DNA of 53,467 nt, from the NCBI GenBank assembly GCA_022511265.1, contig JAFLRX010000006.1, positions 46,459-99,925 of the forward strand. The letters run 5' to 3'. A program made the position numbers and the translations under genes. This document shows, in pieces, positions 1 through 53,467 of this stretch. The stretch is from Eubacterium sp. (GTDB lineage: Bacteria > Bacillota > Clostridia > Oscillospirales > Ruminococcaceae). The notes beneath the pieces are model-generated. The model saw only the letters and a list, made by a program, of their open reading frames with translations. It did not search any database and had not been told where the DNA came from. Position 1 is the stretch's first letter; each line of letters starts with the position of its first letter.

Positions 1-22
1 AGTATACTGGCAAATTGCACAA

Positions 23-1530
23 GTCGGGACCCGTGGGGGTCCCGTGGATTGAAATCTCAACTTTTACAGCGTGTTTGACTATGACACATTGTCGGGACCC
101 GTGGGGGTCCCGTGGATTGAAATAAAGTCAACATCAGTTAATATATATTGAATTTTCTTGTCGGGACCCGTGGGGGTCCCGTGGATTGAAATCCAAAACG
201 GGATTTAGAAAAATTTTGGAAAAAAGGGTCGGGACCCGTGGGGGTCCCGTGGATTGAAATTGCTCTACAGTCCGCCGCTGCCGCTTTATACTGCAGTCGG
301 GACCCGTGGGGGTCCCGTGGATTGAAATACGCAGTGACATTTATTCAAGTATGTTATAATCGCGTCGGGACCCGTGGGGGTCCCGTGGATTGAAATACCT
401 ATTGAAAAACGGGTTGAAATCTGATATACTGTCGGGACCCGTGGGGGTCCCGTGGATTGAAATAACTATCTTAATCATACGGAACGCGGACGCTTTTGTC
501 GGGACCCGTGGGGGTCCCGTGGATTGAAATTTGAAGATAACGGGCTGTTGTTTTCCGACGGGCAGTGTCGGGACCCGTGGGGGTCCCGTGGATTGAAATC
601 TTTTTTATGGTGATATATAATGCTTACTCTTTATGTCGGGACCCGTGGGGGTCCCGTGGATTGAAATAATCAGTTACTTAACGCGGCAACGCCTGTAATA
701 TGTCGGGACCCGTGGGGGTCCCGTGGATTGAAATAGCGATGTCGTCATCGTTAAATGCTGTACACATGTCGGGACCCGTGGGGGTCCCGTGGATTGAAAT
801 AGCACCTACGCGGTAGCAGTTATTAGTCACGGCAGTCGGGACCCGTGGGGGTCCCGTGGATTGAAATTTGGAAGAAAAAGGCTTGTTATTCTCTGACGGA
901 CGTCGGGACCCGTGGGGGTCCCGTGGATTGAAATCAAGTATAAAATAACTTATAACGGACGTGTTATGTGTCGGGACCCGTGGGGGTCCCGTGGATTGAA
1001 ATAACTATCTTGTATCTATGTTAGATAATTACCCTGTCGGGACCCGTGGGGGTCCCGTGGATTGAAATGATAGCGGCAAGAATATTTTTTATAGATGCCT
1101 GTAGTCGGGACCCGTAGGGGTCCCGTGGATTGAAATATCGTACAAATCAGACAGACGCTTTTCCAGCTGGTGTCGGGACCCGTAGGGGTCCCGTGGATTG
1201 AAATCATACGCGCTCCCAATCACCGGTAAATACACCGGGTCGGGACCCGTAGGGGTCCCGTGGATTGAAATGATTTTATACTTGTCACCCAGAACGACAG
1301 AGCGATGTCGGGACCCGTGGGGGTCCCGTGGATTGAAATATCAAGAACAACGGCGCGGTGATCCGCGCGATAAAGTCGGGACCCGTGGGGGTCCCGTGGA
1401 TTGAAATGATACAATATCGAGCCAAAGCTTCAGGGAAAAAGTCGGGGCCCGTGGATTGAAATGGTGCGTGGGGTGAAAAATGGTTGAAACTCAAAAAGTC
1501 GGGACCCGTGGGGGTCCCGTGGATTGAAAT
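23..1530 (+). CRISPR. Type I-C-like CRISPR array, 23 repeats
   Basis: Twenty-three repeats of 33 bp begin at 23, 91, 160, 228, 296, 364, 431, 498, 567, 635, 702, 768, 835, 902, 970, 1036, 1104, 1172, 1239, 1307, 1375, 1441 and 1498, separated by 33-36 bp spacers. Each repeat starts GTCGGGACCC and ends GTGGATTGAAAT, the end typical of type I-C repeats. A 7-bp stem, GGGACCC/GGGTCCC, closes on a GTGG loop. The repeats at 1104, 1172 and 1239 carry GTAG in the loop. The repeat at 1441-1462 is only 22 bp because 11 bp of the stem-loop are missing. The repeat orientation implies + strand transcription, with the leader and any cas genes left of base 1; the degenerate repeat near the right end fits the leader-distal end. 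Bases 1-22 are a partial spacer or leader end. No cas gene lies in this window. Confidence 0.97.
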
Positions 1531-1607
1531 TAGAGAGCGGCCCTTGCATGTATACTTTTTATTGCAAACCCGTTTTTCACAAACGGAAATACCAAATCTT
1601 CCGCCGA

Positions 1608-2393
1608 TTACATCTTTACATATTCCGCGATGACAAATTCGATTTCCGTCTCCAAGGCGGAGATGCTCTCCAATTTAGATTTGTCATTCCGGCTTGTATG
1701 ATAATAATATGGCGTCATGCGGAACACCGAGTCTATATCCTGTGCGGTATTTAAGGTGATATTTGCCGATACTTTTTGCTTTGATTTCAGAGCCAGCATA
1801 TCGGTGACAGGCAGCTTTTCGTCGTTAAGGTATGGGGTATCGTACAGCTTTGTTTTCAGCCCCCATAGATGACGGCTGCCGGGGATAACGCTGTACAATG
1901 TACCGCCGGGCTTGAGGATACGGGCGAACTCTCGCTCGTGAAACGGCGCGAACAGATGTACCGCCCAATCAAAGCTTTCGTCCGCCACCGGGATTGCCGC
2001 CATATTGGCTACGAAATATGTGGCGCCGCCGCGCTTTGCGGCAAGGCGTATCATCTCCTTTGAGATATCAAAGCCGTACACGCAAAGCTCGGGGTTCTCG
2101 CCCAAGGCGGAGGTATAATACCCCTCGCCGCAGCAGATGTCCAGCACCGTGCCGCGCTTGTCCGCAAACAGCGCAGACAGCGCGTCTTTGAGCGGAGCAT
2201 AATACCCTTTGTTGAGAAAATCACGCCGCGAACGGGCGGAGTCTTTGTTGTCTCCGATAAGGTCGCCGCTTTTTGCAGAGCGCAGCAGATTTATGTATCC
2301 CTCGCGGGCAATATCAAAAGAATGGTTTTTGGCGCAACGGGTAGCTTTATCCTCAAAAGCTAAAGCCCCGCCGCAAATCGGGCAGCATAACAT
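1608..2393 (-). CDS. rlmA: 23S rRNA (guanine-N1)-methyltransferase, RlmA type
   Basis: This 261-residue protein opens with a zinc-binding knuckle (CPIC at residues 4-7, then Cys and His near residues 19-23), characteristic of RlmA/RrmA enzymes that methylate N1 of a guanine in helix 35 of 23S rRNA. A class I SAM-binding fold follows, with motif I VLDICCGEGYY near residue 85 and FDISKEMI as the acidic loop. The C-terminal half has the family's HLWGLK...LYD segment. The start is backed by AAAAGGAG about 5 bases upstream. The gene stands alone on the minus strand between the CRISPR array and an HxlR regulator. Macrolide- or tylosin-resistance forms (TlrB, RlmA-II) are close relatives, so whether G745 or G748 is modified cannot be told here. 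Confidence 0.88.
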   Translation of the reverse strand: MLCCPICGGALAFEDKATRCAKNHSFDIAREGYINLLRSAKSGDLIGDNKDSARSRRDFLNKGYYAPLKDALSALFADKRGTVLDICCGEGYYTSALGENPELCVYGFDISKEMIRLAAKRGGATYFVANMAAIPVADESFDWAVHLFAPFHEREFARILKPGGTLYSVIPGSRHLWGLKTKLYDTPYLNDEKLPVTDMLALKSKQKVSANITLNTAQDIDSVFRMTPYYYHTSRNDKSKLESISALETEIEFVIAEYVKM

Positions 2394-2500
2394 AGCGGCT
2401 CCTTTTCTGTTATGAATAATTTGTTTAAGTATAGCATATCTTTGGGAAAATTACAATATGGAAAGATGCTGCATTCATGTGAAAAACACAAAGTATTGCA

Positions 2501-2543
2501 AAAGCCCTCTGAAATCGTTGATTTCAGAGGGCTTTATTTTTTA
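2501..2543 (+). terminator. Strong hairpin terminator, possibly bidirectional
   Basis: A perfect 15-bp stem (2501-2515 with 2521-2535) encloses CGTTG. On the + strand it is followed by a T-rich run (TTTATTTTTT); on the minus strand it runs only into TTTTGC. It lies between the convergently read end of the HxlR gene (2599, minus) and the start of rlmA. It probably ends HxlR transcripts despite the weaker minus-strand T tract. Confidence 0.8.
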
Positions 2544-2598
2544 TCACGGTGTATTGCGTTACTGAGGTGTTGCTGCATTTTTCTAAAACACTTTGGCT

Positions 2599-2928
2599 TT
2601 ATCTGTGCTCTTCTCCCCAGGTGCACATTTGATCCAAAATCGGGATCAAAGACTTGCCGCGCTCTGTTAAACTGTATTCTACTTTCGGCGGTATTTGCGG
2701 ATATTCTTCTCGATGTACAAGCCCGTCCGACTCTAATTCTTTCAGCGTTACACTGAGTGTTTTATAAGAAATGCTTTCGATAAACTTTTTCATCTCGTTG
2801 AAACGAACCACACCAAACCATGCCAGGGCATAGAGAATAAACATTTTGTACTTTCCCTGTATTAAAGACATAGTATAATTAAAACCGGTATCCTCCAGTT
2901 TTGCGTCCTGTATACATTCGATACTCAT
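2599..2928 (-). CDS. HxlR-family winged-helix transcriptional regulator
   Basis: The 109-residue protein has the layout of HxlR/MarR-like regulators: an N-terminal Cys (residue 5), a helix with GKYKMFILYAL, the recognition region RFNEMKKFIESISYKTLSVTLKELESDGLV, and the wing ending YSLTERGKSLIPILDQMCTWGEEH. Regulators of this family act as dimers and often respond to aldehydes, quinones or redox stress through the N-terminal Cys. The gene is divergent from a flavin-dependent reductase at 3073, and a long palindrome sits between them over that gene's promoter. The likely job is therefore repression of the reductase and of itself. The effector is unknown. Confidence 0.9.
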   Translation of the reverse strand: MSIECIQDAKLEDTGFNYTMSLIQGKYKMFILYALAWFGVVRFNEMKKFIESISYKTLSVTLKELESDGLVHREEYPQIPPKVEYSLTERGKSLIPILDQMCTWGEEHR

Positions 2929-2968
2929 AATATCACTTTCCTTTTGGTAAGTATTAAACTTAAATGTT

Positions 2969-3020
2969 AGTATCGCACTTTAATGTGCGTACTTGTTTTT
3001 TATTTTATTCATGTTATAAT
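2969..3020 (+). promoter_or_regulatory. Promoter of the FMN reductase gene with palindromic operator
   Basis: A near-perfect 25-bp inverted repeat spans 2969-2993 (core CGCACTTTAATGTGCG). It directly abuts a promoter with -35 TTGTTT at 2993-2998 and -10 TATAAT at 3015-3020, spaced 16 bp. The position suits an HxlR operator made by the divergent regulator. That the regulator binds here is inferred from position alone. Confidence 0.7.
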
Positions 3021-3072
3021 TATAGTACAACACGGGATAAAAGTCAATCCCGTAAAAACTGAGGATTAGATT

Positions 3073-3618
3073 ATGAGTAAAAAAATTGTTGTAATTACAG
3101 GCAGCCCCAGAAAAAAAGGGAATAGCTTTGCGATGACCGACGCTTTTATCAAAGCGGCGGAAGAGAAAGGGCATACCGTTACACGGTTTGATGCTGCTTT
3201 TATGCAAATAGGCGGCTGCCATGCGTGTGAAACCTGTTTTTCTACCGGAAAAGCCTGCACGTTTGACGATGACTTTAACACCATCGCGCCTGCTATCTTA
3301 GAGGCTGACGTTATTGTGTTTACCATGCCGGTCTACTGGTATTCTATCCCGGCACAAATCAAAGGCGTAATTGACCGCATTTTCTCCCTTGTTGTGGGCG
3401 GAAAAGATATTGCAGGTAAAGAATGTGCGCTTATCACCTGCTGCGAAGAAGAGGATATGTCTGTAATGGACGGTGTTCGCATCCCCATGGAACGTATGTG
3501 CGCACTGAACAAATGGAGGATGGTCGGAGAGGTCTTGATTCCCGGCGTGCTGAATGCAGGCGATATCGACAAGACTGACGGCTGCAAAAAGGCGGCAGAG
3601 CTGGCTGAAAAGATTTAA
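3073..3618 (+). CDS. NADPH-dependent FMN reductase / iron-sulfur flavoprotein-like flavodoxin-fold protein
   Basis: The 181-residue protein has a flavodoxin-like fold. The phosphate-binding loop GSPRKKGNS at residues 11-19 holds FMN, and the conserved PVYWYSIPAQIKGVIDR segment near residues 92-108 is the usual flavin ring contact. A Cys group (CHACETC, residues 50-56, with another Cys at 62) recalls iron-sulfur flavoproteins, but spacing alone does not prove a cluster. Members of this group reduce flavins, quinones or nitro/azo compounds with NAD(P)H. The divergent HxlR gene and its palindrome point to induction by an electrophile or redox cue. The substrate cannot be named from sequence. GAGGA precedes the ATG. 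Confidence 0.87.
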   Translation: MSKKIVVITGSPRKKGNSFAMTDAFIKAAEEKGHTVTRFDAAFMQIGGCHACETCFSTGKACTFDDDFNTIAPAILEADVIVFTMPVYWYSIPAQIKGVIDRIFSLVVGGKDIAGKECALITCCEEEDMSVMDGVRIPMERMCALNKWRMVGEVLIPGVLNAGDIDKTDGCKKAAELAEKI

Positions 3619-3656
3619 GCCGGATTGCCGTTATAATCAAAAACTTATTAGCAAAG

Positions 3657-3690
3657 CTTCTCTGAGATATCACTCTTAGAGGAGTTTTTG
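3657..3690 (+). terminator. Intrinsic terminator after the FMN reductase gene
   Basis: A 10-bp stem with two G-U pairs (3657-3666 with 3675-3684) is followed by TTTTTGTTT. It lies 39 bp after the stop of the flavin reductase gene and ahead of the next promoter. Confidence 0.7.
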
Positions 3691-3723
3691 TTTAGCAAGC
3701 CAACGGTTGGATTCACTTTATGA

Positions 3724-3752
3724 TTTACATTTGCGCAATATTATGTTATAAT
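3724..3752 (+). promoter_or_regulatory. Sigma-A promoter of the vanRS-like operon
   Basis: TTTACA at 3724-3729 and TATAAT at 3747-3752 are separated by 17 bp, about 33 bp ahead of the response regulator start. No VanR-box-like sequence was seen at this promoter, so autoregulation is not evident. Confidence 0.8.
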
Positions 3753-3784
3753 TGTAATCACAAAACAGAAAGAAGTGAACTGTG

Positions 3785-4480
3785 ATGGCTGAAACAATTG
3801 TAATAGTGGACGATGAAAAAGAAATAGCCGATCTTCTTGAGGTATATCTAAAAAATGAAGGGTATACGGTATTAAAGTTTTACAGCGGAAGTGATGTTAT
3901 TAACTGCATTGAGAATACCGTCGTTGACTTAGCGATTTTAGATGTTATGCTCCCGGATATCAACGGATTTCAGATTTGTCAAAAAATAAGAGAAAAGCTT
4001 TATTTCCCCGTTATTATGCTTACTGCAAAGGTAGAGGACGGGGATAAAATTATGGGGCTTACCATCGGTGCTGACGATTACATTACAAAACCATTCAACC
4101 CATTAGAGGTCGTCGCGAGAGTGAAAACCCAGCTGCGGCGGTATATCCGCTATAATAATTCCAATCTGCACGAAGAACATAACGAGTACGATATACGCGG
4201 ACTGCTTATAAACAAGGAAAATCATAAATGCTTTTTATTCGGGAAAGAATTGTCGCTCACTCCGACGGAGTTTTCAATTCTTTGGTATTTGTGCGAGCGA
4301 CAGGGTACTGTCGTTTCGTCCGAGGAATTGTTTGAAGCGGTCTGGGGAGAGAAGTTTTTTAACAGCAATAATACCGTGATGGCACATATCGGCAGACTTC
4401 GGGAAAAGATGAATGAGCCCGCAAAAAATCCGAAATTTATCAAAACGGTTTGGGGAGTGGGGTACACCATTGAAAAATAA
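3785..4480 (+). CDS. VanR-like OmpR-family response regulator
   Basis: This is a 231-residue receiver plus winged-helix regulator. The acidic pair is in IVDDEKE (residues 7-13), the phosphoacceptor is Asp53 in LAILDVMLPD, and the conserved Lys is in YITKPFNP. The C-terminal DNA-binding domain ends KFIKTVWGVGYTIEK. The sequence closely follows remembered enterococcal VanR (EIADLLEVYLKNEGYTV, ICQKIR, GLTIGADDYITKPF, SLTPTEFSIL). A GTG lies one codon earlier (3782), but the ATG at 3785 is the more likely start. The sensor gene overlaps its end by 11 bp. No vanH/A/X ligase genes follow, so this is a VanR-type regulator of wall genes rather than evidence of glycopeptide resistance. Confidence 0.9.
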   Translation: MAETIVIVDDEKEIADLLEVYLKNEGYTVLKFYSGSDVINCIENTVVDLAILDVMLPDINGFQICQKIREKLYFPVIMLTAKVEDGDKIMGLTIGADDYITKPFNPLEVVARVKTQLRRYIRYNNSNLHEEHNEYDIRGLLINKENHKCFLFGKELSLTPTEFSILWYLCERQGTVVSSEELFEAVWGEKFFNSNNTVMAHIGRLREKMNEPAKNPKFIKTVWGVGYTIEK

Positions 4481-5564
4481 AGATAAGAATAGATTTTCGT
4501 CGATTTCCAACCGTATCGTTATCAGATTTGTAATATCTTGTCTGCTTTGGATAGCGTTTGTGGTGGGCAGCTTTTTCATCGGGTGGGAAGTTTGCTCAAG
4601 GATAAGTTGGAGCTACGATGATCCGATTTACGACTTTTTGAGATATATTATTGCGGATAATTCGTCGGAAATAATGGTTATATCAATTTTCGGAGGAATA
4701 ATCCTTTTTTCCGCGATTTCAATAAAAACGTCGCTGAAATATATGAACAATATGGTAGACGCGGCAAAAAGCCTCTCTCATCCTGACGAAAACCCGATTG
4801 AATTGCCCGCAGAATTAACGGATGTTCAAAACGAATTGAATTTAGCGAGAGAACAGGCGCTGCGAAATATCGACATTGCAAACGACGCAGTCAGACGTAA
4901 AAACGACTTGATAATGTATCTTGCCCACGACCTGAAAACACCGCTTGCCTCGGTTATCGGCTACCTGAATTTGCTGCGCGACGAAGGTCAAATCTCAGAT
5001 GAGCTTAGGGAAAAATATCTGTCTGTTTCATTGGAAAAAGCGGAACGGCTTGAAGACTTGATAAATGAATTTTTTGAGATAGCGAGGTTTAATCTTTCGA
5101 CTGTTTCGCTTCAATACAGTAAGATAAATCTGACGCGGCTGCTTGAGCAGTTGACCTATGAGTTCAAACCAATGCTGCAAGAAAAAAATTTGCATTGCAA
5201 GCTTGATGTTGACGGGGATATAATGCTGCGATGCGATGCGGATAAAATTCAGCGTGTTTTGGACAATCTTTTACGAAACGCCGTTATCTACAGCTATGAA
5301 AATACCGAAATAGAAATCACCGCACAAAGCCGCGGCGAGGAAATCATAATTACGTTTTTGAATTTCGGAGATACCATCCCTGCGGAAAAGCTGGACAGAA
5401 TTTTTGAGCAGTTTTACAGGCTGGACGCGGCACGCAGAACCAGCGGCGGAGCGGGCTTGGGGCTGGCGATAGCTCGGCAGATAGCGGAGCTTCATAACGG
5501 AAAAATCACTGCGAAAAGCGAGCAGGATAAAATTGTGTTTGAGGTAACATTGCCTATAAGTTAA
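4470..5564 (+). CDS. VanS-like sensor histidine kinase
   Basis: The gene probably starts at the TTG at 4470, within the end of the regulator gene, because GGGGAGTGG lies just upstream. An upstream in-frame ATG at 4413 has no such site. The 364-residue product has two membrane segments (VIRFVISCLLWIAFVVGSFF and ISIFGGIILFSAI) around a short outside loop of about 45 residues, as in VanS. The H-box is MYLAHDLKTPLASVIGYL, the N-box DNLLRNAVIYS, and the G-boxes run through GGAGLGLAIARQI. It should phosphorylate the adjacent regulator on a cell-envelope cue. The short sensor loop suggests sensing at the membrane. The next gene, a D,D-carboxypeptidase preceded by a VanR-box match, is the most likely target. 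Confidence 0.9.
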   Translation: MKNKDKNRFSSISNRIVIRFVISCLLWIAFVVGSFFIGWEVCSRISWSYDDPIYDFLRYIIADNSSEIMVISIFGGIILFSAISIKTSLKYMNNMVDAAKSLSHPDENPIELPAELTDVQNELNLAREQALRNIDIANDAVRRKNDLIMYLAHDLKTPLASVIGYLNLLRDEGQISDELREKYLSVSLEKAERLEDLINEFFEIARFNLSTVSLQYSKINLTRLLEQLTYEFKPMLQEKNLHCKLDVDGDIMLRCDADKIQRVLDNLLRNAVIYSYENTEIEITAQSRGEEIIITFLNFGDTIPAEKLDRIFEQFYRLDAARRTSGGAGLGLAIARQIAELHNGKITAKSEQDKIVFEVTLPIS

Positions 5565-5569
5565 GAAAA

Positions 5570-5602
5570 TCGTAAGAAATTCCGCGGAAAAAGGTAGAAA
5601 TT
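5570..5602 (+). promoter_or_regulatory. VanR-box-like sites ahead of the carboxypeptidase gene
   Basis: TCGTAAGAAATT at 5570-5581 fits exactly the 12-base VanR-P recognition sequence as I recall it (TCGTANGAAATT, from the enterococcal vanR and vanH promoters). A weaker copy ending GAAATT lies 21 bp further on, at about 5591-5602, two helical turns away, a normal arrangement for OmpR-type regulators. The site starts 5 bp after the sensor kinase stop codon. Binding by the upstream regulator is inferred. Confidence 0.7.
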
Positions 5603-5625
5603 CAACCGTAAAAAACGAATAAATG

Positions 5626-5677
5626 ACACTCTTGTTTTTGATACAATTGTTGTATCAGACAAGAGTGTTTTTATTTT
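5626..5677 (+). terminator. Hairpin with T tract just ahead of the carboxypeptidase RBS
   Basis: ACACTCTTGT (5626-5635) pairs with ACAAGAGTGT (5659-5668). An inner stem, TGATACAA/TTGTATCA (5639-5646 with 5650-5657), extends the hairpin, and TTTTTATTTTTATTT follows. It may end the two-component transcript, or act as an attenuator in the leader of the next gene; the ribosome binding site begins about 20 bp later. Confidence 0.65.
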
Positions 5678-5697
5678 TATTTAACGAGGAAAATCAT

Positions 5698-6555
5698 ATG
5701 AAGAAAATGGTTTTGATATTGAGATCAGTATTTGCCGTTGCCGTTTTGGCGGCAATCATATTTGCAGCCTTAAATAATTCGGAAATTACCGCCAAATCCA
5801 TATTTTACTGTGTTGACACGGACAAGGTTATTTACAGTAACGGAGCCGACGAGCGCATTGCCCCCGCAAGCTTGACCAAGCTGCTTACCGCGTCAGTCGC
5901 GCTGTATTACATAAATCCGGATGAGGTTTTTACCGTAGGCTCTGAGCAGGAGCTGGTGCCGACTGAATCAAGCCTGTGCCTGATTTTACCGGGACATCAG
6001 CTCACTCTGTACGACCTCATAACAGGGATGCTGATGGCATCGGGAAACGATGCGGCTTACACCGTCGCGGTATCAACGGCAAGAATCCTGAACCCCGGTG
6101 CTTCAATGACAGATCAACAGGCAGTGGATTACTTTTGCGGACTTATGAATGATTTTGCAGAGCGACTCGGAATGCATAACAGCCATTTTGTAACGCCTGA
6201 CGGCAGTGATAACCATGACCAATATACAACTGTATCAGATCTACTGCTGTTGTCTGAGTATGCCTTGTCTGTGCCTGAAATTCGTGAAATTACAGGAACA
6301 TATCAAAAATATGTGGTATTTGAATCGGGCGAGAACATTACCTGGACAAATTCCAACAAGCTGCTATGCCCGGACAGTGGGCTTTATTGCGAATACGCAA
6401 TAGGTATGAAAACCGGCACGACGACCGACGCGGGGAATTGCCTTATCGCAGCATTTGAAAAAGACGACAAAACATTTATTTCTGTTGTGGCAGATTGCTT
6501 GACCGATTATGACAGATATGAAGTTACCTTGAGAAATTTTTCAACTTATGTTTAA
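5698..6555 (+). CDS. D-alanyl-D-alanine carboxypeptidase, serine type (peptidase S11, PBP5-like)
   Basis: The start at 5698 is chosen for its GAGGA site; an earlier ATG at 5623 lies inside the hairpin. The 285-residue protein has one N-terminal membrane/signal segment (residues 4-24) and the three penicillin-binding motifs: S58-L-T-K61 with the catalytic Ser, SGN in MASGNDAA, and KTGT near residue 237. Such enzymes remove the terminal D-Ala from peptidoglycan pentapeptides outside the membrane. The protein is short for the family and lacks the C-terminal beta domain and amphipathic anchor of PBP5, so the N-terminal segment probably anchors it. Its place behind a VanRS-like pair and a VanR-box suggests it is induced by wall stress. 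It differs from VanY, which is a metallopeptidase. Confidence 0.88.
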   Translation: MKKMVLILRSVFAVAVLAAIIFAALNNSEITAKSIFYCVDTDKVIYSNGADERIAPASLTKLLTASVALYYINPDEVFTVGSEQELVPTESSLCLILPGHQLTLYDLITGMLMASGNDAAYTVAVSTARILNPGASMTDQQAVDYFCGLMNDFAERLGMHNSHFVTPDGSDNHDQYTTVSDLLLLSEYALSVPEIREITGTYQKYVVFESGENITWTNSNKLLCPDSGLYCEYAIGMKTGTTTDAGNCLIAAFEKDDKTFISVVADCLTDYDRYEVTLRNFSTYV

Positions 6556-6592
6556 TCTAAATATATGTGTAATCCTAACTCCCGAAAATATC

Positions 6593-6621
6593 TTGACTAA
6601 TCCCTGCGACAATGCTATAAT
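6593..6621 (+). promoter_or_regulatory. Promoter of the diguanylate cyclase gene
   Basis: TTGACT at 6593-6598 and TATAAT at 6616-6621 are separated by 17 bp, leaving an untranslated leader of about 65 bases. Nothing else was recognised in the 140-bp gap after the carboxypeptidase gene. Confidence 0.8.
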
Positions 6622-6694
6622 GAATACACATAAGCTGTAATAATTCACGATTTGTTTGTATAGTATCGTTAAGTTGTTTTTGGGAGGGAGCCGT

Positions 6695-7540
6695 ATGACG
6701 CGCGAGGAAGTAAATCTGATGATACACGAGCTGCGCCACGCATTTGACATTGTTCGTATTGTCGAAGCCCCATCTGACAAGCAATGCTGCATAAACGAGG
6801 CCTGCGAGCTGGTGCAAGAGCCGGGACGGTGCTTTGATATATGGAATCAGGACGTCCGTTGCAAGCATTGTGTCTCTATGCGTGCGCTGAGCAAAAAAGA
6901 GACATCGAGAAAATTTGAGTTTGTTGGCTCGGATGTGTATATGATAGAGGCAATGTACGTCGAGATAGAGGACAAGCCCTATGTGATAGAGATGATTTCC
7001 CGATTGCCTGATGAAACCATGCTGGGTGCCTGGGGCTCTAACGATTTCGTCGAGACTATCATTAAACACAATCGCAAGCTCTATCTTGATGCGCTGACAG
7101 GCGCATATAACCGCCAGTACTTTGACGAGCAGCTTTCCGCACTTCCCGGTGAGTATGCTGTCGGATATATTGATATGGACAGATTTAAGGATATCAACGA
7201 TACATGGGGACATCACGCGGGCGACGAGGCACTGAAGGCTGTTGTTGACGTCATGCAGTCATGCGTGCGAGAAAAGGATTCGGTGGTGCGCTTTGGCGGC
7301 GACGAGTTCGTGCTGGTGTTCCGAAATATCTCCAAGCAGGAATTTGCCGAGCGTTTGGATGAGATACGCAAGCTGGTCAGCGAGACTGTGATTGAAGAAT
7401 TTCCCGATATGCGTCTGTCGGTCAGCATCGGCGGATATTACGGAGAGGGCAGGATGGAAGAGTTGGTGCAAAAGGCGGACGAACTGCTCTACGAGGCCAA
7501 ATTGAACAGAAACCGAGTTCAGTTGAATTTTGAAGTGTAA
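6695..7540 (+). CDS. Diguanylate cyclase (GGDEF) with a Cys-rich N-terminal sensor domain
   Basis: The start at 6695 follows GGGAGGGAG; an in-frame ATG at 6656 lacks a binding site. The 281-residue protein makes c-di-GMP from two GTP. It has an intact active-site motif RFGGDEF near residue 200 and an inhibitory I-site RxxD (REKD) exactly five residues before GGDEF, so product inhibition is expected. No membrane segment is seen. The first 115 residues hold a Cys pattern (CC...C near residues 28-34, then C, then CKHC near residue 60) followed by a PAS-like strand region. This could be a metal- or redox-sensing module, but no ligand can be named. It is a single-gene unit, and an EAL protein that would degrade the same messenger lies at 29.7 kb. 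Confidence 0.9.
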   Translation: MTREEVNLMIHELRHAFDIVRIVEAPSDKQCCINEACELVQEPGRCFDIWNQDVRCKHCVSMRALSKKETSRKFEFVGSDVYMIEAMYVEIEDKPYVIEMISRLPDETMLGAWGSNDFVETIIKHNRKLYLDALTGAYNRQYFDEQLSALPGEYAVGYIDMDRFKDINDTWGHHAGDEALKAVVDVMQSCVREKDSVVRFGGDEFVLVFRNISKQEFAERLDEIRKLVSETVIEEFPDMRLSVSIGGYYGEGRMEELVQKADELLYEAKLNRNRVQLNFEV

Positions 7541-7553
7541 TAATTAGAAGTTT

Positions 7554-7636
7554 ACGAACCCCCGCAAGAAATGTTCTTGCGGGGGTTCGTATATTATCAC
7601 AAAAACCCCCGAACGATTATGTCGTTCGGGGGTTTT
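7554..7636. terminator. Back-to-back terminators between convergent units
   Basis: Two perfect hairpins lie side by side. The first (7554-7570 with 7574-7590, loop ATG, 17-bp stem) follows the diguanylate cyclase on the + strand. The second (7602-7616 with 7622-7636, 15-bp stem) is followed by T5 on the minus strand and ends the opp operon. Both stems contain runs of five C/G. Confidence 0.88.
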
Positions 7637-7638
7637 AA

Positions 7639-7911
7639 TCACGTCCAAATAAGCAGCATCAAAAGCACTATCAAGCCCAGTCCTACTATGAACGCCAACG
7701 CGATAAGCAGTGCGGAGGATAATGCCCCCAGCACATACATTTTGCGCTCGTCATTGCTGAAGCTGAACTCGCTGCTGTCCTTTTCGGATTTTTCTGGTTT
7801 TTCGTTTTCGGATTGTTTCCGCTTGAATGAGAACGGCTGCGCCTGATATGTTCCGCTCATATCGGCGATGGTGCGGCCGTCATCGTCATCATAAACCTTT
7901 TTCCGTGCCAT
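7639..7911 (-). CDS. Small membrane protein at the end of the opp operon
   Basis: This 90-residue protein has an acidic and lysine-rich front half (residues 1-58, including KRKQSENEKPEKSEKDSS) and one or two hydrophobic segments at the C terminus (ALLIALAFIVGLGLIVLLMLLIW). Its ATG overlaps the oppF stop as TAATG, so translation is coupled to the transporter ATPase. The layout suggests a cytoplasmic tail on a membrane anchor. No family was recognised. A helper or regulator of the peptide transporter is possible from position alone. Confidence 0.75.
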   Translation of the reverse strand: MARKKVYDDDDGRTIADMSGTYQAQPFSFKRKQSENEKPEKSEKDSSEFSFSNDERKMYVLGALSSALLIALAFIVGLGLIVLLMLLIWT

Positions 7912-9068
7912 TACTCATCGTAAAGGTGGCATACCACAAAGTGTCCCGGCTCGACTTCCTTTTGTGCGGGCACCTCCTGCTTGCACCGCTCGGTGCAGTG
8001 CGGGCAGCGGGTATGGAATTTACAACCCGTGGGCGGATTGGCAGGGGAGGGTATAGAGCCCTCAAGCACTATTCTGTTCATGCGTACTCCGGGGTCGGGT
8101 ATGGGTATCGCGGAAAACAGCGCCTTGGTATAGGGGTGCAGCGGATTTTTGAATATATCCGCGGTCTCACCGTACTCTACCAGGCTGCCCAGATACATTA
8201 CGCCGACGGTGTCGGAGATATGCTCTACCACCGACAGGTCGTGAGAAATGAACAGGTAAGTCAGCTTGTACTTTTCCTGCAAGTCCTTCAGCAGGTTGAT
8301 TATCTGAGCCTGAATGGACACGTCCAGTGCGGATACCGGCTCGTCACATACCACGAACTCAGGGTTGAGCGCCAAAGCGCGCGCAATGCATATACGCTGG
8401 CGCTGACCGCCGGAAAACTCATGCGGATAGCGGTCCTTATGGAAAGGCTGCAGTCCGCAATTATCCATTACCTGATCTATATAATCGTTAAACTCTGCCT
8501 TGGGTACCAGCTTATGCTCGCGTACCGCCTCGCCGATTATTTCGCCGACAGGCAGACGAGGGGACAGGCTGGAAAACGGGTCTTGGAATATTATCTGCAT
8601 CTTGGTGCGCAGTGCGCGCATCTGCTTTGTGTCGAGATCATATACCTCCTGACCGTTAAACAGCACCTGTCCATCGGTCTTTTCGCCCGACAGTCTCAGT
8701 ATTGTACGTCCGGTGGTGGTCTTGCCGCAGCCGGACTCTCCTACGAGACCCATTGTAGTACCGCGCTTGAGATTGAAGGTAACGCCGTCAACCGCCTTAA
8801 CGTAACCGACTGTCTTGGATACCATACCGCCCTTTATCGGGAAGTACTTTTTCAGCTGGTTTACCATCAGTATATACTTATCATCATAGGTGACGGGAGT
8901 ATATTGACCTTTTTCAAGCACGGTTTTGCCTTGCTTTGCTACTTTCTTGGCTTCATCTGCCTGAGCGTTTTTCTCAAGACGCTCTTTGCGCAGCTCGTTG
9001 TCTTTCTTCAAAGCCTCTTCGCCGGTGCGCTTGTTTCTGGCTACGCCCTCTGCAAGTCCTCTGGACAT
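7911..9068 (-). CDS. oppF: Oligopeptide ABC transporter ATP-binding protein OppF
   Basis: This is a 385-residue ABC ATPase that drives peptide import. Walker A is GESGCGKTT, the signature is [15 protein letters not shown], Walker B is [13 protein letters not shown], and the C-terminal oligopeptide extension carries the Cys-rich block [14 protein letters not shown], which in this family can bind an iron-sulfur cluster. The Opp/Dpp F subunit hallmark, a C-terminal HPYTKAL...PIPDP segment, is present. An unusual N-terminal extension of about 65 residues is rich in Lys, Arg and Glu and probably helical. Its start overlaps the oppD stop as TAATG, and its own stop overlaps the next gene the same way. 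Confidence 0.93.
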
Positions 9069-10228
9069 TACTCCTCGCCTCCTTCCTTTTTACCGCCTTC
9101 GGTATAACGGTAGCAGGATACCTTATGAGTTTCCGACAGGCTTATCTCCTTGGGATACTCTCCGCTGCACTGTTCGGTACACATATCACAGCGGTCCTTG
9201 AAATAGCAATAGTCGGGCATATTGATGGGGTTAGGCACCTTGCCGGGGATAGAATAAAGCTTATCCACCTGCTTGCCGACAACCGGCTTGGACGCCATAA
9301 GTCCGATAGTGTAGGGATGAGAGGGGTGATAGAATATATCGTCCGCCGTACCCTTTTCCACTACACGACCCGCGTACATTACCACAACGTAATCCGCCAT
9401 CTCGGCGATAACGCCGAGGTCGTGGGTGATAAACATTATCGAAGAGTTTATCTTATCTTTAAGGTTACGCAGCAGATCCAGCACCTGCGCCTGGATAGTA
9501 ACGTCAAGCGCGGTGGTGGGCTCGTCCGCGATGATTATTCTCGGGTTGCAGGCAAGCGCCATAGCTATCATTACACGCTGGCGCATACCGCCGGACAGCT
9601 CATGGGGGTACATTCTGTACACACCCTCGCTGTTGGCGATGCCAACCATTTCCAGCAGCTCGATGGTGCGCTTTTTGATGTCTTCCTTGCTCTTGCCGTC
9701 GCCGTCGTGGAGAGAGATAACCTCATCAAGCTGTGCGCCTATTCTGAACACGGGGTTCAGCGAGGTCATCGGCTCTTGGAATATCATCGACACAAAGTTG
9801 CCGCGCAGCTTTTGCAGCTGTACGTCAGGCATCTTGGTAACGTCGTACGCCTTGTCGTCGAGGTTTATTCTTATCGCACCCTCTACCACCTGTCCCTGAG
9901 GACGCTGCAGCAGCTGCATCAGCGACAGACTGGTAACGGATTTACCGCAGCCGGACTCGCCGACTACGCCGACGGTCTTGCCTATCGGCACCTCGAACGA
10001 AACTCCGTCAACGCTCTTTACCACGCCTGCGTCGGTGAAGAAGTAGGTGTGCAGATTGTCAAACTCAACTGCGTTGTTTTTATCCCGCATTTCGGTAAGG
10101 TACTCGCTCTCGGGAACCTTTTTACGCTTGCGCTTTTTTTCCATTTTAGCGGTGATCTTGCGGTTTTCACGGGATATTCTGCGCGATTCTCTGGCGGAGA
10201 GATAGCCCTCCGGTTTATTTTTAGCCAT
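9068..10228 (-). CDS. oppD: Oligopeptide ABC transporter ATP-binding protein OppD
   Basis: This is a 386-residue ABC ATPase, partner of OppF in the heterodimeric motor of the peptide importer. It has Walker A GESGCGKSVTS, the Q-loop FQEPMTSLNPVF, signature LSGGMRQRVMIAMAL, Walker B RIIIADEPTTALD and the H-loop FITHDL. The C-terminal Cys block CYFKDRCDMCTEQC parallels that of OppF. A strongly basic N-terminal stretch of about 55 residues (EKKRKRKK near residue 30) precedes the ABC domain and is absent from the usual OppD. It sits 17 bp after oppC and overlaps oppF by one base. Confidence 0.93.
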   Translation of the reverse strand: MAKNKPEGYLSARESRRISRENRKITAKMEKKRKRKKVPESEYLTEMRDKNNAVEFDNLHTYFFTDAGVVKSVDGVSFEVPIGKTVGVVGESGCGKSVTSLSLMQLLQRPQGQVVEGAIRINLDDKAYDVTKMPDVQLQKLRGNFVSMIFQEPMTSLNPVFRIGAQLDEVISLHDGDGKSKEDIKKRTIELLEMVGIANSEGVYRMYPHELSGGMRQRVMIAMALACNPRIIIADEPTTALDVTIQAQVLDLLRNLKDKINSSIMFITHDLGVIAEMADYVVVMYAGRVVEKGTADDIFYHPSHPYTIGLMASKPVVGKQVDKLYSIPGKVPNPINMPDYCYFKDRCDMCTEQCSGEYPKEISLSETHKVSCYRYTEGGKKEGGEE

Positions 10229-10244
10229 GTTCTCTCCTCCTTCC

Positions 10245-11801
10245 TTATCGCTTCATTCTGGGGTCAAACGCGTCGCGAAGTCCGTCGCCGACAAAGTTAA
10301 AGCCCAGAACCGCAACAAGCAGGCATATGCCCGCAGGTATCCATACAAACCAGTATGTAGTCATTACATAAGAGGTGTTTACGTCGGAGATTATATTACC
10401 CCAAGACGCGAACGGGAACTTTACGCCCACTCCAAGGAATGACAGCGTAGCCTCGGTCAGTATGGTAGAGCCCAGACCCATCGTGCATATAACGATAAGC
10501 TGAGGAATTACGTTAGGTATAAGATGGCGGAATATTCGGCGTGACGCCCTGATACCGCATGCCTCGGTGGCGGTCATAAATTCCTGCTCTCTGAGTGAGA
10601 GTATCTGTCCGCGTACCAGACGCGCGATACCTGCCCAGCCCAGTATACCGAGTATCAGCATCAGCAGCAGCATTCTCAGCTGCGGGTCGACGTTGGAGTT
10701 ATCCATTGCCGCACCCAGGATAATGATTATCGGCATAGAGGGGATACAGTAGAATATATCTACCAGACGCATGATAAGGTTGTCCACCCAGCCGCCGAAA
10801 TATCCTGCGATACCGCCCATTATAACGCCCAGTACTGTCTCAATGATAACTACTATAAAGCCGATTATCAGTGAAACTCTGCCGCCGTACATAAGACGTG
10901 TCAGTACGTCCATACCGCTGCCGTCAGTACCCAGCCAATGCTCTCCGGAGGGGGAGGCGTACTGGTCGTAGATGTAGGTGGGTGTGCTTTGCTGTATAGC
11001 CCATACCTGTGTGGAGGCGTTGTACACTATCTTGTATACATGCTCGCCTTCCTCATCGGTGTCTATAAACTCTTCGTCGCCTGCGTCTATCGCTTCTTCA
11101 AGTCTTTCCTTGAATTCACGGGTAGGCACGATGTCAGGCAATGCCGCCTGTACTACAAAACGGCTGAGATATGCGATGACCTCGCTGCCGTCTATTACGT
11201 TTCCGTCCTCGTCAAGGGTATAACTCTTGCCGTCTGCGGTAAATGTACCCTCGCCGTTGGCGTTTGCCAACAGGGCTGCGCGTTTTACCTCGAAAGAAGG
11301 CTCTGCCGCGCCGTCGGCGGTGTTTACGATATCCTTATAAGCAATTGCGACAATGGTATCGCCCTGATATATCTCGGCGAAATCCTCACCGCTGATCTTA
11401 TATGAATATTTAACTTTCTTACTGTCTTCAAATTCTTCTTTACCGCTCTGATAAGCGCTGATAAACTTTGCGCGCAATATCGTGCTGAAGTCCTGTCCGT
11501 CAGCCACCGCATAACGGAAATCCTCGTTCTTGGTGACGTTGACGTAGTCCTTCATCTGTTCTTCATAGGTATAGAACTGTTCCGCCTCGCCGTAGGGAAC
11601 AATGAGACCGCCTAAGAACGAGAACGCGAACATGAATATCAGCATTACAAGACCGACTATTGCAAGGCGGTTTCTGAAAAATCGCTTTGCAACCAGCGCG
11701 CCGGGTGACAGCACCTTTACGCGGCGGTCGTCATTGAGGGAATACTGCTCCTGCCCGTCTTTGTTGTCGGGCTGTTGGTTTAATTTCTTTTCATCAGCCA
11801 T
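10245..11801 (-). CDS. oppC: Oligopeptide ABC transporter permease OppC with a large inserted domain
   Basis: This permease has 518 residues, against roughly 300 for ordinary OppC. A first membrane segment near residues 40-65 (LAIVGLVMLIFMFAFSFLGGL) is followed by an insert of roughly 200 hydrophilic residues (about 75-285) before the conserved HWLGTDGSGMDVLTRLMYGGRVSL block. The usual five-helix permease core, with the EAA-type loop EACGIRASRRIFRHLIPNVI, then follows. By topology the insert lies outside the cell, where it could contact the substrate-binding lipoprotein or the wall. The first about 35 residues are a hydrophilic cytoplasmic tail. Spacing to oppB is 12 bp. Confidence 0.92.
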   Translation of the reverse strand: MADEKKLNQQPDNKDGQEQYSLNDDRRVKVLSPGALVAKRFFRNRLAIVGLVMLIFMFAFSFLGGLIVPYGEAEQFYTYEEQMKDYVNVTKNEDFRYAVADGQDFSTILRAKFISAYQSGKEEFEDSKKVKYSYKISGEDFAEIYQGDTIVAIAYKDIVNTADGAAEPSFEVKRAALLANANGEGTFTADGKSYTLDEDGNVIDGSEVIAYLSRFVVQAALPDIVPTREFKERLEEAIDAGDEEFIDTDEEGEHVYKIVYNASTQVWAIQQSTPTYIYDQYASPSGEHWLGTDGSGMDVLTRLMYGGRVSLIIGFIVVIIETVLGVIMGGIAGYFGGWVDNLIMRLVDIFYCIPSMPIIIILGAAMDNSNVDPQLRMLLLMLILGILGWAGIARLVRGQILSLREQEFMTATEACGIRASRRIFRHLIPNVIPQLIVICTMGLGSTILTEATLSFLGVGVKFPFASWGNIISDVNTSYVMTTYWFVWIPAGICLLVAVLGFNFVGDGLRDAFDPRMKR

Positions 11802-11813
11802 GTTTTCCCCTCC

Positions 11814-12800
11814 TTACGCCACACGCACGCGCGGGTCTACCACGGCGTACAGAATATCGGAAATCAGATTTCCTGCCAGTGTCAGCACTGCGATAAATGT
11901 CATATAGAACATGGAGAACGGTATATCACCGACTACCATTGCCTGATATGAAACATAGCCGATACCGTTTATCGCGAACAGTGTCTCGGTGATTAACGCG
12001 CCGGAGAACAGACCCGGCAGAGAGCCGCCCACGATAGTAACAAGCGGGATAAGAGTATTGCGGAACGCATGCTTGTATATTACCTTGCCCTCGCTCAGAC
12101 CCTTTGCACGCGCGGTGCGTATGTAATCGGCGTTAAGCACCTCCAGCATATTGGTCCTTGTATAACGCATGGTAGAGCCGACCGAAACCAATACCAGCAC
12201 CACCAGCGGCAGCACCATATGATGCGCCATATCTAATAGTTTTCCGAAATCATCCAACTGGGCAAAATTACGTCCTACCATTCCGTGCGTGTCAAACCAT
12301 CCCAGATTTACCGCGAAGATAAGCTTCAACACGGTGGCAAAAAAGAACGTCGGCAGTGAAATACCGACCAATGCGCCTGCGGAGATCGCATAATCGGTCT
12401 TAGAATACTGCTTGGTAGCGGCAATGATGCCGAGCGGTATCGCGATAATAAGCTCCAGCACCAGAGAAATGGCGCCGAGTATAAACGAAACCCATATACA
12501 GTCGGCAAACTTGTCTACTACGGGTATGGTGTACTTCCAGCTGTCGCCGAAATTTCCTGTGACGAAATCTCCCAGCCAGCCGAAATAACCTGTAACTATA
12601 TCCTTGTCCAGTCCGTACGACGCGTTAAGCTGTTCAAGCCATTCTTCATAAGGCTTGGCGCCCTGTCCCTGCGATAGACGTATCGCCATGGATTCTACAT
12701 AAGACGAGGGCAGGCAGCGCATTACAGCATAAATAATAAAAGTGGTGCAGAAAAGTATCAGGATAGATAACAGGATACGCTTGATTATAAAATTGCGCAA
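11814..12800 (-). CDS. oppB: Oligopeptide ABC transporter permease OppB
   Basis: The 328-residue membrane permease has the standard OppB/DppB architecture: an N-terminal helix (ILLSILILFCTTFIIYAVM), the conserved MRCLPSS... segment, and the EAA loop RTARAKGLSEGKVIYKHAFRNTLIPLVT that meets the ATPases, closing with AVVDPRVRVA. It forms the membrane channel with OppC. It lies 113 bp downstream of the binding-protein gene, with two hairpins in the gap that could lower expression of the membrane genes relative to the binding protein. Confidence 0.94.
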   Translation of the reverse strand: MRNFIIKRILLSILILFCTTFIIYAVMRCLPSSYVESMAIRLSQGQGAKPYEEWLEQLNASYGLDKDIVTGYFGWLGDFVTGNFGDSWKYTIPVVDKFADCIWVSFILGAISLVLELIIAIPLGIIAATKQYSKTDYAISAGALVGISLPTFFFATVLKLIFAVNLGWFDTHGMVGRNFAQLDDFGKLLDMAHHMVLPLVVLVLVSVGSTMRYTRTNMLEVLNADYIRTARAKGLSEGKVIYKHAFRNTLIPLVTIVGGSLPGLFSGALITETLFAINGIGYVSYQAMVVGDIPFSMFYMTFIAVLTLAGNLISDILYAVVDPRVRVA

Positions 12801-12830
12801 GTGCAGACCACTCCTTTCATATATGCATCA

Positions 12831-12891
12831 CAGGCTGTCAAACCTGACGGTTCGACAGCCTGCTCAGACATATCACCGTTTTTTAGCGGTG
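12831..12891 (-). promoter_or_regulatory. Two hairpins between oppA and oppB
   Basis: CAGGCTGTC/GACAGCCTG (12831-12839 with 12854-12862) and CACCG/CGGTG (12874-12878 with 12887-12891) form stem-loops between the binding-protein and permease genes. Neither is followed by a clear T tract on the minus strand. They look like mRNA-processing or partial-termination structures that let oppA be made in excess. Confidence 0.6.
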
Positions 12892-12913
12892 TATAATTTA
12901 TTCGGTTTTAATC

Positions 12914-15277
12914 TCAGTTAAGCTCGAGATTATAAATCTCTGCGCCCCATCCGTAGTAAGGAGTCATATCAGCGGGCAGAGAGCTTACCTTTACACGCTC
13001 GGTAGAAACCAGTGTGCAGTCAGAACGCTGATAGATCGGAACCTCAACGCCCCAATCAAGGATTATCTCCATAGCTGCCTGATAGATAGCCTTTCTGGTG
13101 GTCTGATCGGTATGAGCACGACCCTCAAGGATAAGATCATCAAGGTCTGCATCGTTTATGCAGTAGTAGTTGGTTGTACCCTTGCTGTGATACAGCTGAT
13201 ACATATCCGGGTCAGAAGTGGACTGCCATGCGGCACACCACATATCAGCGTCGCCGGACTGATAAGACTGATACAGCTCGGAAGAGTTAGCGTAGTCATG
13301 TACTACCAGAGTGATGCCTATGCTCTTGAATGCTTCTTCAGCGTTCTTGAGCAGGAGGAAGGTCGGGTGGTCGCCGTTGCCGTTACCGCCGATCGCTACC
13401 TCATAGGAGAGATCCTGATGCTTGTCGTCCTTAGGAGCAGCGGTTACCTTGCCGTCCTTAACGGTAAAGCCTGCAGCCTCGAAATAACCGAGAGCAGCCT
13501 TGAGTGCAGCGTCATACTTAGCGCTTGCGTCCATATCGGAGGTGTAGATGGGGTTGCCGTCTACATCTACAGAGTAAGCAATCTGATATCCGTCATCGGT
13601 CACCTGAGGAGCAGCCCAAGAGGTGTTGGAGATAGGATAGTTGATAACGCTTGCAGTACCCTTGTAGTAAGAGTCGATTGCTTCGTCACGGTATGCTGCG
13701 AATACGGTAGCGAATGCCTTACGCATATTCTTGGATGCGTCGGAATCGGGCTTGTCAACCTTCATGTTATTAGCGGAAAGTGCGATATAACCGTATCCAC
13801 GGTAGTCTATAAGCTTGGTGGTAAGTACGGGACCTTCGAGGTCTTCAGTACCGTTGATGTCAGCAATCTGCTGCATTGCTTCGTTGTTGTAGCTGGGGTC
13901 AGCTATATCAAGTGTGCCGGACTGTACACCGGTGATCTTATCAGCCTCTGCGGACTCAAGGAAGTTCAGATGAGCAATCTTGGGAGCGCCGAGGAAGTAC
14001 TTGGGGTTAGAATCCATGTAAACAGTACCGTTTGCGTAGTTGTTGAATACGTATGCGCCTGCACCCATAGGAGTGGAGGTCTTGTCTCTTACGATAGAGA
14101 GGTCGCCCTTGGTAAAGCCGAACTTGCCGTTCTCATAATCGAACTGTGCGGGGTCGCCGTAGTAGTGAAGGGGAGCGATCGGCACGCCGAACTGATAAAT
14201 AGCAGATGCGTTGAGCGAGCTGGTGGTTACCTTCATGCTGTAGTCGCCGGTCTTTTCGATACCGCTTACGGTTGCAGCAGACTCACCGGTCTCAACGTTG
14301 GTGATGGGGTAGTTGTCGTATACATCATCATTGTTCATGTATTCTCTAAGAGTAACATCGCCGCCAATCTCATCTTCCATAGCGGAGAAGATCCAGTCAT
14401 AAGCAAAGCCTATTTCCAGAGCGAAATCCTTAACGGTTGCATCAGCTTCGAGCCAGTCGAAGCCCCAGTTAGCAGCGCATGCCGCAACAGAGCCGTCCTC
14501 AAAGCCCTCAGCCTTATCATAGCCGGCTGCCTGGCAGAGGTCAACGATATCCTGTGCGAAAGGTACAAGGCCGTCGTTTACAGCTGTCCAGAATGCCTTC
14601 TGCTCATCTTCGGTGAAGAAGGAGAAGTCGGTGTTGTCCTCGCCTGCCTCAGCGATAGCCACGGACAGGGTCACGTTGTTCTGACGGTATTCGTCAAGAC
14701 CTACGATCGGGATGGAGTACAGAGTAGCAGAGCCATCATAGGTAGGATCCATGAATACGTACATCGAGAAGATAACGTCGTCGATGGTTACCTTTTCGCC
14801 GTCGGAGAAGGTCATGTCATCACGCAGAGTGAAGTCATAGGTTACGGTTCCGTCGGAGTTCTCGGTAACAACGATGTCTGCGGGACCATAGTATGTATAG
14901 TCAGTACCGTTGTATGCGATGGTCTCACCCTCGATACCCTTGTAGATAACGCCGCCTACACGGTCGCTGGATATCAGGTAAACCTGGGTCATGTCAACGA
15001 TGTCGTTGTCGGATGCGCTTGCAGCGAAGAAGGGTGAGAATTTACCCTCAAGTCCCTGCTCTACAGATACTACCATAGTATCGTTGCCGGAAGGCTTGTT
15101 TTCGCCGCCGCCGGATGTTTCGTTGCTGGTGTCGTTGGGCTTGGTGCTGTCACCGATGTTTGCGCCTGAGGAAGTGTTTCCGTCAGAAGAAGTGCTCTCG
15201 GTGCTCTGGCATGCGGTAGCGGTAGCAGCCAAAGACAGTGCAACAAGCAACGACAAAAGCTTTTTGCTTTTTGTCAT
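12914..15277 (-). CDS. oppA: Oligopeptide-binding lipoprotein OppA (SBP family 5)
   Basis: The start at 15277 is set by AAGGAGGAAACAAAAA directly upstream; the open frame extends 50 codons further without a ribosome site. The 787-residue precursor has a lipoprotein signal ([19 protein letters not shown], lipid-bearing Cys at residue 23), a Ser/Thr/Asn/Gly-rich linker to about residue 65, and the family 5 fold: [27 protein letters not shown] early, a C-terminal lobe with [20 protein letters not shown]. It is longer than usual (about 550), with extra sequence at about residues 170-320. It captures peptides outside the membrane for the OppBCDF complex encoded immediately downstream. Confidence 0.93.
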
Positions 15278-15458
15278 TTTTTGTTTCCTCCTTAAAAGTA
15301 AATGAGCTTTTCCTTTACGGTCCTTCCGTAAAGGCTGCGGCGCTTTATAAACAGCCGCAAAATTATTTGCACTCTGCGTAAAATCAAATTTCACACATAA
15401 GTGTATAATATCTGTGTAAAACAACACTCGTTAACAGAGTGAACTTTTTTACCTTAAT

Positions 15459-15487
15459 ATTATATCAGAATTCTTTCTAAAAGTCAA
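15459..15487 (-). promoter_or_regulatory. Main promoter of the opp operon
   Basis: On the minus strand, TTGACT (15482-15487) and TATAAT (15459-15464) are separated by 17 bp. The untranslated leader runs for about 175 bases to the oppA start. It contains a strong 9-bp hairpin (15312-15320 with 15326-15334) and a 6-bp GC hairpin (15336-15341 with 15354-15359). No known aptamer was recognised in it. Confidence 0.85.
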
Positions 15488-15596
15488 TCTGTAATCGAAA
15501 AAAGGGGAAAATATGAAAGATATTTTATAAAACATGCAAAAATTGATATGAAAATCGGTTGAAACATTGACAAAATAACGAAAAAAACGGTAAAAA

Positions 15597-15627
15597 TCGG
15601 CAGCTGTCCCAAAAAGACAGCTGCCGA
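15597..15627 (-). terminator. Terminator after the peptidase/membrane protein unit
   Basis: A perfect 12-bp stem (15597-15608 with 15616-15627) is followed on the minus strand by TTTTT and then T7. It ends the minus-strand unit formed by the oligoendopeptidase and the small membrane protein. Confidence 0.88.
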
Positions 15628-15643
15628 TAATGTTGTATTTGTA

Positions 15644-16198
15644 TTATTTTTCTTTCTTTAGCCATTCCAGCTTGCGCTCAAAAAGCTTCCATATAATTGC
15701 CGCTATCAGCACCAAAATTTGCAATATCGGAAATGCCAAAGCTTCAAATACGCCGCAGCCGTCTGTCCCTTGGAGTATAACAAAAATCACTTCTCCTATT
15801 GCCGTTATACCGGACAGCACCGCCTGAAATACCGTCAGCCCGCCTAAGCGGACTATTGTGGCGTTGTATACGTATTCTTTCGGCTCGTCACCGTGATACC
15901 ACGCACGGCAGGCTGCCCACAGCAGCGCGATAGCGCAGACGAACTCCGCGGCATACGGCAGTATCACATAAAAGCTGTTGCGCATGCCCGGTGCCTGTAA
16001 CAGTCCGCAGCCCAAAGACATCAGCAATACCGCCGCGCCAAGAGCCAGCCGTATCACGGCAGACCTTTGCCAGCTTAATTTCTGCTCTTCGGCATATTTA
16101 TAATACCCGCCGATATAGCGATAGCCGCCCCCCGCGGACGGGACGTATAATTCCGCTTTGGCGGCTCTGCCGCGTTTTTTCTTTTGCTTATCTTCCAT
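15644..16198 (-). CDS. Conserved-type hypothetical membrane protein, four TM segments
   Basis: The 184-residue protein starts with a basic tail (EDKQKKKRGRAAK) and a Tyr/Gly-rich stretch (GGGYRYIGGYYKYAE). Four hydrophobic segments follow, near residues 48-67, 77-98, 113-141 and 150-169, and the end is again basic. It begins two bases after the oligoendopeptidase stop, so the two are co-transcribed and probably co-translated. No family or catalytic motif was recognised. Both termini are probably inside the cell. Confidence 0.75.
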   Translation of the reverse strand: MEDKQKKKRGRAAKAELYVPSAGGGYRYIGGYYKYAEEQKLSWQRSAVIRLALGAAVLLMSLGCGLLQAPGMRNSFYVILPYAAEFVCAIALLWAACRAWYHGDEPKEYVYNATIVRLGGLTVFQAVLSGITAIGEVIFVILQGTDGCGVFEALAFPILQILVLIAAIIWKLFERKLEWLKKEK

Positions 16199-16200
16199 AC

Positions 16201-17919
16201 TTAAACTATATCGCTCATATCACAGCCGTCCAGCCACTGCTTGGCGGTCTCGCATACCTCTCTGAGACACTTTTCCTCAAACGGGCTGTCCAGCCCCGCG
16301 TTGCTGAGCAAGTCGGTGAACTCTCTGCTGCCGCCCTGTTCGGTATATGCCATATATTTTGTCCATGCCTCGTCCTTGTCCTTTTGCAGCAATGCCCATA
16401 TCTGCAAAGCCACAGTCTGCGCCAGACAGTAATCTATATAATAGAACGGGCTGGAGTAAATGTGGTGCTGACGCTGCCATGCCTCGCCGTCGCTGTAGAA
16501 CGGTATCTCTCCGTCAAGGCGTACCCACGGCATGTATATGCCAAGCAGCTTTTTCCATACGGCGTGACGCTCTGCCGGGGTCATTTCCGGATGCTCGTAC
16601 ACCTCATGCTGGAAATGGTCCACCATCGTACCGTAGGGGATAAAGGTCAGCGCGGATGACAGATGGCTGTAGCGGAATTTCTTCGCGTCGCTGCCGAAAA
16701 ATCCTTCCGCCCACGGCCACGCGATAAACTCCATAGACATAGAGTGTACCTCGCACGCCTCATAGGTAGGCCAGATATATTCATAAGGTATACGCTTGCG
16801 GTTGGTCCACTCGGCAAAGGCGTGACCTGCCTCATGAGTGACTACCTCAACGTCGCCCTGTGTGCCGTTGAAGTTGGCGAAGATAAACGGCAGCTCATAT
16901 TCCGCCAGTCCCGTGCAATAGCCGCCGCCCTGCTTGCCCTCGGTGGACAGCACGTCCAGCAGCTCGTTGTCCAGCATGGTGTTGAAGAATACGCTGGTCT
17001 CTAGTGACAGCTCGTCATAGAACTTCTTTCCCATTGCCAGTATGTCGTCTGCGGTGCCCTGCGGGCGGGGGTTGCCGGAGCGAAACTCCAGCGCGTTGTC
17101 CGCAAAGCTCATAGGATATTCCTTGCCGAGACGCTCTGCCTGACGGCGGTAAATGCTGTCAGCCACCGGCACGAGATATTTTACCACAGCCGCGCGGAAC
17201 TTTTCCACGTCCTCCTTGCTGTAGCAGGTGCGGTTCATACGGTAATAGCCGAGGGTGATATATCCCGCGTCATAGCCCAGCTTTCTGCCCATACCGTCAC
17301 GCAGCTTTACCAGCTCGTCGTATATTTCGTCCAGCTTTTGCTGATTGTCCTTGTACCACTGTCCCTCCGCCTTCCATGCGGCCAGACGGCGCGCGTCGTC
17401 GGGATCTGTCTTGAACGGCGTGATCTGAGATATGGTGTATATCCCGTCCTCAAACGGTATCTGCGCCGACGCAAGCAGCTTTTCGTATTCCTGAGTAAGG
17501 TCGTTTTCCTTTTGCAGCTCGGGCACTATCTCGGGTGAGAAGGTCTTCAGCGCGGTCTCCGCCTTGATAAACAGCAGATTTCCGTACTCCTCCTCAAAAT
17601 CCTTTCTGAACGGCGACGCAAGCATTGTCATCATCCATTGCTGAGAATATTCCTCCAGCTCGGGCGCGGTTGCGTTCCAGAACTTCATCTCCCCGTCATA
17701 AAACTCATCGCGGGTGTCTATGCTGTGGCGGATGCTTGCCAATGTTTCCAGCGTGTCTTTGTGCTTTTGCGCACGCTGATATTCAAGGAATGTCTCCTTT
17801 GCCTCGGCATAGCTTGCGGCATTTTTGAGACGCTCGGTCAATTCTGCCGTCTGAGCCTTTATCTGTTCAGCGTCAGGTCTTTCATAAGGTATCTCCGAAA
17901 ATTTCATATTTATGTCCAT
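16201..17919 (-). CDS. Oligoendopeptidase F-like M3 metallopeptidase
   Basis: The 572-residue cytoplasmic zinc peptidase has the M3 active site THEAGHAFAEW near residue 361 (two His ligands and the catalytic Glu), and a downstream Glu in YEACEVHSMSMEF as third ligand. A C-terminal HHIYSSPFYYIDYCLAQTVALQIW motif supplies the substrate-binding Tyr/His group. No signal peptide is present. Such enzymes cut peptides of about 6-20 residues. Lying just upstream of a complete Opp importer on the same strand, it would digest peptides brought in by that system, although it has its own promoter and terminator. Length is typical of the clostridial M3 family oligoendopeptidases. Confidence 0.93.
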   Translation of the reverse strand: MDINMKFSEIPYERPDAEQIKAQTAELTERLKNAASYAEAKETFLEYQRAQKHKDTLETLASIRHSIDTRDEFYDGEMKFWNATAPELEEYSQQWMMTMLASPFRKDFEEEYGNLLFIKAETALKTFSPEIVPELQKENDLTQEYEKLLASAQIPFEDGIYTISQITPFKTDPDDARRLAAWKAEGQWYKDNQQKLDEIYDELVKLRDGMGRKLGYDAGYITLGYYRMNRTCYSKEDVEKFRAAVVKYLVPVADSIYRRQAERLGKEYPMSFADNALEFRSGNPRPQGTADDILAMGKKFYDELSLETSVFFNTMLDNELLDVLSTEGKQGGGYCTGLAEYELPFIFANFNGTQGDVEVVTHEAGHAFAEWTNRKRIPYEYIWPTYEACEVHSMSMEFIAWPWAEGFFGSDAKKFRYSHLSSALTFIPYGTMVDHFQHEVYEHPEMTPAERHAVWKKLLGIYMPWVRLDGEIPFYSDGEAWQRQHHIYSSPFYYIDYCLAQTVALQIWALLQKDKDEAWTKYMAYTEQGGSREFTDLLSNAGLDSPFEEKCLREVCETAKQWLDGCDMSDIV

Positions 17920-17949
17920 CCTTCCTGCGGAAAAATATCCTGCCTTTAT

Positions 17950-17979
17950 ATTATACTTTTTTTAATAGCCGATTGTCAA
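17950..17979 (-). promoter_or_regulatory. Promoter of the oligoendopeptidase gene
   Basis: On the minus strand, TTGACA (17974-17979) and TATAAT (17950-17955) are separated by 18 bp, about 30 bp upstream of the start codon. Confidence 0.8.
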
Positions 17980-18054
17980 GTGTGCATTTAAAAGCGGAAG
18001 TATTTTTATGTTGATAGTAGCATAATAAACAGGAAGATTTTTTTCATAAACCTA

Positions 18055-18105
18055 TTGACATATACCCCGATAGGGTATATAATATAAATACCCGATGGGG
18101 GTATA
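18055..18105 (+). promoter_or_regulatory. Copper-operon promoter with two CsoR-type operators
   Basis: A consensus promoter, TTGACA (18055-18060), 17 bp, TATAAT (18078-18083), carries a palindrome, TATACCCCGATAGGGTATA (18061-18079), that fills the whole spacer. A second copy (ATACCC...GGGGGTAT, about 18088-18105) covers the transcription start region. Both have the TACCC/GGGTA form of CsoR operators. Apo-CsoR would block polymerase and Cu(I) would release it. Confidence 0.88.
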
Positions 18106-18125
18106 TTCAGAAAGGGTGATATTGT

Positions 18126-18434
18126 ATGGCAGATAATAAAAAGTGCGAGTGCTGCTGTAAGACCACGGATCGCACAGAGGAAGAACGTAAAAAGCTTATC
18201 CACCGTCTTAACCGTATAGAGGGACAGATACGCGGTATACGCGGTATGATAGAAAAGGACGCCTACTGTGCGGATATTCTGGTGCAGTCTGCCGCGGTCA
18301 ATGCCGCAGTAAATTCGTTCAACAAGGATCTTATCGCCAGCCATATCCGCGGCTGCGTCGCCCGCGACATACGCGAGGGCAAGGACGAAGTTATCGACGA
18401 GCTGGTTGTGACCCTGCAAAAGCTGATGAAATAA
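18126..18434 (+). CDS. csoR: Copper-sensing repressor CsoR
   Basis: The 102-residue all-helical protein of the CsoR/RcnR (DUF156) family has the Cu(I) ligand set Cys48 (AYCADIL), His73 (ASHIRGC) and Cys77. The DNA-contacting RLNRIEGQIRGIRGMIE segment lies at residues 27-43. The N terminus has an extra Cys cluster (CECCCK, residues 7-12) that could also bind metal. The gene is 5' in the operon, directly behind two matching operators, and 14 bp ahead of the copper ATPase gene. Alternatives in the family sense Ni/Co, sulfide or formaldehyde, but the ligands and the neighbour favour copper. Confidence 0.93.
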   Translation: MADNKKCECCCKTTDRTEEERKKLIHRLNRIEGQIRGIRGMIEKDAYCADILVQSAAVNAAVNSFNKDLIASHIRGCVARDIREGKDEVIDELVVTLQKLMK

Positions 18435-18448
18435 AAGAGGTAATATAA

Positions 18449-20965
18449 ATGGAGCAATATACTGTTACGGGGATGAGCTGCGCTGCGTGCAGCGCCCGTG
18501 TGGAAAAGGCCGTATCAAAGGTGCAGGGGGTGACCTCCTGCTCGGTCAGCCTGCTGACTAATTCCATGGGTGTAGAGGGCACGGCGTCCGCCGAAGATAT
18601 TATCAATGCTGTCAAGGCGGCGGGGTACGGCGCGGCACTGAAAAATAACGATGTTAAGCAAAGCAAATCCTCCGACGAGGACGCGCTTGCCGATAAAGAG
18701 ACCCCCGCGCTGAAGCGGCGGCTGATAGCATCGCTCGGCTTTTTGATAATACTGATGTATGTTTCTATGGGGCATATGATGTGGGGCTGGCCGCTGCCGT
18801 CATTTTTTGAGGGAAACCATATAGCTATGGGGCTTGTCCAGCTGCTGCTGACGGTCATCATCATGGTGATAAATCAGAAATTCTTCATCAGCGGATTTAA
18901 GAGCCTGATACACCGCTCGCCCAATATGGATGCGTTGGTGGCATTGGGCTCTGCGGCGGCATTCGGCTACAGCACCTTTGCTTTATTTGCCATGACTGAC
19001 GCGCAGATAAACGGCAATGCCGACGCGGTGATGAGCTATATGCATGAGTTTTACTTCGAGTCGGCCGCAATGATACTGGCGCTTATCACTTTGGGTAAGA
19101 TGCTGGAGGCACGCTCTAAGGGTAAAACCACCGACGCGCTGAAGGGGCTTATGAAACTGGCGCCCAAGACGGCGGTGCTGCTGAAAGACGGGAAAGAAAT
19201 AACCGTCCCGGTAGAGCAGGTGAAGAAGGGTGATGTCTTTGTTGTCCGCCCCGGTGAAAATATCCCGATAGACGGCGTCGTTTTAGAAGGAAACAGCGCG
19301 GTGGACGAATCAACGCTTACAGGTGAGAGCATACCCGTGGACAAGGCTGCGGGAGATACCGTATCGGCAGGCACGACGAATCAGTCAGGCTTTATCCGCT
19401 GCGAGGCTGTCAGGGTAGGCGAGGACACCACGCTTTCACAGATAATACAGATGGTCAGCGATGCCGCCGCCACCAAGGCACCGATAGCAAAGGTCGCGGA
19501 TAAGGTGTCCGGCGTGTTCGTCCCTACGGTGATAGGCATTGCGGTGCTGACGATAGTTATATGGCTGTTGGTAGGGGAGACTGTCGGGTTTGCGCTGGCA
19601 AGGGGAATATCAGTGCTGGTTATCAGCTGTCCCTGCGCGCTGGGCTTGGCGACTCCGGTAGCTGTTATGGTAGGCAACGGTATGGGCGCGAGAAACGGCG
19701 TACTCTTCAAAACCGCCGCATCTCTTGAGATGACCGGCAAGACGCAGATAGTCGCCCTTGACAAGACCGGCACCATAACACAGGGCGAGCCGCAGGTGAC
19801 TGACATTGTCCCTGCGGACGGATATTCCGATACAGGGCTTTTAGAGCTTGCGTATGCTCTCGAGCAAAAAAGCGAGCATCCTTTGGCACGGGCGATCAAC
19901 CGTAAGGCGGAGGATGACGGAATAGCGGCAAAAGAGGTCGCGGATTTCAAGGCGCTCCCCGGCAACGGTCTGACCGCCGTACTGGACGGCCGCAGCCTAT
20001 ACGGCGGCAGCTACAGCTTTATCAGCGGACAGGTAGAAATATCCGAAAAGATGAAAACTCTGTCCGAGCAGCTGGCGGAGGAAGGGAAGACCCCGCTGTT
20101 CTTTGCGGACGGCGACACCCTTTGCGGTATTATCGCAGTGGCGGACGTAATAAAAGAGGACAGCCCGCAGGCGATAGCCGAGCTGCGGGATATGGGCATC
20201 CGTGTAGTTATGCTGACCGGCGATAACGAGCGCACCGCAAAGGCAATAGGCGAGCAGGCGGGCGTGGACGAGGTTATCGCGGGAGTTCTCCCCGACGGTA
20301 AGGAAAGCGTGATACGCGGGCTGAAGCAAAAGGGCAAGGTCGTCATGGTGGGCGACGGTATCAACGACGCGCCCGCGCTGACCTGCGCGGATATCGGTAT
20401 AGCCATCGGGGCAGGCACCGATGTTGCTATTGACGCTGCGGACGTTGTACTCATGAAGAGCAGGCTGTCCGATGTTCCTGCCGCAATACGCCTCAGCCGT
20501 GCCACACTGCGTAATATCCACGAAAACCTGTTCTGGGCGTTTATCTATAATGTAATGGGCATACCGCTTGCGGCGGGTGTGTTTATTTCATTACTGGGCT
20601 GGCAGCTAAATCCCATGTTTGCTGCTGCGGCAATGAGCTTATCAAGCTTTTGCGTGGTCACAAATGCTTTGCGTCTCAATCTTTTCAATATGCATAAGGC
20701 AAAGCGTGCGACCACTCAGAATAAACCAATAATTATAAAAAAGGAGCAAAGTACTATGGAAAAAACAATGAAGATCGAGGGCATGATGTGCGGACATTGC
20801 GAGGCAACCGTAAAGAAGGCATTAGAGGAAGTCGCAGGCGTAACCGCCGCAGCCGTAAGCCACGAGAACGGCACAGCGGTTGTTACCCTTGCAACAGATG
20901 TTGCTGACGATGTACTGAAAAAGGCTGTAGAGGACAAGGAATACACAGTAACCGAAATAGCATAA
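18449..20965 (+). CDS. copA: Cu(I)-exporting P1B-type ATPase CopA fused at its C terminus to a CopZ-like domain
   Basis: The 838-residue protein exports Cu(I). It has an N-terminal heavy-metal domain (GMSCAAC, residues 8-14), eight expected membrane helices, the actuator motif TGES, the transmembrane metal site CPC near residue 394 (SCPCALGLATP), the phosphorylated Asp in DKTGTIT near residue 438, the SEHPLA motif of the nucleotide domain and GDGINDAP at the hinge. After the last helix and a basic linker, codon 770 begins a second heavy-metal domain (MMCGHC) of 69 residues equal in size to the chaperone CopZ, with no stop between. An excellent ribosome binding site precedes codon 770. Regulation is by CsoR from the promoter at 18055. 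Confidence 0.95.
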   Translation: MEQYTVTGMSCAACSARVEKAVSKVQGVTSCSVSLLTNSMGVEGTASAEDIINAVKAAGYGAALKNNDVKQSKSSDEDALADKETPALKRRLIASLGFLIILMYVSMGHMMWGWPLPSFFEGNHIAMGLVQLLLTVIIMVINQKFFISGFKSLIHRSPNMDALVALGSAAAFGYSTFALFAMTDAQINGNADAVMSYMHEFYFESAAMILALITLGKMLEARSKGKTTDALKGLMKLAPKTAVLLKDGKEITVPVEQVKKGDVFVVRPGENIPIDGVVLEGNSAVDESTLTGESIPVDKAAGDTVSAGTTNQSGFIRCEAVRVGEDTTLSQIIQMVSDAAATKAPIAKVADKVSGVFVPTVIGIAVLTIVIWLLVGETVGFALARGISVLVISCPCALGLATPVAVMVGNGMGARNGVLFKTAASLEMTGKTQIVALDKTGTITQGEPQVTDIVPADGYSDTGLLELAYALEQKSEHPLARAINRKAEDDGIAAKEVADFKALPGNGLTAVLDGRSLYGGSYSFISGQVEISEKMKTLSEQLAEEGKTPLFFADGDTLCGIIAVADVIKEDSPQAIAELRDMGIRVVMLTGDNERTAKAIGEQAGVDEVIAGVLPDGKESVIRGLKQKGKVVMVGDGINDAPALTCADIGIAIGAGTDVAIDAADVVLMKSRLSDVPAAIRLSRATLRNIHENLFWAFIYNVMGIPLAAGVFISLLGWQLNPMFAAAAMSLSSFCVVTNALRLNLFNMHKAKRATTQNKPIIIKKEQSTMEKTMKIEGMMCGHCEATVKKALEEVAGVTAAAVSHENGTAVVTLATDVADDVLKKAVEDKEYTVTEIA
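20756..20965 (+). CDS. copZ: Possible internally initiated copper chaperone CopZ
   Basis: Inside the 3' end of copA, in the same frame, ATG at 20756 is preceded by AAGGAG (20741-20746) with 9 bases between, in an A-rich context typical of a gene start. The predicted 69-residue product is a complete heavy-metal-associated domain with MMCGHC near residues 10-15, the length and form of CopZ. In most relatives copZ is a separate gene after copA. The likeliest history is loss of the copA stop codon. Whether the free chaperone is still made is inference. Confidence 0.6.
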   Translation: MEKTMKIEGMMCGHCEATVKKALEEVAGVTAAAVSHENGTAVVTLATDVADDVLKKAVEDKEYTVTEIA

Positions 20966-20979
20966 GCTGTTGCATACCA

Positions 20980-21025
20980 CAACGCGCTGTTATCCTGCTT
21001 ATTGGAGAACAGCGCGTTGTTTTTT
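20980..21025 (+). terminator. Terminator of the copper operon
   Basis: CAACGCGCTGTT (20980-20991) pairs with AACAGCGCGTTG (21008-21019) and is followed by T6. It lies 15 bp after the copA stop codon. Confidence 0.9.
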
Positions 21026-21079
21026 GTCCGCTTAAAAGAGGATTGCGGATAACAGAAAAAGGTATAAAATTTCGGAAGG

Positions 21080-21140
21080 TCGCCCCGAAGGGCGAGGGGT
21101 ATGGCGGTCATCCCGTAGGGTGTCATCAGGGTCCCCGCAT
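21080..21140. repeat. GC-rich intergenic element with a short hairpin
   Basis: A compact GC-rich stretch lies in an otherwise AT-rich gap between the copper operon and the adhesin gene. It holds a perfect hairpin, TCGCCC-CGAA-GGGCGA (21080-21095), and CCCGTAGGG soon after. It looks like a dispersed repeat rather than coding sequence, but only one copy is visible here. Confidence 0.35.
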
Positions 21141-21149
21141 TTGCAATAA

Positions 21150-21181
21150 AAAAATCGGGTTGAATAATCAACCCGATTTTT
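21150..21181 (-). terminator. Terminator of the adhesin gene
   Basis: A perfect 14-bp stem (21150-21163 with 21168-21181) with loop ATAA ends in A/T runs on both sides. It starts 12 bp beyond the adhesin stop codon. Confidence 0.9.
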
Positions 21182-21193
21182 CATATTAGGATA

Positions 21194-24100
21194 TTACTTT
21201 TCCTTTTTCTTTTTGTTTGCAACCACTGCGAGTGATGCTACTGTCAACATTGCTAACGGGAGCACTCCGTTGATCGGTACACCGGTCTCGGGATTGTTGT
21301 CAAAGCCTTCGCTGCCGGTTATGCCTTGCTGATTATCCTTGTCAGCGTTATCTACCTCGTTGGGGTTGGTAGTTTCAGCCGGCTTGGTAGTCTCTGCGGG
21401 CTTAGTGGTTTCCTCGGGCTTGGTAGTTTCCTCAGGCTTAGTGGTTTCCTCAGGCTTAGTGGTTTCCTCAGGCTTAGTGGTTTCCTCAGGCTTAGTGGTT
21501 TCCTCAGGTTTGGTAGTCTCCTCAGGCTTAGTAGTCTCCTCAGGTTTGGTGGTTTCTTCAGGCTTGGTGGTCTCGTCTTCCTCTATAAATTTATTGGTGA
21601 GAGTATAGCCGTCATCCATATTGCCCTCTACGCCGAGGTACTCATAGCCTTCGTATGTGCCTGTCTCTTCAACGGTATAGGTTATCTCATAACGGTTAAC
21701 CGCGCCGTTTGCCTTTTCGTAGAAGTATACCGGCAGGTCGGTCTCCTCGTATGTCCAGCCGTCAGCCGCGCTAACGGTGATATCTGTCGTGCTGAGTACA
21801 CGCTCGTTAGCCGCGCCCTTGTTGATGATAGCCTTGATAACCGCATTAATGCTTGTGGGACGGTTATTTTCGTCGTCGCCTAACCATTTCTTGGTTATCT
21901 CTATGCTGGTCTTTTCATCTACAAAGTTGTTGGTGAGTACATAGCCGTCAGCCATGCTGCCTGTGGTGTCGCCGTACTCATAACCGAGATATTTTCCTGT
22001 CTCTTCTACGGTGTAGGTTATCTCATACTGAGTAACAGTGCCGTTAACCTTTTCGTAGTAGTACTTCGACAGATTTGTTGCTTTGTATACCCAGCCGCTG
22101 CCTGCGGTGATGGTGATAGGCGTCTCGCTGAGTACACGCTCATTATCTGCGCCCTTGTTGATTATCGCCTTGATAACTGCGGTAACGGTGTCGGGACGCA
22201 CACTGTACTTACCCTCGCGCTTCCATTCCTTGGTTATCTCAATGTCGATCTTTTCATCCACAAAGTTGTTGGTGAGAACGTATCCGTCAGCCATGCTGCC
22301 GGTTGCCGCGCCGTACTGATAACCTGTATAGGTTCCTGTCTCTTCAACAGTGTAGGTTATCGTATACTGAACAGCCTTGTCGTCTACCATTTCGTAATAG
22401 TACATCGGCAGATTGGTTTCTTTGTATGACCAGCCGTCAGCCGCAGTGATTGTTATAGGTGTCTCGCTGAGCACGCGCTCATCATCTGTATCCTTATTGA
22501 TTACAGCCTTGATAACTGCGGTGATGCTGTCGGGACGGATGTCAAGACCCGTGTCGCCCTTCCATTCCTTGGTTATCTCAATGCCTGTGGTATTAGTAAT
22601 AAGGGTGTTGGTAACGCTGGTAATGCCTTCGTTCTTCTCATAGAAGTCGGGAACGGTTACCTCTGTAATTCTATACTTGATCTCCTCGTACTCGGTGTAG
22701 GTATCGTCAAAGTAATGATACTTCGGCAGGTTGCCTACGGTCGCCGACCACTTGTTGGGATCTGTCGGGTCCGCATTCTTTACGGTAATGGTTACCTTAC
22801 GCGGTAAATTGATGTTGGTGGGATATACAACTACCTCATTATCGCCCGAGCCGATAGTTCCGATTACGTTTACGGTAATTCTGTCGGGACGGATGCCGTA
22901 TTCGTTGTTGTTATCTGCCCAGAACTTATCAATTGTTATCTGGGTGGTTTCACCGACAAAGGTGTTCTTAGCGGTGAGGGTGATTATCGGTGCGCCCTCT
23001 ACCTCTCCGTATTCAACGATATATCCGGTGGGTATGTTGTTCTCTTCGATAGAGTACTCGATAACGAACTGTCTAACCCTGCCGTTTACCTTTTCGTAGT
23101 GGTACTTAGGCAGATTGCCTATCTGTTCGCTCCACTCGTTGTCGGAGTTTAATGTGATATTTTCGTTGGTGTATACGGTCTTACCGTTTGCGGTACCGGT
23201 GAGGGTTATCGTGATATCTACAGGACGCTTGTTCTCATTGCCCTTATCATCCCATGTCTTGATAACCTTGACCTCGGTCTCTTCAACGGTGAAGTTGTTG
23301 GTCAGGGTATAGCCGTTCTTCATGCTGCCGGTTGCCGCGCCGTATACGTAACCGGGATATGTTCCGGTCTCTTCTACGGTGTAGGTGATTGTGTACTGGG
23401 TAACCGTGCCGTCTACATCTTCATAGTAGTATACCGGCAGATCGGTTTCTTCATATACCCAGCCGTCAGCCGCGGTAATGGTGATAGGTGTCGTGCTGAG
23501 CACACGCTCATTAGCAGTACCCTTATTGATTATCGCCTTGATAACTGCGGTGATGCTGTCGGGACGAACATCGTAACCGGTGTCGCCGAACCATGTCTTT
23601 GTTACCTTGATCTTTGTGGTATCGTTGACAAGGGCATTGGTGAGGGTATAGCCATCAGCCATATTGCCGTCTGCGCCGACATATTCATAGCCGTTGTATG
23701 TTCCGGTCTCTTCTGCAGTATAGGTTATCTCATAACGGGTAACAACGCCGTCAACCTTTTCATAGTAGTACTTCGGCAGATCGGTTGCCTTATATGTCCA
23801 GCCGTCAGCCGCTTTAACGGTGATGTCTGTTGTGCTGATTACACGCTCGCCGGCGGTATCCTTGTTGATTACACCCTTGATAACCGCGGTGATTTCAGAA
23901 GGACGAATATCGTAATCTTCATCGCCTTCCCATTCCTTGGTTACCTCAACGCTTGTCTTTTCATCAACAAAGTTGTTGGTGAGAGTATAGCCGTCAGCCA
24001 TATTGCCGGTTGCCGCGCCGTACTCATAACCTGTATAGGTGCCTGTTTCTTCAACAGTGTAGGTTATCTCATACTGAGTAACTGTGCCGTCAACCTTTTC

Positions 24101-27100
24101 GTAGAAGTACTTCGGCAGATTGGTTGCATTGTATGTCCAGCCGTCGGCTGCGGTAATGGTTATCTCGGTCTCGCTGAGTACGCGCTCGCTGGCAGTACCC
24201 TTGTTGATTATTGCCTTGATAACTGCGGTAATGCTGTCGGGACGGATGTCAAGACCCGTGTCGCCCTTCCATTCCTTAGTTACCTCTATGCCGGTCTTTT
24301 CATCCTTAACGGTGTTTTCAGCCACAAGATAGCCTTCGCCGTCTTTGCTGTATCCTACGGTATAGCCAACAGGTACGTTGGTCTCTACTATGCTGTATAC
24401 TATTTCTTCCTTCTGACCGTTGTTACCGTAATAGTACTTCGGCAGGTTGGATATGGTCTCTGCCCACGAATTAGCTTCGTTAAGCAGAACAGAGCTTGTA
24501 GCACCGGCAGCGGGGTAAACCTGAGTGTTGCCTACCTTACCGATTATCTGTACGGTTACGCTGTCGGGACGTGCGCCAAGCGCGTTATTATTGTCGGTCC
24601 ACTTCTTTCTCAGCTTGATCTGAGTGGATTCCTGTGTATAAGTATTGGTAATGGTAACTGTGTTGCTGGTTGCGCTGGTAGGAGTTATAGAGGATCTGTA
24701 CTTAGGAGATACGCCTAACTCTTCCTGCACGGTGTAGGTTATCAGCTTAGCGGTGCCGTCAACGAAATAGTACTTCGGCAGACCGGATACCGTTGCGGTC
24801 CAGTTACCTGCCGCGGTAAGTGTAACAGTCTCGCTCTTCTGATATACTATAGTCTCATCAACCAGTCCGATAACCACTACGTCAATGCTGGTCGGGCGGT
24901 TTTCTTCGCTAGCCCAGCGGCTGTCAACTACCCATTCCTTCTCTATGGTTATCTGTGTCTCATCATAGTTGTTGGTAATAGCAACAGTCTTGGTTACCTT
25001 TTCGGTAAGAGCCTCGCCGTCGGCGAGAGTAAACGTCCATGATGCTGTATTACCGGTATATCCGGTCACCGTCTCGGAAAGGGTGTAGGTGATAGGCGTT
25101 CTCTTAATAGAGCCGTCTGCGTTCTTGGAATACGTATATACCGGCAGGTTGGTGAAGGTAACGCTGCCTTCGCCTATTTCCAGCGTTGCGGTATAGGTCT
25201 TTCCGTCGCTGCCTGTAAGTGTAAAGGTTACCTCAGGGTGATCGTCTGCGCCTATTGCGGGTACAAACTTGTCAAAGTCTACCCATGTCTTGTTGATAAC
25301 AAGGTCGCCGAGTTCTTCTACAAATTTGTTCTTCAGAGTAACGGTATCGCCATCGACCTCGACATCAGTCAGCTCATAGCCGTCTATGTCGTTTTCGGTA
25401 TAGGTGTATACGTACTCTACGGGGTCGCCCTCTTCAGGATAGTAGTAGTGGGGAAGTACCGCCGCATATTCACCCTCGACATTTTCATCATCGGTGAGTA
25501 CGATGGTAGCCTTCCATTCGTTCTCAGCGGTGAGTGTGATTGTCGTGGTCACAGTCGCGTCGGGATGGCCCTCTGCCTCACCTGTGATGGTTACGGTTAT
25601 GCTGTCGGGACGCAGGGTATCATCATCGTCGTCCCAATCCTTGATAACTTCTATCTCGGCCTGTTCAAAGTCGTTGATAATAGCGACCTTGTTGTTGTCT
25701 GCGTCAAGCTCGAAATAGTCTTTTATCTCTTCTTCAGGCTCTTCGGGCTCTGCTAACTCTTCTATTTCTTCTTCTTCTTCAACTATGTTTTGAACAACGC
25801 TTGTTATCTTACCGCCTTCTATTGTCAGGGTAAAGGTTATGTTCTCTAACTTCTCATAGTTGTCGGGAGCCACTGTCTCTACCAATGTGTAGGTGCCGTC
25901 CGGCAGACCCAGTATAGTGCTGCCGCCCTTAAAGCTGATAGTTCTGTTTTCTTCAGTCAGTATAACGGTGGTCTTCTCGGTCTTAGCTTCGTCGCCCTCA
26001 CCTGTGGTGTAGGATACGATAACCTCAACCTCATCAGTCAGGTCAACATCGTCATTTGCCGTCAGGGTGAACTCCGCGCCCTCAAGCTTTGCACCGAGGG
26101 AGTTCTGCTTGATTATCTCAACGCCCTTGATATTAGTAAACTCAAAGTCTTCGCCGCCGAGTACCAGCTGAGGATATACCGTCGAGCCATTCGCTTTTAC
26201 GATATACTCGGATGTAGGATCGCCGTTATCGGGGAGTACAAGCTCAATCTCGTACTTTTCGATAAGAGCTGCCTGCTTTGCTGCAAGCTGTTCCTCATAT
26301 GCAGCAACCGCTTCTTGATATTCCTCAAGTGCCTGCTCGTATTCTTCTACAGCCTTCTGATAATCAGCAAGTGCCTGCTCATAATCATCGCCGTATTCTT
26401 CTTCGGTAGGCTTTTCAACGTCGAGGGTCGGCTCTTCGCCGTAGGTGGGCTTGATGAGCGGATCGCCGTATCTGTCGAGAATAGTAAAGGACAATACGCC
26501 TGTCTCATCGTCATAATCAACGTCAAAGGTATATTCTTCGTCGCCGATTACATAATAGTTATCTTCGATCGCCAGCGGCTTACCGGTTATATCTTCGCCG
26601 GTGCTTTCAGCAAAGGCATTGTCCGGGTATACTATAACCTTACCGTTGGTGTAGTAGTGGGTCTCGGTTTTGGTCTTGGTGACCTCTTTTGCTTCAATGC
26701 TATAATCGCCGTACGGTAACGAGTTCTCCTCGGTGGGATTGCTCTGTATTTTATAGCACTTGGTGGGGTAGAATGCTTCACCGACCTGATATTCGGTTTC
26801 GGTGTCTGTTATAGTGATGTAATCTTTATATGTTGTGCTCCAATCTCCGTACTGCCAGCCAACTTCAACGCCGTAGGAGGTTCCTCCGTTTGTTTTTGCT
26901 TCAATCGTGATTTTAACCACGTTGCCCTTGCTAACGGCATTGTTATGAAGTATAGATGTCCATCCGTTTACTTGTACAGGAAGCCTCTTCTCGGAGTTGC
27001 CGTAGTTATCACCAACGACAACTACATCATTGTCTTTGTATGTTGTAACTGTTCCGTCGCTGTGATAAAGATTTATTTTGCTTACGACAATATTACCGCC

Positions 27101-29374
27101 GCTGATGTACATCTGTCCGATACCGGAAGCTGTTCCGGCAAATGCATACATTCCTTCCCACTTCAGCGGAATATACTCCGGCTTGAGTGACTCTTCCTTA
27201 GAAATAGTAGTCGGATCGTCATCGTTATCTTCAGCTACTACATTATACTCAACAGCCGTGATCTCTGTGGAATGGGTCGTTACGGTTGCTTCTACGCCTT
27301 CGTCCTTCTGTATCTCGAAATAATATTCCTTGTCAGAGCGCTGATAGCCCTCAGGCGCCTCGTCCTCGCAAAGAATATATTTACCTGCGGGGAGATCGTC
27401 AAAGAAAATCGGAGCAGTGTCGCTGGACACGAGTGATGCAAACGGGGTAGGAGCAAATTCATCATCATCTTCGTCTGCATAGCCCGGTACATATTTATCT
27501 CTGCTTGCGTCATAGCGACCCTTTACGTATGTCGGGGTAACGGGTCTGCCGTTTGAGGTTACGGTAAAGTCAGTCTCGGGATCCTTAAAGTTTTCGATGA
27601 GAGACACATCAATATTGTTTTCTGCAACAAATTCTTCCTGTGTTTGCTCATCAAATGCATTGCCGTATTTGTCAAGGATTACAAAGGTCAGCTCTTCGGT
27701 TTCTTCATCATAATAAACGACAAAGGCAACGTCTTCTTCGCCGATCTTGTACTGTTCAACAGCGGCATATATGCTGATGGTCGCGCCCTTCAGCAGGTCG
27801 CCGTTCTGGTCGTTCTTAAATACCTGTATGCTGTAATCTTCTTCGGTCTCCATTATCAGGGCAGAGCCGTCAAACGGACGGAAGCCGAACTCGGTAACAC
27901 CGGTAAAGCTGTCTGCGATAAGCGCGCCGGAAAGGTGTCCTCTGGGTGAATCCTTGCCTGTTAAAGTAGCTTCGTCTGTTACATGCGCCTTGGGTGCAAG
28001 TATAGTACCCTGGAAGTTGTTGCCGAGTACGACAGTCTCAGCCTCGTAGAAGTTGTAGAGAATGCTGGAAACTGCGGGGTGGTTTGAGTTATAGCCGGAA
28101 TACGAAGGATCATCTATCGAGTTGGAGAAGAGGTTTTCGCCGTTTATGTAGGCGGTCTTATCGCTCCAGTTGGTGATGTGGTATTCGTTTCTGTCTCTTT
28201 CAGCGATATATTCGCCCTGACCTTCAACGTTTATAACGATGTAGGAATATTTCCATTCGTATGTAGAACCGTCATTGTTGGTGACATATCTGGGCTCGGG
28301 CAGCTCGGGTATTTTCTCGAAGCTGACCTCAGTAGCGTCGCGGAATTGCTCATACTGCTCTTTGGTGAGAGTAAAGTATACGCACTCCTGCTTTTCATTG
28401 GGGTTGCCTGTATACTCAAAGACAAATTTATTTGTATTGCCGTCAACTATACCGGATTTGCCCTCTACGTCCTGCTCGCTGAGCTTTTCACTGGTATTGT
28501 AGATCTTTTTGAACGCATCGACAAAGTCGATAACAACACCTACATACGTCTGTGACTGATCGACCTTCTGCCAGTCGGTCTTATAGCTTATTTCGGGAAG
28601 GTTAATGGTAGGAGAGCCGTCACCTTCTGTTTTTAATCCCCAACCGTAAGGATTGTGTTCGTCAGGGACATTGGTAAAGTCTATCTGACCTGCGAAGCTG
28701 TTAATATCAAAACCTGCGGGGTCACGGTTTATAACCAGCTTTTTATATGATTTTCTATCCGGTGTCTTAGCTGAACCATGGTTGGATTCAGCAGTCGAAG
28801 ATTCGTATTTAGTGCGCCATTGGTCGCCGGGGTTAGCATAGTCATAGTATGCGTCACTGACCTGAGCGTACATATCGCCGCGGAGTATGATAGTCGCAGC
28901 ACCCTCTCTGTCGGTGACCAGAATATCATAAGGAGTATATGCGTTATAGTCGCCCGCGCCTATAGTATAGCTGACACCCCAAGGCATATTGACATAGAAG
29001 TTGCCGCCGATGGCCACACGACCCTCTGCGTCACTCTCTCGTACGTCAAAATCGCCATTCAGGAACACACTGAAGTCCGCTGCCACGCCCATCAGATATT
29101 TTTTATCATAGGCTTTAACAGTGTCTGCGAGATTTCCCTTGTTCAGGCCGTTGTCTACGCCGTCTTTGCCGGTTCCGGCAAGCAGTGTAGCCAAGTAGGT
29201 CTCGTTATCGCTGTTGTCAGCGGGGTTGGGTTTTATGCTGGTCACTTTTTCCGCTTCGGGGAAGACTATCTCGTCATCCGCAGACGCGAACGTACCTATC
29301 GTGCCCGGCAGATTTAAGCCTGTCACGGTAAGTATAAGTGCCAAAGCTCCGCTTAAAACTCGCTTTTTGATCAT
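21194..29374 (-). CDS. Giant Cna-B repeat surface adhesin with choice-of-anchor A domain and NPETG sorting signal
   Basis: The 2726-residue cell-wall protein is built as follows. A signal peptide occupies residues 1-31. A choice-of-anchor A domain covers roughly 70-500 (DFSVFLNGDFD, GRVAIGGNFYV, ILAPKAHV). Two SpaA/prealbumin-like domains follow (YSIQVFKNDQNGDLLKGA; GVEIIKQNSLGAKLEGAEF), with a Glu/Gln/Ala coiled-coil between them (KAVEEYEQALEEYQEAVAAY). About twelve Cna-B domains of about 110 residues come next, each running from (I/V)xKxW to the TLTNxF end, several nearly identical. An ETTKPE hexapeptide stalk leads to the sorting signal NPETG, a hydrophobic helix and KKKKEK. Cna-B domains usually carry Lys-Asn/Asp isopeptide bonds, giving a rigid rod. 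No sortase gene lies in the window. It is a single gene, divergent from a c-di-GMP phosphodiesterase/cellulase pair. Confidence 0.93.
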   Translation of the reverse strand: MIKKRVLSGALALILTVTGLNLPGTIGTFASADDEIVFPEAEKVTSIKPNPADNSDNETYLATLLAGTGKDGVDNGLNKGNLADTVKAYDKKYLMGVAADFSVFLNGDFDVRESDAEGRVAIGGNFYVNMPWGVSYTIGAGDYNAYTPYDILVTDREGAATIILRGDMYAQVSDAYYDYANPGDQWRTKYESSTAESNHGSAKTPDRKSYKKLVINRDPAGFDINSFAGQIDFTNVPDEHNPYGWGLKTEGDGSPTINLPEISYKTDWQKVDQSQTYVGVVIDFVDAFKKIYNTSEKLSEQDVEGKSGIVDGNTNKFVFEYTGNPNEKQECVYFTLTKEQYEQFRDATEVSFEKIPELPEPRYVTNNDGSTYEWKYSYIVINVEGQGEYIAERDRNEYHITNWSDKTAYINGENLFSNSIDDPSYSGYNSNHPAVSSILYNFYEAETVVLGNNFQGTILAPKAHVTDEATLTGKDSPRGHLSGALIADSFTGVTEFGFRPFDGSALIMETEEDYSIQVFKNDQNGDLLKGATISIYAAVEQYKIGEEDVAFVVYYDEETEELTFVILDKYGNAFDEQTQEEFVAENNIDVSLIENFKDPETDFTVTSNGRPVTPTYVKGRYDASRDKYVPGYADEDDDEFAPTPFASLVSSDTAPIFFDDLPAGKYILCEDEAPEGYQRSDKEYYFEIQKDEGVEATVTTHSTEITAVEYNVVAEDNDDDPTTISKEESLKPEYIPLKWEGMYAFAGTASGIGQMYISGGNIVVSKINLYHSDGTVTTYKDNDVVVVGDNYGNSEKRLPVQVNGWTSILHNNAVSKGNVVKITIEAKTNGGTSYGVEVGWQYGDWSTTYKDYITITDTETEYQVGEAFYPTKCYKIQSNPTEENSLPYGDYSIEAKEVTKTKTETHYYTNGKVIVYPDNAFAESTGEDITGKPLAIEDNYYVIGDEEYTFDVDYDDETGVLSFTILDRYGDPLIKPTYGEEPTLDVEKPTEEEYGDDYEQALADYQKAVEEYEQALEEYQEAVAAYEEQLAAKQAALIEKYEIELVLPDNGDPTSEYIVKANGSTVYPQLVLGGEDFEFTNIKGVEIIKQNSLGAKLEGAEFTLTANDDVDLTDEVEVIVSYTTGEGDEAKTEKTTVILTEENRTISFKGGSTILGLPDGTYTLVETVAPDNYEKLENITFTLTIEGGKITSVVQNIVEEEEEIEELAEPEEPEEEIKDYFELDADNNKVAIINDFEQAEIEVIKDWDDDDDTLRPDSITVTITGEAEGHPDATVTTTITLTAENEWKATIVLTDDENVEGEYAAVLPHYYYPEEGDPVEYVYTYTENDIDGYELTDVEVDGDTVTLKNKFVEELGDLVINKTWVDFDKFVPAIGADDHPEVTFTLTGSDGKTYTATLEIGEGSVTFTNLPVYTYSKNADGSIKRTPITYTLSETVTGYTGNTASWTFTLADGEALTEKVTKTVAITNNYDETQITIEKEWVVDSRWASEENRPTSIDVVVIGLVDETIVYQKSETVTLTAAGNWTATVSGLPKYYFVDGTAKLITYTVQEELGVSPKYRSSITPTSATSNTVTITNTYTQESTQIKLRKKWTDNNNALGARPDSVTVQIIGKVGNTQVYPAAGATSSVLLNEANSWAETISNLPKYYYGNNGQKEEIVYSIVETNVPVGYTVGYSKDGEGYLVAENTVKDEKTGIEVTKEWKGDTGLDIRPDSITAVIKAIINKGTASERVLSETEITITAADGWTYNATNLPKYFYEKVDGTVTQYEITYTVEETGTYTGYEYGAATGNMADGYTLTNNFVDEKTSVEVTKEWEGDEDYDIRPSEITAVIKGVINKDTAGERVISTTDITVKAADGWTYKATDLPKYYYEKVDGVVTRYEITYTAEETGTYNGYEYVGADGNMADGYTLTNALVNDTTKIKVTKTWFGDTGYDVRPDSITAVIKAIINKGTANERVLSTTPITITAADGWVYEETDLPVYYYEDVDGTVTQYTITYTVEETGTYPGYVYGAATGSMKNGYTLTNNFTVEETEVKVIKTWDDKGNENKRPVDITITLTGTANGKTVYTNENITLNSDNEWSEQIGNLPKYHYEKVNGRVRQFVIEYSIEENNIPTGYIVEYGEVEGAPIITLTAKNTFVGETTQITIDKFWADNNNEYGIRPDRITVNVIGTIGSGDNEVVVYPTNINLPRKVTITVKNADPTDPNKWSATVGNLPKYHYFDDTYTEYEEIKYRITEVTVPDFYEKNEGITSVTNTLITNTTGIEITKEWKGDTGLDIRPDSITAVIKAVINKDTDDERVLSETPITITAADGWSYKETNLPMYYYEMVDDKAVQYTITYTVEETGTYTGYQYGAATGSMADGYVLTNNFVDEKIDIEITKEWKREGKYSVRPDTVTAVIKAIINKGADNERVLSETPITITAGSGWVYKATNLSKYYYEKVNGTVTQYEITYTVEETGKYLGYEYGDTTGSMADGYVLTNNFVDEKTSIEITKKWLGDDENNRPTSINAVIKAIINKGAANERVLSTTDITVSAADGWTYEETDLPVYFYEKANGAVNRYEITYTVEETGTYEGYEYLGVEGNMDDGYTLTNKFIEEDETTKPEETTKPEETTKPEETTKPEETTKPEETTKPEETTKPEETTKPEETTKPEETTKPAETTKPAETTNPNEVDNADKDNQQGITGSEGFDNNPETGVPINGVLPLAMLTVASLAVVANKKKKEK
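21367..21578 (-). repeat. 18-bp minisatellite encoding the ETTKP(E/A) stalk
   Basis: About twelve units of 18 bp (E-T-T-K-P-E, two with A, the last ETTNPN) occur in tandem. Several central units (about 21430-21506) are identical at the base level. The unit length is a multiple of three, so slippage would change stalk length without breaking the frame. Confidence 0.85.
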
Positions 29375-29440
29375 ATTTACACAGCCTTTCTCTGTAAATT
29401 TACTCGATACAACACCTCATAGGTATGAGATATTTAACTA

Positions 29441-29469
29441 ATTATAGCATATTATCATTAAAAAAGCAA
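29441..29469 (-). promoter_or_regulatory. Promoter of the adhesin gene
   Basis: On the minus strand, TTGCTT (29464-29469) and TATAAT (29441-29446) are separated by 17 bp, giving a leader of about 60 bases. The 323-bp gap to the divergent phosphodiesterase gene is AT-rich and holds only the two promoters; no ORF with a ribosome site was seen. Confidence 0.75.
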
Positions 29470-29626
29470 CAGGATATATATAGAATATCTAACAATAAAA
29501 TTGTACAATTTCCATAAAAAAATGACATTTTCAGCAGGTTATTAAGATTTGTTATAAAATCAACTGACCTTTTGCGGCATTTTATGCGGATTTACCGATT
29601 GGTCGGACAAAATACTGAAAATGCAT

Positions 29627-29655
29627 TTGACAGTAGGTTAACTTTGTGCTATAAT
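29627..29655 (+). promoter_or_regulatory. Promoter of the phosphodiesterase-cellulase unit
   Basis: TTGACA (29627-29632) and TATAAT (29650-29655) are separated by 17 bp, about 40 bp ahead of the start codon. It is a consensus sigma-A promoter, divergent from the adhesin promoter 160 bp away. Confidence 0.88.
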
Positions 29656-29697
29656 TATTTAAATAGTATATTATTCCGACCACGGGAGGGTGATGTT

Positions 29698-31536
29698 ATG
29701 TCCGCACGGGTTAATCTTACAGAAACTGAGTGTGTAGCGCTCATAAAATATATATCCGACGCGCTTGTGTCCAAAAACACCGAAAGCGCGGTCGCGGCTA
29801 TCGTTGAAAAGCTGCGCGAGACCTTCGATGTGACGGTTGTCAGCATCCGCGAGATATTTTCCCGCCCCTGCTCGCTGAGATATACCTACGAAGCGTTATG
29901 CGACTCTACCAAGGAAAGACGTGTTAATGAGATAATCTCGTTTGACGAGGACGTATGGCAGAGCGCATTGGATAAATTTGCCGACGGCTGCTATATCTAT
30001 AAGGCGGGCGGCGAGCAAAGCGCGCCCAAATTTATCGGACCTGTCCCCGTCCCCCCAAAGAGCATGATACAGATACCGATGTATAACGGCGCAGAGTTTT
30101 TCGGCGTTTTGGATCTGGTGGATTTTGAAGAGATACGCGATTGGAGTGACAGCGAGATATCCACGCTGACCGCCTGCGCCAATTTTATCTGCCAATATCT
30201 GTACCGCCTAAGCTCATTGGCAAAGGTGCAGGGCAGGGAGGAGACCGACCCGCTGACCGGTCTGATGAGCTTCCGCGCGTTTACCGACAGTCTGGACGCA
30301 AAGCTGTCGGAGATGCTGAACGATTCTCCCGTCGCGGTGGTATATTCCGATATAAACCATTTCAAGTATATAAACGAGACCTACGGCTATAAAAAGGGCG
30401 ACGAGCTGTTAAAGCTGACGGCGCAGCATATCATCGACGGGGTGGAACGCGAGCGTGGCGTAGAGCTGATGCTCTGCCGCGCGCATGCGGATAATTTCAT
30501 ATCCGCCGCCGTTGTGCCGGAAGAAACCATACCGATGTTTGAGAATTATATTCACGCACAGAACAAACAGCTGTCTAAGTTTTTGCAGGACAACTGCCCG
30601 GATGTACGGATACGCCTGTATACCGGGATATGTTATGTCAGAGACCGCAACACCACCGCCGCCACCGCGATAGCTTATGCCAACCTTGCGAGAAAGATAG
30701 CGAAAAGGGATCATCTCAAGAAACCGCTGGTGTTCTCGGACGAGATGATGGACGATATAAAATATCAGGAATATCTCAACAACGAGCTGCCGAAGGCGAT
30801 AGAAAACCATGACCTAAAGGTCTTTTACCAGCCGAAGATAAACTGCTTGGACGACAGCCTTTACGGGGCAGAGGCGCTGGTGCGCTGGCAAAAACCGGAC
30901 GGCACGTTTATTTATCCCGATAAGTTTATCCCCGTTTTCGAGAAGAACGGCAACATCGTGGACGTTGACTTTTACGTATACCGCGAGGTGTTCAGATACC
31001 TACGCGGCAGGCTGGACGCGGGGCTGTCGGTATTCCCGATCTCGATGAACGTGTCACGGGCGCACTTCCGCTCGGACAAGATAATACCGTATATAGAGGG
31101 GCTGTTCAGGGAATATAAGATACCGCCCGAGCTGGTAGAATTTGAGCTGACCGAAAACATATATATGAACAATTTCAGCAAGGCGGATGAATTTATAAAA
31201 TCCTGCCGCGACCGCGGGATGCAGGTGTCGATGGACGACTTCGGTTCGGGTTATTCCTCGCTTAATGTTATCAGCTCGCTGGCAATCGACACGCTGAAGA
31301 TAGACAGGATATTCCTCAAAAATGACAACCTCAGCGACAACGACAAGACCGTCATCGAGAGCATGATAGCGATGGCTAAAAGACTTGGTATGAAGGTCAT
31401 CTGCGAGGGCGTTGAGACAGAGTCACAGATGCGTTTTCTGAAAAAGGCTTTATGCGACCAGATACAGGGCTTTTATTACGGCAGACCTATGGACGAGGAG
31501 ACCTTTAATAAATTCGCTGCGCAGCTGACGGGCTGA
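29698..31536 (+). CDS. c-di-GMP phosphodiesterase: GAF, degenerate GGDEF, EAL
   Basis: The start at 29698 follows GGGAGGG; the frame is open upstream but lies over the promoter. The 612-residue soluble protein has a GAF-like sensor (residues 1-180), a GGDEF-fold domain (about 185-350) and an EAL domain (about 360-612). The GGDEF signature is replaced by HADNF near residue 262, so it should not make c-di-GMP; it may still bind GTP. The EAL domain keeps its catalytic set: EALVRW near residue 390, ELTEN, DDFGSGYSSL, LKID, CEGVE and QGFYYGRPM. It should hydrolyse c-di-GMP to pGpG. It lies 20 bp ahead of a cellulase gene on the same strand, with no terminator between. Confidence 0.93.
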   Translation: MSARVNLTETECVALIKYISDALVSKNTESAVAAIVEKLRETFDVTVVSIREIFSRPCSLRYTYEALCDSTKERRVNEIISFDEDVWQSALDKFADGCYIYKAGGEQSAPKFIGPVPVPPKSMIQIPMYNGAEFFGVLDLVDFEEIRDWSDSEISTLTACANFICQYLYRLSSLAKVQGREETDPLTGLMSFRAFTDSLDAKLSEMLNDSPVAVVYSDINHFKYINETYGYKKGDELLKLTAQHIIDGVERERGVELMLCRAHADNFISAAVVPEETIPMFENYIHAQNKQLSKFLQDNCPDVRIRLYTGICYVRDRNTTAATAIAYANLARKIAKRDHLKKPLVFSDEMMDDIKYQEYLNNELPKAIENHDLKVFYQPKINCLDDSLYGAEALVRWQKPDGTFIYPDKFIPVFEKNGNIVDVDFYVYREVFRYLRGRLDAGLSVFPISMNVSRAHFRSDKIIPYIEGLFREYKIPPELVEFELTENIYMNNFSKADEFIKSCRDRGMQVSMDDFGSGYSSLNVISSLAIDTLKIDRIFLKNDNLSDNDKTVIESMIAMAKRLGMKVICEGVETESQMRFLKKALCDQIQGFYYGRPMDEETFNKFAAQLTG

Positions 31537-31556
31537 CGGTTGGGAGGACAATTGAC

Positions 31557-34184
31557 ATGAGATACGGTAAAAAAGCGGTATGTGCCGTTTTGCTGGCGGG
31601 CTGCATAGCCATCAGCGGTTGCAGCGGACAGGAAGAGCTGTCCGGCGCGGACAGCACAACGACATCCGACAGCCAAAGCAGCGCCGATAACACCAGCGAC
31701 AGCGGCAACAGCACCGCACAGCCTAACGGAACGGGTGATACCTCTTCAAATGAAACCGGCACGGGCGGCAGCCACGCGGGTGAGGGCGCGAACGGGCTGA
31801 GCGAGGACGCCACTGAATACGAGGGCATAGAGGGTACAGGTAACTATAACTACGGCGAGGCATTGCAGAAGTCTCTGATATTCTACGAGCTGCAAAGGTC
31901 GGGACGTCTGGACGGGACCGAACGCACCAACTGGCGCGGAGACTCCGCGTTGAATGACGGCTCGGACAACGGCGTTGACCTGACAGGCGGACTGTACGAC
32001 GCGGGGGATAACGTGAAGTTTAACCTCCCCATGGCGTATACCGCGTCAATGCTGGCGTGGAGCGTATACGAGGACTATGACAGCTATACCGAGAGCGGGC
32101 AGCTGGACTATATGCTGGGCAACATAAAGTGGATAAGCGATTATCTTATCAAGTGTCATACCGCCGAAAATGAGTTTTACTATCAGGTGGGAGACGGCAG
32201 TCTCGACCACGCTTGGTGGGGTGCGCCCGAGGTAATGCAGATGAACAGACCGTCCTACAAGGTGACCGAGTCAGCGCCCGGCTCTACCGTGGTGGCAGAG
32301 GCGGCTGCGGCACTGGCGGCGACGGCGGTGGTGTTCAAGGACAGCGACCCCGATTACGCAAAGACCTGCCTTACCCACGCGCAGCAGCTTTACACATTTG
32401 CGGATAACACCAAAAGCGACAGCGGCTATACCGCCGCAAACGGCTTTTACAACAGCTGGAGCGGCTTTTATGACGAGCTGGCCTGGGCGGGCACATGGCT
32501 GTACACCGCGACAGGCGACGACGGATATCTGAATAAATCAAAGCAACATTTTATAGAGGCGGACGGCAACTATAAATGGTCGATGTGCTGGGACGATGTG
32601 TCTATCGGCACGGCACTGAGACTGGTGCAGATAACGGGTGATGATACCTGCCGCACCTTCCTTGAAAACAGCCTTGACTATTGGACGACAGGCTGCAACG
32701 GCGAGAAGATAGCCTACACCTCCAAGGGGCTGGCGTGGCTGGACACATGGGGCAGTCTGCGATATGCGACAACACAGGCGTTTATCGCGGCATGCTACAG
32801 TGAGAGCGAGCATTGCCCCGCGGCAAAAAAAGACACCTACTGGGATTTTGCGGTCAGTCAGATTGACTACGCGCTGGGCAGCACCGGACGCAGCTTTGTC
32901 TGTGGATTCGGCGAGAATTATCCCGTTAATCCCCACCACAGAAACGCGCAGGGCTCTTACTGCGACAACATGAACACACCCGCTACCGCGCGGCATACTC
33001 TTTACGGTGCGCTGGTGGGCGGCCCCGACGCGGGCGACGGATATAACGATACCGTCTCCGACTATACCGCCAACGAGGTAGCCTGCGATTACAACGCGGG
33101 ATATACCTGCGCGCTGGCAAAGCTGTACGGCAGATACCACGGCAAGACGCTGAAGAACTTCGGCGCGGTCGAGCCGGTAGAGGACGAATACGATGTCGAG
33201 GCATGCGTCAACGCGGCGGGCGAAAACTTTACCGAGATAAAGGCGATAGTATACAACAAGACCGGCTGGCCGGCAAGGGTCAGCGACAAGCTCTTACTTA
33301 GATATTTTATCGACCTGTCCGAGACCGACCTGTCTCAGGTCAGCGTAAATATGGGATATTCTCAGGGTGGAGCGGAATGTAAGATAGTCCCCTGGAGCGG
33401 TGACGTTTACTGCGTCGAGGTGACCTTCGGCGACAAGCTGATATACCCCGGCGGTCAGGACGCATACCGCAGCGAGGTGCAGTTCAGGATAAGCTCTGCG
33501 GGTATGTGGGACCCGTCCAACGACCCGTCCTATAAAGGGCTTGGCACGCAGCAGGGAACAGTTCAGAAGGTGGACACACTGGCGCTCTATGATAACGGTA
33601 TGTTGGTAGACGGCGCCGAGCCGCAAGAGCGGACGGACGAGGATACGACCCCATCCGAGTCAAAGCCTGACGACAACCCAACCACCACATCTCAGCCTGC
33701 GGCTGAAAGCAAGCCTGCTTCAACAGGCGGCTCGGCCTCGGCAGGAGGGCTTACAGTGACGGTCAGCAGCGACGGAGTGACAATGGGCGGCAACCTCGCC
33801 GTCAACATTGAGATAACCAACAGCGGCAGCACGGATATAGATATGTCGGGGCTGGAGGTAGACTGGTTCTTTACAAAGGACGGCAGCGCTGATTTACAGT
33901 TCACCTGCGACCACAGCGCGGTGCAGGAAAACGGCGGCGCGTACAATGATATGACCGCGAATATAAAGGGCGAATTTTCCGCCGAAAACGGCACAAACTG
34001 CGACACGGTGCTGAAGATAACCTGCGGGTCGGGGACGCTGACCGCAGGCTCGGTATGGAAGATACAGGCGCGGGTCAACAAGGCAGACTGGAGCAACTTT
34101 GACTTCGGCAACGACTTCTCCCGCGACGCGAACAGCGTAGCGGTGTATTCCGCAGGCAAGCTGATATGCGGCAATACACCGTAA
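31557..34184 (+). CDS. Cell-anchored GH9 endoglucanase lipoprotein with CBM3 modules
   Basis: The 875-residue precursor has a lipoprotein signal (LLAGCIAISGC, lipid-bearing Cys at residue 22) and a Ser/Thr/Asn-rich spacer to about residue 95. The GH9 catalytic domain (about 95-535) has GGLYDAGDNVKF with the nucleophile-activating Asp pair near residue 147, PHHRNAQGSY near 458 and the proton-donor Glu in DYTANEVACDYNAG. A CBM3c-type module (about 555-690) follows, the pairing of processive GH9 endoglucanases. After a Pro/Ser/Thr linker, a second CBM3-like module ends ANSVAVYSAGKLICGNTP. No dockerin is present. Lipid anchoring, rather than release or cellulosome docking, is unusual and would hold cellulose against the cell. 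GGGAGGA precedes the ATG. Confidence 0.93.
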   Translation: MRYGKKAVCAVLLAGCIAISGCSGQEELSGADSTTTSDSQSSADNTSDSGNSTAQPNGTGDTSSNETGTGGSHAGEGANGLSEDATEYEGIEGTGNYNYGEALQKSLIFYELQRSGRLDGTERTNWRGDSALNDGSDNGVDLTGGLYDAGDNVKFNLPMAYTASMLAWSVYEDYDSYTESGQLDYMLGNIKWISDYLIKCHTAENEFYYQVGDGSLDHAWWGAPEVMQMNRPSYKVTESAPGSTVVAEAAAALAATAVVFKDSDPDYAKTCLTHAQQLYTFADNTKSDSGYTAANGFYNSWSGFYDELAWAGTWLYTATGDDGYLNKSKQHFIEADGNYKWSMCWDDVSIGTALRLVQITGDDTCRTFLENSLDYWTTGCNGEKIAYTSKGLAWLDTWGSLRYATTQAFIAACYSESEHCPAAKKDTYWDFAVSQIDYALGSTGRSFVCGFGENYPVNPHHRNAQGSYCDNMNTPATARHTLYGALVGGPDAGDGYNDTVSDYTANEVACDYNAGYTCALAKLYGRYHGKTLKNFGAVEPVEDEYDVEACVNAAGENFTEIKAIVYNKTGWPARVSDKLLLRYFIDLSETDLSQVSVNMGYSQGGAECKIVPWSGDVYCVEVTFGDKLIYPGGQDAYRSEVQFRISSAGMWDPSNDPSYKGLGTQQGTVQKVDTLALYDNGMLVDGAEPQERTDEDTTPSESKPDDNPTTTSQPAAESKPASTGGSASAGGLTVTVSSDGVTMGGNLAVNIEITNSGSTDIDMSGLEVDWFFTKDGSADLQFTCDHSAVQENGGAYNDMTANIKGEFSAENGTNCDTVLKITCGSGTLTAGSVWKIQARVNKADWSNFDFGNDFSRDANSVAVYSAGKLICGNTP

Positions 34185-34203
34185 CACATAAACACAAACA
34201 CAT

Positions 34204-34240
34204 AAAGGCTCGGATCATTGATCAGAGCCTTATTGTTTAA
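34204..34240 (+). terminator. Weak terminator after the cellulase gene
   Basis: AAGGCTC pairs with GAGCCTT around an inner GATCATTGATC hairpin (about 34204-34231), followed by ATTGTTT. The T tract is weak. It separates the cellulase from the glycerol kinase gene. Confidence 0.65.
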
Positions 34241-34270
34241 GATTTATATTCTATATAGTATGAGGTGTGA

Positions 34271-35770
<1,500 letters not shown>

Positions 35771-35772
35771 AA

Positions 35773-35801
35773 TTGACAATAAAACCGTATTATGTTAGAA
35801 T
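35773..35801 (+). promoter_or_regulatory. Promoter of the zinc-ribbon/TPM operon
   Basis: TTGACA (35773-35778) and TAGAAT (35796-35801) are separated by 17 bp, right after the glpK stop codon and about 40 bp ahead of the next start. Confidence 0.78.
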
Positions 35802-35843
35802 ATATATATAATACTACAGCGAAAAATTTTTCGGAGGAACGTT

Positions 35844-36932
35844 ATGGATATAAAAACCGTTTCATATCAATGTCCTAACTGCACCGCACCGCTTGAATAC
35901 GACAACGCGTCGGGCATGTTCAAGTGCATATTCTGCGACGGGGCTTTTTCGGAACAGCAGATACAAACGATATTCAAGAATAACGAGCAGATGTCGCTGG
36001 ACGCTGACGAGCCGGAGCTGACCGAAGAGCAGCGCCAAATGGAGGAGTTTACCGGGTCGTCCGCACTGTATAACTGCCCTAACTGCGGGGCGGGCGTGGT
36101 GTGCGACACCCTTACGGCGTCTACCCGCTGCCACTTTTGCCATACGCCTGTAATACTCAGCGGACGTGTTTCGGGAGAGTTTAAGCCAGATCTTATCATA
36201 CCGTTTTCCACCACCAAAGAGCAGGCGGAGAGCAAGTTTCAGGAATACTTAAAGGGTAAATTCCTGCTGCCGCGCCGCTTTAAGGAAGAGCTTAAAATAA
36301 TGGGAATATCCGCGCTGTACGTCCCGTATTGGCTGAAAAGCGGTACGCTGAAAGCCTTCGCAGAGGCGGAGGGTCGCAAGGTGCATACATGGCGCACCAA
36401 AAATACGGTATATACAAATACAAAAATATATAAGCTTCAGCGCATCGCCGACCTTACCTTTGTGCGGGTGCCGTGCGACGGCTCAAGACGTATCAGCGAC
36501 GAGCTGATGGAAAGCATCGAGCCGTTTGACTACAGCGGGATAAGAAAATTTTCCATGTCCTATCTGTCTGGCTGTGCCGCGGAAAAGTACGACGTATCCC
36601 CCGAAAACGCGCAGATACGCATTGACGAACGTATCAAGCAGGCGGCTAATGAGGTGCTGTTAAAGGATATGTCGGGATATACGTCGTTAAAACTGCAAAA
36701 CAGCGACTCCGAATATAAAAATCAGATGTGCGCGTATGCGCTGCTGCCAGTGTGGTTTCTTAACTACAATTATAAGGGAGTGGATTACTCGTTTGCCATG
36801 AACGGTCAGACCGGGACGATGTTCGGCAGACTGCCGATAAGCAGGTTGAAAACCTTCCTTTACGGTTCAAGTGTATTTCTGATAGCCTTAACTATACTTA
36901 CATTGATAGGGGGGTTGTTCAGTGCAGCTTAA
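35844..36932 (+). CDS. Zinc-ribbon protein with C-terminal membrane segment
   Basis: The 362-residue protein carries two zinc ribbons: CPNC...CIFC (residues 10-31) and CPNC...CHFC (about 76-98), of the TFIIB-type seen in many Firmicutes membrane-associated proteins. A middle domain of about 230 residues with a conserved PYWL...G patch has no recognised activity. One hydrophobic helix (FLIALTILTLIGGLF) closes the protein, so most of it is cytoplasmic. The next gene, encoding three TPM domains, overlaps it by 11 bp, so the pair is co-translated. Genes of this kind are often paired with TPM-domain proteins; the joint function is not known to me. Confidence 0.82.
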   Translation: MDIKTVSYQCPNCTAPLEYDNASGMFKCIFCDGAFSEQQIQTIFKNNEQMSLDADEPELTEEQRQMEEFTGSSALYNCPNCGAGVVCDTLTASTRCHFCHTPVILSGRVSGEFKPDLIIPFSTTKEQAESKFQEYLKGKFLLPRRFKEELKIMGISALYVPYWLKSGTLKAFAEAEGRKVHTWRTKNTVYTNTKIYKLQRIADLTFVRVPCDGSRRISDELMESIEPFDYSGIRKFSMSYLSGCAAEKYDVSPENAQIRIDERIKQAANEVLLKDMSGYTSLKLQNSDSEYKNQMCAYALLPVWFLNYNYKGVDYSFAMNGQTGTMFGRLPISRLKTFLYGSSVFLIALTILTLIGGLFSAA

Positions 36933-38670
36933 AAAGTTTTTCGTGCTGATATGCGCACTTGTCTGCGCGCTGGTGTTTACAACCCCTATCTGCTGCATTG
37001 CGTCGGCAAGCAACGAGAGCTATTCCGCAAAGCTGGACGATCTTGATAACTCTCTGACCGACGAGCAGGAGATAGACCTTATCATTGTTATGAATATCGC
37101 GGCGCAGAAAATAAAATGTAATATCGGTGTTGTAATCACCGACGACCTTGAAGGAAAGTCATCATACGATTATTCATTTGATTATCTTGACAGCAGCTTC
37201 GGCGTGGGCAGCAGTTCGATAGTGCTGCTGTTGTGCAACGACCAAGTCAATGAGGACTGTATAGCTACCGATAACCTCGCGACCGATAAGTTCGGCAGCA
37301 AGATAGATAGTATTTTTGATGAAATTTACAATGGGCTGGACAGCTCCGACTATTATGGCGCGATAAATAACTTATGCACCTATCTGGAAGATAACAACAT
37401 TGATATCAGCCCCGCCGATAACAGTAACGACAGCAGCGATAGCAATAACAGTGACAGCAGCAACGACAACAGCGACGACAACAGCAGTGACAGCACAAGC
37501 GAATATTCCGTCAAGCTGGACGATTTTGACAACTGCCTTAACGACAGCGAAGAGCGTGACCTTATCGACATAATGACAGATACGGCGGCGACGATAGAAT
37601 GTAATATCGGCGTTGTTATCACCGCCGACCTTAAAGGTATGTCGTCTTACGATTATGCCTTTGATTATCTTGACACTAACTTCGGCGCGGGCAGCAGCTC
37701 GATAGTACTTCTGCTGTGCAACGACCATGTGAATTATGACTGGATAGCCACCGATAACCGCGCGACGGATATGTTCGGCAGCAAGTCGGACCGTATTTTT
37801 GATTATCTTTACAAGGGGCTGGACAGCTCAGGCTATTACGCCGCGGTAAATAACTTCTGCGCCTATCTGAAAAATAACGGTAACAGCAGCGGCGGCAACA
37901 GCAATAACAGCGGCAGCAATAACAGCGGCAGCAGCAGTATAGGCAGCGGCGGCAACTTTTCGGTAAAGCTGGACGACCTCGACAACTGCCTGAACGACAA
38001 CGAAAAGCGTAATCTTATTAACATTATGGAAGATACGGCGGAGAGGATAGAATGTAATATCGGCGTTGTAATAACCGCCGACCTTAAAGGTATGTCGTCC
38101 TATGATTATTCATTTGATTATCTTGACAGCAACTTCGGCGCGGGCAGCAGTTCGATAGTACTGCTGTTGTGCAACGACCATATCAATTATGACTGGATAG
38201 CCACCGATAACCGCGCGACCGATAAGTTCGGCAGTCAGACGGATAAAATTTTTGACTATCTTTACAGGGGATTGGATAAATCCGGCTATTATGCCGCGAT
38301 AGACCACTTCTGCACCTATCTGAATAATCACAATACAGTCAACGGAAACGATTACTTCGAAGGGCCCGGCTTTTCGTTGGACTTCGAGCCGGAAGCGGTA
38401 TTCTTTATACTGATCTTTTCGTTTGTGATAGCATTTTGCTTTACCAAAAACGCTACCAGCAAGTACAGCAAGAAGGCGCCCATCAGCGCAAAGACCTATT
38501 TGGATAAAGAGCGCACGGAATTTACACTGAGAAATGATATTTTCGTGAGAGAATTTACCACCTCGCACCATATAAGCGAGTCTTCCTCCGGTCACCACAG
38601 CGGCGGACGCGGAGGCGGAGGCGGACGCAGCCGCAGCGGACGCGGCGGTGGCGGCGGCAGAAGAAGATGA
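36922..38670 (+). CDS. Membrane protein with three tandem TPM domains
   Basis: The product has 582 residues, beginning at GTG (36922) inside the previous gene, with GGGGGG upstream. A signal peptide or signal anchor is followed by three copies of one domain of about 130 residues (about residues 34-155, 193-320 and 350-470). Each runs through (Y/F)S(A/V)KLDD, (C/K)NIGVVIT, SSYDY, GSSSIVLLLCND and IATDN(L/R)ATD(K/M)FGS. Copies two and three are most alike. Ser/Asn-rich linkers join them. A membrane helix near residue 500 precedes a basic tail of alternating Gly and Arg/Ser. TPM domains usually occur singly, outside the membrane, and some are reported acid phosphatases. The triplication is unusual. 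Confidence 0.85.
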   Translation: MQLKKFFVLICALVCALVFTTPICCIASASNESYSAKLDDLDNSLTDEQEIDLIIVMNIAAQKIKCNIGVVITDDLEGKSSYDYSFDYLDSSFGVGSSSIVLLLCNDQVNEDCIATDNLATDKFGSKIDSIFDEIYNGLDSSDYYGAINNLCTYLEDNNIDISPADNSNDSSDSNNSDSSNDNSDDNSSDSTSEYSVKLDDFDNCLNDSEERDLIDIMTDTAATIECNIGVVITADLKGMSSYDYAFDYLDTNFGAGSSSIVLLLCNDHVNYDWIATDNRATDMFGSKSDRIFDYLYKGLDSSGYYAAVNNFCAYLKNNGNSSGGNSNNSGSNNSGSSSIGSGGNFSVKLDDLDNCLNDNEKRNLINIMEDTAERIECNIGVVITADLKGMSSYDYSFDYLDSNFGAGSSSIVLLLCNDHINYDWIATDNRATDKFGSQTDKIFDYLYRGLDKSGYYAAIDHFCTYLNNHNTVNGNDYFEGPGFSLDFEPEAVFFILIFSFVIAFCFTKNATSKYSKKAPISAKTYLDKERTEFTLRNDIFVREFTTSHHISESSSGHHSGGRGGGGGRSRSGRGGGGGRRR

Positions 38671-38678
38671 TATATTGT

Positions 38679-38716
38679 TTAAGGGAGACCCTTTGGAAAG
38701 GGTCTCCCTTAATTTT
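38679..38716 (+). terminator. Bidirectional terminator between convergent genes
   Basis: A perfect 16-bp stem (38679-38694 with 38697-38712) begins 8 bp after the TPM gene and is followed by TTTT. It sits between that gene and the convergent zinc-ribbon paralogs. Confidence 0.88.
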
Positions 38717-38740
38717 AAGCATATAATTTTTTATCAGCAG

Positions 38741-39580
38741 TTATCCCATATACTTGTACAGCAGATCCATAATTTCCGCAACGTCTGAATTGTTGTCGGT
38801 TACGGTTCTGTCGCTGTGGCTGCTGTCGCTGCCGTAGTTTATGCCTTTCGCGTATACGACGGTGATCAGCGTCATATCATATCCGTAATAGCTCATATCC
38901 TGGATACCTACCGCAAAGCACGCGGGGACCTCTCCCATATCTATATTTTGGATATTTCCGTCTCCGACATATCTGTAATAGTAGTACGTGTCTGAGCTGT
39001 TATAGGTCAGCTCTACATCATAATCCCCATTGCCTATATGTCGGCAGTATTCTCTTATCGCCGCCGCATCATTTCTGCCGACGCCATAGCACTTTACCGT
39101 CATGTCTGCACCCTCCGGCGCGCCCATTGCGGACAGCATATTGCCGGATACTACATGACCTCCGCTTATGCCGAAGTAGGACTCAATGCTGGGGACAAAG
39201 TCGTGTCCTCCGCCGCCCCCAAGCAGTAATATAAGAAGGACCACCACACCCGCGATAAGTACCGCGCCAATCGCTGTCAGGGCAATTATAAGCCCTGTCT
39301 TTTTCTTTTTCGGCGGAGGCATCATATAGCCGCCCGCATACTGGGGTACAGGCTGTCCGTACTGCATCTGCGGCATAGGCTGCTGCGGGAATGGTTGCTG
39401 TACAGGCTGCTGAGCATATTGCGGCTGCTGTACGGGTTGTTGGACGTACTGCGGCTGCTGCACAGGCGCTTGCTGTGCGGGTGCGGGCTGTACTTCCGGC
39501 GGCACAACCGCCGCGCCGCATTGTGGGCAGAACTTAACATTGTCATCAAACTGTGTTCCGCATTTGGTACAGAAAATCAT
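38741..39580 (-). CDS. Zinc-ribbon, PQ-linker, single-TM protein (paralog 1)
   Basis: The 279-residue protein begins with a zinc ribbon, FCTKCG...FCPQCG (residues 3-22). A linker of about 70 residues made of Gln, Pro, Val, Tyr and Met repeats (PVQQPQYxQQ) follows, then KKKKTG and one membrane helix (LIIALTAIGAVLIAGVVVLLILLL, about 95-118). The outside domain (about 125-279) begins HDFVPSIESYFGISGGH. Orientation is ribbon inside, domain outside by the positive-inside rule. It is the last of three tandem paralogs. The outside domain matches two copies in the next gene and is not recognised. Confidence 0.82.
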   Translation of the reverse strand: MIFCTKCGTQFDDNVKFCPQCGAAVVPPEVQPAPAQQAPVQQPQYVQQPVQQPQYAQQPVQQPFPQQPMPQMQYGQPVPQYAGGYMMPPPKKKKTGLIIALTAIGAVLIAGVVVLLILLLGGGGGHDFVPSIESYFGISGGHVVSGNMLSAMGAPEGADMTVKCYGVGRNDAAAIREYCRHIGNGDYDVELTYNSSDTYYYYRYVGDGNIQNIDMGEVPACFAVGIQDMSYYGYDMTLITVVYAKGINYGSDSSHSDRTVTDNNSDVAEIMDLLYKYMG

Positions 39581-39648
39581 ATTTATTTCCTTCCTCTGTA
39601 TGTTTTTTATTTCATCTGTTCGCGGCGGATACCGCAGGACTTATCTCT

Positions 39649-41322
39649 TTAATGCAGCCAATTGGTGACTATCTCCATGATTTCGTCGTCTATTTTCGAG
39701 GTCTTGTCAACTATCGAGCTGCTACCGCCGCGGCTGCCGTCATCTCCGTATTTAAGATCCTTTGAATAAGCGACCAGCATGATTATCATATCGGTTTTGC
39801 TTCCGTCGGATTTGACCGAGTCGCTTATGTCTAAAATCACTATCTCGGCACATTCGCCGTACAGGGTATATATGTTGCTGCTGCCGGTGTATTCATAAGA
39901 GTAAAAATACATATCGAAGTATTCATCCGGCTCTGAATAAAACGCGAGGTCGTATTTTCCGCCGGCAAGGTATTCGCAGTATTTATTTAAATAGTCTATA
40001 TTGTCGGGGGAGAACGCATAGACATAGCATAACAGATTTTCATCGCCCAAATATTCCATGCTGTCCAGCTTATGCCCCTTGGATACACCCAAGTACGACT
40101 CAACGCTGGGGAAAAAGTCCTTTTTGGTCACCGTGTTGCTGCCGGAGCCGGTATCACTTGTGTTGCTGCTGTTATTGCTATTGTTATTGTTATTGCTATT
40201 GTTACTGTTGTTGTCGGACGTATTAGATCCGGTGCTGCTTTCGTCATCCGAAATCGACATGTAGATAAATTCCGAGACCTCGACATTCTTATTCTTTACG
40301 TCATAGTCGCTGCGGCTGTGGTCATCACCGTAGGTCAAGTCGTTTGAGTATACCACCATTACCGCTACCACGTCATCGCCGATAGACTGATAATTGATTG
40401 CAAAGCATGCGCTGTATCCGTATAAGTTGATGTTCTTTACCGAGCCGTTACCGGAATATGTATAATAGCGCGCATTTTCCTCACGGTTGATCAGCTCTAT
40501 GTCATAGCCGCGCTTTTCTATATACTCGCAGTATTCCTCTATTGCGGCTATATCATTTTGTGATACACCGTAGCAAACGTAGGTTATACTGTCTAGGTCA
40601 ATGCCGCTGTCGGATACACTCATCTGTTCAAGCATATCACGCTCAATTTCGACACCTATGCCCAATCCGAAATATGAGCCAAAGCTGGGAACAAAATCCG
40701 CCAAGGTATCTCTGTCATCTTCGGGTTCGCTCTTTACGGGGGGCAAGGTTTCGATTTTGCTGCTTTCAGGTGCGCTGCTTATTATGTTTTCAGATGAGGT
40801 GTCACTGACAACGCTGTTGCTGCTGTTATCAGAGCTGTTTTCGCCTTCGCCGCCTCCGAAAAGCATAATCAGCAGAACTATTGCTCCCACAACCAGCACC
40901 GCTCCTGCAATGATGAGTGCGATGATAAGCCCCTTCTTGTTCTTTTTCTGTTGAGGGGGCTGCTGCCCCTGCTGCGGGACAGTACGGGCGTACTGCGGTG
41001 CCTGTTGAGGGAACGGTTGTGGCGCAGGCTGCGGAAACTCAGCCTGAGGTCCCTGCTGGGGGAAAGGCTGGGGCGCAGTTTGCGGGAACTCAGCCTGAGG
41101 TCCCTGTTGGGGGAAAGGCTGGGGTGCAGGCTGCGAGAACTGTGCCTGCGGTGCTTGTTGGGGAACAGGCTGCGGCACCGGCTGTGAGAACTCAGCCTGA
41201 GGCGCCTGCTGCGGAACAGGCTGGGGAGCAGGTGCTTCTATCGGCAAAACCGCCGCGCCGCAGTTGTAGCAGAATTTTGCGTTATCATCAAGCTGCGTTC
41301 CGCACTTGGTACAGAAAATCAT
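39649..41322 (-). CDS. Zinc-ribbon, PQ-linker, single-TM protein with two outside domains (paralog 2)
   Basis: The 557-residue protein has the same front as its neighbour: FCTKCG...FCYNCG, then a long repeated linker (units of PQPFPQQGPQAEF), KKNKKG and a membrane helix near residues 130-152. Outside are two copies of the unknown domain, starting DFVPSFGSYFGLGIG (about residue 210) and DFFPSVESYLGVSKG (about 400). They are joined by a Ser/Asn-rich linker. Each copy contains a CYGV/CYVYAFS strand, an Ile/Ala-X-EYCEY helix and a conserved VVYSNDLTYGDD/VAYSKDLKYGDD end. GGAGGAAAT precedes the ATG. It is probably co-transcribed with both paralogs. Confidence 0.82.
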   Translation of the reverse strand: MIFCTKCGTQLDDNAKFCYNCGAAVLPIEAPAPQPVPQQAPQAEFSQPVPQPVPQQAPQAQFSQPAPQPFPQQGPQAEFPQTAPQPFPQQGPQAEFPQPAPQPFPQQAPQYARTVPQQGQQPPQQKKNKKGLIIALIIAGAVLVVGAIVLLIMLFGGGEGENSSDNSSNSVVSDTSSENIISSAPESSKIETLPPVKSEPEDDRDTLADFVPSFGSYFGLGIGVEIERDMLEQMSVSDSGIDLDSITYVCYGVSQNDIAAIEEYCEYIEKRGYDIELINREENARYYTYSGNGSVKNINLYGYSACFAINYQSIGDDVVAVMVVYSNDLTYGDDHSRSDYDVKNKNVEVSEFIYMSISDDESSTGSNTSDNNSNNSNNNNNSNNSSNTSDTGSGSNTVTKKDFFPSVESYLGVSKGHKLDSMEYLGDENLLCYVYAFSPDNIDYLNKYCEYLAGGKYDLAFYSEPDEYFDMYFYSYEYTGSSNIYTLYGECAEIVILDISDSVKSDGSKTDMIIMLVAYSKDLKYGDDGSRGGSSSIVDKTSKIDDEIMEIVTNWLH

Positions 41323-41374
41323 ATTTATTTCCTCCGTGTCAGCATTCTATCATGCGTACTTATACACTTGGGCA

Positions 41375-41812
41375 TCAATAGCCGAAATAATCAAAATAAT
41401 CGTAATAATCGTCCCAGTCAAAATCATCGAAATAATCATCGTAATCATAACCGTAACCATAGCCGTTATTGTTGTTATTATTGTTATTTGCGTTGCTGCT
41501 GTTGTTGCCTTTATCTCCGCCTAACAATAAAATCAGCAGGACAACTATTCCCGCTATCAGCACGACCCCGCCGATAATCAATCCGATAATAAGCCCGGTG
41601 TGCTTTTTCGGCGGCATCATATAGCCGTTGGGATATTGCGGCATTTGCTGCTGGGGCATTTGCTGTTGAAGCATTTGCTGTTGGGGTATCTGCTGCGGTG
41701 CCTGCTGCGGCACGGGCTGCGGTGTTTGCTCCTCTGTTACAGGATTTCCGCATTTGTTGCAGAATTTTGTGTTGTCGTCAAGCTGCGCTCCGCATTTGGT
41801 ACAAAAAGTCAT
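41375..41812 (-). CDS. Zinc-ribbon, PQ-linker, single-TM protein, short form (paralog 3)
   Basis: The start at 41812 follows GGAGG at a good distance; the ATG at 41827 lies ahead of that site. The 145-residue protein repeats the pattern FCTKCG...FCNKCG, Gln/Pro/Met linker, and a membrane helix (LIIGLIIGGVVLIAGIVVLLILLL). It ends outside in an Asn run and a 30-residue tail made almost only of Asp, Tyr, Phe and Gly (DDYFDDFDWDDYYDYFDYFG). The large outside domain of paralogs 1 and 2 is missing. The acidic aromatic tail could bind cations or wall material, but this is speculation. It is first in the three-gene unit. Confidence 0.8.
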   Translation of the reverse strand: MTFCTKCGAQLDDNTKFCNKCGNPVTEEQTPQPVPQQAPQQIPQQQMLQQQMPQQQMPQYPNGYMMPPKKHTGLIIGLIIGGVVLIAGIVVLLILLLGGDKGNNSSNANNNNNNNNGYGYGYDYDDYFDDFDWDDYYDYFDYFGY

Positions 41813-41844
41813 AGCCAAGACCTCCATTATGATATTATTAAATA

Positions 41845-41873
41845 ATTATATCATACTTTTCATAATATTTCAA
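41845..41873 (-). promoter_or_regulatory. Promoter of the zinc-ribbon paralog unit
   Basis: On the minus strand, TTGAAA (41868-41873) and TATAAT (41845-41850) are separated by 17 bp, about 30 bp upstream of the start of the first paralog. Confidence 0.78.
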
Positions 41874-41982
41874 CATAAAATGGCTTTTTTCCGTGAATTT
41901 TTGAGCTGTATTTTTTTACCGCAGCGAATAATCATTTTATCAAGCGGAACAATAAATGTACAAATAAAAACAGGAGGTCACT

Positions 41983-42156
41983 ATGACTAACAAAGAGTTG
42001 CTTTATATTGAAGACGCGCTCGGACACGAGCAGTATTTTCAGACCAAGTGTCAGGAGACCGTGTCGCAGCTTCAGGACGCGGATCTGAAAATGTGCGTCC
42101 AGCAGATGCAGCAAAAGCATCAGCAGATATTCCAGAGCTTTTACGGACTGCTGTAA
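41983..42156 (+). CDS. Small spore-coat-type protein, 57 residues
   Basis: AGGAGGT lies 6 bases before an ATG that opens a 57-codon frame. The product (starting MTNKELLYIEDALGHEQYF, ending FQSFYGLL) is helical, rich in Gln, with two Cys. It lies 19 bp ahead of a CotF-like gene on the same strand, an arrangement I associate with small spore coat proteins in clostridia. The family of this short protein is assigned mainly by its partner. Expression late in sporulation is likely; no clear sporulation sigma site was read. Confidence 0.75.
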   Translation: MTNKELLYIEDALGHEQYFQTKCQETVSQLQDADLKMCVQQMQQKHQQIFQSFYGLL

Positions 42157-42175
42157 GGAAAAGGAGAAAACGAAA

Positions 42176-42421
42176 ATGGATGACAGAAATTTAATGGAAA
42201 ATATCCTGCTGCTGGAAAAGGGCGTATGCGACCTGTACATGCACGGCGCTATCGAGTCCTCGTCCGGTAACGTGCATCAGGCGTTCAGCACCGCGCTGAA
42301 CGATTCGCTGTGTATGCAGGATAACATCTACGGCAAGATGATGCAGAAGGGCTGGTACAATGTCGAGCAGGTACCGCAAAATCAGATAAACACCGTAAGG
42401 ACAAAGTTCAGCGGGCAGTAA
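42176..42421 (+). CDS. CotF-like spore coat protein
   Basis: The 81-residue protein matches the CotF family core: LMENILLLEKGVCDLYMHGAIESSSGNVHQAF, then ALNDSLCMQDNIYGKMMQKGWY. CotF-family proteins are helical, ferritin-like bundles in the spore coat. AAGGAG precedes the start. Its presence supports an endospore-forming ancestry for the organism, though it does not prove that the strain sporulates. Together with the 57-residue gene upstream it forms a two-gene unit closed by a strong terminator. Confidence 0.85.
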   Translation: MDDRNLMENILLLEKGVCDLYMHGAIESSSGNVHQAFSTALNDSLCMQDNIYGKMMQKGWYNVEQVPQNQINTVRTKFSGQ

Positions 42422-42428
42422 AACAGAA

Positions 42429-42465
42429 AAGCCTGAGAGTTAACTCTCAGGCTTAAATTTTTTTG
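42429..42465 (+). terminator. Terminator between the CotF unit and mgtE
   Basis: A fully palindromic 26-bp hairpin (42429-42454, AAGCCTGAGAG...CTCTCAGGCTT) is followed by AAATTTTTTTG on the + strand. It can also serve the convergent mgtE gene, whose stop lies 12 bp away. Confidence 0.88.
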
Positions 42466-43896
42466 TTATCCTGCCAAATGCAGTATATTCAACAGCAAAA
42501 TCCAACTCATACCGTAATAGGTGACAACGGCGACAAGGTCGTTTATCGTGGTGATAAGCGGACCTGACGCGACCGCAGGGTCGATTTTTATTTTCTTGAA
42601 GAACAGAGGTACAGCCGTGCCGACTATACTGGATATAAGCATGGCAAGCAGCAGCGACACGCCGATACAGCCGGATACGGCAAAGCTGAACAGTAATTCT
42701 TTCTGTTTGAACAGCATTATATACAGACCTACAAACAGAAAAGAGATAACGCCCAATATCAGACCGTTGACAAATCCGACCCTCATTTCTTTTGCTACGA
42801 GATGAAACTTTTGCTTTCCTGTCAGTCCTTCATCCATCAGCACGCGGATAGTCACCGCCAGCGACTGCGTGCCGACGTTGCCTGACATATCCAGTATCAG
42901 AGACTGGAATGCCATTATCAGCGTAAGCTGTGAAACGACCTGTTCAAATACGCCGACCACGCCCGAAACGATCATGCCCAGTGCCAACAGTATCAAAAGC
43001 CACGGCATACGCTTTTTCATGCTTTTTATCAGAGGCTCTTTCAAATCCTCTTCAGAGGTCAGACCTGCAAGCTTTGCGTAATCCTCGCCCAACTCGTCGT
43101 CTACGACCTCAATAATGCTTGCCGCAGTGATAACGCCGAGCAATTGATTTGAATTATCCAGCACGGGAATATGATCTTCGGAGTAGTCCTTCAATCTTTC
43201 GATACAGTCATCTATCAGCTCATGCGCATAGACATAAGGGAAAGAGGTCTGTATCAATTCGTCAAGCGGATCGGCAGCATCGGCTGTGATAAGATCCTTA
43301 AGGTCAATTGCGCCGTAAAATTCTCCCGTTTCGTCTATTACAAAAAGCGTTGTAATATTATCATTTTCCTTTGCTTGGGAGATCAATTCGGACATCGCCT
43401 GCTTTATCGTCAGATTTTCACGGATAACAATGCAGTTTGTTGTCATGCGTGAACCGATCTCATCATCATCAAAGGTTGCGATAAGCTGAATTTCCTGCCT
43501 GATTTCCTGCGGCAGTAATTCTATGATCGCGGTACGTTTTTCCTTCTCAATTTCGCGCAGAATATTGGCGGCGGTATCGGTCTCCATTTCCGATACAACG
43601 GCAGCCGCTTTCTGCATGTCCATTTCATTCAGATAAGTGCCTGCCTCGTCAAGATACTCAAAGATCTCCGCAAGCATTTCAACCGTACAAATGCGGTACA
43701 GCTTTTTTCTCTCCTGAATATCAATACTTTCCATCGCTTGCGCAAGGTCGTTGGCATGGTAGTCCTCCAACTGTGCCAGCATAACCTTCGGCGCGGAATT
43801 TCCTCTGATTATGTTCAGTATTTCCTTTTCATAATCAGGTTTTTCCATCACCTCTGCCGCATTATGGACAGCGACCTTTTTTTCTTCATTTGACAT
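42466..43896 (-). CDS. mgtE: Magnesium transporter MgtE
   Basis: The start at 43896 is fixed by GGAGGAAAT; the frame is open 21 codons further up. The 476-residue protein has the MgtE_N helical domain (about residues 25-125, with FDDDEIGSRMTTNCIVI leading on), two CBS domains (about 130-255), and five membrane helices from about 280 to the end. The pore motif regions GNVGTQSLAV and DPAVASGPLITTINDL hold the conserved Asp. MgtE is a Mg2+ channel gated by Mg2+ binding to the N and CBS domains. Its transcript has a leader of about 260 bases with a short ORF and a terminator, so it is probably regulated by attenuation. Confidence 0.95.
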   Translation of the reverse strand: MSNEEKKVAVHNAAEVMEKPDYEKEILNIIRGNSAPKVMLAQLEDYHANDLAQAMESIDIQERKKLYRICTVEMLAEIFEYLDEAGTYLNEMDMQKAAAVVSEMETDTAANILREIEKEKRTAIIELLPQEIRQEIQLIATFDDDEIGSRMTTNCIVIRENLTIKQAMSELISQAKENDNITTLFVIDETGEFYGAIDLKDLITADAADPLDELIQTSFPYVYAHELIDDCIERLKDYSEDHIPVLDNSNQLLGVITAASIIEVVDDELGEDYAKLAGLTSEEDLKEPLIKSMKKRMPWLLILLALGMIVSGVVGVFEQVVSQLTLIMAFQSLILDMSGNVGTQSLAVTIRVLMDEGLTGKQKFHLVAKEMRVGFVNGLILGVISFLFVGLYIMLFKQKELLFSFAVSGCIGVSLLLAMLISSIVGTAVPLFFKKIKIDPAVASGPLITTINDLVAVVTYYGMSWILLLNILHLAG

Positions 43897-43956
43897 AATA
43901 TTTCCTCCGTTTACATTGTCATAAAATCTGCTGCTGATTTTATGCAGAGCAACGGG

Positions 43957-44012
43957 CAAAAAAGGTATAAAAAGACCTCCGCGGTCAACCGATTTACAAG
44001 TCAGGCGGAGGT
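43957..44012 (-). terminator. Attenuator terminator in the mgtE leader
   Basis: On the minus strand, ACCTCCGC (plus 44005-44012) pairs with GCGGAGGT (plus 43975-43982), followed by CTTTTTATACCTTTTTT. It lies about 60 bases before the mgtE start codon, inside the transcribed leader. The 5' arm is also the last codons of the leader ORF, and ACCTC of this arm is complementary to GAGGT at the leader ORF's own ribosome site. Confidence 0.82.
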
Positions 44013-44129
44013 AAGCGGTATATCATTGCGCAGAGTAAAGAAAGCGTCAGACAGCATAGTCCGCAGCATAATGATATACAGCCGTTTTCGTCCTTTTGAC
44101 CCGCAACTATCGCCGTTTGGCACGTTCAT
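44001..44129 (-). CDS. Putative 42-residue leader peptide of mgtE
   Basis: An ATG at 44129, directly after TGAGGTGA, opens 42 codons with no stop until TGA at 44001-44003. The peptide begins MNVPNGDS, has a basic stretch (KGRKR), a hydrophobic middle (LYIIMLRTML) and ends RNDIPLTSA. It starts about 30 bases after the predicted transcript start, and its last four codons before the stop overlap the 5' arm of the mgtE attenuator. A ribosome that finishes the ORF would cover that arm and stop the terminator from forming. The SD-to-ATG distance is short. That it is translated is inferred from frame length, RBS and position. Confidence 0.6.
   Translation of the reverse strand: MNVPNGDSCGSKGRKRLYIIMLRTMLSDAFFTLRNDIPLTSA
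44018..44079 (-). promoter_or_regulatory. Long-range 10-bp stem in the mgtE leader
   Basis: GTATATCATT (44018-44027) and AATGATATAC (44070-44079) are perfect complements enclosing 42 bases, all within the leader ORF. The stem would have to be opened by ribosomes translating the ORF and could pause or time transcription. The leader does not show the conserved core of the M-box Mg2+ riboswitch as I remember it. Confidence 0.6.
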
Positions 44130-44164
44130 TCACCTCACAGTTTGTTAGATTACAACATAGTTAC

Positions 44165-44193
44165 AGTATATCATATCTGTTATACAATGTCAA
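44165..44193 (-). promoter_or_regulatory. Promoter of the mgtE leader transcript
   Basis: On the minus strand, TTGACA (44188-44193) and TATACT (44165-44170) are separated by 17 bp. The expected start near 44158 gives a leader of about 260 bases before mgtE. Upstream, 44195-44370 shows no ORF with a ribosome site. Confidence 0.85.
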
Positions 44194-44373
44194 TTCCGTT
44201 TTCGGCATTTTCTAAAACTCGAACATTGCGCAAAAGCAGACGTATATTTTCTAAAAGCTCCGAACCTTATTTTAGCATATTTCCCTCACGTTTAAGCAGT
44301 ATTTTAAATTTCTGACCTCGTAGCTGTCTGCGGTCTTGCTTTGCAAAATCGGCGGCGTTACCGCATAAGCTCA

Positions 44374-44414
44374 AAGCGCAGGTTGAAAAATCTTTGATTT
44401 TTCAACCTGCGCTT
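44374..44414. terminator. Long perfect hairpin downstream of larE
   Basis: A 19-bp perfect stem (44374-44392 with 44396-44414) with loop TTT lies 40 bp beyond the larE stop codon. T runs on either side are short, so it may act as a terminator in both directions with modest strength or as an mRNA end barrier. Confidence 0.7.
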
Positions 44415-44454
44415 GCCTTTCTACGTCTGCCGGTAGGGGTAATAATTTAACCGG

Positions 44455-45267
44455 TTAAACAACATTATCAAGCATCTTATTCATGCTTCCCATCTTATAC
44501 CCGCCGAGGTCCAGCGTTACATAAAAAAATCCCAACTCTTTGAAGTATTTGTCCAGCTCTTCGGCTATCTGTACTACCTTCGGCAATTCGTCGGGCAGCA
44601 CCTCAATACGCGCGATATTTCCGTGTATGCGTACCCGCACTTGATGAAAGCCGAGGTCCAGCAGCCGCTGCTCGGCCTTGTCCACCATGCCCAGCTTTTC
44701 CTCGGTTATCGTCTCACCGTACACAAAGCGGGAGGACAGGCAGGCAAAGGATTGCTTGTCCCATGTGGGCAGACACAGCTCTTTTGACAGCTGACGTATC
44801 TCTTCTTTGGATAATTCAGCTTCGCGCAGCGGGCTTTTTACCCCCAGCTCCGCCACCGCTATCAGCCCCGGACGATAGTCGCCGTTATCGTCGGTGTTAG
44901 AGCCCTCCGCCACATAAGCGATACCTTTGCTTTGTGCTATGCCCTTTATCTTGGTGAACAGCTCGTGCTTGCAGAGATAGCAGCGGTTTTTGGGGTTTTG
45001 GGCAAATCCGTCTATAGACAGTTCCTCCGACTCAACAATGACCTGCTCTATTCCTTCCGCCGCGCAAAAGGCTTTCGCCTCGTTCAGCTCCCGCTGCGGG
45101 AACGAGCAGGAGCGCGCGGTCACCGCTATCGCCTTATCGCCCAGTACGTCATGCGCCACCTTTAACAAAAAGGTAGAATCCACACCTGAGGAAAAGGCAA
45201 CAGCCACGCTGCCCAAGCCTTTCAGATATTCCTCTAAACGCTGCTTTTTCTGATGTAATATATCCAT
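44455..45267 (-). CDS. larE: LarE, sulfur-inserting enzyme of nickel-pincer cofactor synthesis
   Basis: The 270-residue PP-loop ATP pyrophosphatase has the SSGVDSTFLLKVA nucleotide loop at residues 26-38. LarE adenylates the pyridinium biscarboxylate intermediate and inserts sulfur. The Cys in SFACLSSRFVYGE fits the position of the sulfur-donating Cys of Lactobacillus LarE. An extra CYLCK pair near residue 97 suggests the variant that uses a [4Fe-4S] cluster bound by three Cys and so is not consumed in one turnover. That choice is inference. Its ATG directly follows the larC stop, so the two are translationally coupled. Confidence 0.92.
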   Translation of the reverse strand: MDILHQKKQRLEEYLKGLGSVAVAFSSGVDSTFLLKVAHDVLGDKAIAVTARSCSFPQRELNEAKAFCAAEGIEQVIVESEELSIDGFAQNPKNRCYLCKHELFTKIKGIAQSKGIAYVAEGSNTDDNGDYRPGLIAVAELGVKSPLREAELSKEEIRQLSKELCLPTWDKQSFACLSSRFVYGETITEEKLGMVDKAEQRLLDLGFHQVRVRIHGNIARIEVLPDELPKVVQIAEELDKYFKELGFFYVTLDLGGYKMGSMNKMLDNVV

Positions 45268-46518
45268 TTACTTTTGCTCCTCCACAAGCCTGCGCGCATC
45301 CTCAATGCTGATGTTCTTTTCCGCCGCGATACGCGCAAGGTCATCGTATTCGTATTTTACACGGGAGACGCCGTATCCGCAGGATTTTTTGATATGCACC
45401 GTTCCGTAAGGAGTGTCCAGTGTCTCTATACTGCGGTCAAGGATATACCTGCGGGTCGCAGTCTCTCTCACGCCTATGGTGGTAGTATGCTTAAAAATCA
45501 GCGACAGCAGGTTTTCTCTGTCCTGCTCTTTGCACATGACCCGCAGCAGTATGCCGGGTCGGGATTTTTTCATGCCTATCGGTACGGTATAGACCTCAAG
45601 CGCGCCGACCTCAAACAGCCGCTCCATAGCAAAGCCTATCTCCTCCGCGGTCATATCGTCAACATTGCAGGATAATTCCGACACCTCGTCGGTCTTGTCC
45701 GCCGTCTCTCCCAGCATGGCACGCACGCAGTTGGCGGCGGGAAAATCCTTTTTGCCCATTCCGTAGCCGATAGCCTGCGTTTTCATCACAGGCATAGCGC
45801 CAAAGCGGGTCGCAAAGTGCTTTAACAGTGCCGCGCCTGTCGGGGTGCATAGCTCGCCGTTTATCTCTCCGCCGTATATCGGCACGTCTTTCAGTATATA
45901 CGCTGTTGCGGGGGCGGGGACGGGGAGTATGCCGTGTGCGCATTTTACCTGTCCGCTGCCGACATGGACGGGGGAGACTATCACCTCATCAGGCGACAGC
46001 CTGTCCATCAGCAGGCAGACCGCGCTAACGTCCGCCACCGCGTCCATGGTACCCACCTCGTGAAAATGTATCTGGGTCATCGGCACGCCGTGCGCGGCAC
46101 TTTCCGCCTCGGCGATAAGCCCATACACCGCCAGCACATCCTCCCGCACCTTTTGCGGCAGGGAAATATGCGACAGTATATGCTCTATATCATGCATACT
46201 GCTGTGGTGGTGAGTATGTGTATGTCCGTGCTCATGGGAATGCTCGTGCTCATGTTCATGTTCGTGAGTGTGTTCATGGGTGTGCTCATGGTGATGATGC
46301 ATTTCCTCGTTTTCCTCTTCACCGTTTACGGTAACAGAGATGTGTGTACCGGTGATACCGCATTTTACGGCAGATTGCTTAGCTATCTTCACATCGGGTA
46401 TACCCAGCGCGTTAAGCTCGTCTATAAACTTATCCGGTTCCGGCAGCAGATCGACCAGCGCGGCGGTCAGCATATCGCCCGCCGCCCCCATCGAACAGTC
46501 TAAATAAAGTGTTTTCAT
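45268..46518 (-). CDS. larC: LarC, nickel insertase of nickel-pincer cofactor synthesis
   Basis: The 416-residue CTP-dependent nickel insertase inserts Ni into the dithiolated pincer nucleotide. The N terminus DCSMGAAGDMLTAAL and IHFHEVGTMDAVADV are family hallmarks. A His/Glu tract of about 40 residues (about 74-113) lies in the first domain and probably stores or delivers nickel. In Lactobacillus plantarum, LarC is made from two frames by programmed frameshift; here both halves are one unbroken frame. AAGGAG precedes the ATG. It lies 18 bp after an acetyltransferase gene and abuts larE. Confidence 0.94.
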   Translation of the reverse strand: MKTLYLDCSMGAAGDMLTAALVDLLPEPDKFIDELNALGIPDVKIAKQSAVKCGITGTHISVTVNGEEENEEMHHHHEHTHEHTHEHEHEHEHSHEHGHTHTHHHSSMHDIEHILSHISLPQKVREDVLAVYGLIAEAESAAHGVPMTQIHFHEVGTMDAVADVSAVCLLMDRLSPDEVIVSPVHVGSGQVKCAHGILPVPAPATAYILKDVPIYGGEINGELCTPTGAALLKHFATRFGAMPVMKTQAIGYGMGKKDFPAANCVRAMLGETADKTDEVSELSCNVDDMTAEEIGFAMERLFEVGALEVYTVPIGMKKSRPGILLRVMCKEQDRENLLSLIFKHTTTIGVRETATRRYILDRSIETLDTPYGTVHIKKSCGYGVSRVKYEYDDLARIAAEKNISIEDARRLVEEQK

Positions 46519-46536
46519 TTTCCGTTCTCCTTTTAC

Positions 46537-47016
46537 TCAGTTCTCCAGCCTTAATTCAAACAAAGTGACATTTTGCCAATTTCCGAAAAGGTCTTTTGCC
46601 ATTCTTTCGCAATATCCTATTTCTCTGAAGCCGCATTTCTTATGTAACGCGACGCTTGCTGAATTTATCGAAGTGACCGACGACATAATGGTCCAATAGC
46701 CGTGCTTTTGCGCCTCGCGCACCAGTCGCTTGACAAGTTCGGTACCTATCCCTCTGCCTTGAAAATCATTGTCGATATAGATGCTCATTTCAGCACACCC
46801 GCTGAATGCGCAACGGCCGGATATAGGGCTCAGCGCTACCCAGCCGACAACCTTTTCTCCGTCAATATACACCAGCCTGCAGCTGTCGATATGCTCTCTG
46901 TCCCATTGCTCGTAAGAAGGACTTTTTGTATTAAAGGTAGCTATTCCTTTTTCTATACCCTGCAAATAAATTGCCTCTACCCGTTCCCAGTCTTTTGCGT
47001 TCATCTCTCTTATCAT
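46537..47016 (-). CDS. GNAT acetyltransferase, phosphinothricin-acetyltransferase-like
   Basis: This 159-residue GNAT-fold protein has the acetyl-CoA loop DFQGRGIGTELV (about residues 84-95) and the C-terminal INSASVALHKKCGFREIGYCERMAKDLFGNWQNVTLFEL typical of the PAT/MnaT group, which acetylates small amines such as methionine sulfone or phosphinothricin. GGAGGATAACAGC precedes the ATG. It lies between larB and larC in one strand-wise unit, 18 bp ahead of larC. No known step of nickel-pincer synthesis needs an acetyltransferase, so it may be a passenger. The substrate is unknown. Confidence 0.88.
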   Translation of the reverse strand: MIREMNAKDWERVEAIYLQGIEKGIATFNTKSPSYEQWDREHIDSCRLVYIDGEKVVGWVALSPISGRCAFSGCAEMSIYIDNDFQGRGIGTELVKRLVREAQKHGYWTIMSSVTSINSASVALHKKCGFREIGYCERMAKDLFGNWQNVTLFELRLEN

Positions 47017-47090
47017 TGCTGTTATCCTCCATTGCTTAACTGAATGAAAAATTCAACATAAATGTAAAAGTGCTTTATAATAAAATTTAA

Positions 47091-47645
47091 TCATTCTTCC
47101 CTAAGTGTTTGATAAAAAGAATAATCAACCAAACCGCTCATATTATCTGTCGCGCCCTGTTCCAGCTCTTTTATCATCAAACAGTCAGGGTGAGGCAGCT
47201 TTATGTTCGGGCCTGCTTTTATCCCGTATTTATAGCTTGGCTGAAACCCGCGCGGGTTGTAATTTTGCGGATTGCCTTCTACCAGTATCGCCTTAAAGTT
47301 CATTTCCTTTGCCTTTATAAATCCGTATTCCAGCAAATCCTTTGAAATATGCTGTCTTTGCAGCTCTGTTTTTACCGCGACAGGCGTCAGTATCAGCAGC
47401 TCGTCCTCATATCTGCCCTCAATATGAAAACGTGAAAACATCGCATATCCGATAATTTCATCATTCTCATTGGTCATTATCAATTCCAACTCGGGGATAT
47501 AGTATTTTTTCGCGCGTATTTCTTGGACAAGCCGCCGCACCATTTTCCCTTCTTCGGGGTTGTCATATTCTGTAAAGACATTTTCTATCAGATCCAGCGA
47601 CGGAAGAAGATATCTTTCTTCCATTGACTTAATGTTTCTTTCCAT
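47091..47645 (-). CDS. GNAT-family N-acetyltransferase
   Basis: The start at 47645 follows GAGGTAAAA; an earlier ATG at 47684 overlaps larB and has no ribosome site. The 184-residue protein shows the GNAT core: IIGYAMFSRF (strand 4), LILTPVAVKTELQRQHISKDLLEYGFIKAKEMN (acetyl-CoA loop with QxxxIS) and FKAILVEGNPQNYNPRGFQPSYKYGI, a layout seen in putative acetyltransferases of the YhbS type. The catalytic glycines of the loop are partly replaced by Gln/His, which is common in this subgroup. It follows larB by 22 bp, with 74 bp to the next gene. The substrate is unknown. Confidence 0.82.
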   Translation of the reverse strand: MERNIKSMEERYLLPSLDLIENVFTEYDNPEEGKMVRRLVQEIRAKKYYIPELELIMTNENDEIIGYAMFSRFHIEGRYEDELLILTPVAVKTELQRQHISKDLLEYGFIKAKEMNFKAILVEGNPQNYNPRGFQPSYKYGIKAGPNIKLPHPDCLMIKELEQGATDNMSGLVDYSFYQTLREE

Positions 47646-47667
47646 TTTTACCTCTGTAAATCCTAAC

Positions 47668-48423
47668 TTATACTTTTGCGTCAATATGATTTATCATGCT
47701 TGCGAGATACCCCGCGCCGAAGCCATTGTCGATATTCACCACCGACACGCCGCTGGCGCAGGAATTTAGCATAGACAACAGCGCGGACAAGCCGTTGAAT
47801 GACGCGCCGTAGCCAACACTTGTCGGCACGGCGATAACGGGGCAGTCCGCCAGCCCGCCGATAACGCTGGCAAGTGCCCCCTCCATACCCGCGATGGCAA
47901 CAATCACGCTTGCGCTCATGATGTCCTCTTTATGCGATAACAGGCGGTGCAGACCCGCAACCCCCACATCATACAGCCGTACCACCTCGTTGCCGAGTAT
48001 CTCGGCGGTCAGCGCGGACTCTTCCGCAACTGGAATATCGCTTGTCCCACCGGTCGCGACAACTATCCGCCCTATGCCGCTCGGTTGCGGCATATCTCCG
48101 ATTATACCTATCCTCGCGTCAGCGTGATAGGTGAGGGGACAGGTTGATTGTATCTTCTCGGCATTCTCGGCAGAAAGGCGGGTGATAAGTATTCGCTCCT
48201 GCCCGTTTTTCTTCATGGTGTCTATTATGCCCAGCATCTGCTCGGCGGTCTTTCCCGCGCCGTATATCACTTCGGCTGCGCCCTGACGCACCTTGCGGTG
48301 CAGGTCTACCTTGGCGTAGCCTATATCCTCAAACGGCTCGGTCTTTAATTTCAGCAGTGCGTCCTCCACCGACATGCTGCCGTCACGCACCGCGGTGAGT
48401 ATTTGCTTTGCCTCACTGTTCAT
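47668..48423 (-). CDS. larB: LarB, carboxylase/hydrolase of nickel-pincer cofactor synthesis
   Basis: The 251-residue protein related to PurE carboxylases carries out the first step of pincer nucleotide synthesis: carboxylation and hydrolysis of nicotinic acid adenine dinucleotide to the pyridinium biscarboxylate mononucleotide. Recognisable blocks are GAGKTAEQMLGI, VVATGGTSDIPVAEESALTAEILG, YDVGVAGLHRLL, VIVAIAGMEGALASVIGGL and AVPTSVGYGASFNGLSALLSMLNSCASGV, then NIDNGFGAGYLASMI. GGGGGAAA precedes the ATG. It heads the larB-GNAT-GNAT-larC-larE set. The client enzyme (LarA or a relative) is not in the window. Confidence 0.94.
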   Translation of the reverse strand: MNSEAKQILTAVRDGSMSVEDALLKLKTEPFEDIGYAKVDLHRKVRQGAAEVIYGAGKTAEQMLGIIDTMKKNGQERILITRLSAENAEKIQSTCPLTYHADARIGIIGDMPQPSGIGRIVVATGGTSDIPVAEESALTAEILGNEVVRLYDVGVAGLHRLLSHKEDIMSASVIVAIAGMEGALASVIGGLADCPVIAVPTSVGYGASFNGLSALLSMLNSCASGVSVVNIDNGFGAGYLASMINHIDAKV

Positions 48424-48444
48424 CAGATTTCCCCCTGTTTATAT

Positions 48445-48475
48445 AAAGAGGTATTGCCTGAGGCAATACCTCTTT
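48445..48475 (-). terminator. Hairpin between the membrane-protein pair and larB
   Basis: A perfect 14-bp stem (48445-48458 with 48462-48475) with loop TGA lies between the stop of the small membrane protein and larB. The minus-strand T tract is short (TTTATATAAA), so read-through into larB is possible. No other larB promoter was recognised. Confidence 0.75.
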
Positions 48476-48480
48476 TTCTT

Positions 48481-48798
48481 TTAATCTTTTTTCTTGAAAA
48501 GCGCCGCGCGCACTACACCCTTTGGGTCTTTGATAAGCAGAATTACTACCCATATAACCAGCCCGAGTGCCACGACCGACAGCCCGAGGTACAGGTCGTT
48601 CAGCATATCGGCGGGCGAAGGGTTAAAGTACTCCGCACCGACCTCGACATACTCGAATATTGCGTCAACCAGCCACATCAGCGACGCGCCCCAGTACATC
48701 CAGCACAGCACGCCTATCAGCATTTCGCTTTTCGGTGCGGTCATGTACCATATCACGGTGCAGATAACAGCGGCAAAAACCGAGGTAAGCAGCGTCAT
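48481..48798 (-). CDS. Small membrane protein of unknown function, three TM segments
   Basis: The 105-residue protein has three hydrophobic segments (about residues 3-20, 27-47 and 70-90), a conserved-looking MYWGASLMWLVDAIFEYVEVGAEYFNP centre with several acidic residues in or near the membrane, and a basic C terminus. It begins 10 bp after the preceding membrane-protein gene and shares its attenuated transcript. I recall similar gene pairs in other clostridia, always unnamed. Acidic residues beside the second helix could line an ion path, but that is a guess. Confidence 0.78.
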   Translation of the reverse strand: MTLLTSVFAAVICTVIWYMTAPKSEMLIGVLCWMYWGASLMWLVDAIFEYVEVGAEYFNPSPADMLNDLYLGLSVVALGLVIWVVILLIKDPKGVVRAALFKKKD

Positions 48799-48808
48799 CT
48801 GTACGTCC

Positions 48809-49201
48809 TCAGTTTTCGGCGGACTCGGTCTTTTCTCTTTTCTCCATAACGTGAGAAACAGCTACCATACCGCCCCATACTGCGGTAACCAACAGCGACA
48901 TCGCAACGCCTGCGGTCGCCATCTCATTCAGCATTGCGGCAGTGGACGCAGGATCATTGGTAGCGGTGAGGAACGGCGCCCACGGCACTATCTCTCCATG
49001 CCATACATGCTCGAACATCAGCAGGGCAGAGCCGCCCCACAGCATATTGGACAGCCATTTCAGCTTTCTCGAAAAGGGCAGCTTTTCAGCTGTGTCGAGA
49101 GCAACCTCTGCTGCTCCTGCTTTCTTTTCCTTAGACTTTGCGACCTTAGTCACGATGGTGGTGATGACTGCCTCAGCAGCCGGTACAGCAAAACATGCCA
49201 T
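48809..49201 (-). CDS. Small membrane protein of unknown function, first of a pair
   Basis: The start at 49201 follows AAGGAGG; the frame opens at 49234 inside a terminator hairpin and is not used. The 130-residue protein begins with the hydrophobic MACFAVPAAEAVITTIVTKV, has a basic loop (KSKEKK, then SRKLKW), a second segment (LSNMLWGGSALLMFEHVWHGEIVPW) with a His-X2-His-X-Glu group, and a third (AGVAMSLLVTAVWGGMVAVSHVM). The repeated WGG within both helices suggests related membrane segments. His and Glu near the second helix could bind a metal or proton. Expression is behind a riboswitch-like leader. No family function is known to me. Confidence 0.8.
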   Translation of the reverse strand: MACFAVPAAEAVITTIVTKVAKSKEKKAGAAEVALDTAEKLPFSRKLKWLSNMLWGGSALLMFEHVWHGEIVPWAPFLTATNDPASTAAMLNEMATAGVAMSLLVTAVWGGMVAVSHVMEKREKTESAEN

Positions 49202-49221
49202 TTGTTTTTCCTCCTTGTTAA

Positions 49222-49339
49222 CATAAAAAGGCATACGTTGTCTCTTCTGAGAAAACGCACGCCTTCATAGCATACTTATCCGTAAAATATTATTTAACAG
49301 GCATTTCTATGCCCTGCGGCGGCTTCCTGCCGACCTGTC
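49222..49339 (-). promoter_or_regulatory. Riboswitch-like leader with terminator and antiterminator
   Basis: The leader transcript (about 49339 to 49202, minus strand) ends in a terminator whose 10-bp stem (49230-49239 with 49254-49263, two G-U pairs) is followed by TTTTT and then immediately the ribosome site. The 5' arm of this stem (49257-49262) can instead pair six bases with 49270-49275, giving a mutually exclusive antiterminator. Upstream, 49290-49338 folds into two compact hairpins (CGGC-AGGAA-GCCG; GGCAT-AGAA-ATGCC). This is the layout of a transcriptional riboswitch; the ligand class was not identified. Confidence 0.7.
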
Positions 49340-49345
49340 AGATAT

Positions 49346-49374
49346 ATTATACAATGAAAATATAGTATTGTCAA
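49346..49374 (-). promoter_or_regulatory. Promoter of the membrane-protein pair
   Basis: On the minus strand, TTGACA (49369-49374) and TATAAT (49346-49351) are separated by 17 bp, a consensus sigma-A promoter starting the leader described at 49222-49339. Confidence 0.88.
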
Positions 49375-49380
49375 GTATTT

Positions 49381-49788
49381 TTAGGAATTTTCGGACTGTA
49401 TCTCGTTTATCACGCTTTGCACCAGTCTGCCGATGTTGAAGTCGGATATCCCGACGATAACGGTATCGCAGTGGTTAAAGGGGATAAGTATCCGCTTTGC
49501 GTTGCTCTGCGCCACGGCAAGCGCCATCTTAGGAGTTACCTCTCCCAGCATCGAGTCGGCTATCGCTATCCCTATCGGTCCGATGATTATGTCCGCCGTG
49601 CGGCAGCCGACGATAACGGCATTCTCTCCGGTGGCGGCGCCGTCCGCGCCCGCCTTCAGCATAGCCAGTGTCGCGGTGCTGTTGGTGCCCACCGCGGTGA
49701 CGTTAGCCGAGGGAATATTCTGTTTTACCGCGGTGACCAGCTGCTTGCCTATGCCGCCGCCCTGCGCATCGATTACTAATATGTTCAT
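49381..49788 (-). CDS. DUF3842-type small nucleotide-binding-like protein
   Basis: The start at 49788 follows AAAGGA; the longer frame to 49848 has no ribosome site. The 135-residue cytoplasmic protein begins NILVIDAQGGGIGKQLV, a glycine-rich Rossmann-like loop, and has AVGTNSTATLAMLKAGADGAATGENAVIVGCRTADIIIGPIGIAIADSMLGEVTPKMA, which matches the DUF3842 family as I know it. The function of that family is unknown; a nucleotide or cofactor site is suggested by the loop. It lies 90 bp after clpB, with a terminator before and its own stop close to the next promoter. Confidence 0.82.
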   Translation of the reverse strand: MNILVIDAQGGGIGKQLVTAVKQNIPSANVTAVGTNSTATLAMLKAGADGAATGENAVIVGCRTADIIIGPIGIAIADSMLGEVTPKMALAVAQSNAKRILIPFNHCDTVIVGISDFNIGRLVQSVINEIQSENS

Positions 49789-49850
49789 CGCTCTGTTCCT
49801 TTCGATTTCTTTAATAATTGTACCACACAAATATACCGCTGTCAACAAAA

Positions 49851-49873
49851 ATCCCCCTCTGTTTGAGGGGGAT
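49851..49873 (-). terminator. Terminator of clpB
   Basis: ATCCCCCTC (49851-49859) pairs with GAGGGGGAT (49865-49873), loop TGTTT; T5 follows on the minus strand. It starts 4 bp beyond the clpB stop codon. Confidence 0.9.
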
Positions 49874-49877
49874 AAAA

Positions 49878-52475
49878 TTATTTCACTGTCAGTTCATTCC
49901 CGTCAAAGTCAACGGTCAGTGTACTCTGTGGCGGGATATCATCCGCTATCAGCTTTCTTGCTATCAGCGTCTCCACCTTGCGCTGTAAGAACCGCTTCAA
50001 CGGTCTCGCGCCGTAGTTGGGGTCAAATCCGCCCTCTATCACGTAGTCCTTTGCCGCGTCGGTTATCGTAAGGCTTATCTCCTTATCCGCAAGCCGCGCC
50101 TTTAGCTCTTCCAGCATAAGGTCCACTATGCGGAATATCTCTTTCTTCATCAGCGGCTTGTAGAACACTATCTCGTCCAGACGGTTGAGAAACTCGGGGC
50201 GGAACTGGGTTTTCAGCAGTGCGTCTACCTGTTCGCGTGCCGCGTCGAATATCTCTCCGTCCTCGTTAATGCCGTCAAGAATATACGGCGAGCCGAGGTT
50301 GGAGGTCATTATTATTATCGTATTCTTAAAGTCTACCGTCCGTCCCTGCGAGTCGGTTATCCTGCCGTCGTCCAGCACCTGCAAGAGTATATTGAACACG
50401 TCGGGGTGCGCCTTTTCCACCTCGTCCAGCAGTACTACAGAATACGGCTTTCTTCGTACCGCCTCGGTCAGCTGTCCGCCCTGGTCGTACCCGACATATC
50501 CGGGAGGTGCGCCGATAAGGCGGCTGACGCTGAACTTTTCCATATACTCAGACATATCTATTCGGACGATGTTCTTTTCATCGTCAAACAACGCCTCGGC
50601 AAGCGCTTTGGCAAGCTCGGTCTTGCCGACGCCGGTCGGACCGAGGAACAGGAAAGACCCTATCGGTCGGTCAGGGTTTGCTATCCCCGCGCGCGAGCGC
50701 AGTATTGCCTCACTGACCTTTTCAACCGCCTCGTCCTGACCTATTACACGCTTGTGCAGCAGCTCTTCCATACCGAGCAGCTTTTCACGTTCGCCCTCCA
50801 TCAGTTTTGCGACAGGGATACCCGTCCAGCGGCAGATTATCCGCGCTATCTCTTCCTCGGTCACCTTGTCACGCAGCAGGGTGTTGGTTTTGGATTCCTC
50901 CGCCAGCCGCTCTTCCTCCTCCAGCTGCTTTTGCAGCTGCGGCAGCTTGCCGTATTTCAGCTCTGCCGCCTTGTTGAGGTCGTAGCTGCGCTCTGCCTGC
51001 TCTATCTGACCGTTGGTCTGCTCTATCTCCTCACGCAGCTTTTGCACCTTGGATATAGCGGATTTCTCGTTTTCCCACTTTGCCTTCATGCTGTCGAACT
51101 CGGCACGCATCTCGGCAAGCTCTTTCTGCACCTGTGCCAGATGCTCGGCGGAGATGCGGCCGCTTTCCTTTTTCAGTGCCGCCTCTTCTATCTCATGCTG
51201 CATTATCTTGCGGCGGATATCGTCCAGCTCGGACGGCATGGACTCCATCTCGGTCTTTATCAGCGCGCACGCCTCGTCAACAAGGTCTATCGCCTTGTCC
51301 GGCAGAAAACGGTCGGAGATATAGCGGTCAGACAGCACCGCCGCCCCGATAAGCGCCGCGTCCTGTATTTTTACGCCGTGGAAAACCTCATATCGCTCTT
51401 TCAGCCCGCGCAGGATGGATATGGTGTCCTCTACTGTCGGCTCGTCTACAGTCACAGGCTGAAATCTGCGCTCCAGCGCAGCGTCCTTTTCGATATACAG
51501 TCTGTATTCGTTCAGCGTGGTCGCACCGATACAGTGCAGCTCGCCGCGTGCCAACAGCGGCTTTAACAGATTGCCTGCGTCCATCGCGCCGTCGGTCTTG
51601 CCCGCGCCGACAATGGTGTGCAGCTCGTCAATGAACAGTATTATCTCGCCGTCGGATTTCTTTATCGCCTGCAAGACGGCTTTCAACCTTTCCTCAAACT
51701 CGCCGCGGTACTTTGCGCCCGCAACCAGCGCGCCCATATCCAGCGAGAATATCTGACGGTTTTTCAGATTTTCGGGTACGTCCCCGCGCACGATACGCAG
51801 CGCAAGCCCCTCCGCTATAGCGGTCTTGCCGACGCCGGGCTCGCCTATCAGCACGGGGTTGTTTTTGGTCTTGCGGGAGAGTATGCGGATAACGTTGCGT
51901 ATCTCAGCGTCTCTGCCTATCACCGGGTCAAGCTTGTTCTGCCGCGCCAGCTCGGTCAGCTCCTGACCGTACTTTTTCAGCACGTCATAGGTCTCCTCGG
52001 GGTTCTGTCCCGTAACCCTGACATTGCCGCGCACCTGCTCCAGCGCCTTCAAAAAATCATTTTCGGTTATACCGTTGTTTTGGAATATGGTTTTCAGCGT
52101 GGAGTTAGGCTTTTGCAGCAGTCCGATAAACAGGTGCTCTACCGAGATATACTCGTCGCTCATCTGCTTTGCCTGCTGCTCGGCGGCGGTCAGTGCCTTG
52201 TCAAGCTCTTGAGAGATGTACACCTTGTCAGGCTCTCTGCCCGAGCCGGTGACCTTGGACAGTGCCGTCACGCTCTGCTGTGCCGAGCTTTTCAGCGCGT
52301 TTTCGTCCACGCCGATTTTTTTCATCAGCTGGGGGATAAGTCCGTCCTCATCGTCCAGCAACGCATACAGTAAATGCTGCTGGTCGATGTTCATATTCTG
52401 ATACTCGACCGCAAGGTTCTGCGCCCTTTCGACTGCCTCAATTGATTTTTGGGTAAGATTGTTTGTGCTTAACAT
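49878..52475 (-). CDS. clpB: ATP-dependent protein disaggregase ClpB
   Basis: The start at 52475 has AAAGGA at a proper distance; an ATG three codons earlier is too close to it. The 865-residue hexameric AAA+ disaggregase works with DnaK. It has an N domain of two Clp repeats (residues 1-145), a first AAA module with Walker [19 protein letters not shown] and Walker [10 protein letters not shown], the ClpB-specific coiled-coil M domain (about 400-525), and a second AAA module with [16 protein letters not shown] and [17 protein letters not shown]2-small domain closes it ([14 protein letters not shown]). The M domain separates it from ClpC/ClpA. No CIRCE or CtsR box was recognised in the 35 bp upstream. 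Confidence 0.97.
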
Positions 52476-52519
52476 TGTTATCATTCCTTTCTCTTGTTTG
52501 ATTTTGTTCTACATTAAAA

Positions 52520-53176
52520 TTATAATAATACTTTTGCTGATTTCATTCTGTCGCGGTATGCCGCGTCTATCAGCGCGGCGGCGCGTTCTTCGTTGTCGGT
52601 GTTTTCAAAATAAATCTTTATCTGTTTGTCCAAAAACCGCACATAGTCCGCGATAGCCTGCGCCGCCTGCTCGGCGGTTATCTCTCCGCCGTCGGATTTA
52701 ACGGGGGAGTGCAGGGTGCGGGACAAACGGTCGCCGTCCAGCTCATATTCTGTCTCGAATATCCCCGCAAGATACTTCGCCTCGATATTGACAAACATCC
52801 GCCAAAACCGCCCTATCAGCATTGTCAGCATGGCGTTTTGGGTGCGAAAGCTGACCCGCAGCCTGCCGAATTCCTCACCACGCGCGAATACATCCACCGC
52901 GTACCGTATCGTCGGCTTGTACTTAAAGCTCAGCGGGCTTTTTATCAGCATGCCGCCGTCGCTCGCCTGCTGTAGCAGAAAAATATCCTCGTCAAAAAAG
53001 CGGCTGATGCTCTCCATAATGCTGCGCATGCGCGTCTCGGGGGTCTGCACCGCCAACCTTTCCGCCAGTATCCTGTCTATCAGCCCCGAACGGCTGGTGT
53101 TCATCTTGTACGCCAGCGAGTCCACCGCGCGGACAATATCGTCAGACAGTACAAGGCTGTATACACTTTTACTCAT
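52520..53176 (-). CDS. Ribbon-helix-helix-like protein upstream of clpB
   Basis: The first 45 residues of this 218-residue protein look like a ribbon-helix-helix DNA-binding unit (VYSLVLSDDIVRAVDSLAYKMNTSRSGLIDRILAERL), the form used by CopG/Arc regulators. The remaining 170 residues are of unknown fold: a basic aromatic stretch (SFKYKPTIRYAVDVF), LRVSFRTQNAMLTMLIGRFWRMF and an acidic helical C terminus. The gene is 44 bp upstream of clpB on the same strand with no terminator between, so clpB is probably co-transcribed and may be controlled by it. The start follows GAGGTGG. No named family was recognised. Confidence 0.78.
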   Translation of the reverse strand: MSKSVYSLVLSDDIVRAVDSLAYKMNTSRSGLIDRILAERLAVQTPETRMRSIMESISRFFDEDIFLLQQASDGGMLIKSPLSFKYKPTIRYAVDVFARGEEFGRLRVSFRTQNAMLTMLIGRFWRMFVNIEAKYLAGIFETEYELDGDRLSRTLHSPVKSDGGEITAEQAAQAIADYVRFLDKQIKIYFENTDNEERAAALIDAAYRDRMKSAKVLL

Positions 53177-53207
53177 TTTCCGACCACCTCTTTTTCTTGT
53201 TGAGTTA

Positions 53208-53236
53208 ATTGTAGCACATCTTTATTAACTTGTCAA
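53208..53236 (-). promoter_or_regulatory. Promoter of the RHH-clpB unit
   Basis: On the minus strand, TTGACA (53231-53236) and TACAAT (53208-53213) are separated by 17 bp, about 30 bp upstream of the start codon. It is an ordinary sigma-A promoter; no heat-shock operator is visible. Confidence 0.83.
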
Positions 53237-53294
53237 TAGTTTTATATAAATTTCTTTACTAGTTATTAATAATTTTTTCGATTAAATAAAAACA

Positions 53295-53317
53295 ACACCG
53301 CAAATCATTCGCGGTGT
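53295..53317. terminator. Hairpin in the divergent gap
   Basis: ACACCGC (53295-53301) pairs with GCGGTGT (53311-53317). The better T run (TTGTTTTTATTT) follows on the minus strand, although no minus-strand gene is visible to its right within the window. Confidence 0.6.
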
Positions 53318-53324
53318 ATTTGGG

Positions 53325-53353
53325 TTGATTTTTACGATTGGGTTTGGTATAAT
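53325..53353 (+). promoter_or_regulatory. Promoter of the methyltransferase gene at the right edge
   Basis: TTGATT (53325-53330) and TATAAT (53348-53353) are separated by 17 bp, about 60 bp ahead of the TTG start at 53415. Confidence 0.72.
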
Positions 53354-53414
53354 GAATGGTATAGCAGGCGATTGGATTGCTTATATAAATAGGAATTTGC
53401 AGGGGTGAAGTAAT

Positions 53415-53467
53415 TTGAACAGCGTAAATAAAACCTTATATATACCGCTGTACGGAAAAGCGTATGT
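53415..53467 (+). CDS. SAM-dependent methyltransferase, N-terminal fragment (cut by window end)
   Basis: A TTG at 53415, preceded by AGGGGTGAAG, opens a frame reading MNSVNKTLYIPLYGKAY to the window edge. The NKTLYIPLYGKA start is one I know from clostridial class I SAM-dependent methyltransferases related to the leucine carboxyl methyltransferase/polyketide O-methyltransferase group. Only 17 residues are visible, so the assignment rests on that motif, the ribosome site and the promoter. Confidence 0.55.
   Translation, partial: MNSVNKTLYIPLYGKAY

Follow-up and report, generated by a model that had tools for sequence, protein, structure and literature searches.

In Firmicutes, Mg2+ transporter genes can be controlled through their leaders by the M-box (ykoK leader, RF00380), as cited for mgtE of B. 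subtilis in PMC3641672. In Salmonella, short ORFs in the mgtCBR operon (mgtQ, mgtP and mgtM) stand before the Mg2+ transporter gene and their translation picks between alternative stem-loops; mgtQ needs acidic residues at its codons 2 and 5 if the Mg2+ transporter downstream is to be expressed (PMC8092293), and mgtP carries three proline codons in a row (PMC3641672). Our analysis concerned an mgtE leader of a clostridial Eubacterium sp., located in a stretch of 53,467 nucleotides that is referred to as a whole as the window. Covariance-model searching gave no M-box match in the window or in its genome (99.9 percent complete), in agreement with the original prediction that an M-box core is not apparent, and the same search gave matches in B. 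subtilis and L. lactis as a positive control. Searches of open-access papers gave no description of the leader among the papers listed, and it seems to be an undescribed link between magnesium uptake and translation.

Organization of the mgtE locus in the window

The minus strand of the window carries, in order, a promoter, a Shine-Dalgarno sequence (SD), a short upstream ORF (uORF), an intrinsic terminator and mgtE. The features and their basis were as follows.

44165..44193, minus strand: sigma-70-type promoter of the mgtE transcript, TTGACA-17-TATACT with an extended -10 (TG); 11/12 consensus matches, a consensus match only.
44131..44136, minus strand: SD of the uORF, GAGGTG, 7 nt 5' of GTG 44123; from the sequence, with a similar SD at the same place in relatives.
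44001..44123, minus strand: uORF of 40 codons from GTG to TGA, encoding M(V)PNGDSCGSKGRKRLYIIMLRTMLSDAFFTLRNDIPLTSA; 54 leaders retain the frame, with exchanged start codons and whole-codon indels.
44088..44111, minus strand: core, codons 5-12, GATAGTTGCGGGTCAAAAGGACGA, conserved peptide and putative antiterminator strand; conservation, pairing tests, modelling.
44070..44079, minus strand: 5' arm of stem P2 (stem A), GTATATCATT; fold, shuffle z-scores.
44018..44027, minus strand: 3' arm of stem P2 (stem A), AATGATATAC; fold, shuffle z-scores.
43991..44003, minus strand: predicted antiterminator partner TGACTTGTAAATC, the terminator 5' half and loop with the TGA stop included, pairing with the core; duplex of -23.7 kcal/mol, minimum-energy leader fold.
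43975..44012, minus strand: intrinsic terminator hairpin, then CTTTTTAT; hairpin and T-run.
43949..43965, minus strand: post-terminator segment CCTTTTTTGCCCGTTGC, predicted second partner of the core (P1); fold, duplex of -23.0 kcal/mol, own-versus-foreign test.
43921..43943, minus strand: small hairpin ATAAAATC/GATTTTAT 5' of the mgtE SD; from the sequence.
42466..43896, minus strand: mgtE (MgtE_N, CBS and MgtE domains), with SD GGAGG at 43904-43908; domain matches.

The transcript start proposed near 44158 is reasonable given this promoter. The ORF originally described as having 42 codons (44001-44129) is present, and its start is probably GTG 44123 (40 codons) rather than ATG 44129, because only 1 nt separates the SD from the ATG, as against 7 nt for the GTG, and because relatives begin at the GTG position. 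The 10-bp stem predicted inside the ORF is P2, the region of which had a z-score of -4.4 against dinucleotide shuffles. The final uORF codons and the TGA fall within the terminator stem, which is followed by the T-run, and the gap from terminator to mgtE is about 78 nt instead of the 60 bases estimated before. This terminator was absent from a simple terminator scan, probably because its loop is longer than 8 nt, and its hairpin taken alone (2 nt short at the 5' end) was no better than shuffles (z -1.2). When the window leader was folded up to the T-run, the antiterminator was the minimum-energy structure, with a whole-fold stability that was not significant against shuffles (z -1.3). The window mgtE matched TIGR00400 at 268.9 bits (cut-off 232.75), as well as PF01769, PF03448 and CBS, and its genome gave a single MgtE domain match.

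Upstream of mgtE on the same strand are the nickel-pincer cofactor genes larE and larC at 44455-46518 and 47668-48423 (TIGR00268, TIGR00299, NF052512), larC with a long His-rich stretch, together with an ORF which, from its translation, we take to be LarB-like. At 44374-44414, in the interval separating larE from the mgtE promoter, a perfect 19-bp inverted repeat with a 3-nt loop, AAGCGCAGGTTGAAAAATC/GATTTTTCAACCTGCGCTT, resembles a lar-gene terminator or a repeat element. The neighbouring ORFs at 39649-41322 and 41375-41827 (minus strand) showed by eye a zinc-ribbon-like N-terminus (FCTKCGxQLDDNxKFCxxCG) and PQ-rich repeats. Elsewhere in the window, an Rfam sodF_sRNA match at 7553-7641 (minus strand) scored 47.9 bits, barely over the cut-off of 46.

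Distribution of the leader and constraint on its reading frame

The leader N-terminus, M-x-N-G-D-S-C-G-S-x-G-R, was found again 5' of mgtE in records of Ruminococcus albus, other Ruminococcus/Oscillospiraceae and Lachnospiraceae. At E <= 1 the genus search matched 14 of 71 genomes, that of the window among them. Among the weak matches judged (L003-L008, L010, L011 and L013, with L009, L012 and L014-L016 left out), L003, L004 and L008 were leaders 5' of mgtE, and L005, L006, L007, L010, L011 and L013 were not leader-like on a partial view of their sequence. The mgtE genes after two of these leaders are discontinuous, with the first codons joined to the far C-terminus in L003 and inserted sequence after about 30 codons in L004.

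Run on 396 family genomes, a sequence-only leader model built from 14 leaders matched 26 times at E <= 1e-3, including 11 of its 14 building sequences; 25 of the 26 were upstream of mgtE and one was at a contig end. At the same threshold 394 order genomes gave three matches, two of them already known, and 291 class genomes gave four, one being that of the window itself. The four new order and class loci were all upstream of mgtE, and L118 among them is the same leader as L114. In one search many matches at E 0.001-0.1 look like chance; 30 loci were retrieved and 20 inspected, of which those having an SD, a start and mgtE were retained. An exact DNA pattern scan of genome contigs that was blind to mgtE returned 38 stretches, with record titles including three Ruminococcus albus strains, Oscillospiraceae and Lachnospiraceae. 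An SD and start in register were present in 28 of these, 26 of which were followed by mgtE and two of which were cut off, and the other ten had neither the SD and start in register nor mgtE. Seven of the 26 pattern-scan leaders duplicate leaders from earlier searches.

From the mgtE side, MgtE was found at E <= 1e-60 in 4 of 61 genomes and in 45 of 382 family genomes. Among the 31 genomes with an MgtE of at least 65 percent identity, counting by eye, the leader was present in 28 (one of which, G440, has leader and mgtE on separate contigs) and missing in one (L126), L125 having too little upstream sequence and G348 being left out. For MgtEs of less than 60 percent identity none of the leader-model matches listed adjoins the gene, and L123, the sole such locus inspected, has a diverged form of the leader. 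In L126 (G433), a natural absence, mgtE at 74 percent identity has promoter-like sequence close 5' by eye, and another relative (L145, G245) has two tandem mgtE genes. Searching the leader peptide against phages and plasmids gave no matches.

The comparative set comprised 54 distinct leaders, 21 of them non-redundant (less than 60 percent similarity). Excluded before counting were L061, L093 and L102 (cut by a contig or locus end), the ten pattern-scan stretches without SD, start and mgtE, the duplicates L079, L080, L081, L088, L096, L100 and L106, L112 (no start found by script, peptide as in L047) and, by eye, L118. A terminator was assigned in 48 of the 54 leaders and six had no clear terminator. 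The six outside the 48-leader tests were L051 and L073 (no automatic terminator), L124 (none given) and L072, L085 and L103 (automatic terminator judged misplaced). Thirteen terminators were set by eye before the tests (L049, L056, L057, L060, L063, L069, L082, L101, L116, L117, L119, L123 and L138; L116 twice). Since the leaders are related, the larger sets give p-values that are underestimates, and figures from the 16 non-redundant leaders are fairer.

The reading frame, the loss of which in orthologs would have counted against the original prediction, was kept across the 54 leaders. To judge from sequence variation, this frame is under selection, because start codons vary between GTG (44 leaders), ATG (8) and TTG (2), indels in the core by eye amount to whole codons (one fewer in L067, shorter in L068, L069, L071 and L072, one more in L138) and in-frame stops are rare. 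Beyond the core (nt 37-84), of the 54 leaders one has stops in frame, whereas 26 and 28 leaders have them in the two alternative frames (p = 2.5e-11); of the 21 non-redundant leaders none has stops in frame, versus 12 and 11 (p = 5e-6). Minority letters in codons 3-12 of 33 distinct ungapped leaders numbered 30, 32 and 78 of 330 each at codon positions 1, 2 and 3, a distribution in which C/T changes at third positions of the core could also maintain G-C/G-U pairs. Conservation is concentrated in the N-terminal 12-14 codons, and the peptide end NDIPLTSA that had been proposed for recognizing relatives is not kept. The residue at aligned codon 5 is acidic in 53 of the 54 leaders (Asp in 52, Glu in one). 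Conserved runs of one amino acid's codons were absent, three-residue runs within codons 2-16 occurring in three of 54 (L003, L004 and L138; Arg twice, Ser once), and an adjacent proline pair was found in one of the 54 leader peptides.

Core pairing and modelled ribosome position

Codons 4-17, the core segment, are predicted to base-pair with the loop and 5' half of the terminator, a region in which the motif TGAC[CT] occurs in 20 of 48 leaders versus 3.5 expected from mononucleotide shuffles. Pairing of each core with its own terminator was better than with foreign terminators by 4.1 kcal/mol (43/48 leaders, p = 6e-9), and with control partners (mid ORF, and sequence upstream of the SD) own pairing was slightly worse than foreign. 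The preference for the own terminator was also seen in the non-redundant set (15/16, p = 9e-5; controls p = 0.86 and 0.23), without the 13 hand-set terminators (31/35, p = 7e-7) and with automatic terminators throughout (37/46, p = 1.5e-7). Pairing of the core with the post-terminator segment (P1) was better with the own partner in 30/48 (p = 2e-4), 14/16 (p = 8e-4) and 22/35 (p = 0.007) leaders. A duplex test against shuffled partners, which is weaker than the own-versus-foreign test, reached p < 0.05 for core and terminator in 20/46 leaders and for core and P1 in 9/46. The P2 stem between core and terminator had a mean z-score of -3.2, with 38 of 47 leaders at p <= 0.05. From these comparisons the core codons appear to double as an RNA strand that coevolves with the terminator and, less strongly, with the segment beyond it. 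Some leaders (L058, L060 and L063), though not that of the window, show by eye a hairpin that conceals the mgtE SD.

The consequence of ribosome position was modelled as P(terminator), the mean probability of the terminator stem in RNA extending to the terminator end, a measure of equilibrium folding only. Across the 48 leaders, median P(terminator) was 0.80 for free RNA, 0.24 with the start site occupied (nt -20..+18) and 0.95 with the core covered. Shuffling the core raised the start-occupied median to 0.90, the native value being lower in 39/48 (p = 4e-8), and in free RNA P(terminator) was lower with the native than with the shuffled core in 35/48 leaders. In the window the values were 0.18 (free), 0.20 (start occupied) and 0.89 (core covered), and a shuffled core gave 0.90 and 0.87. 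Eleven of the 48 leaders were above 0.8 in all three states alike, and L104, L116 and L123 were below 0.5 even with the core covered.

As the ribosome was moved along the uORF, the median was lowest at codon 1 (0.38), the terminator was favoured over codons 3-22, and read-through partly returned at codons 24-28 (0.51-0.74). The window followed with 0.07 at codon 1, 0.83-0.90 at codons 2-22 and 0.09-0.11 at codons 23-27. With the P-site at codon 2 of the window the terminator is already restored (0.85), and read-through in this model is therefore favoured only if the core is empty or the ribosome is still at codon 1. Ribosomes on the core (codons 3-22) are thus predicted to favour the terminator and to turn mgtE off, which over these codons is the opposite of the effect originally proposed, because the uORF core, coevolving with the terminator, would form the antiterminator. 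A fast ribosome past codon 23 or so could also give read-through in the model, since a ribosome beyond this point frees the core again, and this would reverse the dependence on translation speed. The modelled change in accessibility of the mgtE SD had the predicted sign in 38 of 48 leaders and was small (median 0.19 free, 0.14 core covered).

Candidate attenuation mechanism and comparison with described systems

We consider it somewhat better than an even chance that mgtE is under ribosome-mediated transcription attenuation exerted by a translated uORF, with the early uORF codons as the antiterminator strand and low Mg2+ leading to less occupancy of the core. With no ribosome on codons 3-22 or so, the core would fold over P2, which would bring core and terminator together, onto the terminator 5' arm and loop, and transcription would read through into mgtE. 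Ribosomes occupying or pausing on these codons would mask the core, allowing the terminator to form and keeping mgtE off. Once the polymerase has read through, the core may pair with the segment just 3' of the terminator (P1), which may help to expose the mgtE SD. Low Mg2+ would presumably lower ribosome occupancy of the core, through poor initiation or through abortion at the early acidic residue, and switch mgtE on. This proposal retains the original idea of a translation-sensing control of mgtE without an M-box, with which frame selection, M-box absence and the anatomy of the leader agree; the mechanism first stated for it appears to be mostly a feature of this one locus.

More tentatively, and with the balance of probability against it, the nascent peptide M-x-N-G-D-S-C-G-S-x-G-R may itself be a Mg2+-responsive arrest or abort peptide on which the ribosome lingers at sufficient Mg2+, in which case the 36-nt segment would act at once as a peptide sensor, as the antiterminator and, after read-through, as the P1 strand that exposes the mRNA, and would stand in for an M-box in these gut and rumen Clostridia.

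It is unlikely that the uORF is regulatory and responds to a signal other than Mg2+, such as translation capacity, an antibiotic or charged tRNA. Mg2+ as the signal is inferred from the association with mgtE alone, the downstream gene being the sole pointer to it; against another signal, all leaders with long enough downstream sequence precede mgtE, and the leaders do not conserve a codon run for one amino acid.

A reversed attenuation, in which a ribosome held at initiation or on the very first codons leaves the core free as antiterminator and mgtE on, has in its favour the low P(terminator) with nt -20..+18 occupied or with the P-site at codon 1. We nevertheless regard this as quite improbable, as the terminator is favoured again once the P-site has reached codon 3 (in the window, codon 2) and only a narrow range of positions would work.

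The original prediction held that a ribosome at the TGA masks the terminator 5' arm and lets transcription continue, and that stalling or failed initiation leads to the terminator, aided by pairing of the arm with the SD of the uORF. In the window the uORF end does overlap the terminator, a ribosome at the stop gives P(terminator) of 0.00, a ribosome stalled at codons 2-22 gives the high values described above and the SD pairing fits. Also in its favour, P(terminator) with a ribosome at the stop is below 0.5 in 16/47 leaders (median 0.80). Across the leaders, however, the overlap occurs in only 6/48 (the other gaps are 3-67 nt, with one of 181), and a 5-nt complement to the SD (ACCTC, CACCT or CCTCC) in the terminator 5' arm is present in 3/48. 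Failed initiation is likewise not predicted to terminate in the window, given the low value for RNA without a ribosome. As a general account of these leaders the masking of the arm at the stop codon is therefore hard to credit. Least probable is a classic riboswitch or protein-binding RNA with an incidental ORF, for while core nucleotides are strongly conserved and P1, P2 and the terminator have a junction-like architecture, stops are absent from one frame beyond the core, start codons are swapped, indels are in frame, and neither the window leader nor any of 20 relative loci gave an Rfam match that reached its cut-off.

If the attenuation by core-bound ribosomes that we favour is true, a large group of gut and rumen bacteria would have translation-based control of a Mg2+ transporter gene. 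One short segment would serve as both conserved peptide and switching RNA strand, and its frame and pairing constraints are separable. If Mg2+ is the signal, this would suggest that enterics and Clostridia reached Mg2+ sensing via ribosome behaviour separately.

In comparison with known systems, the Clostridia leader resembles the Salmonella mgtCBR leader ORFs in the arrangement outlined at the beginning, and its acidic codon 5 is matched in position by one of the two acidic codons (2 and 5) given for mgtQ in PMC8092293. Unlike mgtP, the conserved part of the Clostridia leader has no run of proline codons. It further differs from the Salmonella ORFs in its intrinsic terminator, for which the codons of the uORF would themselves be the antiterminator, in its gene (MgtE, not MgtB/MgtA) and in its host (Clostridia, not enterics); mgtL, mgtP, mgtQ and corL were set apart from it by literature and by eye. 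Like the M-box, it would place a Mg2+ transporter gene of Firmicutes under the control of its leader, but a translated ORF would here supply the switching strand. The mgtE motif SRC-65-1 (PMC11109978) is likewise a candidate RNA upstream of mgtE; this source describes it from a single genus, Thioalkalivibrio, and places SD and AUG within a large P4 stem, the passages on the motif mentioning no uORF, and by this description alone it was set aside as the identity of the leader. The M. tuberculosis uORF rv1805A (PMC12810186) offers a Mg2+ context and a conserved uORF, but there sensing is by an M-box and termination depends on Rho, unlike in the Clostridia leader. The Corynebacterium ilvB attenuator (PMC11109978) has a uORF, terminator and antiterminator as here; codons for the sensed amino acids are over-represented in its uORF, whereas the conserved part of the Clostridia leader shows no such bias and its conserved codons are predicted to be base-paired. 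Taken together, sequence and folding models suggest that the leader acts like ribosome-mediated transcription attenuation, with a uORF with SD, an intrinsic terminator and a predicted antiterminator exclusive with it, and that it departs from the norm of that class in having no codon run for a sensed amino acid and in a putative antiterminator strand that is the conserved coding segment itself.
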